DNA from: Cytophagales bacterium
Lineage (GTDB): Bacteria; Bacteroidota; Bacteroidia; Cytophagales; Thermoflexibacteraceae
Assembly (NCBI GenBank): GCA_947457925.1
Contig: CANGYA010000010.1
Location: forward strand, 1-46,165
Length of the DNA: 46,165 nucleotides
Reading direction: 5' to 3'
Shown here: piece by piece, positions 1 to 46,165 of the stretch
Numbering within the stretch: the first letter of the stretch is position 1
How the letters are laid out: each line of letters opens with the position of its first letter
The notes under the pieces: model-generated
The model's input: the letters and a program-made list of their open reading frames with translations, nothing else
The model's database searches: none
Told to the model about the DNA's origin: nothing
Made by a program: the position numbers and the translations under genes

Positions 1-102
1 CATATCAAGAGATTATGCCGTAAAACAATATGTTTTTCTAAAAAAGATGATATGCACTATGGGTTTATTAAAGCTTATATTTGGCGAAAAAATGCCGCAT
101 AA
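1..102 (+). CDS. IS1-family transposase, C-terminal fragment (cut by window edge)
   Basis: Frame 1 is open from the first base to a TAA at 100-102 and gives 33 residues. The segment HIKRLCRKTICFSKKDDMH matches the ending of IS1 InsB transposases, where a conserved H-x-x-RL-x-RK-x-x-x-FSK-x-x-x-x-H stretch follows the last catalytic acidic residue. The fragment is partial only because the window starts here, so whether the whole element is intact cannot be judged. It lies tail-to-tail with the glycosyltransferase-like gene that ends at 218. Confidence 0.72.
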   Translation, partial: HIKRLCRKTICFSKKDDMHYGFIKAYIWRKNAA

Positions 103-129
103 ATGCAGCATACATTCTGTAACACTACC
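1..129 (+). mobile_element. Right end of an IS1-family insertion sequence
   Basis: The first 102 bases encode the end of an IS1-type transposase. They are followed by ATTCTGTAACACTACC, which ends at position 129. Read on the other strand this begins GGTAGTGTTACAG, the GG-start form typical of IS1 terminal repeats. The next bases (130-138, GAAAAATAA) would hold one copy of an 8-9 bp target duplication. The left end lies outside the window, so neither the repeat pair nor the duplication can be confirmed. Confidence 0.7.
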
Positions 130-142
130 GAAAAATAAACGT

Positions 143-164
143 ACATTCGCCTTTAGGCGAATGT
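143..164 (-). terminator. Hairpin after the glycosyltransferase-like gene
   Basis: ACATTCGCC and GGCGAATGT form a perfect 9-bp stem around TTTA, 54 bases past the stop of the minus-strand gene. No long T run follows on either strand, so termination is an inference. The centre reads CTTTAG, as in the larger palindromic repeats elsewhere in the window. Confidence 0.4.
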
Positions 165-217
165 TTTGCCTATCAAGTTATTCGAGTGAAGGCGAACATA
201 CTTGAAATAATAGTTAC

Positions 218-1390
218 TTATAGTTTTACCAACTTTTTAATCTTGCTCACCAAAGTACGCAACTTTCTACGCAAAAACGTATATTTTTTCTTTTCATTAT
301 ACGCCCACAAAAACGAGGCTACCTCAAACGTAACTTTGTCCCACGCAAAAAACGGCAAAGACTCCTGATGTACTTGTTGGCGGAGAGCAAGAGGCATAAT
401 AGCTGCTTTTTCTATAGCTGCTACCCATTCTTGGGCAGTAGCTTCATAAGGCAAGACTTCGCCCATACCAAAAAACGGCAAGTACCTAAAAGATGGCGAA
501 GGCAACTCTGCTACTACAGCCAAACCATAGGTTAAATAACGGCTTACTTTGGAGTTTTCTATGCGGTAGTTTTCGCCCCAAGAAAAGTCTAAACCTATTT
601 TGACAGCCTTCAAAATACTTTCTTCTTCACCATGCGGAATGTACTGGTAAATCAAATTGGCTGGCGTTGCCCAACCTTGTTGTTGTAGAAACTCTTTGAA
701 AACATCAGCCTGTTTTTCTTTGGGGTAAGTTCCAAAGTCTATATACACTTTATTATTTTCTAATTGCTCAATAATTTTGGGAGTTACCACATAATAATTG
801 CGGTGTGGCGTAGCTTGAGCTATTTCACAAAGCAGTTTCAGCACCCTTAAAGAACGTAATTCGCCTATAAAAATAGCATCTTGGTTCAGGTCTTGTACCG
901 TAAAAGGTTGTGTAGATTGCCCTGTGGTAATGAGTAAAGACGGAATATCTGTACCTCTATCGTCCCAAAATGCCTTTTGAAGTGGCGTAGTAAACGTAAC
1001 TCCTATCAAATTTTCTAAGATATTCGCAGGAATATTGTCATTGTTCATGTCATAACAAAAAACTCCCATGATAGAGCATTGTAGTTTGGTAATCCAAGCT
1101 ACGTGATGAGCTAATTGGGCTATATTCGTAGCACAAAGTAGCACCGCATCAAATTCGCCTTCATTGGCACGCCTAATCAATTCGTGTTCATCTCTAATGA
1201 AAAACGGTTGGTATTTTTGGAGGCTTTCATCTATACTTATGCCTTGTTCTACCCACAAAGTTACCTCAAATCCATAACGGGGGAGTTGCTCAAACAAAGC
1301 CCATGTACGTACTCTAATACCCACCAACGTATCCAACGGGTTGGCTTTTAAGGCTTGAAAGGGGAAACCAATAAGGGCTATTTTTTTCAT
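218..1390 (-). CDS. Glycosyltransferase-like protein (GT-B type), putative
   Basis: This is a 390-residue cytoplasmic protein with no signal peptide. It begins MKKIALIGFPF, like the first strand of a Rossmann domain. A second half (from about residue 165) contains DAIFIGELRSLRVLKLL and a later SKVSRYLTYGLAVVAELPSP stretch. The latter resembles the GT-B acceptor/donor region in which residues before 'YLTYGLAVV' contact the sugar nucleotide. The C-terminus is very basic (KKKYTFLRRKLRTLVSKIKK), as in peripheral membrane glycosyltransferases. The overall pattern suggests family 1/4-like sugar transfer, but donor and acceptor cannot be named. It is a single gene with its own promoter-like box at 1475-1482. 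A different nucleotide-sugar or capsule-related enzyme remains possible. Confidence 0.5.
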   Translation of the reverse strand: MKKIALIGFPFQALKANPLDTLVGIRVRTWALFEQLPRYGFEVTLWVEQGISIDESLQKYQPFFIRDEHELIRRANEGEFDAVLLCATNIAQLAHHVAWITKLQCSIMGVFCYDMNNDNIPANILENLIGVTFTTPLQKAFWDDRGTDIPSLLITTGQSTQPFTVQDLNQDAIFIGELRSLRVLKLLCEIAQATPHRNYYVVTPKIIEQLENNKVYIDFGTYPKEKQADVFKEFLQQQGWATPANLIYQYIPHGEEESILKAVKIGLDFSWGENYRIENSKVSRYLTYGLAVVAELPSPSFRYLPFFGMGEVLPYEATAQEWVAAIEKAAIMPLALRQQVHQESLPFFAWDKVTFEVASFLWAYNEKKKYTFLRRKLRTLVSKIKKLVKL

Positions 1391-1474
1391 AAAATATGTG
1401 GCGTAGTAATTAGCCTACTACTTGTTAGACGCAAAAAGTTCTTTGATGCTTTGGCTTCAAAGACTTTTTTGACA

Positions 1475-1482
1475 CAAAGATA
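1475..1482 (-). promoter_or_regulatory. Promoter -7 box for the glycosyltransferase-like gene
   Basis: On the minus strand this reads TATCTTTG, a match to the Bacteroidota -7 consensus TAnnTTTG, 85 bases upstream of the ATG at 1390. No good TTTG -33 box is seen at the usual distance. The expected -33 region runs into the ACTTAC end of the repeat at 1496. An imperfect hairpin at about 1434-1470 (AAAGTTCTTTGA / TCAAAGACTTT) would lie in the leader. Confidence 0.45.
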
Positions 1483-1495
1483 GAATAAAATTAAT

Positions 1496-1539
1496 GTAAG
1501 TTGTGTAATGTATGCTGTAGAACGGACTTTAGTCCGTTT
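1496..1539 (-). repeat. Palindromic repeat with CTTTAG core, copy 1
   Basis: The arm GTAAGTTGTGTAATGTATG is followed by the palindrome AACGGACTTTAGTCCGTT (1521-1538). The arm matches both ends of the element at 14162-14320. The palindrome and the neighbouring CTACAGCA (minus strand) match the copy at 16776-16836. Read on the minus strand, the order is palindrome, CTACAGCA, ACTTACATT, then the promoter of the gene ending at 218. Confidence 0.6.
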
Positions 1540-1562
1540 GGTTTATTTAGAAATAAAAAACA

Positions 1563-1598
1563 AAAAATCCTAAGACTTTAGCAGAGCTTAGGATTTTT
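1563..1598 (-). terminator. Rho-independent terminator of the NlpC/P60 gene
   Basis: AAAAATCCTAAG (1563-1574) pairs with CTTAGGATTTTT (1587-1598) in a perfect 12-bp stem. On the minus strand the stem is followed by a T-rich run. It lies 22 bases past the stop at 1620. Confidence 0.75.
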
Positions 1599-1619
1599 GT
1601 TTTTTGTTCATCAAATTTT

Positions 1620-2420
1620 TTAGTCTGGACAACCGTCATTCATAGTTCTTGGGGCTGCGGGAGCTTCTAAAACCACTTCGTCTGTTGTTGTAGCCAAAAC
1701 TCTGCGTGCTTTTACAAATCTCTTTTTGTAGTAGCTACGCCAATTTGTGTTACCTTCCTCGTCTATCGTAATACCTCTGCGAGCTGCATGAATAAACGCC
1801 AAAGGCTCACCTTTTTCAGAAATTACTAAGGCTGCATGATTGATACGATAACGTCCTTTTTTATCTTTATTACCAAAGAAAATTAAATCTCCTTTTTGTA
1901 CCTCGTCTGTACTTACCAATTCACCTTCTTCGGCTTGGTGTCTTGACGAAGGCGAAACTTTTACACCAAATTTATCCATGACATAAGACGTAAAACCCGA
2001 ACAATCAAAACCTTTTGGAGATTTGCCACCATGTCTGTATCTTACACCTATGTATTGTTTGGCATATTCTACCATGCTGTCTTTGAGGGCTTGCAGAGGG
2101 TCTGCGGGAGCTGGTATGTACAATTCGCCTATTTCAAGTGTATGCGGAGAAGGCAACAAAGGCAAATTAAACGCAGTTGTATTTGTTAAATTAGGCGTAA
2201 GTGCCTTTAATGATTGTACTCTTAAAACGGGTAATGGTGCTAATGTTTCTATCTGTTTTTGGTACGTAGATTGAGTTTTTTGTGTAATCACTTTGGTTTT
2301 TGCCACCTCTATACTTGCACTTGTGTAACTCATCATGGGGTTTACTGTAGAACAAGATGTCATAGAAAAAACAACGCCACACAACAGTAAACAGAACAGA
2401 TTTAAGTAAGTTTTATTCAT
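1620..2420 (-). CDS. NlpC/P60 (C40) cell-wall peptidase lipoprotein
   Basis: This 266-residue protein starts with a lipoprotein signal whose lipobox is SMTSC (Cys23), so it should be anchored in an envelope membrane. Residues 110-225 form an NlpC/P60 domain. The catalytic cysteine is in GFDCSGF (Cys140), and histidines follow in RINHAALVI (His195) and FIHAA (His211). The family cleaves D-gamma-glutamyl-meso-diaminopimelate or related peptide bonds in peptidoglycan stems, as Spr/MepS and YvcE-type hydrolases do. The 80-residue stretch between lipobox and domain is proline- and threonine-rich and probably a linker. It is a single gene with a strong terminator at 1563-1598. The family call is secure; the exact bond cut is not known. 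Confidence 0.9.
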   Translation of the reverse strand: MNKTYLNLFCLLLCGVVFSMTSCSTVNPMMSYTSASIEVAKTKVITQKTQSTYQKQIETLAPLPVLRVQSLKALTPNLTNTTAFNLPLLPSPHTLEIGELYIPAPADPLQALKDSMVEYAKQYIGVRYRHGGKSPKGFDCSGFTSYVMDKFGVKVSPSSRHQAEEGELVSTDEVQKGDLIFFGNKDKKGRYRINHAALVISEKGEPLAFIHAARRGITIDEEGNTNWRSYYKKRFVKARRVLATTTDEVVLEAPAAPRTMNDGCPD

Positions 2421-2821
2421 AATCCTAATTATTTATTCCTTGCTTGCTCTTTGCTGTTTAGAACAAAACGTCTGCAAAGTGCTAAAAAGAATACAAGTAT
2501 CAAAATTTTTTAGCAATTTTTACAAGTAAAATTAGCAAAGTCCTATTGAAAAATAGGAAAAATTATATTTTTTTGACAAAAAATATGTATTACACTGAGG
2601 TTAAGAGTTTTTAAAAGCCCTTTTAAAATGGTTGTGAAATGTAAGAAAATAATCAAAAATGAAAAAAACGTATAATGAAGCCCAACAGTTCTTTATGCTA
2701 CTTTTGCTACACATTTTAGCTTGTTTTATACCAACTTAACATTATTTGAGAAAGTAGCTGTTGCTACAAAGTCGTAAATTTGGCTAAATTGCAGCCGTTT
2801 ATTAAATAGTCGGCTACTGTT
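2421..2821. other. AT-rich divergent intergenic region
   Basis: This 401-base stretch separates the divergent peptidase and porin genes and holds no convincing gene. It contains a small hairpin (CCTATT-GAAA-AATAGG, 2542-2557), a second short stem around 2611-2630 and the promoter-like box at 2775. AGCCG/CGGCT at about 2793-2815 can also pair in the porin leader. Confidence 0.5.
2775..2782 (+). promoter_or_regulatory. Promoter -7 box for the porin gene
   Basis: TAAATTTG fits the Bacteroidota -7 consensus TAnnTTTG and sits 40 bases before the earliest start codon of the porin. The -33 element is weak: TTTG occurs at 2745-2748, which is 26 bases away and further than usual. Confidence 0.45.
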
Positions 2822-4909
2822 GTGAAAAATTCAAAGTTGTTTTATCCTTTTGCCCTTATGCACGTTGGGTGTCGTAGCTTTGCAATGACACCTATCAATT
2901 ATATGGTGTGGTTTTTATTCTTTCTACTTGGTAGTCATGCAGCTTTGGCACAGCCCAATTCAAAGACTCAACAAGATACCACCAAAGCCAAAAAAGATTC
3001 GGTCATTTATGGTTACAAAACCACTCGTTTCTTTTACGAAGAAGATATTTTTGCCAACAAACATGGACAAAGAAGCATAGACACAGCCATTAACAATTTG
3101 CACCGTTATAACTTTTTGCAACGGTACGGCAATGTACACCAAGATTTGGGCAATATGGGAACAGCCCTGCGGAGTATTTACTACGAAGCTCCCACACAAG
3201 TAGGCACAAGGTTAGGCTACGAATACTACGACTTGTACCCCGTAAATCCCGCCAAATTGCGTTTTTTTAACACCATGTCGCCGTTTACAGAAGTGTATAT
3301 TGCACAAGGCGGAAATTTTAGGTCAAATATCAGAGTACATTTTGCCCGCAACGTCAATCCTTTGTGGAACATTGGCATTTTTTACAACCGTATTAGCTCC
3401 AATAGAGTTTTTGGCAGGTCATCTCGCCGTAATGACGAACAGACTTTGCTGCATAACTACGGTATTCATACCAATTACTTCAGCCGTAACCAACGGTACA
3501 AACTCTTAGCTTCTTTCACTTATTACAATCATTTTGCCTTAGAAACAGGCGGATATGTTTTAGATGATTACAAGAAAGCAGACAGTTTGTTGGGCGTAGT
3601 AGATGGCGGTTTGCGTTTTCAGTTGGCAAGTACAGGCTCTACGACCACTACAGGCAATGCAATGGCATCACAAGCCAAACGGCATATTCGGGTGTATCAC
3701 CAATACGGCTTGTTAGATACTGTCAAGACGCAACTTTTTCATTTGCTCAATTATAATTGGCAGTTCAATGAATACACAGATGGGCAGTTTAACTATGCGG
3801 GTTTCAAACAAATTTTGGCAAACCCAAATATTACAGGTATTCAGTCTAATGCCGTATTTTATGCCCCTTTTCAGCCCGAAGTCAATAAATTTGCCTATTT
3901 CAATGCCGACAGTTTGCAAGGCAGTATCAATTACCGCACTACCTACAATTTGATAGACAATAAAGCAGGTATGAAAGGACAAATCAATAAATTTAACTAT
4001 TTGGGTTATGCCCAACTGCGTATGTTTGATTTGACCACACAATATCCTCGCCAACGTACCACCAAACAATTCCAAGACACTACGGCGGCGGTTCGGCGTG
4101 GGCAGGAGTTTTTTGTGGGTGGAAGTCTGCGGTATCAGTTCAATGACAGTATGAAATTGGCGATAAACGCAGACTATTTACTTGCAGGGGACTACCGTTT
4201 CAGGGCAGAATTTGTGCGTGGCTTGTGGCAAATTGGCTATGAAAGGCTATCTTACCGCCCTACGCTAATGCAGCAACGCATCTATGGAGGCTTTTTCCGT
4301 TGGGACAATACAGGTTTTCGCAACACCGAAGCAGACCGTATTTTTGGCAGTATGTTGTTCAAATTGCCTTTGGTTACACTTAATCCACACGCCTCTATTA
4401 CCAATTTGATAGATTATGTTTATTATGATACGCTGGCACAAGCCCGCCAAGCCAATAAAATTGTGAATATGTTGCAAGTAGGCTTGAATTATCAAGTAAA
4501 TTGGCGGAAATGGTTTTTGGTGGGAAATGTCATCTATGCCCGCAACTTAGGTTTTGAGGCAATGCCCCTGCCTGAATGGTTGCTGAATGCACAGTTGTAT
4601 TATGAAAGTCATTTCTTTGAAAAGGCTTTGTTTGCACAAATCGGAGCAGATTTGCATTACAAATCTCGTTATTATGCCAATACGTATATGCCCGCCTTGC
4701 AAGAGTATTTTTTACAAAACAAGATTTTGGTAGAAGGCTATCCAAATGTAGATATTTTTGTGAATTTCAGGGTGCGTAGAGCTTTGTTATTCCTCAAAAT
4801 GAATAATGCCTTGCAGGGTTTTGTAGGCGAAGGCTACTACAATACACCTCTTTATTTTGCTCAGTCCAGAGGTGTGGAATTAGGGGTTACTTGGATGTTT
4901 TTTGATTAG
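2822..4909 (+). CDS. Putative outer membrane porin (Porin_10-like)
   Basis: This protein of up to 695 residues is exported. A hydrophobic stretch ends ...FLLGSHAALAQ at about residue 44, a typical signal-peptidase I site followed by Gln. The rest is rich in aromatic and polar residues in alternating patterns (for example NFRSNIRVHFARN, GGSLRYQFNDSMKLAINADY). It ends GVELGVTWMFFD, the aromatic-terminated last strand expected of an outer membrane beta-barrel. Length and layout fit the 'putative porin' family of Bacteroidota. The start is uncertain: the longest form uses GTG at 2822, with ATG codons at 2858, 2885 and 2903. The GTG form supplies a basic N-terminus (MKNSK). The substrate is unknown. 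Confidence 0.75.
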   Translation: MKNSKLFYPFALMHVGCRSFAMTPINYMVWFLFFLLGSHAALAQPNSKTQQDTTKAKKDSVIYGYKTTRFFYEEDIFANKHGQRSIDTAINNLHRYNFLQRYGNVHQDLGNMGTALRSIYYEAPTQVGTRLGYEYYDLYPVNPAKLRFFNTMSPFTEVYIAQGGNFRSNIRVHFARNVNPLWNIGIFYNRISSNRVFGRSSRRNDEQTLLHNYGIHTNYFSRNQRYKLLASFTYYNHFALETGGYVLDDYKKADSLLGVVDGGLRFQLASTGSTTTTGNAMASQAKRHIRVYHQYGLLDTVKTQLFHLLNYNWQFNEYTDGQFNYAGFKQILANPNITGIQSNAVFYAPFQPEVNKFAYFNADSLQGSINYRTTYNLIDNKAGMKGQINKFNYLGYAQLRMFDLTTQYPRQRTTKQFQDTTAAVRRGQEFFVGGSLRYQFNDSMKLAINADYLLAGDYRFRAEFVRGLWQIGYERLSYRPTLMQQRIYGGFFRWDNTGFRNTEADRIFGSMLFKLPLVTLNPHASITNLIDYVYYDTLAQARQANKIVNMLQVGLNYQVNWRKWFLVGNVIYARNLGFEAMPLPEWLLNAQLYYESHFFEKALFAQIGADLHYKSRYYANTYMPALQEYFLQNKILVEGYPNVDIFVNFRVRRALLFLKMNNALQGFVGEGYYNTPLYFAQSRGVELGVTWMFFD

Positions 4910-4983
4910 TGTTTTGGGTAAAATAGCTATCTATCGTATATTTTTTAGTATTATACCTTAAAAAATAATATAAAAATCTACCT

Positions 4984-5016
4984 AAACCAATAAGGTTTTC
5001 AAAACCTTATTGGTTT
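4984..5016. terminator. 33-bp perfect palindrome after the porin gene
   Basis: AAACCAATAAGGTTTT (4984-4999) is the exact reverse complement of 5001-5016, with a single C between. It lies 75 bases past the porin stop and can end that transcript. Its right edge overlaps the TTTG -33 box of the next promoter. The TTTT-C-AAAA centre recurs in other hairpins of the window. Confidence 0.6.
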
Positions 5017-5041
5017 GATATAACATAAATCCGTAAATTTG
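5014..5041 (+). promoter_or_regulatory. Promoter of the mks (condensin) operon
   Basis: TTTG (5014-5017) and TAAATTTG (5034-5041) match the Bacteroidota -33 and -7 boxes. The gap is 16 bases, slightly short of the usual 19 or so. The -7 box ends 19 bases before the ATG at 5061, giving a very short leader of about 14 nt. Confidence 0.6.
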
Positions 5042-5060
5042 CTTCCTCATTTTTGTAGCC

Positions 5061-6458
5061 ATGCTATTATTCAACGGAATACGAGAAAATTACGACCAAT
5101 TGATTGCCGACAAACGGGACTTGCTTGCCTTAGTCTTGCTCAAACAACGTATTGATAATCAAGAAATTGGAAAAAAGTTTTTGAGAAAAGATTTTGAAAA
5201 GGCTTTGAAAGAATCTTGTGCCTTGTTGCACGACACCACAGAGCCACAAGTAGAAACGGCTTTGCAACGGTTGGAAGGTTATTTCATCAACACCCTTCGA
5301 CAAGACAACTACAAGCTGGAATTGACGCACTACGCCGAAAAATTTATTCAAACCGTAGAAAGTAAGTTATTGAATAAGTACACACATTTTTCTTTGCGAC
5401 AAACTTTTGAAAATGTGTTTGTCATTCGCAAAGACAAAATGCACGACATTCAGGCTTTGCAACAGTGGGAGGCAGAACAGTTTGAGAGAACCAGAGATAC
5501 GGTTTTTCAACATATTAACGGCTTTAAGGCGGAAGTACAAGACAGTATTCACACGATTGGCAAACTGTTAAAACAACTACAACAGCTTGATAATGAAGAA
5601 TTTGTCAATCATCTTAAATCTTACGAACAGCATTTCAACGAGTTGGGCAACAAAGCCGAACAGTTGAGAGAGGTCTTGAGTTTCAAAAATATTACGATTG
5701 ACGACTTGGAAAAAATTACGGAGTTTTTTCAACAAAAAGTCGATGAATTGCCACATCATTCGCCAGATATGTTGTTGGTAGAGGCTACCAAAAACAATAG
5801 TTTGATTGCCTATCAAATTGAGAGAAAAGTAAAAGATTTTTTTAGACAGATAGACACCGAAGTAAACGATATTATTGCACGCCTCAAATATGCTTTTGAC
5901 CGCCAAAGGGAATTAATGCAGAATTTTAAGAAGGAGTCTTTACTACGGAACAATCTCAAAAGTTTTTTGCACTTTTTAATGGAGCATACCCAGATAGACA
6001 AGCAAGAGAATTGGCATATTCCCGACAGTATTCCGCAAAAGCAACTGCCCCAAGAAATGTTTAGATTATTTTTTAGTCCAAAATATGAATTTAATTTGCC
6101 TCCAAATAATTTAATTGTAGCAATGGAAATTGACAGGCAATTTGAGGAGCAAGAAAGACGAAAATCTGAACAACAAAACTACATGAACCGCCAAATTAGT
6201 ATTTGGTTGAAACAACTCAAAGACGAGTTACAAAGCAAAGGCGTATTGGAAATAGACGAAAGATTTTACGAAATTTGGGCAGACGGTAACACCGAAGGGC
6301 AATTTTGGGAAATTCCTATCAAAGTAGTAGCCGAATTAGTCCGTTTTGCCAATGAAAAAAAATATACCATTGATGTAGAAAAAGAATTTAGTCAAAAATT
6401 TGAAAACCAACCTGTTATACTATGGAAAACTACGATAACTACGAAAAAGAGGACTTAA
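5061..6458 (+). CDS. mksF: Kleisin-like condensin subunit, MksF/JetA type
   Basis: This is a 465-residue soluble protein and the first gene of a three-gene overlapping operon. Residues 1-95 look like a winged-helix domain (DKRDLLALVLLKQR..., ending LELTHYAEKFIQTVES). Residues 100-330 are long charged helices that are likely coiled coil. A C-terminal domain of about 100 residues follows a disordered-looking charged stretch (EEQERRKSEQQ). This order, together with a small MukE-size protein and a large SMC ATPase downstream, is that of MksF/JetA. In the family this kleisin bridges the SMC heads and recruits the MksE subunit. The assignment rests on context and architecture more than on residue identity. 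It overlaps the next gene by 37 bases, implying coupled translation. No frameshift is seen. Confidence 0.72.
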   Translation: MLLFNGIRENYDQLIADKRDLLALVLLKQRIDNQEIGKKFLRKDFEKALKESCALLHDTTEPQVETALQRLEGYFINTLRQDNYKLELTHYAEKFIQTVESKLLNKYTHFSLRQTFENVFVIRKDKMHDIQALQQWEAEQFERTRDTVFQHINGFKAEVQDSIHTIGKLLKQLQQLDNEEFVNHLKSYEQHFNELGNKAEQLREVLSFKNITIDDLEKITEFFQQKVDELPHHSPDMLLVEATKNNSLIAYQIERKVKDFFRQIDTEVNDIIARLKYAFDRQRELMQNFKKESLLRNNLKSFLHFLMEHTQIDKQENWHIPDSIPQKQLPQEMFRLFFSPKYEFNLPPNNLIVAMEIDRQFEEQERRKSEQQNYMNRQISIWLKQLKDELQSKGVLEIDERFYEIWADGNTEGQFWEIPIKVVAELVRFANEKKYTIDVEKEFSQKFENQPVILWKTTITTKKRT

Positions 6459-7084
6459 ATTTTTTGAAAGATGATACGATACAACGCCATTTTGCAGACC
6501 TTAATTTTGCGTTGTTAAGCGGAAAACATATTTTAAATGATGAAGACAAAATCGTGTGGACACTTTTAGACGATTATTACGAGCATTTTGCGTACTACTA
6601 CGACTTGTTTTATCATCTCAAACTACGACACGAAACCAGAGAAAACCAAAAGTTTTTCTTTTTGGACTTTTATGAACATTCAAAAGGTAAACTCTCTGAT
6701 AACCAACGCCACCGCAAACTGACTGAAAGAAATGTATTTTTTGGGATTTTGTTCTTGAATTTGTTTTTTGAAAAACAGTTTGAACAACAAAAAAAATATA
6801 CTTGGCAAGAACTACAAGAAAAAATAGACAATAGTGAGTGGGCAGAGCAACTTAGTAAAATGCTATTTGGAGAAAACGCCAAAACCGAAAAAAAATGGGA
6901 GGAAGTCCGCCAAATTTTCCGCAGATTAATAGAAGAATTCGAAGAAATGGGCTGGACAAAGTGGACAGACAAAGACAACTTTGAGTTTGAAATAAAAGTA
7001 AGTATTTACCGTTTCATAGACCTTTACCGCAGCGAAATAGACAACATACAACTAACTATCGAGAACTATGTCAGTAGAAAATAG
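6422..7084 (+). CDS. mksE: Condensin accessory subunit, MksE/JetB type
   Basis: This 220-residue acidic protein lies between the kleisin-like and SMC-like genes. Its ATG lies inside the end of the upstream gene (37-base overlap), and its own last 17 bases overlap the SMC gene. It has an N-terminal helical part (FLKDDTIQRHFADLNFALLSGKHI, from about residue 11). A middle segment (WTLLDDYYEHFAYYYDLF) and the C-terminal FRRLIEEFEEMGW...DNFEFEIKVSIYRFIDLYR are consistent with the paired winged-helix folds of MukE/MksE proteins. In that family the subunit binds the kleisin and DNA and tunes ATPase activity of the SMC dimer. Sequence alone is weak evidence. Position, size and overlap are the main support. 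Confidence 0.7.
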   Translation: MENYDNYEKEDLNFLKDDTIQRHFADLNFALLSGKHILNDEDKIVWTLLDDYYEHFAYYYDLFYHLKLRHETRENQKFFFLDFYEHSKGKLSDNQRHRKLTERNVFFGILFLNLFFEKQFEQQKKYTWQELQEKIDNSEWAEQLSKMLFGENAKTEKKWEEVRQIFRRLIEEFEEMGWTKWTDKDNFEFEIKVSIYRFIDLYRSEIDNIQLTIENYVSRK

Positions 7085-10000
7085 ATACCCTTTGATTTAC
7101 AGCCTCTCTACGGTGGGTATGCGAAAACACCACAACCAAGATTATTTGCTGCACCCTGTCCGCACCGATTTTACGGGTGATGGTGGTGTAGGAAAATCTA
7201 TGATTGCGGATTTTTTACAAATATTATTTATTTGGGATAAGGATACTATTCGTTTTGGAACGGAAGCCGTAACAAGTGCCGAAAAAAGAACGGAAAAAGG
7301 TATGTTGCACCCGAATTATGACGAGGGTTATGTATTTATGAACGTAGAAATTACAAAAAATCAGTTCATGGTTTTGGGCGTGTGTATTGCTCGGAATGGT
7401 TCGCCAATTTTAAAGCCGTTTTTGATTTTGGGTACAGACCAAAAAGAGGCGAAAATTGAGCAGCAAACTTTTGAGCAACCTATTGCAGCCAAAGATTTTA
7501 TTCGCAATCAAAAAATTGTATCTTTTGATGATTTAGTCGATTTTTTTCAAGAAAAAAAATTGTACGTTTTCAATAAATTTAATAGAAGTAGAGAAAAAGA
7601 AGAACTGTATCAATGGTTATCGGACAGGCGAATTTTGCCGATTAATTTGGCACAAGAAGAAAAATTAAGTGCCTATGCCAAAGTAATACAGTCGTTTTCT
7701 AAGGCTAAAACCTTGAATTTGCAACAGTCTAACAGTTTAAAGGATTTTTTATTTGAAAATACAGAAGACACAAACGCCAATTTATTTGAGCAAAAAAAGA
7801 CTGAAATTAATCAACAATTATTGCAATATAAGGAGCAGCATGAGCAAATTAGAGATTTGGAGAAAAAACAGTTGTACTTAACAGATTTGCGGGCTTTGTA
7901 TGACAAACAACGTCAAGAATATTTGCTTTGGAAAACAGCAGCACTTGTGCATAGCTTTCAGCATTTTCAGGTGATAGAAAGGGACTATGTAGCCAAGCAA
8001 ATGGCATTGGCAGATGTAGTAGCACAAAAGGCGGAATTAGAAGAAAAAAGGGCGGAATTAAGTACGCAATACCAAGATAGTACGGAGCAGTACGAACAGG
8101 CAGATAAAGATTTTGTGGCTTTGCAAGAATATAAAAATTCATGGAAAGACTTAAAAGAAAAATTAGAAAAAATAGATGAATTAACAAAAAATTCTGCAAA
8201 AAGAGAACAAGATACGCTGGAATTGCAAGAACAAATAGCTGCGAATACGCAAACTTTGGGGCAAATCAAGCAAGAACTACCGCAAATAGAAGAACAGATT
8301 AAGCAGTTGGCAGCAGCCAAAGAAGAACAGCAACAAGCCTTGCAACGTATAGCAAGCAGCCGTTATTTTTATGAACAATACGGCAGTTTTGAGGCGGTGA
8401 AAACGGCGTACCAAAGTATGCACGAACAAAAAAATGCCTTGTACCAACAATGGACTGCCGAAACTAACCGTTTGGCGTACTTGCAAAACTTGTTTGAGAA
8501 CATCAACGACCAACAACATTCGTTTTTTCAGTCGGTTATTCGCCGTAAAAAAGCATTGAGTTTGGCACAAGAATCTTTGTTATTTCATAAATCTTTTTAC
8601 CAACTTTCTACGGAAATTACTAAACCTAAATATGTGTATGCTGTAGAGGAATTGCTCAATGAGGTGCATTATGAAAGTGCCGAAGGTGGTTTTTGGTTGC
8701 GTTTGGGCGGTGTGGCAGAGTTTATTCCGTACAGAGAGGTACAATATTTTGATAAACCTGAAAATTTTGAGGCGGTGCTACACAGCCAACAAAGTGAGAT
8801 TAAGGCACAGTTGCAGACTCTTGCCCTACAACTTGATTTGTTAGCACAAATTGATACGGCAAAAAATAATGAAAAAGTACAAGAATTTTCCCAACAATAC
8901 GGCTTGGATAGGCAACTTTTGCAGTTGTCTAAGTTGCAAGTAGATGAACTGCAAGAGGCTTTTGTATTGGTGCAAAACGAAGTAGCTATTACTGAAAAAT
9001 TTAATAAAACGAATAAAGAGTATGAAAACAGCATAGCTCACAGAACTCGCCAACAAGAACAACAGAACAAGTTGGCAGTAGAAAATACGACTTTTCGCAC
9101 TGCTATCGACACCAACCAACAGGCTGTAGAACGAAATAAACGTGAAATTAGCCATTTGAGAGGTGAGGAAACGAATATTAAAACAACTTTGTTGTTTATC
9201 AAAGAGCAAATTTCTTTTGACTTTCAGCAAGACGAATTAGATAGAAAAATTGTAGAAATTAGTAGAAAAAAAGAAGTAGCTAACGAAACTGCCAAAGATT
9301 TACAACAAAGAGTAGAAAATCTACAAGCCCAAATAGCACCATTGGCAAGGGAAGAAGGAAGTTTGGAGGCTGCCGTACAACTTTTGACAGAAAATTTTGA
9401 GAAAACACGCACTAATTGGGAAAGAACCTACAAAGAATTTTTGGAGGACTTCAAAGAACAGACTGTAGATGTAGAACACGCCGAAACGGTTACAGCTACA
9501 CAAGTAGAAACTTTGCTAAAAAATTTCGGGCAAGTCTATAACCGTTACAAGGATAAGTACAAAGACGTACTTCGGTTGTTCCCAGATATAGTCAATAACG
9601 AATTTTTGCAAGAACAGCTACAAAACGAAACTTTTAACTACGAAAGTATCTTAGCAATCTTGGTAAGTGGGCATACAGCTACGGAAATTCCTGAACTGTT
9701 GGGCAAAGCCAACGAAAACCGCCGTAAATTGGCTGCGACCTTGAAAAGTCAATTATGGGAGATTTTTCACCATACCAAAGAACAGTACAAAAAATGTAGG
9801 GATTTGGTCAATGAATTAAACAATTTTTTCAAAGGCAAAAAGATTAGCAATAATTTCTACTTTGAATTGGTGTTTAACCCTGCCAAAAACTTGAATATAG
9901 AATGGATAGACCAACTACATGGCGAACTGAACGAAGGTTTTTTTGCAAAAATAGACGACAAAGACTACCAACCCGATAATTATGTGTTTGAGGTGTTCAA

Positions 10001-10472
10001 AAAACTACAAGGCTATACGGGTAGTGTGTTGAGTACGAAGGACTTACTGAACCCCAAAAAATATTTTGAACTTTCGACCAAACTTACAGACGACAACGGG
10101 CAAAACATTTCGGGCAGTAACTCACAAGGTTATGCGGCGGTGGCGTTGTTGTGTATTGGTCGGTTGTCTATCATAGAAATCAACAAGTCGGGCAAGGGCA
10201 AAGGTATTAAGTTTATTATTTTGGAGGAAGTGGGCAGTATGAGTGATGACAACTTTGGAATGTTTGTAAAAGTGAGCCAAGAGTTTGGTTATCAGATAAT
10301 TACCATGACACCGAAGCCTTACGGCTATTTTGAAGATATGGAGTGGTACTTGTATGAACTCTACGGCAAAAAAGACGGATTGGCAAATTATCCGCCTCTG
10401 GCTACGTTCAAACTCATAGCCAATGGCGAAGAACGGAGTGAGGAATTACGGCGGTTGCAGCTATTGAGGTAG
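7068..10472 (+). CDS. mksB: SMC-like condensin ATPase, MksB/JetC type
   Basis: This is a 1134-residue SMC-family protein. The N-terminal head has the Walker A motif GDGGVGKS (residues 37-44), preceded by the LHPVRTDFTG stretch common in MksB relatives. Residues of about 245-485 and 570-800 are heptad-rich coiled coil (many LEEK/QAQ runs). They flank a globular hinge near 520-560 (FWLRLGGVAEFIPY). The C-terminal head has an ABC-signature-like segment SNSQGYAAVALLCIG (about 1017-1031) and a Walker B-like FIILEE (about 1049-1054). There the usual Asp-Glu is Glu-Glu. The family forms ring-shaped loop-extruding complexes for chromosome upkeep or plasmid defence. It is translated from the third overlapping start of the operon. 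No topoisomerase-VI-like JetD gene follows. Confidence 0.85.
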   Translation: MSVENRYPLIYSLSTVGMRKHHNQDYLLHPVRTDFTGDGGVGKSMIADFLQILFIWDKDTIRFGTEAVTSAEKRTEKGMLHPNYDEGYVFMNVEITKNQFMVLGVCIARNGSPILKPFLILGTDQKEAKIEQQTFEQPIAAKDFIRNQKIVSFDDLVDFFQEKKLYVFNKFNRSREKEELYQWLSDRRILPINLAQEEKLSAYAKVIQSFSKAKTLNLQQSNSLKDFLFENTEDTNANLFEQKKTEINQQLLQYKEQHEQIRDLEKKQLYLTDLRALYDKQRQEYLLWKTAALVHSFQHFQVIERDYVAKQMALADVVAQKAELEEKRAELSTQYQDSTEQYEQADKDFVALQEYKNSWKDLKEKLEKIDELTKNSAKREQDTLELQEQIAANTQTLGQIKQELPQIEEQIKQLAAAKEEQQQALQRIASSRYFYEQYGSFEAVKTAYQSMHEQKNALYQQWTAETNRLAYLQNLFENINDQQHSFFQSVIRRKKALSLAQESLLFHKSFYQLSTEITKPKYVYAVEELLNEVHYESAEGGFWLRLGGVAEFIPYREVQYFDKPENFEAVLHSQQSEIKAQLQTLALQLDLLAQIDTAKNNEKVQEFSQQYGLDRQLLQLSKLQVDELQEAFVLVQNEVAITEKFNKTNKEYENSIAHRTRQQEQQNKLAVENTTFRTAIDTNQQAVERNKREISHLRGEETNIKTTLLFIKEQISFDFQQDELDRKIVEISRKKEVANETAKDLQQRVENLQAQIAPLAREEGSLEAAVQLLTENFEKTRTNWERTYKEFLEDFKEQTVDVEHAETVTATQVETLLKNFGQVYNRYKDKYKDVLRLFPDIVNNEFLQEQLQNETFNYESILAILVSGHTATEIPELLGKANENRRKLAATLKSQLWEIFHHTKEQYKKCRDLVNELNNFFKGKKISNNFYFELVFNPAKNLNIEWIDQLHGELNEGFFAKIDDKDYQPDNYVFEVFKKLQGYTGSVLSTKDLLNPKKYFELSTKLTDDNGQNISGSNSQGYAAVALLCIGRLSIIEINKSGKGKGIKFIILEEVGSMSDDNFGMFVKVSQEFGYQIITMTPKPYGYFEDMEWYLYELYGKKDGLANYPPLATFKLIANGEERSEELRRLQLLR

Positions 10473-10604
10473 TCAAGTTAGCTATTATTGAGTAGATAAT
10501 TTTTGAATTTTTACAACTATTTACAAATTAACTCCCAAATTATTGATAAAATTTTCATGCTAAAAATACACAAAACTAATTTGTTATTAGCTGTTGCTAT
10601 AATC

Positions 10605-10678
10605 CAATATAAGTGAGATTTTTGATGAGTACAATAAAATGTGCCTAACGGCACAAAATAAAAATATCACTCATATTG
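10605..10678. repeat. Nested inverted repeat
   Basis: Outer arms CAATATAAGTGAGATTTTT (10605-10623) and its near reverse complement (10660-10678, two mismatches) enclose an inner hairpin, TGTGCC-TAAC-GGCACA (10640-10655). It could serve as the terminator between the convergent mksB and bestrophin genes, or be a small interspersed repeat. Confidence 0.6.
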
Positions 10679-10717
10679 ATGCTCGAAATCTATTTTTAAA
10701 CAAAAAATATGCTTCTT

Positions 10718-10753
10718 GTGTCCTTGTTATTTAAGTTTTTACCACAAGGACAC
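10718..10753. repeat. Inverted repeat GTGTCCTTGT / ACAAGGACAC, copy A
   Basis: A perfect 10-bp stem (10718-10727 with 10744-10753) encloses 16 bases. The right half, TTTTTACCACAAGGACAC, is nearly the same as 12476-12495 (one base differs in the ACCACAAG-ACAC part). This suggests an interspersed family placed just downstream of minus-strand genes or between genes. Confidence 0.5.
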
Positions 10754-10796
10754 TTAGGTTATTATGTAAAACAACTTTGTCTTTACAAATTGCCCT

Positions 10797-11735
10797 TTAT
10801 AACAATACACCATCAACTACTTCTACGTTTTGGGGCAAATTTATTTCGCCCAAAGCCTCTCGCAAATCTCTTTCTATGGTCGTGCAAATAGCCGTCAGAG
10901 GCACATCTGTAATACGGTTTTCAAAGGGGTCTTCGTTTACTTCACCCACTTTTGAGATTGTACCAAATACAAAACTGATAATAATAGAAATTGGTATCAT
11001 TATATTTTTTAAACCTAATTTATGAAAATCTCCCACCATACAAAACGGCAATAAAAACATAAATACGTACAAAAAAAGCACCGTAAAATAATGGTATTGA
11101 CGTAAAAGAGGCGTGTTTTTAATCCTTTCGCAAGCCCCTTGATAATTGGCTAAGGCTAACAACTGCCCTTCCATTTGGAAACTATCAAAACCGCCTAATG
11201 TGCCGTTTGCCATAGCTGCATAAATCTGTCTGCCCATCATTTGTTGCAAATAAGTAGGCTTATTTTGTTTGCCTTTGAGTTCCAAAAATTCTTCGGCAGA
11301 CAAAAAAGGTTGAAGAACAGTCCAATTTTCTTGTTGGCGAAGGTGCAAACGCAAGGCGTGTACCCATGCTATTTGCTTGTAAATCAACGACTTTTTGAAA
11401 TTTTCGCTGCGAGTTAGGTCATAGTTGGCTCGGTGTGCGTGGCTATCTGTAAACGTAATGACAAGGCGTACCAGCACTCTACTCGAATTGACAATATTGC
11501 CCCATTGGGTACGTGCCTCCCACCAACGACTGTACGAATTGTTGTTACGGAAACCCAAGAAAATAGCTAATGCACCGCCCAAAGTAGCTGCAATGGAAAA
11601 CGGCAAAGCTATTTTCTGAAAGCCCAACACCTCAAATAGTACCCAGACAAGCACCGCCAACAGTACCGAAAACAGCAACTCATAACGCATATACCAAACT
11701 ACACGTCGAGGTGAAAATATTTTGCGAACAAGCAT
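10797..11735 (-). CDS. Bestrophin-family anion channel
   Basis: This is a 312-residue integral membrane protein. Hydrophobic segments lie at about 16-38 (LLFSVLLAVLVWVLFEVLGF), 43-62 and two more near 210-255 (FTVLFLYVFMFLLPFCMVGDF and IMIPISIIISFVFG). The motif GFRNNNSYSRWWEAR after the second segment is the hallmark of bacterial bestrophins (RFP-TM/UPF0187). The DPFENRITDVPLTAICTTIE ending also matches. The family forms pentameric chloride-type channels in the inner membrane. Length is as expected for the bacterial branch. It stands alone, convergent with the condensin operon, and its role here is unknown. Confidence 0.92.
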   Translation of the reverse strand: MLVRKIFSPRRVVWYMRYELLFSVLLAVLVWVLFEVLGFQKIALPFSIAATLGGALAIFLGFRNNNSYSRWWEARTQWGNIVNSSRVLVRLVITFTDSHAHRANYDLTRSENFKKSLIYKQIAWVHALRLHLRQQENWTVLQPFLSAEEFLELKGKQNKPTYLQQMMGRQIYAAMANGTLGGFDSFQMEGQLLALANYQGACERIKNTPLLRQYHYFTVLFLYVFMFLLPFCMVGDFHKLGLKNIMIPISIIISFVFGTISKVGEVNEDPFENRITDVPLTAICTTIERDLREALGEINLPQNVEVVDGVLL

Positions 11736-11788
11736 GAATAATAATAAATGATGAATTATTAAATTTTAATAGATATTTAAAATACAAT

Positions 11789-11823
11789 CATACTTTCCAA
11801 GCCTTTAAGACTTGGAAAGTATG
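11789..11823 (-). terminator. Hairpin after the F420-reductase-like gene
   Basis: CATACTTTCCAAG (11789-11801) and CTTGGAAAGTATG (11811-11823) form a perfect 13-bp stem with a 9-base loop, 13 bases past the stop at 11836. The same ACTTTCCAAG arm occurs in the outer repeat at 38055-38242. Confidence 0.6.
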
Positions 11824-11835
11824 TAGATAAAATTT

Positions 11836-12453
11836 TTATCTTTTAATCACTTTAAACGCCATATTTCTTCCATGCCCTTGCATAATCGCCAAGTTTATCC
11901 AACTCAATGCGAAATGTTCTAAGAGTTGGGCTTTGTCGTCCCCACCGAAATCCCAACAAGTGCTAAAACCTGCGTCTAAGGCTAATTGTTGGGCAAGGGC
12001 TTTGCCTTTTATGGCACTGCCTGCCACAAACATATCTATTCCTTCGTTGTTGTAAACAGGGTTTGCCATGTTCTCAAAACCTGTAGAATTGAAACACTTA
12101 ACTATTTCACTTTCAGGTAAATATTTTTTGAGAGCATCAAAAGAATTGCCAAAACCTTCGGGGAAAGTGCGGATAGAGTTCATCGCATCAATCACTATTT
12201 TGCCTTTGGCTGCGTACTTGATTTGCTCGGCTATGTCTTTAGTGGCTTGCGGAACGGCAGCTATTAAAACTACCTCTGCTTTTTCGGCACTTTCGGCAAG
12301 GGTGTGCAGCGAAGTATTAGGGTTATTGAGTAAATGGTTGTCGGCAAATTTGGTAATTTCTCTTGTTCCCAAAAATATTTGGTGTCCTGCTTTTGCCCAC
12401 TGCGTAGCCAAAGCCCCACCGACATTACCTGTTCCAATGATTGCGATTTTCAT
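11836..12453 (-). CDS. NADP-dependent F420 reductase-like oxidoreductase
   Basis: This 205-residue protein has an N-terminal Rossmann fold whose dinucleotide loop is GTGNVGG (residues 7-13), followed by LGTRE, a common NADP-preferring segment. The middle part (VLIAAVPQATKDIAEQIK, then GKIVIDAMNS) and the later VKCFNSTGFENMANP are typical of the F420-dependent NADP reductase / ProC-like N-terminal domain family (PF03807). In Bacteroidota, which generally lack F420, members act as NAD(P)-binding oxidoreductases of unknown substrate. It is a short complete single-domain protein. It lies between bestrophin and DUF481 genes on the same strand, with hairpins on both sides, so it is probably transcribed alone. 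Confidence 0.8.
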   Translation of the reverse strand: MKIAIIGTGNVGGALATQWAKAGHQIFLGTREITKFADNHLLNNPNTSLHTLAESAEKAEVVLIAAVPQATKDIAEQIKYAAKGKIVIDAMNSIRTFPEGFGNSFDALKKYLPESEIVKCFNSTGFENMANPVYNNEGIDMFVAGSAIKGKALAQQLALDAGFSTCWDFGGDDKAQLLEHFALSWINLAIMQGHGRNMAFKVIKR

Positions 12454-12475
12454 ACGTTTTTAGTAGTTTTTAGTT

Positions 12476-12530
12476 GTTTTTTACCACAAGAACACAAGCT
12501 CACTAAGAGTTTTACTTGTGTACTTGTAAT
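12476..12530. repeat. Interspersed repeat TTTTACCACAAG(A/G)ACAC, copy B
   Basis: TTACCACAAGAACACAAG is followed after 14 bases by ACTTGTGTACTTGT, an imperfect inverted repeat. The first half matches copy A at 10736-10753. It lies between the start of the F420-reductase-like gene and the end of the DUF481 gene. Confidence 0.45.
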
Positions 12531-12537
12531 TAAAAAT

Positions 12538-13302
12538 TTAATATTTTATTTGATAAGCTAAACCAAAAGTCAAAATACTATCTGCTTGCTTCTGCCGAAT
12601 AGCTACGATACTTTCATTGGTGTAAATGTAATTGGTTGTAAAACTAAAACCTTTGTACAAAGGAACATCTGCCCCTATTTCTGCTTGCCAACGCAAATTA
12701 TCTGTTTGACTAACAGAAGGTTGTACGTAACAATCATAATGCAAAATCAATTTGTTATTCAGTAAAGAGTGTTTACCAAACAACCACAAAGTAGCTCGCC
12801 AAGTGCTTATTTGGTTTTGTCCGTTGTATTCGGTTTTATTAAAAGTAGTTGTATTAAAATTAGTTTTTTCATAAATACCTGATAGTGCCAGCTTGATTAA
12901 ATGACTTTTTTGGCGAAGTACCTGCCAAGTAGCCCCCGCCCCTACAAAATATCTCAGGTCAATTTGTCGGCGGAAATTGGTTGCAATAAAAGCTATAGCA
13001 AACGGATAAATTGTTGCCTGTGGATTGTAATACAAAAAGTTCCTGCTAAATAAATCTTCATCTGCTCTGCGATTAAAAAACTCTTGGTACAAATACGAAT
13101 TTTGAGATTTTAAAACTATTTTTTTATGAATTGCCATTGAAAAATCTAATTTTCCTCTTAGTGTAAACATTTCTACGTTGCCCGTCTGCCATGCCCCTGT
13201 AGTGCTTAATCGACTTTGTAGGCGTAAGGTATCACTTTCGTTTACTTGGGCAAAGGCTAAAAGAGGTAGAAAAATAGCTATGAATAAAAATACATTTCTC
13301 AT
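12538..13302 (-). CDS. DUF481-family outer membrane beta-barrel protein
   Basis: The chosen ATG at 13302 gives 254 residues starting MRNVFLFIAIFLPLLAFAQ, a clean signal peptide. An upstream in-frame ATG (13332) would put ten extra residues in front of it. The mature part begins with a marker pattern LSTTGAWQTGNVEMFTLRGKLDFS. The N-terminal strand in DUF481 proteins has the same 'TGN...' turn. It continues with alternating aromatic strands to the C-terminal LTFGLAYQIKY, as expected for a small barrel. DUF481 proteins are sometimes called salt-induced outer membrane proteins, but their function is unknown. It sits between two hairpins (13335-13368 upstream, repeat B downstream) and so appears to be a single gene. 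Confidence 0.7.
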   Translation of the reverse strand: MRNVFLFIAIFLPLLAFAQVNESDTLRLQSRLSTTGAWQTGNVEMFTLRGKLDFSMAIHKKIVLKSQNSYLYQEFFNRRADEDLFSRNFLYYNPQATIYPFAIAFIATNFRRQIDLRYFVGAGATWQVLRQKSHLIKLALSGIYEKTNFNTTTFNKTEYNGQNQISTWRATLWLFGKHSLLNNKLILHYDCYVQPSVSQTDNLRWQAEIGADVPLYKGFSFTTNYIYTNESIVAIRQKQADSILTFGLAYQIKY

Positions 13303-13334
13303 ATAAATATAATTTTTGTATTTACGAATCATGT

Positions 13335-13368
13335 AAATCCTAAGGGTTTCTAAAACCCCTTAGGATTT
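13335..13368 (-). terminator. Terminator hairpin after the DJ-1/PfpI gene
   Basis: AAATCCTAAGGG (13335-13346) pairs with CCCTTAGGATTT (13357-13368) in a perfect 12-bp stem, 10 bases past the stop at 13379. The loop is GTTTC-TAAAA-like, related to other TTTT/AAAA-centred hairpins in the window. Confidence 0.65.
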
Positions 13369-13378
13369 GAATAGTTGC

Positions 13379-14125
13379 TTATACACCCAATGCCTCAATC
13401 ATCAATTTGGCTGCTGCTGCCCCCGAAAACTGTTGCTGTCCTGTAATCAAATTGCCATCACGTACTGCAAAAGCCTTGAACAAACCGCCATTTACGTAGT
13501 TGGTGTTTGGTATTTTGCGGGCTTCTTCTTCAATCCAAAAAGGTTGAATTTTCATGCCTACAAAACCGTCTGCAAATTTCTCTTCTGCATCTGCAAAACC
13601 TGTCCAAGTTTTGCCTTCTGCCAAGAGTTTGCCGTCAGATGTTTTGGCTTTTAACAGCACACAAGTAGCATGACATACGATACCTACGGCTTTTTTAACT
13701 TCGTAAAAGTCTGCTACCAATTTGTGCAATTTAGTATTGTTGATGAACGTAACCATTGGGCTTTGTCCGCCAGCTAAGAATATGCCGTCATAGTCGGCTA
13801 CGTTGAGTTTGTCAATAGAAGGGGTATTTTCTAATAAAGCTGCGTGTTTTGGCGACTTTTTGAAACCCAAAGACAAAATATCGTGGGCAGAGTAGCCACT
13901 TGCGTCTTCGGGGTCAGAGTAACCGTCTGCCACTAATTTGCCACCATCAGGCGAATAAATATCTACTTGGTAGCCTTTTTCTACAAATTCCCAATAAGGG
14001 TGTGTAACTTCTGCCCACCAAAAACCAATGCCCCATTGGGTAGTAGGAGAAACTGCGGGATTTGCCACTACCAAAGCTATGCGTTTGGGTTTGTCGGCGT
14101 TTAAAAGGTTTAATGATGCACTCAT
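13379..14125 (-). CDS. DJ-1/PfpI-family protein (Hsp31-like type 1 glutamine amidotransferase domain)
   Basis: The 248-residue protein spans one DJ-1/PfpI domain. The nucleophile elbow is in VGIVCHATCVLL, with Cys151 followed by His152. A GIFLAGGQSPM strand-turn (about 115-124) and the early EVTHPYWEF segment (Glu39) are typical of the Hsp31-like large branch. Family members act as chaperones, glyoxalase III or protein deglycases, but the activity of this branch is not settled. The protein is cytoplasmic, with no signal peptide. Its start lies 37 bases downstream (minus strand) of the mobile-like element at 14162-14320, which may supply or disturb its promoter. Confidence 0.85.
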   Translation of the reverse strand: MSASLNLLNADKPKRIALVVANPAVSPTTQWGIGFWWAEVTHPYWEFVEKGYQVDIYSPDGGKLVADGYSDPEDASGYSAHDILSLGFKKSPKHAALLENTPSIDKLNVADYDGIFLAGGQSPMVTFINNTKLHKLVADFYEVKKAVGIVCHATCVLLKAKTSDGKLLAEGKTWTGFADAEEKFADGFVGMKIQPFWIEEEARKIPNTNYVNGGLFKAFAVRDGNLITGQQQFSGAAAAKLMIEALGV

Positions 14126-14161
14126 GGTTAGTTTTGTATAAATGGTTGTTGTAATTATTTA

Positions 14162-14320
14162 ACGTAAGTTGCGTAATTGTACCGTAGGCTTTAGCCTGCA
14201 AGGTTTTTTACCTAAAACTTTAAGTTTTTATGCTAAATTTTAAAACTTTATGATAAAAATTGCCAATAAAATGACCTTGCAGGCTAAAGCCTACGGTACA
14301 ATTCATACTACGCAACTTAC
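14162..14320. repeat. MITE-like inverted-repeat element, copy 2 of the CTTTAG family
   Basis: The left arm (14164-14204, GTAAGTTGCGTA...GTAGGCTTTAGCCTGC...) and right arm (14274-14320) are inverted copies. They are identical except for six extra bases in the right arm. The centre is 69 bases of AT-rich DNA without a gene. ATTATTTA flanks both sides (14154-14161 and 14321-14328) and could be an 8-bp target duplication. The arm ends match the copy at 1496. Confidence 0.7.
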
Positions 14321-14457
14321 ATTATTTATACAAAACTAAGGCAATGTACCCCTTATTAGCAATAGTATAACCAAAAAGTGCGGTACATACTTTTTAGAAA
14401 GTAATTGAAAATCAATTTTTTAAAAGATAAGATAGCAGATGATAATTAGTACAAAGA

Positions 14458-14480
14458 TGTAATCTTTTCGAAAGATTACA
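14458..14480 (-). terminator. Hairpin after hemN
   Basis: TGTAATCTTT and AAAGATTACA form a perfect 10-bp stem around TCG, 49 bases past the hemN stop at 14529. No strong T run follows on the minus strand, so it is a candidate terminator only. Confidence 0.45.
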
Positions 14481-14528
14481 CCTTTATTTATTATCACATC
14501 TTTATGATTCTCTAATTTATATTTTTTC

Positions 14529-15914
14529 TTAAGCAGATTGACTAAACATCTTTTGGGCGTTGCTTGCTTGTAGTTGTTGATTTTTGTTTTGTAGGCGTGC
14601 ATCTAAACACACACAAATATTCCGCAAAAATTTCTTGCCCAAAGGAGTAACTTTAATGCTATTGTGCATCAAATTGACTAAACCGTCTGCCTCTAACTCT
14701 TTCAATAGGGTTAAACTTTGAGCCAAAAACGGTGTAAAAAATTCTTCTGAATACCACGAAGTTTGTCCGTTACACATCAAATTTAAGATATGTTGTTGGA
14801 TAATCCTGTCTTCGGCTGTCAATAAATGCCCTTTTTGAATAGGAAAATGCCCTTTGCCTACTATCTCTTGGTATTCTTCTACTTCTCGTACATTTTGCCC
14901 AAAACTACAACCCAAATCACTAATACTTGAGCAACCCAAGCCAATCAAAATATTGGTGTTTTGTTCAGTATAACCCATGAAATTGCGGTGCAATGTGCCT
15001 CTTTTCGCTGCCAACGCCAAACCGTCTGCTGCTAAAGCAAAATGGTCAAAACCAATTTCTTCGTAGCCCATGCCTACCAAAGCATTTTTGCCTAATTCAT
15101 ACAAAGCCCTTTTTTCTTCTGCCTTTGGCAAATCTTCTTCGGTATAACGGCGTTGAGCTGCACTTTTCCAAGGTACGTGAGCATAACTATAAAAAGCTAT
15201 ACGGTCTGGGTTCAAAATTTGGATTTTTTCTATGGTATTACTCACACTTTCTTTTGTTTGCAAAGGTAAACCATAAATAATATCTATGTTTACAGACGTA
15301 TAACCTATTTTTCGGGCTGTTTCGATAATGTATTGCGTTTGCTCAAAAGTTTGGTGGCGGTTAATGATAAATTGCACTTTGGGGTCGAAATCTTGTACGC
15401 CTACACTCAAACGTCTAAATCCCCAATCATACAACACTTGCAAATGTTCTTTAGTAGTAGTGTTCGGGTGAACTTCTACGCTAAACTCTCTTTGTGGCGA
15501 AATATTCACCGAAGTAAAGAGGTTTTCTAACAAAAAGTTGAGGTTTTCAGGTGAAAAAAATGTGGGTGTACCACCGCCCAAGTGCAACTCACTTACCGTT
15601 GGCTTTACTTTCAACAAATTACGGTACAACTGCCATTCTTGCAACAAAGCCTTGATATAAGGACTTTCAACTTGGTGATTTTTCGTAATTCTTTTATTAC
15701 AAGCACAATACGTGCATAAACTTTCACAAAAAGGCAAATGCAAGTACAAACTAATTGGCTCGTCAAGATTTTTCTCAAAGGCTTGTTGAATTTTCTTTTT
15801 CCAAATAGTTTCATTCAGTTGTTCTTCTGCCCAAAACGGCACTGTGGGGTAGCTGGTGTAGCGTGGCGTAGGCACATCATACTTTTTGACTAACTCGTGA
15901 TAAGTAGCTTGCAT
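14529..15914 (-). CDS. hemN: Oxygen-independent coproporphyrinogen III oxidase
   Basis: The ATG at 15914 gives 461 residues beginning MQATYHELVKKYDVPTPRYT, which aligns with the known HemN start; an upstream ATG adds ten unlikely residues. The radical-SAM cluster motif CESLCTYC (Cys63, Cys67, Cys70) follows YLHLPF. LHLGGGTPTFF is the SAM-binding GGGTP segment. RLSVGVQDFD, NIDIIYGLP and the C-terminal HemN domain (from about residue 350) complete the protein. The enzyme decarboxylates two propionates of coproporphyrinogen III to give protoporphyrinogen IX without oxygen, in the cytoplasm. Length equals the family norm. It lies upstream of no other heme gene here and appears to be a single unit. 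Confidence 0.95.
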   Translation of the reverse strand: MQATYHELVKKYDVPTPRYTSYPTVPFWAEEQLNETIWKKKIQQAFEKNLDEPISLYLHLPFCESLCTYCACNKRITKNHQVESPYIKALLQEWQLYRNLLKVKPTVSELHLGGGTPTFFSPENLNFLLENLFTSVNISPQREFSVEVHPNTTTKEHLQVLYDWGFRRLSVGVQDFDPKVQFIINRHQTFEQTQYIIETARKIGYTSVNIDIIYGLPLQTKESVSNTIEKIQILNPDRIAFYSYAHVPWKSAAQRRYTEEDLPKAEEKRALYELGKNALVGMGYEEIGFDHFALAADGLALAAKRGTLHRNFMGYTEQNTNILIGLGCSSISDLGCSFGQNVREVEEYQEIVGKGHFPIQKGHLLTAEDRIIQQHILNLMCNGQTSWYSEEFFTPFLAQSLTLLKELEADGLVNLMHNSIKVTPLGKKFLRNICVCLDARLQNKNQQLQASNAQKMFSQSA

Positions 15915-16007
15915 AGTTCTTTTTTGTAGGCAATTTACAAGCAAGCATAAACCTAAAAAATGACTTTTGTCAATGTCTGGAGTGATAAAACACCATTTTT
16001 TGGCGTT

Positions 16008-16646
16008 TTAAGAGGTTTTCAACTGCTCATGTCCCCAAACCACATGATAATCGTCAAAAGTATGGTAGTATAATTGTAAATCATGGGCAATAGTTGTATT
16101 TCTAATTTCGCCCAACCAAGCATCGTCTAAAGGCACAATTTTGAGATGTGCTTTAAAATCCAAACCTCTTTTGCCGTACCATTTATACAAAGTTTCTTTG
16201 CCACACCACACCAAAGTTTGCGTTTCGGCAGACGTAGCCCACGCCAATTCTTCGACATGAAACACTCTTGGGGCTATACGTTGAATTTTGGCTTGTTGCT
16301 TTTCTATGTCTATTCCCAAAGGCAAATGTGTATGCACCGCCACTGCCACAAACGGAAAAGAGTGCGAAAGACTTAATTGTAAGAATTGATTAGCACATTG
16401 TGGTTTGCCAAACTCGTCTTTTGTCATAGCTACCAACGGACTGCCTACTTCTACAGCTAATTGCTGTAAAGCAACTCTACTCGCCAGCCACTCTAATTGC
16501 TGTTGCACAATAGTTTTGTCCTTGTATTCAGGGTTTGCCAACCATTGTATAGGCAGTTGTAATTGTAATTCTTCTATGGTTTCCGTAATTTTCCATACGC
16601 CCATGATGCCTTTATCAGCAAAATTTTGATAGTGTATAAAAGACAT
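16008..16646 (-). CDS. 4'-phosphopantetheinyl transferase
   Basis: The start at 16646 gives 212 residues (MSFIHYQNFADKGIMGVW...). A longer frame to 16733 adds a 29-residue basic leader with no family match. The ACPS/Sfp signature is present: LSLSHS (His95), GIDIEK with Asp113 and Glu115 as magnesium ligands, and WCGKETLYKWYG with Lys150-Glu151 and Lys155. Such enzymes move the phosphopantetheine arm of CoA to a serine of acyl or peptidyl carrier proteins. The length suits the Sfp-like half-size group common in Bacteroidota. No carrier protein or synthase gene is adjacent, so it probably serves a carrier encoded elsewhere. Confidence 0.88.
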   Translation of the reverse strand: MSFIHYQNFADKGIMGVWKITETIEELQLQLPIQWLANPEYKDKTIVQQQLEWLASRVALQQLAVEVGSPLVAMTKDEFGKPQCANQFLQLSLSHSFPFVAVAVHTHLPLGIDIEKQQAKIQRIAPRVFHVEELAWATSAETQTLVWCGKETLYKWYGKRGLDFKAHLKIVPLDDAWLGEIRNTTIAHDLQLYYHTFDDYHVVWGHEQLKTS

Positions 16647-16775
16647 AGTGAAACTTTTGATTATTTTTGACGTGAATGTAAGGAAAAAACGTAATATTTT
16701 ACGAATTTGCCAATGCACCACCAAAATATGCACTCTATTTGCTTTATTTTATTAAAATAAAAAATTCGTAGTTAT

Positions 16776-16836
16776 CTACGGACTAAAGTCCGTAGCTACA
16801 GCAGCACATTTTGGGTGCTTTCTACCACTTACATTT
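16776..16836 (+). repeat. Palindromic repeat with CTTTAG core, copy 3
   Basis: CTACGGACTAAAGTCCGTAG (16776-16795) is a 9+2+9 palindrome. It is followed by CTACAGCA, then ACATT and, after a divergent stretch, ACTTACATT (16828-16836). The same order is seen in copy 1 read on the minus strand. The element sits 34 bases before the ATG of the TPR gene at 16870. It overlaps a promoter-like pair, TTTG (16810-16813) and TACATTTT (16830-16837). Confidence 0.55.
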
Positions 16837-16869
16837 TCTAATTTACAGAATCACAAACTTTCATAAACT

Positions 16870-18483
16870 ATGACTAAATGGCTATTGAGCCTCTGTATGC
16901 TTGGACTATCGACAGGTGTCTTTGCCCAAAACTGGGCAGACCTGAACAAGCAGGGGCAAGAGTTGATGAAAAAAAGTAGCTTTAAAGAAGCTGCAACAGT
17001 CTATGAAAAAGCCCTAACGGCTGCCGAAAAACAATTTGGGAATAAACATGAAAGCTATCAGCAAACCTTAATGAGTTTGGGGGACTCTTATGACGGATTC
17101 AAGGCGTATGATAAGGCTCGTAATTGCTATTTACAAGTAGTACAACTGAAGAAAGACCTCAAAAAAGACAACAATGCCGACTATGCAGATGTCCTCAATT
17201 TAGTCGCAAAGTCTTATGCAAATAGTAAAGATTTGTTGAATGCAGAGGTTTATTATAGTGAGTGTTTGACAGCTCGTAAGAAAATACAAAAAGAATCTCA
17301 CCCAGATTATATTCGTACTCGTTTCCAATTAGCCAAAATGTATAAAGAAGCAAACCGTTTGGACAAAGCTGAAATAGAGTACAACGCCATTTTGCAACCA
17401 GCCAGCACTATTTTAGGGGCTAAAAACCCTGAATATGCAGAAATTCTGGCTGATATTGGTGATATTTCTTTTGCCCGTAAAAAATACGAAAAAGCTATAG
17501 AACAATACGAACAGTACATTAGCATTACCAAAAGTTTAGGCGGGAAAATTACAGACAAAGACCTTTATCCTGTGTACCTCAATTTAGGAGATGCGTACCG
17601 TTTTGCGAAAAACTATGACAAAGCCGTAGTGAATTACAATGAATCTTTACGCATAGCCGAAGGAGATGTAGAAGATGCTCAATTATTGGAAAACTACTCT
17701 ACCATTACTCGTTATTTCAATGAAATGGACAAGGAGGCAGATGCTGAAAAGCTGTTGGAAAAGAAAAGAGAATTGATTAAAAAAACCAAAGGCAACCGCA
17801 GCATAGAATATGTCCAAAATTCAATAGACTTGTCGCAAGTGTATATCCGCAGCAAGCAATTGCCCAAAGCCAAAGAAAAGTTAGAGCATGCTTTGGAGGC
17901 TTGTAAAGAAATGAATAAAGACAAAGACCCTATTTATGCTACCATTTTAGACCAATTAGGCAAAGTGGCAGAAAAAGAAAACAAAAGAGAGGAAGCCGAA
18001 AAATTTTATATCCAAGCCTTAGACCAACGTAAAGTAAGTTTAAAAGGCAAAGAAAACGAATTGGCTAAATCTATGGACAGCTTGGCGTTTTTCTACCAGC
18101 ATGATGCGAAGTATAGCAAGGCAGATTCAGTTTTTAAAGCCTCAATGGAAATTCGCAAGAAAAACCCCGGTATCAAACACCCTGACTATGCGTCTTCATT
18201 GGACAATATTGGTAAATTACTAATTCTACAAGATAAATTCAAAGATGGTGAAACATTGTTGAAACAAGCCTCTCAAATTTATTTTTCCTATCACGGAGGC
18301 AGAAGCAATGAATATACGAGCAACCAACTGCAAATGGCAGAAATTTACCGCAATGTAAAAAACTATCCAGAAGCACTAAAAATGTATCGCAAAGTATTAG
18401 ATTTACTGAATAAAGGAGATGCAAAGTACACAGAAGTTCAACAGCACATTGCTACACTTACAGAGGAAATGAATAAAAAATAA
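16870..18483 (+). CDS. Exported TPR-repeat protein
   Basis: This 537-residue protein has a signal peptide (MTKWLLSLCMLGLSTGVFAQ, cleavage near residue 20). The rest is built almost wholly of tetratricopeptide repeats of the 42-residue kinesin-light-chain type. The pattern A-x-x-x-Y-x-x-A-L with YA/NLG helices recurs about ten times (for example YADVLNLVAKSYANSKDLLNAEVYYSECL). Such superhelices bind partner proteins; no enzymatic domain is visible. It ends directly at a strong bidirectional terminator shared with the convergent TPR gene at 18553. It is transcribed from the region of repeat copy 3. Location is the periplasm or the outer surface. Confidence 0.85.
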   Translation: MTKWLLSLCMLGLSTGVFAQNWADLNKQGQELMKKSSFKEAATVYEKALTAAEKQFGNKHESYQQTLMSLGDSYDGFKAYDKARNCYLQVVQLKKDLKKDNNADYADVLNLVAKSYANSKDLLNAEVYYSECLTARKKIQKESHPDYIRTRFQLAKMYKEANRLDKAEIEYNAILQPASTILGAKNPEYAEILADIGDISFARKKYEKAIEQYEQYISITKSLGGKITDKDLYPVYLNLGDAYRFAKNYDKAVVNYNESLRIAEGDVEDAQLLENYSTITRYFNEMDKEADAEKLLEKKRELIKKTKGNRSIEYVQNSIDLSQVYIRSKQLPKAKEKLEHALEACKEMNKDKDPIYATILDQLGKVAEKENKREEAEKFYIQALDQRKVSLKGKENELAKSMDSLAFFYQHDAKYSKADSVFKASMEIRKKNPGIKHPDYASSLDNIGKLLILQDKFKDGETLLKQASQIYFSYHGGRSNEYTSNQLQMAEIYRNVKNYPEALKMYRKVLDLLNKGDAKYTEVQQHIATLTEEMNKK

Positions 18484-18492
18484 ATGGCTCTA

Positions 18493-18543
18493 TATCCACA
18501 AAAAAACTCTACTGTGTTTAACAGTAGAGTTTTTTTGTGGATA
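18493..18543. terminator. Bidirectional terminator between two TPR genes
   Basis: A 23-bp perfect stem (18493-18515 with 18521-18543) with loop GTTTA carries A7 on the left arm and T7 on the right arm. It therefore works in both directions. It lies 10 bases from each stop codon (18483 plus, 18553 minus). Confidence 0.9.
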
Positions 18544-18552
18544 CAGTAAATC

Positions 18553-19833
18553 TTAGTTAGCCAAGTTTTCCATTTCTAATTCTGCTGCATCTTTCAAAGA
18601 ACTTGCGGCGGCTGAATAAAATGCTGATTTAGCTTTAGCCTTGTCATTTAATTTTTTGTAACACAAGCCCAACAAAAAGTTGAAATCGGCTTTTTGTGCG
18701 TCATCTGGTACGGCTTTGAGTGTAGCATTTACACCATTGATACATCCCTGAAAATCACCTCTACGATAAAAAGCTAAATATTTGGTAAACAAGGCGTTGT
18801 GGTCGTCTGCTTTCAATGACAATGATTTTTCCACTGTAGCAATGCACGCATCAAACTGCCCTAACTCTAACTGCATATCCGCAATTTTGTCATATAAATC
18901 TATTTGTTTCATTACGTTCTTTTCATGTGATACCGCAGATTCTAAGTGCGTAATTGTAGATTTGTGGTCGTTATTGCGTTTAGAAAGTTGAGCCATTAGT
19001 ACGTGAGCTAATGGGTAGCCTTGTTGGATTTTCACTGCTTTCTCTACATACTGCTTGCTCAATGCGTTTTCATGGAATTTGAAATAAGCCAAAGCCAAAG
19101 AACAAAAATATTTGGGTGTAAACTTCTCAACTTTCGATGCGTATGAAGTTACATTAATTTTCTTAAAAGTAGCATCTGCATCTTGGAATGCCTCCAAATG
19201 AAAGTATGCATAGCCCAATTCATAGTAGAACTTGGCTGCATCATCTGGTTTCATAGATGGAATATGCGAACTAACAGTGATAATAGCCTCTTTTGCGTCA
19301 TTATATTTACCCAAGATATTGCTTAACCTCGCATAGTAGTAAATCACGTTGTCATTGTTAGGAGCTACATCTTTTGCTTCTTTGATATTCTCGAAAGCTG
19401 CACTAATATTTTTTTCTTTGATATACTTGTTCATAATGAACATCTTGTAATCTACTCTTTTGGCAACATCTTTTTCGTACTTAAACGCCAAATCGTAGTA
19501 ACGGCAGGCTTCTGTCATTTTATTGGCATTTTTTGCTATGTCTGCCATTAGCAAATAACCATCAACAAAGTCTTCTTTGTGCTTAATAGCCGTACCTAAT
19601 GTCTGCATAGCAGCGTCATCTTGGCGAAGTTTGTATTCGCACTGTGCCTTTGCATACAAATATTGGTGGTTATTTGGTTCTTTTTTCAGAGCATTGTTAA
19701 ATTCTTTGATGGCAGCATCAAATTTATTGGTTCTTCTTAGGTTTTCACCATTTACATAAAATGTAAGCCCTTCTTGTTGTGCAAAAAGGCTATATGACCA
19801 ACAAAGTAAGAAAATGTATAGTATTTTTTTCAT
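18553..19833 (-). CDS. Exported TPR-repeat protein
   Basis: This 426-residue protein starts with the signal peptide MKKILYIFLLCWSYSLFAQ. Ten or so 34-residue TPR units fill the mature part (for example FDAAIKEFNNALKKEPNNHQYLYAKAQCEYKLRQDDAAMQTLGTA split over two helices). The repeats are the classic TPR type with 'P' at the helix turn, unlike the longer 42-residue units of its convergent neighbour. No catalytic domain is seen. It is probably a periplasmic scaffold. Both TPR genes share one terminator but have separate promoters, so they are not an operon. Confidence 0.82.
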   Translation of the reverse strand: MKKILYIFLLCWSYSLFAQQEGLTFYVNGENLRRTNKFDAAIKEFNNALKKEPNNHQYLYAKAQCEYKLRQDDAAMQTLGTAIKHKEDFVDGYLLMADIAKNANKMTEACRYYDLAFKYEKDVAKRVDYKMFIMNKYIKEKNISAAFENIKEAKDVAPNNDNVIYYYARLSNILGKYNDAKEAIITVSSHIPSMKPDDAAKFYYELGYAYFHLEAFQDADATFKKINVTSYASKVEKFTPKYFCSLALAYFKFHENALSKQYVEKAVKIQQGYPLAHVLMAQLSKRNNDHKSTITHLESAVSHEKNVMKQIDLYDKIADMQLELGQFDACIATVEKSLSLKADDHNALFTKYLAFYRRGDFQGCINGVNATLKAVPDDAQKADFNFLLGLCYKKLNDKAKAKSAFYSAAASSLKDAAELEMENLAN

Positions 19834-20086
19834 AAAACGGTTTACTTTATGTAAGAATAATTAAAGAAATCAGACATTAACTACCTTAAAAGTACGTAAT
19901 AATTACGTAATAAATCACAAATAGTTTACACTATTTACAAGTTCACAAATATTATGCTTTTATGCAAGATTATGAAACAAAACTAATAATAAAATATTAG
20001 GGGCTAATTATGAACTAAATACTAAGTTGTCGAGTTAGTTATAAGTATTTCTCAAAAATATTATTTCATCAATTATCTCAAATCCT

Positions 20087-20407
20087 ATGGGAAAAGCATT
20101 AGTGATTAACGAAGAAAACTTTGAAAGCATCATCAATACTGATAAACCTGTACTCATTGACTTTTGGGCAGAGTGGTGTGGTCCTTGTCAAATGATAGGA
20201 CCTGTGGTAGAACAGTTGGCAGGCGAGTTAGACGGTCAGGCTATCATCGGCAAAGTAGATGTAGATACCAACCCTAATCTTTCTGTTGAGTTTGGTATTC
20301 GTAGTATTCCTGCTCTTATGGTGCTTAAAAACGGTAAGGTAGTAGAAAAAATGATAGGTGTGCAGCCCAAAGCTGAATTAGAAAAACGCATCAAAGCTCA
20401 TTTATAG
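20087..20407 (+). CDS. trxA: Thioredoxin
   Basis: This 106-residue single-domain thioredoxin has the active site WCGPC (Cys31 and Cys34), preceded by VLIDFWAE. The conserved cis-proline is in GIRSIPALMVLKNG, and the C-terminal helix is normal. It has no signal peptide, so it acts in the cytoplasm, passing electrons from thioredoxin reductase to protein disulfides and ribonucleotide reductase. Length and motifs equal the standard TrxA family. It is a single gene with its own terminator at 20426-20455; the 250-base gap upstream is shared with the divergent TPR gene. No thioredoxin reductase gene is nearby. Confidence 0.96.
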   Translation: MGKALVINEENFESIINTDKPVLIDFWAEWCGPCQMIGPVVEQLAGELDGQAIIGKVDVDTNPNLSVEFGIRSIPALMVLKNGKVVEKMIGVQPKAELEKRIKAHL

Positions 20408-20425
20408 TCAATAATTCCAAAACAG

Positions 20426-20455
20426 ACCCAACTGTAAAAGTAGTTGGGTTTGTTT
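20426..20455 (+). terminator. Rho-independent terminator of trxA
   Basis: ACCCAACT (20426-20433) pairs with AGTTGGGT (20442-20449), and TTTGTTTTTG follows. It lies 19 bases after the trxA stop and 19 bases before the convergent gene's stop at 20474. Confidence 0.82.
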
Positions 20456-20473
20456 TTGCCCTTCTATTCAAAT

Positions 20474-21640
20474 TTAGTCTATCACAGGACACCGTTTGAA
20501 AGGCTTGGTTTCATCAAATAACTTGCGGTAGGTAACATGTGTTTTGTAGATAGCACCGCCTACCCACTCCGCCACTTTCATCATTTTTGGGTTAAAATCT
20601 CCTATCCACTTCATTTCCATAGTGATATACGGATACTTTGGCGTGTGTGCTACCCATGAATAGGCTTTCACAATAGCCATTTCTACCCCTTTTCCCTGAT
20701 GCTCTGGCACAACACCAAACACCACTCCTACAATACGATTAAATTTTTTGAACAATTTGTAATAAGCAAACCGCATCATTCCCAATACATTCATTTTGCC
20801 GTTGAGGTACTTCAAGACTTGGTTAGCATCTAAAATTTGCACATAAAACGCAATAGGTTCATTGTTATAATAGGCAAACCAAATGATTTTTTCATCAATC
20901 ACGGGTTTCATTAACTTAAACAAATTTTTTACTTGTTCCAACGTCAATTCCGTTACGCCTGCGTGTTTTCCCCATGCCTTATTATAAATCGTACAAAAAT
21001 CTTGTGCGTATTGCTCCAGTTTACTCAATTCTAAGTGCCTGAAACTAAAACCTTCTGTATCAATAATTTTCTGCCCTCTTGCCTCCATACGTGGGTGCAT
21101 GGGTTCTGCCAATGTCCGCCTGTAGGTGTATTGTTTAAAATATTCTTGAAACCCATACGCCTTGAATAAATCATTGTAGTAGGCAGGATTGTAGTTCATT
21201 GTATAGACAGGCTCGTGGAAACCATCTGCCAAACACCCCCACCAAGAATCCCTCGAACCAAAATTAATGGGTCCGTCCATTGCCTCCATTCCTTGTGCTT
21301 GCAGCCAATGTTTACAAGTATCAAATAATAGAAAGGCTGCTGTTTGGTCATTGATACATTCAAAGAAGCCCATACCGCCTGTAGGTTGGTCGTTATCTTT
21401 GTGTACTGCCTCTTGGTCTATAAAGGCTGCTACACGCCCAATGGTTTCGCTGTTTTCATTCTGTAATATCCAACGAGTGCATACACCATGATTGAAAAAT
21501 TTGTTCTTCTTTGGATTAAAAACATTTTCAATGTCATTGTTCAATGGGCGTATCCAATTTGTATCCCCTTTATATATTTTGGTAGGTAAGTTCAAAAACT
21601 CTTTGATATGTTGCTTTTGAGTAACTTCTATGATTTTCAT
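20474..21640 (-). CDS. GNAT-fold acyltransferase-like protein
   Basis: This 388-residue cytoplasmic protein is of a type widespread in Bacteroidota and usually called hypothetical or N-acetyltransferase. The N-terminal half includes RWILQNENSETIGRVAAFID, a GNAT-like beta hairpin. The central part has DGPINFGSRDSWWGCLADG. The C-terminal half carries VVPEHQGKGVEMAIVKAY (about residues 315-332), which resembles the acetyl-CoA binding motif A (Q-x-x-G-x-G/A). Two GNAT-like halves in one chain are therefore likely. The substrate is unknown. It is monocistronic and convergent with trxA. The fold call rests on motif A and length, so moderate confidence is proper. Confidence 0.6.
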   Translation of the reverse strand: MKIIEVTQKQHIKEFLNLPTKIYKGDTNWIRPLNNDIENVFNPKKNKFFNHGVCTRWILQNENSETIGRVAAFIDQEAVHKDNDQPTGGMGFFECINDQTAAFLLFDTCKHWLQAQGMEAMDGPINFGSRDSWWGCLADGFHEPVYTMNYNPAYYNDLFKAYGFQEYFKQYTYRRTLAEPMHPRMEARGQKIIDTEGFSFRHLELSKLEQYAQDFCTIYNKAWGKHAGVTELTLEQVKNLFKLMKPVIDEKIIWFAYYNNEPIAFYVQILDANQVLKYLNGKMNVLGMMRFAYYKLFKKFNRIVGVVFGVVPEHQGKGVEMAIVKAYSWVAHTPKYPYITMEMKWIGDFNPKMMKVAEWVGGAIYKTHVTYRKLFDETKPFKRCPVID

Positions 21641-21762
21641 GTTAAAAGATGTCCTAAATTAATTATTTGCAAAGTTGGAAACATTTACGAGTCTTAAATA
21701 TACAAAACCTTTTTTATTTCTTAACTAACTTGTCTGCACTACCTTGCTAATATATAACTCAT

Positions 21763-21835
21763 ACACACTAAAAAAGGTGACTTAAGTCATCTTTTTTAGT
21801 GTGTAAAGTCATCAAATGCAGTAGTTGAAGTCATC
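21763..21835 (+). promoter_or_regulatory. Candidate operator: three AAGTCATC repeats at 22-bp spacing within a hairpin region
   Basis: AAGTCATC occurs at 21784-21791, 21806-21813 and 21828-21835, so the period is exactly 22 bp, about two helix turns. The first copy is also half of the palindrome TGACTTAAGTCA (21778-21789). That palindrome lies inside a longer hairpin whose outer arms are ACACACTAAAAAAG (21763-21776) and CTTTTTTAGTGTGT (21791-21804). The last repeat ends 21 bases before a -7-like box. The pattern fits a regulator that binds tandem sites on one DNA face and touches RNA polymerase. Confidence 0.6.
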
Positions 21836-21856
21836 TTTTTTCTATAATTAATTCCT

Positions 21857-21864
21857 CACCTTTG
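21857..21864 (+). promoter_or_regulatory. -7-like promoter box of the stress gene pair
   Basis: CACCTTTG differs from the Bacteroidota consensus TAnnTTTG only at the first base. It lies 66 bases before the ATG at 21931. No TTTG -33 box is present at the expected place, where the third AAGTCATC repeat ends instead. This suggests an activator-dependent promoter. Confidence 0.4.
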
Positions 21865-21930
21865 TAATGTCAAGTATGACACATCACACCTAAAAAACTT
21901 GAAATAGTAAATCTTAAACCTCAAATCATC

Positions 21931-22488
21931 ATGGAAACAATAGAAAAAAACGCAAAACCCACAGCTGCTACAGACTTAGCTTTTAATGCTACTGTAGGTA
22001 TTTACACTTCACACAAAGAAGCTTTACACGCTGTGCATACATTGTTAGAAAATGGGTACAGCAAAGAGTCCATTTCTATAGTTGGTAAAAATAACTTTGT
22101 AGAAGAAGTAAAAGGAACATATAACTGGGGAGACGCAGCCGAAGAAGGTATGAAAGTAGGCGGTGTAGCTGGTGGTGTTTTAGGGGCTTTGGCGGGCTTA
22201 GGTTTAATTGTTGTTCCGGGCTTAGGCTTAATAGCCACAGGTGGTATTATGGGAGCAATGATACTTAGTGCATTGACCTTAGAGGGAGCAGCATTGGGTA
22301 GTATCGGCGGAGGTGCTTTAGGAACTCTATTAGGTAACCGTTTAGGTACAGAAGGCGTTGTGGAGTATGAAAGACACATAGACGGAGGCAAATACATGGT
22401 CATTGTGCATACAACAACTGATAATGCAAAAGCTGCAAAACAGTTGTTGCATGAAAAAACAGAACACGAACAAGTAGAAACTCACTAA
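21931..22488 (+). CDS. YflT-domain general stress protein with glycine-zipper-like membrane segment
   Basis: This is a 185-residue protein. Residues of about 19-58 (NATVGIYTSHKEALHAVHTLLENGY, then ISIVGK) match the YflT/GsiB-type 'heat-induced stress protein' domain. It continues with a very Gly/Ala-rich hydrophobic part (about 80-135: GVAGGVLGALAGLGLIVVPG, then GGIMGAMILSAL). That part resembles glycine-zipper membrane segments. The C-terminal strand-helix portion (KYMVIVHTTTDNAKAAKQLL) closes a ferredoxin-like split domain. The family is linked to general stress response, but its molecular role is unknown. The tandem operator upstream and the hairpin at 22497-22536 downstream frame it. The next gene may be co-expressed. 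Confidence 0.78.
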   Translation: METIEKNAKPTAATDLAFNATVGIYTSHKEALHAVHTLLENGYSKESISIVGKNNFVEEVKGTYNWGDAAEEGMKVGGVAGGVLGALAGLGLIVVPGLGLIATGGIMGAMILSALTLEGAALGSIGGGALGTLLGNRLGTEGVVEYERHIDGGKYMVIVHTTTDNAKAAKQLLHEKTEHEQVETH

Positions 22489-22496
22489 CAATAATC

Positions 22497-22536
22497 ATAG
22501 AAAGTAATTCGTACAAATTTACAAATTACTTTCTAT
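22497..22536 (+). terminator. Hairpin after the stress gene
   Basis: ATAGAAAGTAATT (22497-22509) and AATTACTTTCTAT (22524-22536) form a perfect 13-bp stem eight bases after the stop. Few T residues follow, so it could be an attenuator or a 3'-end stabiliser rather than a full stop before 22617. Confidence 0.5.
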
Positions 22537-22616
22537 TTAACTAAAACAGTTCATTTTCTAAACTAACAACAAACCTACTTTCTATTACTACTACTTATCC
22601 ATCAATCACAACAACT

Positions 22617-23039
22617 ATGAAAACTGATAATTATGCTCCTGTTGCCTACTTACCTAATGCAACCTCCGAAGGTTTACATATTCACTCAAAGTCATGGTTG
22701 CAATCATTGACAATGTGGCAAGACGAAATTCGTTTTTTCAATAGTTTATTAAAGAAAACCACACCACACCAATATCACACACCAGAAGACAGCAAAGAAA
22801 AGGTAGCTGTTTTGGAACATTTGGTACGTTTAGAAAAACACTTAGTAGATAATCTCAAAAATGATGTGGTACAACACGAAAAAGAATTAGCTGCACTGCT
22901 ACAACGTGAACGTATTTTTGGCGAAGCTGAGGAACTAAAATTATACAAAGAAAAACACCAACACCTTTATGAAGAAGTACAAAACTTTGATGTGGCATTT
23001 CAAGAGTTGAAATTTCTTATTTATGAATTTCAAAAATAA
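22617..23039 (+). CDS. Small coiled-coil protein, unknown function
   Basis: This is a 140-residue soluble protein without a signal peptide. After a short polar N-terminus comes HSKSWLQSLTMWQDEIRFFN, a helix with several aromatic residues. Two charged heptad-rich helices follow (KVAVLEHLVRLEKHLVDNLK, about 61-80, and KELAALLQRERIFGEAEELK, about 87-106), and the chain ends with another helix. It therefore looks like an all-helical bundle or dimer. Small proteins of this design are frequent next to stress genes in Bacteroidota, but no established name is recognised. It follows the YflT-domain gene by 128 bases on the same strand, so joint regulation through the AAGTCATC operator is possible. Confidence 0.6.
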   Translation: MKTDNYAPVAYLPNATSEGLHIHSKSWLQSLTMWQDEIRFFNSLLKKTTPHQYHTPEDSKEKVAVLEHLVRLEKHLVDNLKNDVVQHEKELAALLQRERIFGEAEELKLYKEKHQHLYEEVQNFDVAFQELKFLIYEFQK

Positions 23040-23057
23040 AAATCATACTCCCTTGAT

Positions 23058-23133
23058 TTACAAAGGTTTCAAGTCCTTTGTAATTTGAGGTTCAGGGTGA
23101 TGTTGTGCCACAAGTCTATGACTTTGTGGCACA
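23058..23133. repeat. Two tandem hairpins after the coiled-coil gene
   Basis: TTACAAAGG / CCTTTGTAA (23058-23066 with 23075-23083) forms the first stem. TGTGCCACAAGT (23104-23115) with ACTTTGTGGCACA (23121-23133, one bulge) forms the second. They may end transcription of the stress pair. The second stem resembles other CCACAA-type hairpins in the window. Confidence 0.5.
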
Positions 23134-23244
23134 CTTCATGGCTTATACAATGCTAAATTCATACAAAAACTACATAATTCTAACTCTTTGTCGTAAATAA
23201 TTGTTAATTTGGCATTTTGTCAAACAACTAATCATATTTTCGCA

Positions 23245-24144
23245 ATGAGATTTTTCCAATCCTTTACTTTCTTCCTAACAGCTTTATTAAGTTGCCATCA
23301 TAATTCGCCCCAACAACAACCTTCACAAGATTTTGTGCCTCAAGCCATTTTCTCAGACAGAATCTCACAAGGTATTGTACAAAACAATGATATTACAGAA
23401 GCATCTGGTTTGGTTGCCAGCAGAAATTATGTAGGTGGTTTGTGGACTCACAATGACAGTGGTGGTGAAAGTGCAGTATTTTTAGTAGGTGCAAAAGGCG
23501 AAAATATAGCAAAATTTACCTTAGAAGGTGTAGCCAATATAGATTGGGAAGAAATAGATATTTGCCCATTTCAAAGTATTCCTTATATTTATGTAGCAGA
23601 TATTGGTGATAACAGCAAAACCCGTAGCCATTGTACTATTTACCGTTTCGCAGAACCTAAAATTACAGGTACAACACACGCCACAGGCACTATTAAACAA
23701 ATAGACAAAATCCGTTTTCAATACAATGATGGCAGTCGAGATGCCGAAACTGTAATGATAGACCCCAGCACGCAAGATATTTATGTAGTAAGCAAGAGAG
23801 AGGAAAAAAATAGATTGTATATCATTAAATATCCTTACTCTTTGACAGACATTAATATAGCCCAATACGTTACCTCTTTTCCTTTCATTCTTAGTACCGC
23901 AGGGGATATTTCGCCTTCAGGCAATGAAGTTTTGATAAAAAACTATGCAAATATTTTTTATTGGAAACGCCAAAACAACGAAAGTTTGGTAGAAACTCTC
24001 AAACGCAACCCTACTGCCTTGCCCTACACTTTAGAACCACAAGGCGAAGCTATTGCATGGAAATTAGACGAAACAGGCTACTACACCCTTAGCGAAAAAC
24101 AAGATGATAAGCCCGTAAATTTATATTTTTACAGACGGAACTAA
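23245..24144 (+). CDS. Lipoprotein, possible beta-propeller, unknown function
   Basis: The ATG at 23245 gives 299 residues starting with a lipoprotein signal (MRFFQSFTFFLTALLSCHHN, lipobox LLSC, Cys17). A longer TTG-start frame to 23209 would spoil the signal. The mature part has strand-rich repeats such as EASGLVASRNYVGGLWTHND, YVADIGDNSKTRSHCTIYRF and DAETVMIDPSTQDIYVVSKR. These resemble blades of a propeller of the SMP-30/esterase-like kind. The acidic GD/ND turns could bind calcium. No catalytic set is identified. Its stop overlaps the stop of the convergent EamA gene by four bases, so no terminator lies between them. Confidence 0.6.
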   Translation: MRFFQSFTFFLTALLSCHHNSPQQQPSQDFVPQAIFSDRISQGIVQNNDITEASGLVASRNYVGGLWTHNDSGGESAVFLVGAKGENIAKFTLEGVANIDWEEIDICPFQSIPYIYVADIGDNSKTRSHCTIYRFAEPKITGTTHATGTIKQIDKIRFQYNDGSRDAETVMIDPSTQDIYVVSKREEKNRLYIIKYPYSLTDINIAQYVTSFPFILSTAGDISPSGNEVLIKNYANIFYWKRQNNESLVETLKRNPTALPYTLEPQGEAIAWKLDETGYYTLSEKQDDKPVNLYFYRRN

Positions 24145-25040
24145 GCCAATAATTTCTGATAGCCTAATAATAAAATGGCAACAATAGCCACCAACACACC
24201 TATTTTATTGAATAGGTGTAGTTTTTCCTTGAAAAGCAGCACCGATATAAAGGCAGAAACTATAATAATGCAAATATTATTGACAGGAAAAACAAAAGCA
24301 CCATTATTATTAAAGGCTTCCAAAGATTTTAATAGGAAATAAATAGAAAAATAATTAGGTACACCTAAAACAACGCCTCCAATCACACTTCTCCATGTCA
24401 AAACCTTGCCTCTTGAAAGTTGAATAAAAATGCCGATTAAACCAATCAAAGCTGCTGTAGCAAATAAACCAATCGGAAAAACAGGCATTTCTTGGGGTTG
24501 TAACAAATGTAAATTGGCATAGTTCAAAGAAGTTTCTATTACACCACTTAAAGCAAAAATACTTAGTGGTAACACTATTCTTGCCAAGCCAGAAACGTAA
24601 ACCATACCCTCTTCTTGTTGCACTTTAGGCGAGTAAGAACTCAAACCTACCGCCACCAATGCCATTAACAAACCTAAAAAATTGAGCTTGTCAAAGTCTT
24701 TGGCTACCTCTGCAAAAAACAATAAGTTGATGCCTACAGGTATAACCATCGACATTTTACTGGCTAAAGAGGCAATGGTCATACCTACTTTTTGCGTAGT
24801 AAGCCCCATCAAATAAAAAGTGCTAATAAATGTTCCTCCTAAGAACAACGCCAACCACCACCAGTTTTGAGGTTGTATAGTTGCCCACGACTCCGTTCCT
24901 ACAAACAAGATACCTGTAAGTACACACACCAAATAGTTAATAGCTATGGCATGAAACGTATCTACCCGATACTGTTGGAAATAACGAAACGTAATGAATA
25001 ATGAAACCGAACAAGCTATTGAAAGTAGTAAGTACAACAT
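24141..25040 (-). CDS. EamA/DMT-family transporter
   Basis: This is a 299-residue membrane protein with about ten hydrophobic segments evenly spread, as in the ten-helix drug/metabolite transporter superfamily. It shows the internal two-fold EamA layout: a first half ending near FLGLLMALVAVGLSSY and a second half ending LHLFNKIGVLVAIVAILLLG, where each fifth helix is preceded by a KEK/K-L-x-F-like loop. The family exports or imports small metabolites. The substrate cannot be told from sequence. It is a single gene on the minus strand, with its stop overlapping the convergent lipoprotein gene. It lies downstream of accA but behind a hairpin. Confidence 0.82.
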   Translation of the reverse strand: MLYLLLSIACSVSLFITFRYFQQYRVDTFHAIAINYLVCVLTGILFVGTESWATIQPQNWWWLALFLGGTFISTFYLMGLTTQKVGMTIASLASKMSMVIPVGINLLFFAEVAKDFDKLNFLGLLMALVAVGLSSYSPKVQQEEGMVYVSGLARIVLPLSIFALSGVIETSLNYANLHLLQPQEMPVFPIGLFATAALIGLIGIFIQLSRGKVLTWRSVIGGVVLGVPNYFSIYFLLKSLEAFNNNGAFVFPVNNICIIIVSAFISVLLFKEKLHLFNKIGVLVAIVAILLLGYQKLLA

Positions 25041-25087
25041 AAAATCACTATTGGTATTTTGTATTCTGAAAATTCAACTAAAAACAA

Positions 25088-25111
25088 ATGACATCTTGGT
25101 TAAGATGTCAT
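25088..25111 (-). terminator. Terminator hairpin after accA
   Basis: ATGACATCTT (25088-25097) and AAGATGTCAT (25102-25111) form a perfect 10-bp stem around GGTT, nine bases past the accA stop. The AAGATGTCAT arm also occurs inside the 71-bp palindrome at 38098-38168. Confidence 0.6.
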
Positions 25112-25119
25112 GTTTGATA

Positions 25120-26070
25120 CTATAAATATTTTACAACTCCCATTTTACAGAATTTATCAATTCGTTGGTTAATTCGTTCTTCTGGCGAAAGTTGGGCAAG
25201 TTCGTGATAGATTTTCATAATAGTATCTTTCACTGTACTTGCTATTTTTGGAATATCTGTATGCGCACCGCCTGTGGGTTCTTTGATGATGCCATCAATT
25301 AAACTCAGTCGTTGCATATCCATAGATGTTAATTTCAAGGCTTCCGCAGCTTGTTCTTTGTACTCCCAACTTCTCCACAAAATAGAAGAACAAGACTCTG
25401 GCGAAATTACAGAGTACCAAGTATTTTCTAACATCAACACCCTATCACCAATCGCAATACCCAAAGCACCACCCGAAGCACCTTCACCAATAATAATACA
25501 AATTACAGGCACTTTCAGCATAAACATTTCTTTCAAGTTGCGTGCAATAGCCTCTCCTTGCCCACGTTCTTCTGCCTCAATACCCGGAAATGCTCCCGGT
25601 GTATCTATGAAAGTGATAATAGGTTTATCAAATTTTTCAGCTAACTTCATTAATCGCAAAGCCTTACGATAGCCTTCGGGATTGGGCATACCAAAGTTTC
25701 TATATTGTCTTTGTTTGGTATTACGCCCTTTTTGCTGTCCAATAATCATAAAAGTCTTACCTTCTATACTACCAAAACCGCCTATCATGGCTTTATCATC
25801 GCCTACATTTCTATCTCCATGCAATTCAATGAAGTCCGAAGTGATATGCTCAATATAATCTAAAGTATAAGGTCTTTCTGCATGGCGAGAAAGCTGTACT
25901 CTTTGCCAACGAGTCAGATTATTATAAGTTTCTATTTTCAGGGCTTCAATCTTGCTTTCTAAGAGTTTTACTGCCTCATCAACATTCATATTGTTTTCAG
26001 CAGCCATTTTTTTCATTTCTGCAAGTTTAGCCTCTAATTCAACTATAGGTTTCTCAAAGTCCAAGAGCAT
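25120..26070 (-). CDS. accA: Acetyl-CoA carboxylase carboxyltransferase, alpha subunit
   Basis: This is a 316-residue AccA. The N-terminal helix pair ([17 protein letters not shown]) is followed by RPYTLDYI, then [20 protein letters not shown]. The crotonase-like core has [18 protein letters not shown] and [19 protein letters not shown], the backbone-oxyanion glycine loops of the carboxyltransferase. With AccD it moves the carboxyl group from biotin on AccB to acetyl-CoA, giving malonyl-CoA for fatty-acid synthesis in the cytoplasm. Length matches E. coli AccA (319). It lies just downstream of the secY terminator on the same strand, as a separate unit. No accD, accB or accC is in the window. 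Confidence 0.97.
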
Positions 26071-26129
26071 ATTGTCAGTTTAACTGTTCTAAAAATCACT
26101 ACTTTGTAATGAACTACTCACAAAAATAA

Positions 26130-26151
26130 AAAGGCTTTTTGAAAAGCCTTT
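26130..26151 (-). terminator. Terminator of the ribosomal-secY operon
   Basis: AAAGGCTTTT (26130-26139) and AAAAGCCTTT (26142-26151) form a 10-bp stem. On the minus strand the stem is followed by TTATTTTTG. It lies 19 bases past the secY stop and closes the cluster here, with no infA or rpmJ beyond. Confidence 0.85.
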
Positions 26152-26169
26152 CTACTAAGCACTATTTTT

Positions 26170-27522
26170 TTATGATTGAGGAATTGCTGATACAATTTCA
26201 TTTTCAGATTCTCCAACTTGTCCAGATTTCATCATACCTTCATAATGTTTCATCAACAAGTAACTTTCTATTCTCTGTAAAGTATCCAAGACTACACCCA
26301 CCATGATAAGCAAAGAAGTACCACCATAGAATTGAGCTAACTCAGATGTAATACCTGACAAAGCTGCAAATGCAGGAAGAATAGCTATTAAAGATAAAAA
26401 TAATGCACCGGGTAAAGTAATTCTATCTATTACACCACCAATATATTCCGCAGTAGGCTCACCGGGTTCTACACCAGGAATAAAACCACCATTACGTTGC
26501 ATTTCATCAGAAATTTGGCGAGGATTTACCGTAATAGCTGTATAGAAATAAGTAAATAAAATAATTAATACACAAACTAATACATTATATTGCCAAGAAG
26601 TAAAATCAGAAAACTTGGTGTAAATATATACAGCTACATCACTTGTATCTGCAAATGCTGATGCCAATAAAGAAGGAATGAACATCAAAGATTGAGCAAA
26701 GATAATAGGCATTACCCCTGCCGTTGTAATTTTCAATGGTAAATAAGAACGTTGCCCTGTAGAAGCCAAAGCCTTATTACGAGAACCTTTACCAATTACT
26801 TGTTTAGCATATTGGATTGGAATACGTCTTACGGCTTGAGTAATTAATACTACGCCCATTACAACAAAGAACAAAGCTATCAATTCAATCAAGAATAACA
26901 ACATTCCGTTACCTCCTTTAGAAGCTCCTTCTGAAATTAATGCGAATGGCAAACGAGAAACAATGCCAATCATAATAATCATAGAGATACCATTTCCAAT
27001 ACCTCTATCTTCTATTCTTTCTCCTAACCACATACAAAACATTGTACCTGTTGTTAAGATAACCATTGCAGAAGTTGTAAAGAACCAACGGTCTATGACA
27101 ATCGCATCAGTAGGAATAGTGCCAGCTACATACGCAGAGCCTTGTGCCAACGCAATTAATATAGTAAGGACACGAGTAAATTGGTTCATTTTCTTTCTGC
27201 CAGACTCTCCTTCCATCTGCATACGTCTGAAATGCGGAAATGCAATTGTTAATAATTGCACTACGATAGACGCAGAAATGTAAGGCATAATGCCTAATGC
27301 AAAAATAGATGCACGAGAAAAAGCACCACCAGAAAAAGCATTTAATAAGCCTAACAAACCTTGTTGTGCATTACTATTGGCTAATTGGGCAGGGTCTAAT
27401 CCCGGCAATACGACATAAGAACCTACTCTAAATACCAGCAACAAAAATAATGTGTTGATGATTTTAGTGCGAAGTTCTTCTATCTCAAAAATATTTTTTA
27501 TTGTTGTAATGAACTTTTTCAT
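26170..27522 (-). CDS. secY: Protein translocase subunit SecY
   Basis: This 450-residue protein has ten membrane helices. SecY marks include the N-terminal KNIFEIEELRTKIINTLFLLLVFRVG. The plug region near LGLLNAFSGGAFSRASIFALGIMPYISASI matches, as do RRMQMEGESGRKKMNQFTR and the cytosolic loop RRIPIQYAKQVIGKGS with YLPLKITTAGVMPIIFAQS. It forms the SecYEG channel in the inner membrane. Length is in the normal range (435-450). It is the last gene of the rplP-secY cluster, 51 bases after rplO, and is followed by a terminator. The genes that usually follow (map, infA, rpmJ, rpsM) are not present downstream. Confidence 0.97.
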   Translation of the reverse strand: MKKFITTIKNIFEIEELRTKIINTLFLLLVFRVGSYVVLPGLDPAQLANSNAQQGLLGLLNAFSGGAFSRASIFALGIMPYISASIVVQLLTIAFPHFRRMQMEGESGRKKMNQFTRVLTILIALAQGSAYVAGTIPTDAIVIDRWFFTTSAMVILTTGTMFCMWLGERIEDRGIGNGISMIIMIGIVSRLPFALISEGASKGGNGMLLFLIELIALFFVVMGVVLITQAVRRIPIQYAKQVIGKGSRNKALASTGQRSYLPLKITTAGVMPIIFAQSLMFIPSLLASAFADTSDVAVYIYTKFSDFTSWQYNVLVCVLIILFTYFYTAITVNPRQISDEMQRNGGFIPGVEPGEPTAEYIGGVIDRITLPGALFLSLIAILPAFAALSGITSELAQFYGGTSLLIMVGVVLDTLQRIESYLLMKHYEGMMKSGQVGESENEIVSAIPQS

Positions 27523-27573
27523 ATCCTGAACGAAGTAAAAATAGAGTACGATTTTTCAACCGTACTCACAAAA

Positions 27574-28032
27574 TTAGTCTTTTTTTGACAATAGCACAGC
27601 TTTGCCACCAGCTTTTTCTATGGCTTCTTTAGCAGAAGTTGAGAATGCGTGTGCGTGTACCTCGATAGCAGACTTTAACTCGCCTCTACCCAATACTTTT
27701 ACTAAATCTTTCTTATTCGCCAAACTATGATTTAACAACACATCAAGTGTAAAGGTTTTTGTACCTTTTTCAGCAAGAGCTTGTAAAACATCAAGGTTAA
27801 TTGGCTGATAAGCCACATGGAATGGGTTTTTGAAACCAAACTTAGGCACACGTCTTTGCAAAGGCATTTGACCACCCTCGAAGCCGATTTTGTGGCTGTA
27901 ACCAGAACGTGACTTCGCACCTTTGTGACCTCTTGTAGATGTGCCACCCCAACCAGAACCTTCACCGCGTCCAAGACGTTTGTTAGGCTTAGATGCACCT
28001 CCAGCGGCAGGTTTTAATGTATGCAGTTTCAT
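27574..28032 (-). CDS. rplO: Ribosomal protein L15 (uL15)
   Basis: The ATG at 28032 gives 152 residues starting MKLHTLKPAAGGASKPNKRLGR, the standard L15 beginning. An upstream in-frame ATG at 28056 adds eight residues outside the family. The glycine- and basic-rich N-terminus (GRGEGSGWGGTSTRGHKGAK) threads into 23S rRNA. The C-terminal domain includes GFKNPFHV and HAHAFSTSAKEAIEKAGG. It is a late-assembly protein of the 50S subunit. It lies 44 bases after rpmD and 51 bases before secY, as in most bacteria. Confidence 0.96.
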   Translation of the reverse strand: MKLHTLKPAAGGASKPNKRLGRGEGSGWGGTSTRGHKGAKSRSGYSHKIGFEGGQMPLQRRVPKFGFKNPFHVAYQPINLDVLQALAEKGTKTFTLDVLLNHSLANKKDLVKVLGRGELKSAIEVHAHAFSTSAKEAIEKAGGKAVLLSKKD

Positions 28033-28076
28033 TATAGCTATATTTTTTTGTTCCAAAATAAACTATGTAACAGAGA

Positions 28077-28253
28077 TTACTCTGATACTTTCACTAAATG
28101 AGCAACTTTACGTACCATGCCAAGAATCTGTGGAGTTGCTTCATGTTCTACAGTTCTGTTAATCTTGCCTAAACCTAAGGCTACAATCGTAGCTTTTTGG
28201 TCTTGCGGTCTTTTAATGGTACTTCTTACTTGTGTAATTTTTATTTTTGCCAT
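28077..28253 (-). CDS. rpmD: Ribosomal protein L30 (uL30)
   Basis: This is a short gene of 58 codons plus stop, read directly from the minus strand. It translates as [20 protein letters not shown] and goes on through [20 protein letters not shown] to the end HLVKVSE. The IKRP, GLGKIN and T-P-x-I-x-GMVRKV pattern is that of L30. It belongs to the 50S subunit, with contacts to 23S rRNA domain II and 5S-proximal parts. It sits five bases after rpsE and 44 bases before rplO, in the canonical spc-operon place. Confidence 0.95.
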
Positions 28254-28258
28254 GATGA

Positions 28259-28777
28259 TTAGCCGTTAAATACTTTTGACAATTTTACACCACGTTGTTG
28301 AGCCACAGCCAAAGGGTCTCTCATTTTCACCAACGCATCTATAGTAGCTTTCACTACGTTATGAGGGTTAGACGAGCCTTTAGACTTCGCCAATACGTCT
28401 GTAATACCCGCAGACTCTAATACGGAACGCATCGCACCACCCGCAATAACACCTGTACCAGGTGCAGCTGGACGCAACAATACAAAACCGCCACAGAACT
28501 TGCCTTCCATCTCATGAGGAACAGTACCTTTCAAAATAGGCACTTTTACCAAGTTCTTCTTAGCATCTTCTATGCCTTTCGCAATAGCATCAGTAACTTC
28601 GTTAGCTTTACCTAAGCCTTGTCCTACAACACCTTTGCCATCACCTACGACAACAATAGCTGCAAAACTGAATCTACGACCACCTTTTACTACTTTTGCA
28701 ACACGTTTAACAGCTACTACTTTCTCTTTCAATTCAATTTCGCTAGCTCTAACGGTTTTTACATTTATTTGTGACAT
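28259..28777 (-). CDS. rpsE: Ribosomal protein S5 (uS5)
   Basis: This 172-residue protein has the double-stranded RNA-binding N-terminal part ([20 protein letters not shown], then [20 protein letters not shown]). The C-terminal domain carries [39 protein letters not shown] and [15 protein letters not shown]. It sits at the mRNA entry side of the 30S subunit, where changes affect decoding accuracy. It is 42 bases after rplR and five bases before rpmD. Length is normal. Confidence 0.97.
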
Positions 28778-28819
28778 ATTGATATTTCGTTGTTTCTGTG
28801 ATAAAACGAGGGTGAAGTA

Positions 28820-29170
28820 TTAGAAATCTAAACCGCCTTCTCTTGCTCCCTCTGCTAATGCTTTGATTTTGCCATGATACAAGTAACCGTTACGGTCAAA
28901 TGCCACTTTTGTAATGCCTGCTTGCAAAGCCTTTTCAGCAATTTTTTTGCCCACTTCTTTAGAAGTAGCAACATTTGCGTTCATTACTTTGCCTAACTCT
29001 TTAGAAGACGCACTTACTAAAGTGTTTCCCTTCGTATCATCAATGATTTGTGCGTAGATACCTGTATTACTTCTGAAAACAGATAAACGAGGTCTTTCTG
29101 TTGTGCCAGTCAGTTTTCTACGGATACGATTTTTTATTTTAACTCTTCTATCAGATTTAATAGTTGCCAT
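28820..29170 (-). CDS. rplR: Ribosomal protein L18 (uL18)
   Basis: This 116-residue protein begins [20 protein letters not shown] with a basic N-terminus. The family core follows: [20 protein letters not shown], then LVSASSKE, then [34 protein letters not shown] and GGLDF at the end. It binds 5S rRNA together with L5 and fixes it in the central protuberance of the 50S subunit. It is 90 bases downstream of rplF, a slightly long gap for this cluster. Confidence 0.97.
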
Positions 29171-29260
29171 TGTTCAAAATATTTTGAAAGTTTTGTTATT
29201 GATTTTTGTATCTTAGTACAAAAGACTAAGATACAAAACCGCCAATAACCACTAAATATA

Positions 29261-29818
29261 TTATTTCTTAGATGCAGATTTACCAGCTTTACGGCGGATA
29301 GTTTCACCCACAAAACGTACACCTTTGCCTTTGTATGGCTCAACTTTACGAAGTGAACGGATTTTAGAAGCTACAAACCCGATTAATTGCTTGTCAATAC
29401 CTGTCAAACTAACTGTTGGATTCTTACCTTTTGGCATTTCGGCAGCAACTTTTAACTCAGAAGGAATTTCCAAGTAAATACTGTGTGAGTAACCTAAGCT
29501 AAGTTCCAATACTTGACCATTAGCAACAGCCTTGTAACCAACACCGACTAATTCCATATCTAACTTATACCCTTCTGTTACACCTACAATCATGTTTTGC
29601 AACAAAGCTCTATATAAGCCATGCATTGCCTTGTGGCGTTTTTGTTCGGTAGGTCTTTCTACAACAATAGTATTGTCTTCTTGTTTAATAATGATGTCAG
29701 CATCAACTTTCTGTACTAATTCGCCTTTCGGTCCTTTTACTTTCACAGTGTTGTCTGCTGCAAGGGTCATTGTAACACCCGCAGGTACTACAATAGGTTT
29801 TTTACCAATACGTGACAT
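29261..29818 (-). CDS. rplF: Ribosomal protein L6 (uL6)
   Basis: This 185-residue protein starts MSRIGKKPIVVPAGVTMTL and has the two repeated L6 domains. The second contains ELVGVGYKAVANGQVLELSLGYSH split across strands, then VSLTGIDKQLIGFVASKIRS and EPYKGKGVRFVGETIRRKAG, the rRNA-binding end. L6 lies near the factor-binding site of the 50S subunit. It is 104 bases after rpsH; the intervening leader has an inverted GAACTTCGAACCATTCGAAG-like stretch around 29840-29860. Confidence 0.97.
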   Translation of the reverse strand: MSRIGKKPIVVPAGVTMTLAADNTVKVKGPKGELVQKVDADIIIKQEDNTIVVERPTEQKRHKAMHGLYRALLQNMIVGVTEGYKLDMELVGVGYKAVANGQVLELSLGYSHSIYLEIPSELKVAAEMPKGKNPTVSLTGIDKQLIGFVASKIRSLRKVEPYKGKGVRFVGETIRRKAGKSASKK

Positions 29819-29922
29819 GATAATAAAGTTTTAGATGTCAGAACTTCGAACCATTCGAAGCCTTAGTTCTCTAAACTGTGAGGTAGTGCAGATTGCACCA
29901 CCCACAGGATTGAGGTAATTTT

Positions 29923-30321
29923 TTAGTAAACGATACAAAGTACCTCACCGCCTACATTAAGTTGGCGAGCTTCTTTGTCGGTCATTAAACCTTTTGAAGT
30001 AGAAACCACTGCTACACCTAAGCCGTTTAATACGGTAGGTATTTCGTTAGCTTTTGCGTATTTACGCAAACCCGGTCTACTTACCCTTTCCAAATGCACA
30101 ATAGCAGGAAGTTTAGTTACAGGGTTGTATTTCAAGGCGATTTTGATGGTAGCTTTGTTACCTTCATTTTGCTCGAACTTATAGCTCAAGATAAAGCCTT
30201 TGTCAAACAACACTTTTGTAAGTTCCTTTTTGAGATTTGAAGCAGGTATCTCCACTATTCTGTGGTTTGCTTTGATTGCGTTTCTCAATCTTGTCAGATA
30301 GTCTGCTATAGGATCTGTCAT
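29923..30321 (-). CDS. rpsH: Ribosomal protein S8 (uS8)
   Basis: This 132-residue protein begins MTDPIADYLTRLRNAIKANH, the S8 hallmark, and ends VVSTSKGLMTDKEARQLNVG...VLCIVY, which is the rRNA-binding S8 C-terminal domain. It binds helix 21 of 16S rRNA early in 30S assembly. In E. coli it also represses the spc operon by binding near rplE. No such mimic was identified by eye here. It is 96 bases after rpsN. Confidence 0.97.
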   Translation of the reverse strand: MTDPIADYLTRLRNAIKANHRIVEIPASNLKKELTKVLFDKGFILSYKFEQNEGNKATIKIALKYNPVTKLPAIVHLERVSRPGLRKYAKANEIPTVLNGLGVAVVSTSKGLMTDKEARQLNVGGEVLCIVY

Positions 30322-30417
30322 GAGTGTCTATATTTTAAACCTTACTGTTCGTAAAGTTGATTTGTCTTTAATGATTTGAAGAAAAATTCTAACTTAAATG
30401 TTAGTGTAAAGTGCCGA

Positions 30418-30687
30418 CTACCAGCTTGACTTTGTTAAACCGGGTATCTTACCTTCGCCTGCCATTAATCTGAACATATTACGGCAGATGCCGAATTTAC
30501 GCATATATCCTCTTGGTCTTCCCGTTAATTTACAACGGTTACGCAAACGGACTTTTGAAGAGTTACGAGGAAGTTTATCTAAACCTACCCAGTCTCCAGC
30601 TGCTTTCAATTCAGCTCTTTTCTTGGCATATTTTGCCACTAATCTTTCACGTTTTCTTTGACGTGCTTTGATAGATTCTTTTGCCAT
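30418..30687 (-). CDS. rpsN: Ribosomal protein S14 (uS14), zinc-free form
   Basis: This 89-residue S14 begins [20 protein letters not shown]. The core has [20 protein letters not shown] and [20 protein letters not shown]. It is of the long 'C-minus' type. The four-cysteine zinc ribbon of the short S14 is absent; only two cysteines occur. It lies in the head of the 30S subunit next to S3 and S10. It is 10 bases after rplE, in the usual cluster position. Confidence 0.96.
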
Positions 30688-30697
30688 GTTATTTCAA

Positions 30698-31252
30698 TTA
30701 TTTTTGTTTTTTGAATGGCATTCCTAACAATTTCAGCAACTCTCTCGCTTCTTCGTCAGTTTCGGCAGTTGTAACAAAGGTAATATCCATACCTGTAATT
30801 TTGTTCACTTTATCTATACTAATTTCGGGGAAAATGATTTGCTCTTTTACACCCAAAGTATAGTTGCCTCTACCGTCAAAACCAGTATCACTGATACCTT
30901 CGAAATCTCGTACACGAGGGAGTGCAATAGAAGCAAGCCTGTCTAAGAATTCGAACATGATGTCGCCTCTTAAGGTTACTCTCGCACCGATTGGCATATT
31001 CTCACGCAATTTGAAGTTAGAGATAGCTTTCTTAGACTTTGTTGCTACAGCTTTTTGACCTGTAACCATTGTCAATTCTTCTATACCTATTTCAACTTGC
31101 TTTTTATCAGCTACTGCTGAGCCAATCCCTCTATTGATACAAATTTTAGTCAATCTTGGCACTTGCATAAAAGATTTGTAATTAAATTTTTCTTGCAATG
31201 CTTTTGCGACTTCATTTTTATATTTTTCCTTTAATCTTGGTGTAGTAGCCAT
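30698..31252 (-). CDS. rplE: Ribosomal protein L5 (uL5)
   Basis: This 184-residue protein shows the L5 core: [59 protein letters not shown] and [11 protein letters not shown], then [18 protein letters not shown]. The C-terminal end is [19 protein letters not shown]5 anchors 5S rRNA and contacts the P-site tRNA from the central protuberance. It is only two bases downstream of rplX, implying translational coupling. Length is normal. Confidence 0.97.
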
Positions 31253-31254
31253 TG

Positions 31255-31608
31255 TTATACAACAGTATTAGATTTTTTTGTATATCTTTCCAACTTACTC
31301 GTTGTGGCGTTGCGTCTGCGTCCCACACGAGTAGGCTCACCAGTTTTAGGGTCAATCAACATCACATTAGAAATGTGAATGCTTGCTTCTTTTTCAATAA
31401 AGCCGCCCTCTGGTTTCGCTTGTGAAGGTTTTACGGCTTTTTTCACCAGATTTAAACCTTCAATGAATACGCGTTGTTTCTCTTTATCAACTTTTACGAT
31501 AATGCCTTCTTTGCCTTTTTCGTTGCCAGAAATGACTTTCACTTTATCGCCAGTTTTTACGCGAAACTTCACGTTATGCTTTTTGACAACTTTGTTAGTA
31601 TGTGCCAT
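31255..31608 (-). CDS. rplX: Ribosomal protein L24 (uL24)
   Basis: This 117-residue protein contains the KOW motif [19 protein letters not shown] (about residues 19-37), followed by [20 protein letters not shown] and [20 protein letters not shown]. These are standard marks of L24. It starts early 50S assembly near the exit tunnel. It has a somewhat longer N-terminus than E. coli L24 (103 residues). It lies 34 bases after rplN. Confidence 0.96.
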
Positions 31609-31642
31609 AGTTCTTTTTTTTTTCTAAAATTAAGTCTATACG

Positions 31643-32011
31643 CTACAGAACTTCAGGAGCTAACGAAACAATTTTCATAAATTGTTTGTCGCGAAGTTCA
31701 CGAGCTACGGGTCCGAAAATACGAGTACCACGTGGTTCGTCGTTGGCGTTAAGCAATACTACGGCGTTATCGTCAAAACGGATATATGAACCATCTTTAC
31801 GGCGAGTTTCTTTGCGAGTTCTTACAACAACTGCTTTAGAAACACTGCCTTTCTTCATGTTACCTGAAGGAACAGCAGATTTTACCGTTACGACTACTTT
31901 ATCGCCTATTCTTGCGTACTTCTTACGAGTACCGCCCAGAACACGAATAATAAGGACTTCTTTTGCACCACTATTATCCGCTACATTACATCTTGATTCT
32001 TGCTGTAACAT
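31643..32011 (-). CDS. rplN: Ribosomal protein L14 (uL14)
   Basis: This 122-residue protein starts [20 protein letters not shown] and includes [20 protein letters not shown], then [15 protein letters not shown] and [20 protein letters not shown]. These are invariant stretches of L14. It sits at the subunit interface of the 50S particle. Length is exactly that of the family (122-123). It follows rpsQ by 34 bases. Confidence 0.97.
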
Positions 32012-32045
32012 TGTATTTCAAAGTTTTTAGTCTGCCTGAGACGGC

Positions 32046-32300
32046 TTACTTAGCCTTTTCAAGGATTTCGACTAATCTCCAACATTTGTTTTTGCTCAAA
32101 GGGCGAGTTTCCATGATTTTCACTAAGTCGCCTTCGTTACAAGTGTTGTTTTCGTCGTGTGCCATGAATTTCGTGGTTTTTTTCATGATTTTACCGTACT
32201 TAGGGTGCTTAACACGTCTATCTACAGCTACGGTGATTGACTTCTGCATTTTATTGCTTACTACCACGCCAATTCTTACTTTTCTTTGATTTCTTTCCAT
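32046..32300 (-). CDS. rpsQ: Ribosomal protein S17 (uS17)
   Basis: This 84-residue OB-fold protein begins [20 protein letters not shown]. It has [20 protein letters not shown] and ends with [20 protein letters not shown], the S17 signature (G-D-x-V-x-I-x-E-x-R-P-L-S-K). It binds 16S rRNA early in 30S assembly. It lies 36 bases after rpmC. Confidence 0.97.
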
Positions 32301-32336
32301 CGTTTTCTTACAGATTTTTACAGGCTCGCCTGTTTA

Positions 32337-32543
32337 TTACTTGTTATTGCTTGCTGCGTTTTGTTTTGCTGTAATCGCAGTAAGCATTCTTGCGATGTCT
32401 TTTTTCAAATTGCGAACTTGCATTGGATTTTGTAAAGGTGCTATAGCATTGTCAAATTTTAATGACGCTAATTGGCGTTTTACCTCTACTACTTTCTCTT
32501 GCAATTCATCAATTGATAACTTTTCGATGTCTGCGTATTTCAT
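32337..32543 (-). CDS. rpmC: Ribosomal protein L29 (uL29)
   Basis: This 68-residue two-helix protein reads IEKLSIDELQEKVVEVKRQL, then LKFDNAIAPLQNPMQVRNLK. The latter is the typical L29 turn before the second helix (K-D-I-A-R-x-L-T). It lies near the peptide exit tunnel and helps dock trigger factor and SRP. It follows rplP by 16 bases, in the canonical order. Confidence 0.96.
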   Translation of the reverse strand: MKYADIEKLSIDELQEKVVEVKRQLASLKFDNAIAPLQNPMQVRNLKKDIARMLTAITAKQNAASNNK

Positions 32544-32559
32544 TGTTCTACGAGTTTAA

Positions 32560-32988
32560 TTATTCGGCTACTTCTACGTAACGTCTGTTGGTTACAAACT
32601 TCGTAACCACTGGCAACTTTTGAGCTGCTAATGCAAGAGCCTGTTTTGCGATTTCTTTAGGTACACCTACGACTTCGAAAATCACAGTACCGGGTTTGAT
32701 AGTAGCTACCCATAATTCAGGAGCACCTTTACCTTTACCCATACGAACTTCGGCAGGCTTACGAGTGAGTGGCTTGTCTGGGAAAATACGTATCCAAACT
32801 TGACCTTCACGTTTCATAGCACGAGTAACAGCTATACGAGCAGCTTCTATTTGGCGTGCTGTTATCCAAGCCGGTTCCATGGATTTGATACCAAAATCGC
32901 CGAAAGACAACTCCGCACCTCTGGTTGCCAAGCCCTTGATTCTTCGCTTTTGCTGTTTTCTGAACTTGGTTCTTTTTGGCTGTAACAT
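32560..32988 (-). CDS. rplP: Ribosomal protein L16 (uL16), first gene of this cluster
   Basis: This 142-residue protein starts [20 protein letters not shown] and contains [20 protein letters not shown] and [20 protein letters not shown], full hallmarks of L16. It helps shape the aminoacyl-tRNA site of the 50S subunit. In most bacteria rpsC lies directly upstream. Here there are instead 381 gene-free bases and a canonical promoter at 33230-33260, followed by an unrelated TPR gene. rplP is therefore the first gene of a separate operon. Confidence 0.97.
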
Positions 32989-33229
32989 TGTATTGCGTAA
33001 TTTTAAATACTGAAATTCAAGATAACTTGCCTAACAAGAGTTACTACTCTGTTTGAGCATAAAAGATTTCTCCGAAAAACTTTATTGTATTCAGTAAGCA
33101 GTTGAAGTAGTGTTGTAAATTTTACAATTTACTTTTAGCTTTTACAAAAATATAATTTACTGCAACTTGTGGACTTATATTCATGTCTAAAATGAGTACA
33201 GTATCCAGAGAATAGTTGTTATCGGGCTG
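32989..33229 (-). promoter_or_regulatory. Long 5' leader of the rplP-secY operon
   Basis: If transcription starts near 33224, the leader is about 235 nt. It holds small stem-loops such as CTTG-TTAGG-CAAG and AGAGT-AGTA-ACTCT (minus strand, 33026-33050). No remnant of rpsC was recognised. Autoregulation by a ribosomal protein is possible but not shown. Confidence 0.4.
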
Positions 33230-33260
33230 CAAAATTACTACAATTTATTCGCAATGCAAA
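33230..33260 (-). promoter_or_regulatory. Canonical Bacteroidota promoter of the rplP operon
   Basis: On the minus strand TTTG (33260-33257) is followed after exactly 19 bases by TAATTTTG (33237-33230). This is an ideal -33/-7 arrangement. It is the only perfect match seen in the gap upstream of rplP. Confidence 0.7.
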
Positions 33261-33369
33261 TAATACTATCTTTTTTTTCAAATTATTTTTGAAAATTTCA
33301 GCCCGTTTTTAGTGGTATATTAGCTTGAAAAAGAATAGGTTACAAATGTACGTTTTTTATTTGATATAA

Positions 33370-34302
33370 CTACAGTTTTTTAAGCTGATTTTTAGCATAT
33401 CTTTTCTGTTTTCTGCTCAAAGAAGACGTAGCTACTTTTTCGTAGTATTTTTTGGCTTCGGCTTTTTTGCTCATATCTCTGTATAAGTCGCCTAAATTGA
33501 TATATAAGACATGGCGGTTGGGGAATCTTTGCAGACATTCCAATAGTATTTTTTCGGATTTACTATATTGTTTTGTTTTCCAATAGGCAAAGCCCAAATT
33601 ATTGAGGTATTCGTCTATTTTTCCTTCGGCTGCATAGCTGCCTTGTTGGATATTTTGGTACAGTTCTTCCCAAATTTTAATGGCTTCTGTGGCTTTATTG
33701 TTTTGAAGTAATAGCAAAGCCTCTGCATTTTTTTTGTTTCGTTCTTTGCCTACTTCGCTGCCTAATGTGTTGGTAGTGCTTGGAGGATTAGCCAAGTTAG
33801 TTGCTGTAATTATTTTTCCGTCATAATACAAATAGGTTTTACAAGCTACACCATCATTGGCAGGGCTGTATGATTGCAACAGGGCTACTTTTGTGCCTTC
33901 TACCTTCCAACTTTCAAAAGAACCTAAGCCTCCACAAAATTGATAGTTATAGAATTGCTCTGCCCCTAATACTTTGTTGAGATGTGTCGTATGATTTTGG
34001 TCTATTTGGTGTTGTTGGGTATCATAAACAAAAATCTTTGCTACAGTGCCGTCTGCGGGGGACATAGACCAATTATCTTTGTCTTCTGTCCGTTCTTTGG
34101 AAACGTACACCAATAAATAATGTGATTTGGGCAAGGCAATGACGTGCTTTTGCTGCACTTTTTGATTAGCCACAAAGTCTATGTAAGGGGCTAAGGTAGT
34201 AAAGTTGCTGGGTAGCTGTTCTTGTGCAAAGGCAGTAGTAGCCCACAACAAAGAGATGAACAATGCTACGTATCGGAAATGGGTAGAAAATAGTAAAGCC
34301 AT
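33370..34302 (-). CDS. Exported TPR-containing protein, unknown function
   Basis: This 310-residue protein has a signal peptide (YVALFISLLWATTAFAQ, cleavage near residue 27). Residues 30-180 form a domain that is not recognised and is rich in aromatic and charged residues (NYQFCGGLGSFESWKVEGTK). From about residue 190 on there are TPR helices (NKATEAIKIWEELYQNI, LNNLGFAYWKTKQYSKSEKI, HVLYINLGDLYRDMSKKAEA), ending in a basic tail. It is probably periplasmic. Its stop lies 381 bases from rplP on the same strand, but the rplP promoter in between shows separate transcription. It diverges from the lipoprotein gene at 34371. Confidence 0.65.
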   Translation of the reverse strand: MALLFSTHFRYVALFISLLWATTAFAQEQLPSNFTTLAPYIDFVANQKVQQKHVIALPKSHYLLVYVSKERTEDKDNWSMSPADGTVAKIFVYDTQQHQIDQNHTTHLNKVLGAEQFYNYQFCGGLGSFESWKVEGTKVALLQSYSPANDGVACKTYLYYDGKIITATNLANPPSTTNTLGSEVGKERNKKNAEALLLLQNNKATEAIKIWEELYQNIQQGSYAAEGKIDEYLNNLGFAYWKTKQYSKSEKILLECLQRFPNRHVLYINLGDLYRDMSKKAEAKKYYEKVATSSLSRKQKRYAKNQLKKL

Positions 34303-34370
34303 GAATAAGAAACTTTTAACAACGAATAATAGAAAGTTTTTAATTATTTTGCAACAAATCCTTGAAAGTT

Positions 34371-34856
34371 ATGAAACTTCTTTGTATATTATTTTCAGTC
34401 TTGTGTTTGGGGGCTTGTAGTAGAGAGTGGCAGCCTCGCCAAAATGTACCCTTAGCAATTCAACAAAAACTGGTAGCGGAGTATCAGGGCGTAAAGTCCT
34501 TGCGTTGGTACTATGACGGCAAGCATTACACTGCCCATTTTCGGCGAGCTTCGTACAATTATTTATTCAAATTCGATACACAAGCCAATTTGGTACAAAG
34601 AAAAGAAGAAATACCTTTGAGAAATTTTCCTACTGCACTCAAAAATTGGCTTGCCCAACAGTATCCGTCTTATCAGTTGCGGAAAGCTGCTATTCGCACC
34701 ACACAATTACAGACAGACACAGTGTATGTAGCTGAAATACAACGTGGTATGAAATTTTATGAATTATATTTTACTACTTCGTGCAACCTCTTAGATAAAA
34801 AAGTTGTCTTTCCAGAAGATACAAATAGAAGGTCTTTGGGAGGCATCTATTGGTAA
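34371..34856 (+). CDS. Small lipoprotein, PepSY-like (putative)
   Basis: The ATG at 34371 gives 161 residues with the lipobox CLGAC (Cys16) in MKLLCILFSVLCLGACSREW. A TTG three codons upstream is less likely. The mature part has two similar halves. Each has a pattern of helix then strands (VPLAIQQKLVAEYQGVKSLR, then FPTALKNWLAQQYPSYQLRK). This resembles the PepSY-like/BLIP-like DUF2874 proteins of Bacteroidota, where repeats of 'P-x-A-V-x-x-x-F-x-x-x-Y-P' occur. Function is unknown. It is an envelope protein located 78 bases before the TPR-SpoIIE gene on the same strand. Confidence 0.6.
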   Translation: MKLLCILFSVLCLGACSREWQPRQNVPLAIQQKLVAEYQGVKSLRWYYDGKHYTAHFRRASYNYLFKFDTQANLVQRKEEIPLRNFPTALKNWLAQQYPSYQLRKAAIRTTQLQTDTVYVAEIQRGMKFYELYFTTSCNLLDKKVVFPEDTNRRSLGGIYW

Positions 34857-34934
34857 AGCAACTTCGATAACAACTTTCAACTGATGCTATACGTATTTAT
34901 TCAAGACAATTTTTTTAGTAAACCAATTAGGTAA

Positions 34935-37118
34935 ATGTATAGGCTATTCACTTTGGGGCTGTTCGGTATTTTTTTATCTACACTTACGTATGCACAAGAT
35001 TTAAAGAAAATTGATAGTCTGTATCAATTAGCTAATTTGCGTACTGTAGATACGGCAAAGGTACGTTTGTATGAGCAAATTGTCTATGAATATACGATTA
35101 GCACCAAGTATTTAGCAAAGGCAAAGTTAATTACAGATACTTTGTGCCAAATGGCAGCACAACTGCAAGATGTAAATAGTTTGGTTGCTTGCTTAGACAC
35201 TCGTGGTTCTAATTTGAGGCATGAAAGTAAAAATGCAGAAGCTATTGTTTTATACGAACAAGCCCTACAAAAAATTAGAGAGATAAATAATAAATATAGA
35301 GAGGCATATATTCTAAACAATATAGGTCTTGCGTATGCTCGTTTAGACGACTACCAAAAATCTATTGATTACCACTTACAAGCACAGAAAATAGCTGAAA
35401 CTACCAACAATCTACGCAATTTAGCTAATGCAACTGTAAGTATTGGAAATTGTTATAGACGAATGAAACGGTACGAATTAGCCCTTACTTATTTTCACAG
35501 AGGACTTGCCTTAGAAAAAACCCAAAATGTCAAATTAGGCATTTCTATTAACATGAATAATATTGGAATTATTCATAGTCATTTCAAAAACTATGACTCT
35601 GCACTGTATTATATTCAAAAATCTTTGGAATTAAGCCAAGTTATTCAAAATCACAAAGGTATTGCTATTTCGTATGGACATTTGGGAAGCATTTATCTGG
35701 CAAAAAAGGATATGTCTAAGGCTTTGACGTATTACCTCAAAGCCTTAGACTTAGACGAGGAGTTAGGCGATAAAAGGTATATTAGTGAATCGAATTTATT
35801 AGTAGGCAATTTGTATAATGAATTGGGCAATTATAAGTTAGCTATTAAGCACTTAGAAAGAGCTTTGGAAGTAGCTAAAATCATTCGTTCTAAATCAAAA
35901 ATACAGTCTGCTTACGAAACATTGGCGAAAGTACACGCCAATATGAAAGTGTATGATAAAGCCTTTATGTATTCTGAGCAAGCTATTTTGTATAAAGATA
36001 GTGTGTTGAATGAGGAAAATCAACGCAATATAGCTCAACAAGAAGCACGTTTTCAGAACGAAAGTAAAGAAGCACAGATAAAATTATTGCAAAAAGACCA
36101 ATTACATAACGAGGCTATTATCAAACAACAAAAGAATATCTTTTTGGCAATGGGCATGGCTATTGTGTTGTTTATTGTTTTGGTATTTGTGTTAATCTAT
36201 AACAACCGCCAAAAACACTTTATCAATCAGTTACTAAGAGAACAAAAGACAGAAATAGAACAGCAACGCAACAATATTGTGGAACAGCACAAAGTTTTGG
36301 AGGTCAAAAACCAAGAAATTGCTAAAAAGAATATTGATATTACTGCCAGCATCAACTATGCCCAACGGATTCAGGCTGCGATTTTACCAACGGCAGAGAG
36401 TATCAGCCAAATTTTTGAGGAGTTTTTTATTTTTTACCAACCACGCGACATTGTTTCAGGAGATTTTTATTGGGCATACCAAGCCAAAAGAAATAGCAAA
36501 CTCTATTCTATTATGGTAGTGGCAGACTGCGTGGGGCATGGCGTACCGGGTGCTTTTATGTCTATGATTGGCAACAACATTTTGAACAATATTATAAAGG
36601 AAAATAGAATTGTAGAACCAGAACGAATATTGTCGTTAGTAGATGTGGAAATTGTAAAGACATTGCAACAAAAACAAAGCAAAAGCAAAGATAGTATAGA
36701 CATGGTGGTTTTGTGTATAGACCAAAATGAACGAATGGTGGAGTTTGCAGGAGCTATGAACCCATTACATTATGTACAGAATGGCGAATTGCACACGATT
36801 AAAGGAGATAGTTTGAATATAGGCGGTTATTTACACGCAGACGAAGACGAAAAACTATTCACTAAACACACTATTCAATTACCGACAATAGGCGAAAAAA
36901 CGGTATTTTATTTGACTTCAGACGGTTATCAAGACCAATTTGGCGGTGAAAAGAACAAAAAGTTTATGGTGAAACGCCTGAAAGAAATGTTTGTGAATAT
37001 TCACACCCAAAGTATGGAAGCTCAAAAAAATATTTTACAAACTACTCTCAATAAGTGGATAATAGACGGTAACGAACAACAAACAGATGATGTTACGATT
37101 GTGGGAATTAAGTTGTAA
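34935..37118 (+). CDS. TPR sensor with SpoIIE/PP2C-type serine phosphatase domain
   Basis: This is a 727-residue inner-membrane signalling protein. It has a signal peptide (MYRLFTLGLFGIFLSTLTYA), then seven or so TPR units outside the cytoplasm (about 30-360). One membrane helix follows (FLAMGMAIVLFIVLVFVLIY, about 402-421), then a coiled coil to about 470. The SpoIIE/PP2C domain runs from ASINYAQRIQAAILP to the end. It has metal ligands in SGDFYWAY, VVADCVGHGVPGAFMSMIG and the final DDVTIVGIKL. Such phosphatases usually act on anti-sigma antagonists. No RsbV/RsbW-like partner lies nearby. This architecture is frequent in Cytophagales. The input ligand is unknown. Confidence 0.88.
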   Translation: MYRLFTLGLFGIFLSTLTYAQDLKKIDSLYQLANLRTVDTAKVRLYEQIVYEYTISTKYLAKAKLITDTLCQMAAQLQDVNSLVACLDTRGSNLRHESKNAEAIVLYEQALQKIREINNKYREAYILNNIGLAYARLDDYQKSIDYHLQAQKIAETTNNLRNLANATVSIGNCYRRMKRYELALTYFHRGLALEKTQNVKLGISINMNNIGIIHSHFKNYDSALYYIQKSLELSQVIQNHKGIAISYGHLGSIYLAKKDMSKALTYYLKALDLDEELGDKRYISESNLLVGNLYNELGNYKLAIKHLERALEVAKIIRSKSKIQSAYETLAKVHANMKVYDKAFMYSEQAILYKDSVLNEENQRNIAQQEARFQNESKEAQIKLLQKDQLHNEAIIKQQKNIFLAMGMAIVLFIVLVFVLIYNNRQKHFINQLLREQKTEIEQQRNNIVEQHKVLEVKNQEIAKKNIDITASINYAQRIQAAILPTAESISQIFEEFFIFYQPRDIVSGDFYWAYQAKRNSKLYSIMVVADCVGHGVPGAFMSMIGNNILNNIIKENRIVEPERILSLVDVEIVKTLQQKQSKSKDSIDMVVLCIDQNERMVEFAGAMNPLHYVQNGELHTIKGDSLNIGGYLHADEDEKLFTKHTIQLPTIGEKTVFYLTSDGYQDQFGGEKNKKFMVKRLKEMFVNIHTQSMEAQKNILQTTLNKWIIDGNEQQTDDVTIVGIKL

Positions 37119-37147
37119 GCTAATCTAAGAAGGGTTTTTGCGAAAAA

Positions 37148-37178
37148 TTTGCAAACTCTTAGATAACTGCTACCTTTG
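37148..37178 (+). promoter_or_regulatory. Canonical promoter of panB
   Basis: TTTG (37148-37151), 19 bases, then TACCTTTG (37171-37178) is an ideal Bacteroidota promoter. It overlaps a TTG that could open a longer panB frame, so the true start must be the ATG at 37203, 24 bases after the -7 box. Confidence 0.75.
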
Positions 37179-37202
37179 GCTGCAATAAACCAAGTGTATG
37201 TT

Positions 37203-38018
37203 ATGTCTGTTCATCAAGAAGTTAAGAAAGTAACCACCCATCAGTTACAAATGATGAAGAATAGAGGTGAAAAAATCTCTATGCTCACTGCCTATGACTA
37301 TTCTATGGCAAAATTGGTAGATGCCGCAGGAATAGATATGATTTTAGTAGGCGACTCTGCCTCTAATGTCATGGCAGGGAACGAAACCACGCTACCGATT
37401 ACCCTCGACCAAATGATTTACCATACAAGCTCTGTAACCAAAGCCGTTAGTCGGGCTTTCGTGGTGGCAGATATGCCTTTTGGTACGTATCAAGGCGACT
37501 CGTTGGAGGCTTTGCGGTCTGCGGTGCGAATTATGAAGGAGGCAGGGGCACATGCTGTAAAAATGGAAGGAGGCAGCGAAATTCGTGAATCTGTGGAAAG
37601 AGTATTGAGTGCTGGTGTGCCTGTGATGGGACATTTGGGGCTTACCCCGCAGTCTATCTACAAATTTGGGACATATACCGTAAGAGCCAAAGAAGAACAA
37701 GAAGCCCAAAAGCTATTAGAAGATGCCCAGTTATTGCAAGAATGTGGCTGTTTTGCGATTGTTTTGGAGAAAATCCCTGCGGAATTAGCCAAAAAAGTAG
37801 CTGAAACTATTGCTATTCCGATTATTGGTATTGGTGCGGGGCAGCACGTAGATGGGCAAGTATTGGTTTTGCACGATATGTTGGGCATTAACAAGGAATT
37901 TAAGCCTCGTTTCTTACGTAGATACGCTGATTTACATACTGTAATTACGGAAGCAGTACAACAGTATGTTACAGACATAAAAAACAGAGATTTTCCTAAC
38001 GAAAAAGAAGGTTATTAA
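37203..38018 (+). CDS. panB: 3-methyl-2-oxobutanoate hydroxymethyltransferase
   Basis: The ATG at 37203 gives 271 residues ([20 protein letters not shown]), close to the 264 of E. coli PanB. The TIM-barrel motifs are complete: [20 protein letters not shown], then [10 protein letters not shown] with magnesium ligand Asp51, the KMEGG loop, [13 protein letters not shown] and the C-terminal [20 protein letters not shown]. It transfers a hydroxymethyl group from methylene-tetrahydrofolate to 2-oxoisovalerate to make ketopantoate, the first step to pantothenate and CoA. It acts in the cytoplasm. The promoter decides the start. No panC or panD lies next to it, so the pathway is scattered. It is followed by the large palindrome at 38055-38242. 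Confidence 0.95.
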
Positions 38019-38054
38019 ACTAACAGTATCACTTATATTTTTTTGATTATCAAG

Positions 38055-38242
38055 ACTTTCCAAGTTTTATAGTGTCGTGCCGTAAATTGTTATACTTAGT
38101 ATTCAAGAAGTTCTCTAAAGATGTCATCTTTTGAAAAGATGACATCTTTAGAGAACTTCTTGAATACTGTCAACTTTTTTCTCTGAAAGAAATTAGTTTT
38201 GCTATAAGTTTTTAAAGCACGATACTAAAAGACTTGGAAAGT
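38055..38242. repeat. Nested inverted repeat with a 71-bp perfect palindrome
   Basis: The outer arms are 38055-38080 (ACTTTCCAAGTTTTATAGTG...) and 38217-38242 and match at 23 of 26 positions in inverted order. Inside, 38098-38132 is the exact reverse complement of 38134-38168, with one G between, so 71 bases form one perfect hairpin. The inner stem contains GATGTCATCTTTTGAAAAGA. The whole unit lies 36 bases after the panB stop. It carries no gene. It may be a terminator, a mobile repeat, or a younger hairpin inserted in an older one. Confidence 0.8.
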
Positions 38243-38394
38243 TTTAAAAAATATCCTCCCTATTGAGGCAACTAAAATATTTTTGATTTTTACCACAAAA
38301 AAAGTGTTGTCGAGTTTTAATAGAAATATAAGACCTTTCCCCAAAAAATACAGAGAGTTTTTGGCAAATTGCATATTATACTAACAGCTCTCTT
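38243..38394. other. AT-rich gap before the HyfC-like gene
   Basis: No gene is seen. TATTTTTG at 38278-38285 fits the -7 consensus but has no -33 partner at the right distance. The leader would be about 110 nt. Confidence 0.35.
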
Positions 38395-39402
38395 ATGTTA
38401 TTTCTCGATATACCTTGGGTTGCCGACAATCCTACTTCGGTTGGGGCTACCATTTCCCTCTTTTTGTTCAATAAACTCTATTTATTGTTAATAGCTTTAT
38501 GCGTTTTCTTGTTTCCCGGCATTATTTTAAGGGTCAAAGCCTTAGCAAGTGGACGCAAAGGAGCAGGTATTTTGCAGCCTTGGAAAGATATGTGGAGGTC
38601 TGTCCGCAAAGGCTCTGTATATAGCACCACCACCTCTATTATTTTCCAAATAGCCCCTACCATTTACTTGGCTTCTGTACTATGTGCAGTGGCTTTATTA
38701 CCGTTTGACGGGCAGCCAAGTTTGCTATCTTTTAAAGGAGATTTTGTATTTTTTGCGTATATTTTAGCATTAGGTCGTTTTTTCATGGTCATTGCAGCCT
38801 TAGATACAGGTAGCCCGTTTGAAGGTATGGGGGCAAATCGGGAAGCATTGTACGGTTTATTAGTAGAACCTTCGTTTTTTATTTTGGTGGGTTCTTTGGC
38901 AATGCTCACAGGTTATACTTCTTTTCAAGACATTTATACACACCTCAACTTTGAAGACGACTATTTCGAGGTTGTTTTGGGCTTATTGGCAACCTATCTT
39001 TTAGTACAAATAGCTTTGATAGAAAACAGCCGTATGCCTGTAGATGACCCAACAACGCACTTAGAACTTACAATGATACACGAAGTCATGATTTTGGACA
39101 ATAGTGGGATAGATTTGGCAATGGTGCAACTAAGTTCACATATAAAATTCGTGATTTATGGTACATTAATAGCCAATTTCTTTTTGGTCAAACAAATATT
39201 GAACGACAACTTTACGTTTTTGGTTAATAGCCTTATTTTTGTGGGCATCAATGTATTATTTGCCATTACGATTGGCTGGGTGGAGTCTTTCAGAGCCAGA
39301 AATCCATTGCCCAAAAACCCTCAATTTATCATAGCTTTGTCGTCTGTGGCGGTGATTATTTTCTTTACAGTCTTAATTATTACGCAGAAATATATTAGTT
39401 AA
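38395..39402 (+). CDS. NuoH/HyfC-like membrane subunit (respiratory complex I subunit 1 family)
   Basis: This is a 335-residue integral membrane protein with about eight helices. It carries the complex-I subunit-1 / hydrogenase-4 HyfC signature. It has KGAGILQPWKDMWR (the GRKGA...QP.AD/K segment near residue 52), then ALDTGSPFEGMGANREALYG and VEPSFFILVGSLAMLTG. In the C-terminal part it has ENSRMPVDDPTTHLELTMIHE, the acidic loop that lines the quinone or proton path. These subunits work within membrane-bound hydrogenase or Mrp-like/NDH complexes. None of the usual partners (HyfB, HyfE, HyfF, large and small subunits) is adjacent. It could join a complex encoded elsewhere, or be a relic. Confidence 0.8.
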   Translation: MLFLDIPWVADNPTSVGATISLFLFNKLYLLLIALCVFLFPGIILRVKALASGRKGAGILQPWKDMWRSVRKGSVYSTTTSIIFQIAPTIYLASVLCAVALLPFDGQPSLLSFKGDFVFFAYILALGRFFMVIAALDTGSPFEGMGANREALYGLLVEPSFFILVGSLAMLTGYTSFQDIYTHLNFEDDYFEVVLGLLATYLLVQIALIENSRMPVDDPTTHLELTMIHEVMILDNSGIDLAMVQLSSHIKFVIYGTLIANFFLVKQILNDNFTFLVNSLIFVGINVLFAITIGWVESFRARNPLPKNPQFIIALSSVAVIIFFTVLIITQKYIS

Positions 39403-39411
39403 ACAAAAAAG

Positions 39412-39444
39412 CCCCTCTCCAAATGGAGAGGGGTTGGGGTGAGG
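39412..39444. repeat. GC-rich REP-like palindrome
   Basis: CCCCTCTCC-AAAT-GGAGAGGGG (39412-39433) is followed by TTGGGGTGAGG. This sequence is far more GC-rich than its surroundings. Its form, CCCCTCTCC...GGAGAGGGGTTGGGGTGAGG, resembles a palindrome seen dispersed in many bacterial genomes. It sits nine bases after the HyfC-like gene's stop and might also act as a terminator for that gene or the convergent TPR lipoprotein gene. Confidence 0.65.
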
Positions 39445-39470
39445 TAAAATCGTAATGCTACATAAAATTT

Positions 39471-40667
39471 TTATTGTGTTTGCTCCACAAATTTTCCTTC
39501 TGGGCTTATCTGCCATGTTTTTTTGCCTGTAGGTGTCGTGCTTAACACTTCATTGTCTTTGCCACTTTGTTGGTAGTCTTTTTTCCACTTTCTTTCAAAT
39601 TCTTCGACAACTACTTCTGTGCCTGTAGCATTAATTTCGCAAGAGGCTTCGGCATAAGGACTTCGGAAAGCTACTGTTTTTTGGTCTATCACTTCGCCTT
39701 TTTTGTCCAACGTAAACAAAACATAGTTGAAACAACGAAAATCTGCCCCAACACTCTCCATTTGTGTCGTATCTGCATTAATCATCAATAAATCAAACTG
39801 CCCGTTGGTCTTGAAACGTGCCGAATAACCATTGATGTATGTTTTAAGAGCCTCTCTATATTTTGTTTCTATTGGGTTGTCTATGTAATAGGGATTATCA
39901 AAATTTGCGTCCCTATTCAATTTAGGCGGTGTCGCAGCCATTTTAAACGGTAAATCTACCATAGGGAATTGTTCTAAGAAATAAGTACGGCGAGCCTCCT
40001 CTCTTTCGGCAGGGGCAGAAAGATTAACAGCGTAGAACAACTTGTATTGCGGAGTTTTTCTGAATTTCTCAAACAGTGGGTCTGTTAAAATGGTGTTTTT
40101 GTCTATAAAGCCTTTTTCATAGGCTTCTGTCATTTCATATACCAATTCTTCATAATATTGGTTTTCAGACATTGTTTTGAGTAATAAAATCCTTAAATTG
40201 GCTTGTGTAGGTGGTTTTAAGCCTGTTTGCGTATCAAATTCTTTGATTTTATCGCCAAAAGTACACTCTTGCATATCTATTGCAGCCCGAATAGCCTCTT
40301 GTGCTTCCGAAAGTTCATGTTCTTTCAACAACAGCTCGGCAACTTTGGCATACACCGCCACACTTGGAAAATAAGTCAAGGCACGTTGATACCAATGAAT
40401 ACTTTTTTGCAAATCTTGCCCTTCTAACTGTTTGGCTTTGCTGACCTGCCCTTGTGCCAAATCCATTAATACTTTTAGGCTGTCTGTGCCTACATAATTT
40501 TTAGCAAATCTTTCTTTGATGTCATAGACCCAATACATTTTGGAGGGGCGAATGACATAACTGATAGGCTCACGGACAATCGTCTGTTCGGCAGTTGTCG
40601 TAGTTTCGGCTTTTTTACAAGCTATCAAGGCAGTGCCTACGGCAAAAAAATAAAAAAGTTTTTTCAT
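39471..40667 (-). CDS. TPR-containing lipoprotein
   Basis: The ATG at 40667 gives 398 residues beginning MKKLFYFFAVGTALIACKKA, a lipoprotein signal with lipobox LIAC (Cys17). The upstream ATG at 40682 adds five residues. Residues 60-190 hold TPR-like helices (DLQKSIHWYQRALTYFPSVA, YAKVAELLLKEHELSEAQEA). They are followed by a domain with a beta-rich C-terminus not recognised (RFKTNGQFDLLMINADTTQM, EASCEINATGTEVVVEEFER). It is the last gene of a likely four-gene operon that starts with an M48 protease (41 bases after the DUF423 gene). It may be a client adaptor or a structural lipoprotein; function is unknown. Confidence 0.65.
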   Translation of the reverse strand: MKKLFYFFAVGTALIACKKAETTTTAEQTIVREPISYVIRPSKMYWVYDIKERFAKNYVGTDSLKVLMDLAQGQVSKAKQLEGQDLQKSIHWYQRALTYFPSVAVYAKVAELLLKEHELSEAQEAIRAAIDMQECTFGDKIKEFDTQTGLKPPTQANLRILLLKTMSENQYYEELVYEMTEAYEKGFIDKNTILTDPLFEKFRKTPQYKLFYAVNLSAPAEREEARRTYFLEQFPMVDLPFKMAATPPKLNRDANFDNPYYIDNPIETKYREALKTYINGYSARFKTNGQFDLLMINADTTQMESVGADFRCFNYVLFTLDKKGEVIDQKTVAFRSPYAEASCEINATGTEVVVEEFERKWKKDYQQSGKDNEVLSTTPTGKKTWQISPEGKFVEQTQ

Positions 40668-40708
40668 ATTGTAGTGTGGCAAAACAGAGAAAAATTTTAG
40701 GTGTGCAA

Positions 40709-41077
40709 CTAACTCTTAGCAACTTGATACGCCAACCCCGCCCAGCCAATCATAAAAGCCGAACCGCCTATCGGTGCTACAGCCCCCAATGGCGTAACGC
40801 CTGTAAGAGCCAAGACGTACAAACTTCCACTAAATAAGAGAATTCCCACTAAAAAACAATAGGCAACAAAGGTTATTTTAGGGAACTTGTCGTGCAGACT
40901 ACCAACTAATAACAAGCCCAAAGCATGGTAAAAATGGTATTGGCTGGCTGTTTCAAATACTTCGGGCTTGCCCACTTGTTGTAAGATAGGTTTGAGGGCA
41001 TGACTACCGAAAGCCCCTATCATCACTGCTAAACAAGTGAAAATTGCCCCTATAATCAAGATAGATTTTGTATTCAT
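40709..41077 (-). CDS. DUF423-family small membrane protein
   Basis: This is a 122-residue protein with four hydrophobic helices. It has the DUF423 (YgdD/TMEM256) signature: AVMIGAFGSHALKP near residues 18-31, QYHFYHALGLLLVG in the second helix, and LFSGSLYVLALTGVTPLGAV with APIGGSAFMIGWAGLA at the end. The family is widespread and of unknown function, located in the inner membrane. It starts 21 bases after the winged-helix gene on the same strand. It may be co-transcribed with the M48 protease operon. Confidence 0.88.
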   Translation of the reverse strand: MNTKSILIIGAIFTCLAVMIGAFGSHALKPILQQVGKPEVFETASQYHFYHALGLLLVGSLHDKFPKITFVAYCFLVGILLFSGSLYVLALTGVTPLGAVAPIGGSAFMIGWAGLAYQVAKS

Positions 41078-41098
41078 GGTAAATAGAAAATTATAGAT

Positions 41099-41665
41099 TT
41101 ATTGCCCCAACAAATTTTTGTCGACCAATACATATAGGTAAGTACCGTTGTCCGTAACTTGAAGTTCAAAAATTTCTTTTTGGTAAAGTTCCTCTAATTT
41201 TGCTTTGGCGGTATCCACAGAAACATCTGCTTTGAAACACAATGCCGAAGGTGTAAGACTCCCCCCCATAGCTATTGCCAACCTGATTACTTCAGCATCT
41301 GTTAAAGCCGTTTTTGAGTTAGACTTGGGTAAATGAATAGACGGATTACTGCCTTTTTCATAGCCTTTTATCATGTAGGTTGTTCCAGTCCAGTCATTCC
41401 AATCGTAGTGTGTGGAAATCACTCCAGACATTGTTAGACTATCCAATTTAATTTTGGCATCGGCAAGGCTCACATCAAAATGTTCGCAGACTAAGGCTGG
41501 CGTAACTCTGCCATTGTTTTGCTTGGCTAACTCCACAATATCTCTGTCTGTTATTTTACTGCCTATTTGTTTGAGTTTTGAGGTGTAGTACCACAACGTA
41601 AAGCCCACGCCTCCGCCTGCTGTTACTAAGGTGCTTGCCAAAATCATTAGTTTATGAAGTTCCAT
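41099..41665 (-). CDS. Membrane-anchored protein with duplicated winged-helix-like domain
   Basis: This is a 188-residue protein. The N-terminal stretch (residues 4-27, LMILASTLVTAGGGVGFTLW) is one membrane segment. Two similar units follow, about 38-85 (ITDRDIVELAKQNNGRVTPA, VCEHFDVSLADAKIKLDSL) and about 118-165 (LTDAEVIRLAIAMGGSLTPS, LCFKADVSVDTAKAKLEEL). Each reads as a helix-turn-helix module in which 'V-S-x-x-x-A-K-x-K-L-x-x-L' is the recognition helix region. The duplication implies a tandem DNA- or protein-binding unit tethered to the inner membrane. It lies between the M48 protease gene (26-base gap) and the DUF423 gene. No named family is recognised, so function is open. Confidence 0.6.
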   Translation of the reverse strand: MELHKLMILASTLVTAGGGVGFTLWYYTSKLKQIGSKITDRDIVELAKQNNGRVTPALVCEHFDVSLADAKIKLDSLTMSGVISTHYDWNDWTGTTYMIKGYEKGSNPSIHLPKSNSKTALTDAEVIRLAIAMGGSLTPSALCFKADVSVDTAKAKLEELYQKEIFELQVTDNGTYLYVLVDKNLLGQ

Positions 41666-41690
41666 GTTATTTACTGTCTAATGCTTGTGA

Positions 41691-42500
41691 TTAATTCATT
41701 TTTTCTTTTGACCTATTGTAATAAGTCATTGCTTCGGCTTGCCATTTTTTGAGGTCACTGATACGGGTGTCATGCGAAGGGTGCGTAGAAAGATATTCTG
41801 GTGTATTAGATTTTCCTGTAGCTAATTGCATTCTTTCCCAAAACTTTGGAGCTTCGGCGGGATCATAGCCTGCTAAGGCTGCAAAAATTAACCCCAATTT
41901 GTCCGCCTCCGATTCGTGGAGTCTGCTATATTTCAACAAGCCTAATTGTGTACCTACACCTACAGCTTGCAAAATAAGTTGATTGGTCAATGTATTATTT
42001 TGTTGTACGGCAACAGCCCCTACGGTCATGCCTGCTTGTACCATCATAGTTTGGCTGGCTCTTTCTGCCCCATGTTCTGCTATGGCGTGGGCTATTTCGT
42101 GTCCCATCACTACTGCCAAGCCCGCCTCGTCTTTACAAACAGGAATGATGCCCGTATAAACCACTACTTTGCCTCCCGGCATACACCACGCATTTACCTC
42201 TTTGCTTTCTACGACATTAAACTCCCATTGAAAGCCCTTCAGACGGTCAGACATATTTTTTTCTGCCATGTATTGTTCTACGGCTGCCTGAATACGTTGC
42301 CCCACCCGCCTTACCAAAGCTACATTGTCTTGGTTGGTAGAGAGTTTATTTTGGGTAAGAAACTCTTTGTATGCACTAAAACTCTGCGATTGCATCGTAG
42401 AGGCTGGTATAAAATTAACTTGTCTGCGTCCTGTAACAGGTACAGACGTACACGCAGCTACCATCAGCCAAGTAGTTAAACTCAAGATTATTTTTTTCAT
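41691..42500 (-). CDS. M48-family metalloprotease lipoprotein
   Basis: This 269-residue protein starts with a lipoprotein signal (MKKIILSLTTWLMVAACTSV, lipobox VAAC, Cys17). The zinc-binding motif HEIAH is at 134-138 with catalytic Glu135. The third ligand is in ESEADKLGL, where the first E-x-x-x-D block occurs about 65 residues later. WCMPGGKVVVYTGI is the typical M48B edge strand of LoiP/YggG-like and BepA-like proteases. Such enzymes degrade misfolded outer membrane or periplasmic proteins. It is complete and close to the LoiP length. It is the first gene of a four-gene minus-strand cluster that continues with the winged-helix membrane protein. Confidence 0.92.
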   Translation of the reverse strand: MKKIILSLTTWLMVAACTSVPVTGRRQVNFIPASTMQSQSFSAYKEFLTQNKLSTNQDNVALVRRVGQRIQAAVEQYMAEKNMSDRLKGFQWEFNVVESKEVNAWCMPGGKVVVYTGIIPVCKDEAGLAVVMGHEIAHAIAEHGAERASQTMMVQAGMTVGAVAVQQNNTLTNQLILQAVGVGTQLGLLKYSRLHESEADKLGLIFAALAGYDPAEAPKFWERMQLATGKSNTPEYLSTHPSHDTRISDLKKWQAEAMTYYNRSKEKMN

Positions 42501-42601
42501 CTCACAACAGATTTTTTGATAAAACTATGAAAATTATACGGAAAAAAACTAAATTGATAAACCAAATTGATACTTTTATTTGACATTTTACTCCCTATTC
42601 A

Positions 42602-43795
42602 ATGATGTTACTCGCAACACTGCCTAATTTGTCTGCAATTACATCTGTGCAACAACTTATTCAAACTACTTGTGAGTGGTTGGTACAATTAACGATTACA
42701 GAAGGTATATTGTATTGGCAAAAAGGCAACAACAACACCTATTCTCTGCAATATTTACACAGCCATTCAGACAAAGAAAGTTGGGATTTATCGCAATTTG
42801 TACCTTTGCTCACCCAACAAACGGCAATATATACTACCTATCCTTATTTCCTGCAAACAACTCTTACAGCCCATAGCTACAAAGTGAGTTTTGCCAATGA
42901 AGATTATGGTTATTTATTAGTATTGTCTAAAGAAGAAGATTTTGAGTATCCTTTGAGTGGGGTTTTGCTTGCGACTTTAGCCCAACTGGTGGCTGCTTAT
43001 TGCCGTCAAATAGCTACTACTAAACAGCATACGGTACATTCTTATCGTCCAAAGACCGAAGAAACCCCTATAATTCCAATGGGACAGTTTAAAGTTTTGT
43101 TGGTAGAAGATACCTTAGCTCACCAAATTATTACGTCTAAGTTTCTGAAAAATATGGGGGCGTATGTAGAAATAGCTGCCAATAGTGCCGAAGCAATACA
43201 AAAGGTACAAGAAAACACCTTTGATATTGTACTTATGGACTTGCAACTGCCCGACAAAGACGGTTTTGCTACCACAATGCAGCTACGGCAATTAGGCTAT
43301 CAAATGCCGATTGTGGCACTTACCGCAGAAAACGGTACGGAAGTACAACAACAAGCCCTTGCGAATGGCTTGAATGGGGTACTTTCAAAGCCTATTCAGC
43401 TAACAGAATTGAAACCTACGATTGAAAAATTAAGAGATATGAAACCAGTTACGTCGACAGTACACCAACCCGACTACACTTTTTTGATGGAAGCTGCTAA
43501 TGGCAATACAGCTTTTTTTGAAAATATGCTGAAAATTACGATTACAGAATTTGAACAGTTTGAAAACAATTTTGGTGAGGCTCTAAAAAAGCAAGACACT
43601 ACGGTTTTACGGCAATTACGCCACAAAATATTACCACATTTAACTTCCTACAGATTGTACCGCCTACAAGCCGATTTGGAACAGTTGATTATTTTGGCAG
43701 AAAAAGAGTATTGGAAACAAGCCGATAAGCTACTTGCCGAAGTGCTAAAAGGTTTGCAACAAGCCCAACAGCATTTTAAGGGGCAGTTAAAGTAA
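42602..43795 (+). CDS. Response regulator with C-terminal Hpt domain
   Basis: This is a 397-residue cytoplasmic signalling protein. Residues 1-150 form an unassigned domain, perhaps GAF-like, with no clear motif. Residues of about 162-280 are a receiver domain: LLVEDT with the acidic pocket, phosphoacceptor Asp213 in IVLMDLQLPD, the IVALTAENG threonine and Lys in LSKPIQ. Residues of about 300-390 are a helical Hpt domain with the phosphoacceptor His341 in LRHKILPHL. That variant form (H-K-x-L-P) is used in Cytophagales Hpt modules. No histidine kinase, HTH or output domain is present, so it may act as a phosphorelay intermediate between a kinase and regulator encoded elsewhere. Confidence 0.8.
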   Translation: MMLLATLPNLSAITSVQQLIQTTCEWLVQLTITEGILYWQKGNNNTYSLQYLHSHSDKESWDLSQFVPLLTQQTAIYTTYPYFLQTTLTAHSYKVSFANEDYGYLLVLSKEEDFEYPLSGVLLATLAQLVAAYCRQIATTKQHTVHSYRPKTEETPIIPMGQFKVLLVEDTLAHQIITSKFLKNMGAYVEIAANSAEAIQKVQENTFDIVLMDLQLPDKDGFATTMQLRQLGYQMPIVALTAENGTEVQQQALANGLNGVLSKPIQLTELKPTIEKLRDMKPVTSTVHQPDYTFLMEAANGNTAFFENMLKITITEFEQFENNFGEALKKQDTTVLRQLRHKILPHLTSYRLYRLQADLEQLIILAEKEYWKQADKLLAEVLKGLQQAQQHFKGQLK

Positions 43796-43850
43796 AGTGC
43801 AATTAGGCATATTTGTTGTAGAGTTTTGGTAAATATTCCGTCAAAAAAAC

Positions 43851-45389
43851 ATGAAATTGTCAAGCATACTTTCTATAGCCCTCGTGTGTGGGGTACATTG
43901 GGCTTATAGCCAAGTTTCTAAGGTAGATGAAACGAAGTTTAAGCAATATAAAACCGTAGCCGATTCTTATTTTGACCAAAAGGATTTTAAGGCTGCACGC
44001 CGTTTTTATCAAATGGCACTGTTGAACAAACCAAATGAAAAGGCTTCTATACAACGGATAGAAGATTGTAATAAAAAGTTAGAATCTGCGTCCAATAAAT
44101 TTTTGAAAGAAGGCAATAAACTATTTGACAAAGGCAATATAGAAGGGGCTACAGCACAGTATGACTCTGCTTATTTGTACTACCCTCTCAATCCGCAATG
44201 TAAAACAGAACAAGAGAAAGCCTATAATGCAAATTTGAACAATACCTTTCAAAAAGTAGTGGCAGGTACTCACTTTGACTGGGCAAACTCCGCAGTAACT
44301 CTACAAGACGGCGGCATGGTCATTGCAGGGAGGTCAGATTCTAACACCTCTGGTGATAACATGAACAAAAACATCATTCGCCTTGATGCCAACGGCAATG
44401 TACTTTGGAATAACTTTTATGGTGAAGCCGAAAGTGAAGAGGCATGGGCTATTGCACCTTGCAAAGATGGCGGTTTCTTGACGGTTGGCTATTCAGATTC
44501 GTATGGTAGTGGCTCTGGTATGAAAGACGTTTGGGTATTGAAAATAGATAAAGACGGCAAAAAACAATGGGACAAGGTTTTTGTTACGAATGAAGCCATA
44601 GACGAGGCAACTTCTGTGATAGAAAACGAAGACGGAACTTTTATGGTCGTTGGCAACTCTATTCCTATTAATCCCGGAAATATAGGGGACGTAATCGTTA
44701 TCAAAATAGGGGCAGATGGGCAGGAACTCTGGAAAAAAGAGTACAAAGACGAAGGCAATGACGAGGCAAACGAAATTATCAAAATAAAAGATGGTTACTT
44801 GATTGCTGGGCGTATGGAGGTGGAGAAAAAAAGATGGGATGCTTGCCTGATAAAAATAGACAAAGACGGTAACAAACAATGGACTAAAACCTTTGGCGGT
44901 GGCGATGATGACCTTGCCAATGCAGTAGTACAAACTAAAGACGAGGGTTTTGTGATGGTAGGACATACCTACTCTTATGCAAAAGCAGGAAGTTTTGATG
45001 CGTGGGTAGTGAAATTAGATAAAAACGGGACAATCAAATGGGAAGACACCTATGGCAGTGGAGCTTCTGATGAATTTTTGGGCGTAGTTGAATTGTCTGA
45101 CGGTAGTATCGTGGCGGCGGGTTATACAGAAAGTTATTTGCCTGTGAATAACGTGAATACAAGCAAAGACGGAGATGAAATTTTTATTGTCAAAATCAGT
45201 GCGGTAGGTGATGAAGTGTGGCAACGTACTTGGGGAGGCGTAGGCAACCAACGTATTCAGGCTTTGGAAGTCAATAAAGAGGCTATGTTAATCATGGTGG
45301 GTTATGTAGAAGACCCTAACACTCGCAATACAGACGTACTGGCTATCAAGGCTAATAAAGGAGGCGTTTTTAAGAAAACAGACAAATAA
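43851..45389 (+). CDS. Exported protein with TPR-like start and propeller-like repeats
   Basis: This 512-residue protein has a signal peptide (MKLSSILSIALVCGVHWAYS, cleavage about residue 21). Residues 30-110 are TPR-like helices (YFDQKDFKAARRFYQMALLN). From about 135 on, a repeat of about 50-55 residues recurs six or seven times. Its core reads like I-x-x-I-D-x-x-G-x-x-x-W-x-x-x-F-G-G-x-x-x-D-x-A, then D-G-G-F-x-x-x-G (for example LDANGNVLWNNFYGEAESEE, LDKNGTIKWEDTYGSGASDE). Such repeats are taken to fold as a beta-propeller in secreted Bacteroidota proteins. It lies 55 bases after the REC-Hpt gene on the same strand. No T9SS C-terminal domain was seen. Function unknown. Confidence 0.7.
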   Translation: MKLSSILSIALVCGVHWAYSQVSKVDETKFKQYKTVADSYFDQKDFKAARRFYQMALLNKPNEKASIQRIEDCNKKLESASNKFLKEGNKLFDKGNIEGATAQYDSAYLYYPLNPQCKTEQEKAYNANLNNTFQKVVAGTHFDWANSAVTLQDGGMVIAGRSDSNTSGDNMNKNIIRLDANGNVLWNNFYGEAESEEAWAIAPCKDGGFLTVGYSDSYGSGSGMKDVWVLKIDKDGKKQWDKVFVTNEAIDEATSVIENEDGTFMVVGNSIPINPGNIGDVIVIKIGADGQELWKKEYKDEGNDEANEIIKIKDGYLIAGRMEVEKKRWDACLIKIDKDGNKQWTKTFGGGDDDLANAVVQTKDEGFVMVGHTYSYAKAGSFDAWVVKLDKNGTIKWEDTYGSGASDEFLGVVELSDGSIVAAGYTESYLPVNNVNTSKDGDEIFIVKISAVGDEVWQRTWGGVGNQRIQALEVNKEAMLIMVGYVEDPNTRNTDVLAIKANKGGVFKKTDK

Positions 45390-45415
45390 AAGTAGTCGTT
45401 TTAGTAACAGTTATT

Positions 45416-45441
45416 GCCCTTTTCCTATACAGGAAAAGGGC
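45416..45441 (+). terminator. Terminator after the propeller-like gene
   Basis: GCCCTTTTCC (45416-45425) pairs with GGAAAAGGGC (45432-45441) and T7 follows (45442-45448). It lies 26 bases past the stop at 45389. Confidence 0.88.
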
Positions 45442-45531
45442 TTTTTTTATGTAAGCAATAGCCCAAGAATAGGGCAAAACGTAGTTAAAATTGTACTTTT
45501 TTAAGTTGTTTCAAAAATACTTAGTTTTTTA

Positions 45532-45564
45532 TTTGTTTCCTGTATTTCTGCTTAACTACATTTG
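45532..45564 (+). promoter_or_regulatory. Promoter of the last lipoprotein gene
   Basis: TTTG (45532-45535), 21 bases, then TACATTTG (45557-45564) fits the Bacteroidota promoter. The leader to the ATG at 45630 is about 60 nt. Confidence 0.65.
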
Positions 45565-45629
45565 CAGACACAAAAATTTTTGTGTAAGAAAAAACTAATT
45601 TTTCATTTATTTAAACCTAACAAAAATTC

Positions 45630-46165
45630 ATGAAAAAAACACTGTTCCTGTTGGGCTGTGCCTTGTTTTCTTTGGCTGCCTGCGAAAAAGAAAATGTGAA
45701 AACGCCTTGCGAAAAATTAAAAGAAGAAAAGCCATACGCACAAAGTGGCGGATTTCTTAAGGCTTTACAAACCGAAAATGTCATTTTTTATATAGCTGAT
45801 GAGGCTATTTACAAGAAAGATAATACCAAAGGTTATGTAAAGTACCCCGCAAATGAGCTAAAACTAACAGATGAAAAACTACAACCTATCCCTTTTCAAA
45901 TGGAAGACCCATATAGTGCTAATACTGATTATGCTTTTGTGGTAAAAGGGCAAGATTTGTATAAACACCCTGCTTTTAGGGCAAATGTACCTGTAAGCCA
46001 AACTTATTACCTTACAAGGGGGAATAAGACGGACACTTTACGTATGGATTCTCATATCAAAGAAGTCTGCGATATGGATAGTGTTGGCTACATGAAGTTC
46101 TATCAAAATAACCGAATGATTATAGAATACAGTCCCTATGGTACTTTTAATCTTAACTGTAATAA
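45630..46165 (+). CDS. Lipoprotein, unknown function (cut by window end)
   Basis: The reading frame from ATG 45630 is open to the last base, giving at least 178 residues, and is partial because the window ends. It begins MKKTLFLLGCALFSLAACEK, a clear lipoprotein signal (lipobox LAAC, Cys18). The mature part continues TPCEKLKEEKPYAQSGGFLK. Several regions look like paired strands (YAFVVKGQDLYKHPAFRANV, SVGYMKFYQNNRMIIEYSPY). No family is recognised. It has its own promoter at 45532-45564 and a terminator upstream, so it is separately expressed. Confidence 0.7.
   Translation, partial: MKKTLFLLGCALFSLAACEKENVKTPCEKLKEEKPYAQSGGFLKALQTENVIFYIADEAIYKKDNTKGYVKYPANELKLTDEKLQPIPFQMEDPYSANTDYAFVVKGQDLYKHPAFRANVPVSQTYYLTRGNKTDTLRMDSHIKEVCDMDSVGYMKFYQNNRMIIEYSPYGTFNLNCN

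Follow-up and report, generated by a model that had tools for sequence, protein, structure and literature searches.

Three identical copies of a short sequence, AAGTCATC, lie between two divergent genes of a Cytophagales bacterium, and the question is what kind of regulator would read them. The window, that is the whole 46,165-nt stretch of DNA analysed, is contig C10 of a 4.86-Mb genome. A 290-bp gap separates a leftward gene for a 388-aa protein from a rightward gene for a YflT-domain protein (Table 1). The copies of AAGTCATC are located at 21784-21791, 21806-21813 and 21828-21835, and there is no further exact copy in the window. A sequence-only reading had suggested that they may be an activator site for a stress regulon, pointing to LytTR-type proteins as regulators that bind direct repeats at such spacing. 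The stress-type gene was borne out by the 'heat induced stress protein' domain of its product.

Copy number alone is a weak signal, since three or more copies of AAGTCATC were found in 11 of 100 shuffles of the window. An equal-spaced triplet of an identical non-simple 8-mer (step of 12-60 bp) occurred once in the window, as AAGTCATC, and in none of 60 dinucleotide shuffles. The strict 22-bp period is thus confirmed as real and more than chance. The first copy had also been read as part of TGACTTAAGTCA within a longer hairpin, and TGACTTAAGTCA was indeed contained in a 44-nt dyad with 95% complementary arms, which surrounds the first 22-bp tile; no second genomic copy of the dyad was found at useful similarity.

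The array itself did not recur. A genome-wide search for AAGTCATC-N14-AAGTCATC upstream of genes had been recommended; the perfect pair was present in the 4.86-Mb genome only in the window array, and the whole genome gave 38 matches with up to three mismatches versus 58 for the reversed control, so that there is no genome-wide set of 22-bp AAGTCATC pairs. The next-best pair (contig C137, locus L023) lies inside a 323-324 aa open frame and was rejected as a member of such a family. A repeat family or mobile element was also rejected, since the 190-bp region had, besides itself and its own reverse complement, only short weak genomic matches (the best being 27 bp at C76). Among 395 genomes of the class, three AGTCAT at a 22-bp step without mismatch were found in the window alone; absence of the spacing from related genomes had been named beforehand as a refuting result, and this outcome goes against the array. 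With at most one mismatch, the triple was found in 6 of the 395 genomes, and at least three of the others (G136, G258 and G421) look to the eye like short repeats. For the reversed control pattern, there were 16 places in the 395 genomes. Fifteen of these places were in one genome, G306, which therefore appears to have its own repeat with a 22-bp period. Across the 395 genomes searched, the triple array shows no conservation; the single operator, described below, recurs.

In the palindrome GGTGAC-TTAA-GTCATC, the right arm is formed by copy 1 of AAGTCATC. The exact form GRTGAC-N4-GTCAYC was found in the genome at the window and at one other place, upstream of ccoS-ccoN (cbb3 oxidase), with a COX1-family gene behind ccoS. 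The ccoS-side palindrome sits in 27 bp that are 89% alike to the window, 222 or 264 bp 5' of ccoS depending on the start chosen. Upstream of the genome's hemA, a variant, TGAT-ATAA-GTCATC, is followed after 23 bp by the box TAATTTTG, 21 bp before the ATG. An AGTCATC right arm is therefore common to three regions of the genome. At a gap of 23 from the ccoS site, the match to the box is poor (4/6). Bare pattern counts in this genome showed no enrichment: the palindrome without a box, with two mismatches, gave 148 matches versus 391 for the control per strand, and the half-site plus box gave 9 versus 7. Four of these nine matches were intergenic, and a close gene start followed only at hemA and in the window.

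The E. coli FNR site is TTGAT-N4-ATCAA. The inverted repeat, TGA core and N4 spacer of a Crp/Fnr operator were all found here, tile 1 agreeing completely and tiles 2 and 3 in part (scores in Table 1). Moreover, the site stands before cbb3, heme and low-oxygen genes, namely the genome's own ccoS-ccoN and hemA, plus genes of relatives. From these sequence features, the repeat unit is most likely half of RTGAC-N4-GTCAY, an operator of Crp/Fnr geometry with an FNR-like regulon. The array resembles the E. coli FNR class II arrangement in its two arms, N4 spacer and TGA core, with the activator centred at -41.5 (PMC3688515, available part). It differs in having C/G for T/A at the inner position, in the Bacteroidota -7 box TAnnTTTG, and in comprising three touching tiles, two of which are half-sites.

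Table 1. Features of the intergenic array and its neighbouring genes in the window; promoter positions refer to inferred starts
Feature	Position	Strand	Remark
Possible divergent target, 388-aa protein	20474..21640	-	No Pfam or NCBIfam match
Proposed left-promoter box, TATATTAG	21747..21754	-	5/6, weak; inferred start near 21742
44-nt dyad	21762..21805	.	Encloses tile 1; lies between the two inferred starts
Tile 1, AAAGGTGACTTAAGTCATCTTT	21773..21794	.	Full palindrome, 10/10 to RTGAC-N4-GTCAY; centre 21783.5
Tile 2, TTTAGTGTGTAAAGTCATCAAA	21795..21816	+	Good right arm only, 8/10; -63.5 of either promoter
Tile 3, TGCAGTAGTTGAAGTCATCTTT	21817..21838	+	Good right arm only, 7/10; -41.5 of right promoter, replaces -33 box
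Right-promoter -7 box, CACCTTTG	21857..21864	+	5/6 to TAnnTTTG; inferred start near 21869
Proposed target, 185-aa protein	21931..22488	+	YflT 'heat induced stress protein' domain
Next gene, 140-aa protein	22617..23039	+	Weak relative of 128-aa protein

The last copy had been placed where a -33 box should be, before a weak -7 box, and the sequence agrees. TTTG is absent at the -33 position of the right promoter, and CACCTTTG is the sole plus-strand box of at least 5/6 in the intergenic region. The gap from copy 3 to CACCTTTG is 23 bp, the same as in 96 of the 150 class-wide matches listed. A class II promoter has an operator at about -41.5 that replaces the upstream element, and tile 3 holds this position relative to the inferred start. 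Over this start lies a short everted palindrome, TGTCA-AGTA-TGACA (21868-21881), which may be chance.

The earlier reading did not mention that a weak box on the opposite strand also stands at the appropriate distance from the dyad. On the minus strand, the gap from site 1 to TATATTAG is again 23, and sites 1, 2 and 3 fall at -41.5, -63.5 and -85.5, so that the centre of tile 1 is at -41.5 of the proposed left promoter and at -85.5 of the right one, both counted from inferred starts. With copy 3 at gap 23 rightward and copy 1 at gap 23 leftward, the three 22-bp tiles would span two divergent promoters. The leftward box was found after the fact; boxes of at least 5/6 occur at 1.4% of window positions, and the intergenic region has six on its minus strand, so that the leftward box may be luck. 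Judged by this spacing, tile 1 may be used by a leftward promoter.

Taken together, we consider it likely that the three contiguous tiles are sites for a Crp/Fnr-family activator and form a low-oxygen class II switch of the YflT gene. The tile at -41.5, tile 3, is the weakest of the three matches, which counts against this explanation. So do the absence of a second perfect triple array among the 395 genomes, the lack of enrichment of the half-site plus box and of the palindrome without a box, the poor box at the ccoS site, the YflT homologues that mostly have no site, and the scores of the candidate regulators below the Fnr cut-off. A possible but distinctly less favoured course is that the working operator is tile 1 alone, or tiles 1 and 3, with the even spacing left by a local duplication and copy 2 idle. 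The 14 nt common to copies 1 and 3, the lack of conservation of the array and the missing left arm of tiles 2 and 3 are consistent with such a relic. However, the tiles do not agree in their left arms, and the distance from tile 3 to the single good plus-strand box is exactly the modal gap, which duplication would not set.

The gap of 23 bp proved to be widespread. Across the class, TGAC-N4-GTCA with a TAnnTTTG box 20-26 bp behind it gave 420 matches in 214 of the 395 genomes, versus 99 matches in 80 genomes for the reversed control (table summed by hand). Gaps of 20, 21, 22, 23, 24, 25 and 26 bp accounted for 4, 3, 14, 96, 23, 8 and 2 of the 150 matches listed, and the peak at 23 is beyond what base composition would give. 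In Flavobacterium psychrophilum, TAnnTTTG covers -12 to -5 (PMC9723704, in part), and a gap of 23 therefore puts the operator centre at -41.5. According to the accessible part of PMC3688515, the site lies within 4 nt of -41.5 in 19 of 23 FNR-activated promoters of E. coli. The words Crp and Fnr are absent from the main text of PMC9723704, as far as that text was available, and searches of PubMed Central, beyond which this negative does not reach, returned no article that deals with TGAC-N4-GTCA as a Crp/Fnr motif of Bacteroidota. Among 30 class loci read, 26 were intergenic and 23 had a gene start within 250 bp; at one of the class loci (L127) the nearest match was 1200 bp from the listed one. 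The targets include ccoS (L134, and L116 by likeness), Usp (L139) and a hemerythrin/ScdA-like gene (L118). They are mixed, and many of the genes have no clear oxygen link.

Within the family, the operator plus box at the fixed gap, with one mismatch, gave 46 matches versus 20 for the control (summed by hand). The genome's own count was 5 versus 2, and two of the five (C1 and C89) were inside genes. Thirty of the family loci were fetched; 24 were intergenic and 18 had a gene start within 225 bp, the targets including Usp, hemA, the 128-aa protein, PNP oxidase, Cu-ATPase and an arsC-like gene. The palindrome without a box was not enriched in the 13 family genomes (59 places versus 127 for the control). 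Twenty of the 59 places were picked by the analyst for AT-rich spacers, and they are a selected set, not an enrichment count. Eleven of the 20 precede genes that fit the regulon, and four lie inside open frames. The fitting targets are ccoG (2), Hsp20 (3), Usp, Cu-ATPase, hemA, the 128-aa protein (2) and an arsC-like protein. Products at L084, L086, L089, L096 and L097 were scanned against Pfam, as was the L102 product, the 128-aa protein, which belongs to no family there; those at L088, L090, L091, L093 and L101 were named by likeness.

The genes for the 128-aa protein in G004, G006 and G011 carry the operator and box of the class-wide architecture. The protein is 22 and 24% identical to the 140-aa protein encoded behind the YflT gene. 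A family of 128-140 aa proteins (L170, L171, L185 and the window gene) recurs behind Crp/Fnr-type promoters; it had no Pfam match (window and L102) and no NCBIfam match (window and L170). Between the YflT gene and the 140-aa gene, the scan found an AT-rich 17-pair hairpin (22497-22536) that is terminator-like on the minus strand.

Comparison of the orthologous promoters, which the sequence-only reading had recommended, gave a divided answer. Of the order's 22 YflT loci, five had a site of at least 9/10 (one each in the window, G006 and G456, and two in G475), and 17 were without one; about 0.8 of 22 would be expected from base frequencies by the analyst's estimate. In G006 (Thermoflexibacter ruber), the site at the YflT gene scores 9/10 and has TATCTTTG at gap 23. 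Four of the five family homologues had no site of at least 9/10, loci L011 and L013 had none of at least 9 on the correct strand, and the same-genus genome G001 had no YflT match. Among the named contigs with a YflT homologue, 13 of 14 were read; 2 of the 13 had a site of at least 9, one being that of G006, and 11 had none. Both YflT places of G475 (L197 and L215) have the upstream site CTGACTTCCGTCAT in common, each with a 5/6 box at gap 23. They are a duplicated promoter with a broken gene copy, since a stop interrupts the 42-aa open frame at one of them. The link of YflT to the site is patchy, yet more than local.

Candidate regulators are present in the genome, which has nine matches to the cNMP-binding domain. 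Two adjacent genes (contig C147, locus L105, 1186-2637, minus strand) encode proteins of 233 and 232 aa with Crp/Fnr domain matches, a KVCLIP Cys and a Crp-type HTH with VKETTIR. In the FNR protein, four Cys hold a 4Fe-4S cluster. The two proteins have N-terminal Cys at 11, 14, 19 and 25 and at 12, 15 and 26, respectively, plus Cys 113 and 114, which may correspond to the 4Fe-4S ligands of E. coli FNR. With scores of 72.6 and 73.2 bits, the pair missed the cut-off of NCBIfam Fnr NF008365 (228 bits) and is therefore termed FNR-like. The candidate regulator is thus duplicated in tandem, with N-terminal Cys patterns that differ between the two copies. In G010, a similar FNR-like gene follows the site-bearing Usp gene. 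The regulator is probably one of the two tandem FNR-like proteins, judging from their domains and Cys.

A Crp/Fnr relative that answers another signal (NO, redox or a cAMP-like ligand) could use the site instead of an oxygen-sensing FNR, which we consider rather unlikely. The candidates below the Fnr cut-off and the mixed class-wide targets, including the hemerythrin/ScdA-like gene, would suit such a relative, as would the motif TTGAC-N4-GTCAA that the accessible text of PMC1274295 gives for HcpR of delta-proteobacteria and two cyanobacteria, with predicted hcp/frdX targets. The Bacteroides HcpR2 motif in the same text is GTAAC-N4-GTTAC. The array is like HcpR sites in its nearly equal inner arms and in belonging to the Crp/Fnr family (PMC1274295, in the part available). 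Unlike it, HcpR has T as the outer base and hcp/frdX targets, and the array's motif precedes cbb3, heme and stress genes. The family targets cbb3, hemA, Usp and Hsp20 and the Cys-rich N-termini of the candidate regulators argue against another signal.

LytTR sites are pairs of 9-bp direct repeats at 21-22 bp. The 22-bp direct spacing fits a LytTR or other direct-repeat response regulator on all three copies, but AAGTCATC does not fit the LytTR consensus when compared by eye, the genome has no second such pair, and the unit recurs as the arm of a palindrome, being half of RTGAC-N4-GTCAY before cbb3, heme, Usp and Hsp20 genes. This makes such a regulator very improbable. Of the earlier proposal, therefore, an activator in the -33 place before a stress-type gene is supported by the modal gap of 23, and a LytTR-type regulator is not supported. 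With 20 pairs (-26.6 kcal/mol as RNA) and a T run in its 3' arm, the dyad could be taken for an RNA hairpin, terminator or attenuator. This is hardly credible either: the dyad lies between divergent genes and upstream of the inferred start of each, it is absent from the terminator scan list, and the window has no Rfam match.

Returning to the Crp/Fnr-type switch, we propose that at low oxygen an FNR-like dimer would first occupy the full palindrome of tile 1, likely the high-affinity site. Dimers on the half-site tiles 2 and 3 would then be aided by neighbours two helix turns apart and by RNA polymerase. From tile 3, at -41.5 in the place of the -33 element, a dimer would activate the YflT gene through class II contacts, and the tile 1 dimer may likewise activate the divergent 388-aa gene. 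A Crp/Fnr dimer site spans about 22 bp, and contiguous tiles would therefore touch. The E. coli ndh gene has tandem FNR sites. Like E. coli yfiD and ndh, the array would have one site near -41 and another further upstream that modulates; unlike them, it has gapless 22-bp steps and half-sites, and its far tile is maybe part of a divergent promoter. An upstream FNR site can damp the yfiD promoter, as the title of a reference in PMC3688515 indicates, and tile 1 may therefore tune the response.

We put forward tentatively, as the less probable outcome, a shared array in which three Crp/Fnr dimers sit side by side, the palindrome nucleating two half-sites, with the end tiles at -41.5 of divergent promoters and one block driving both. 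The type of switch is known; the packed touching array looks unusual. If true, this array would represent an especially dense form of the class-spanning class II architecture (TGAC-N4-GTCA, 23 bp, TAnnTTTG), which was not found in the literature searched. The array lends itself to asking whether Crp/Fnr dimers in contact assist one another in occupying half-sites, and whether they serve two promoters. For this class of Bacteroidota, a candidate rule is that a Crp/Fnr-type operator 23 bp before TAnnTTTG marks a promoter in which the operator replaces the -33 element. With such a rule, sequence alone would serve to read these regulons in a phylum in which they appear to have received little study.
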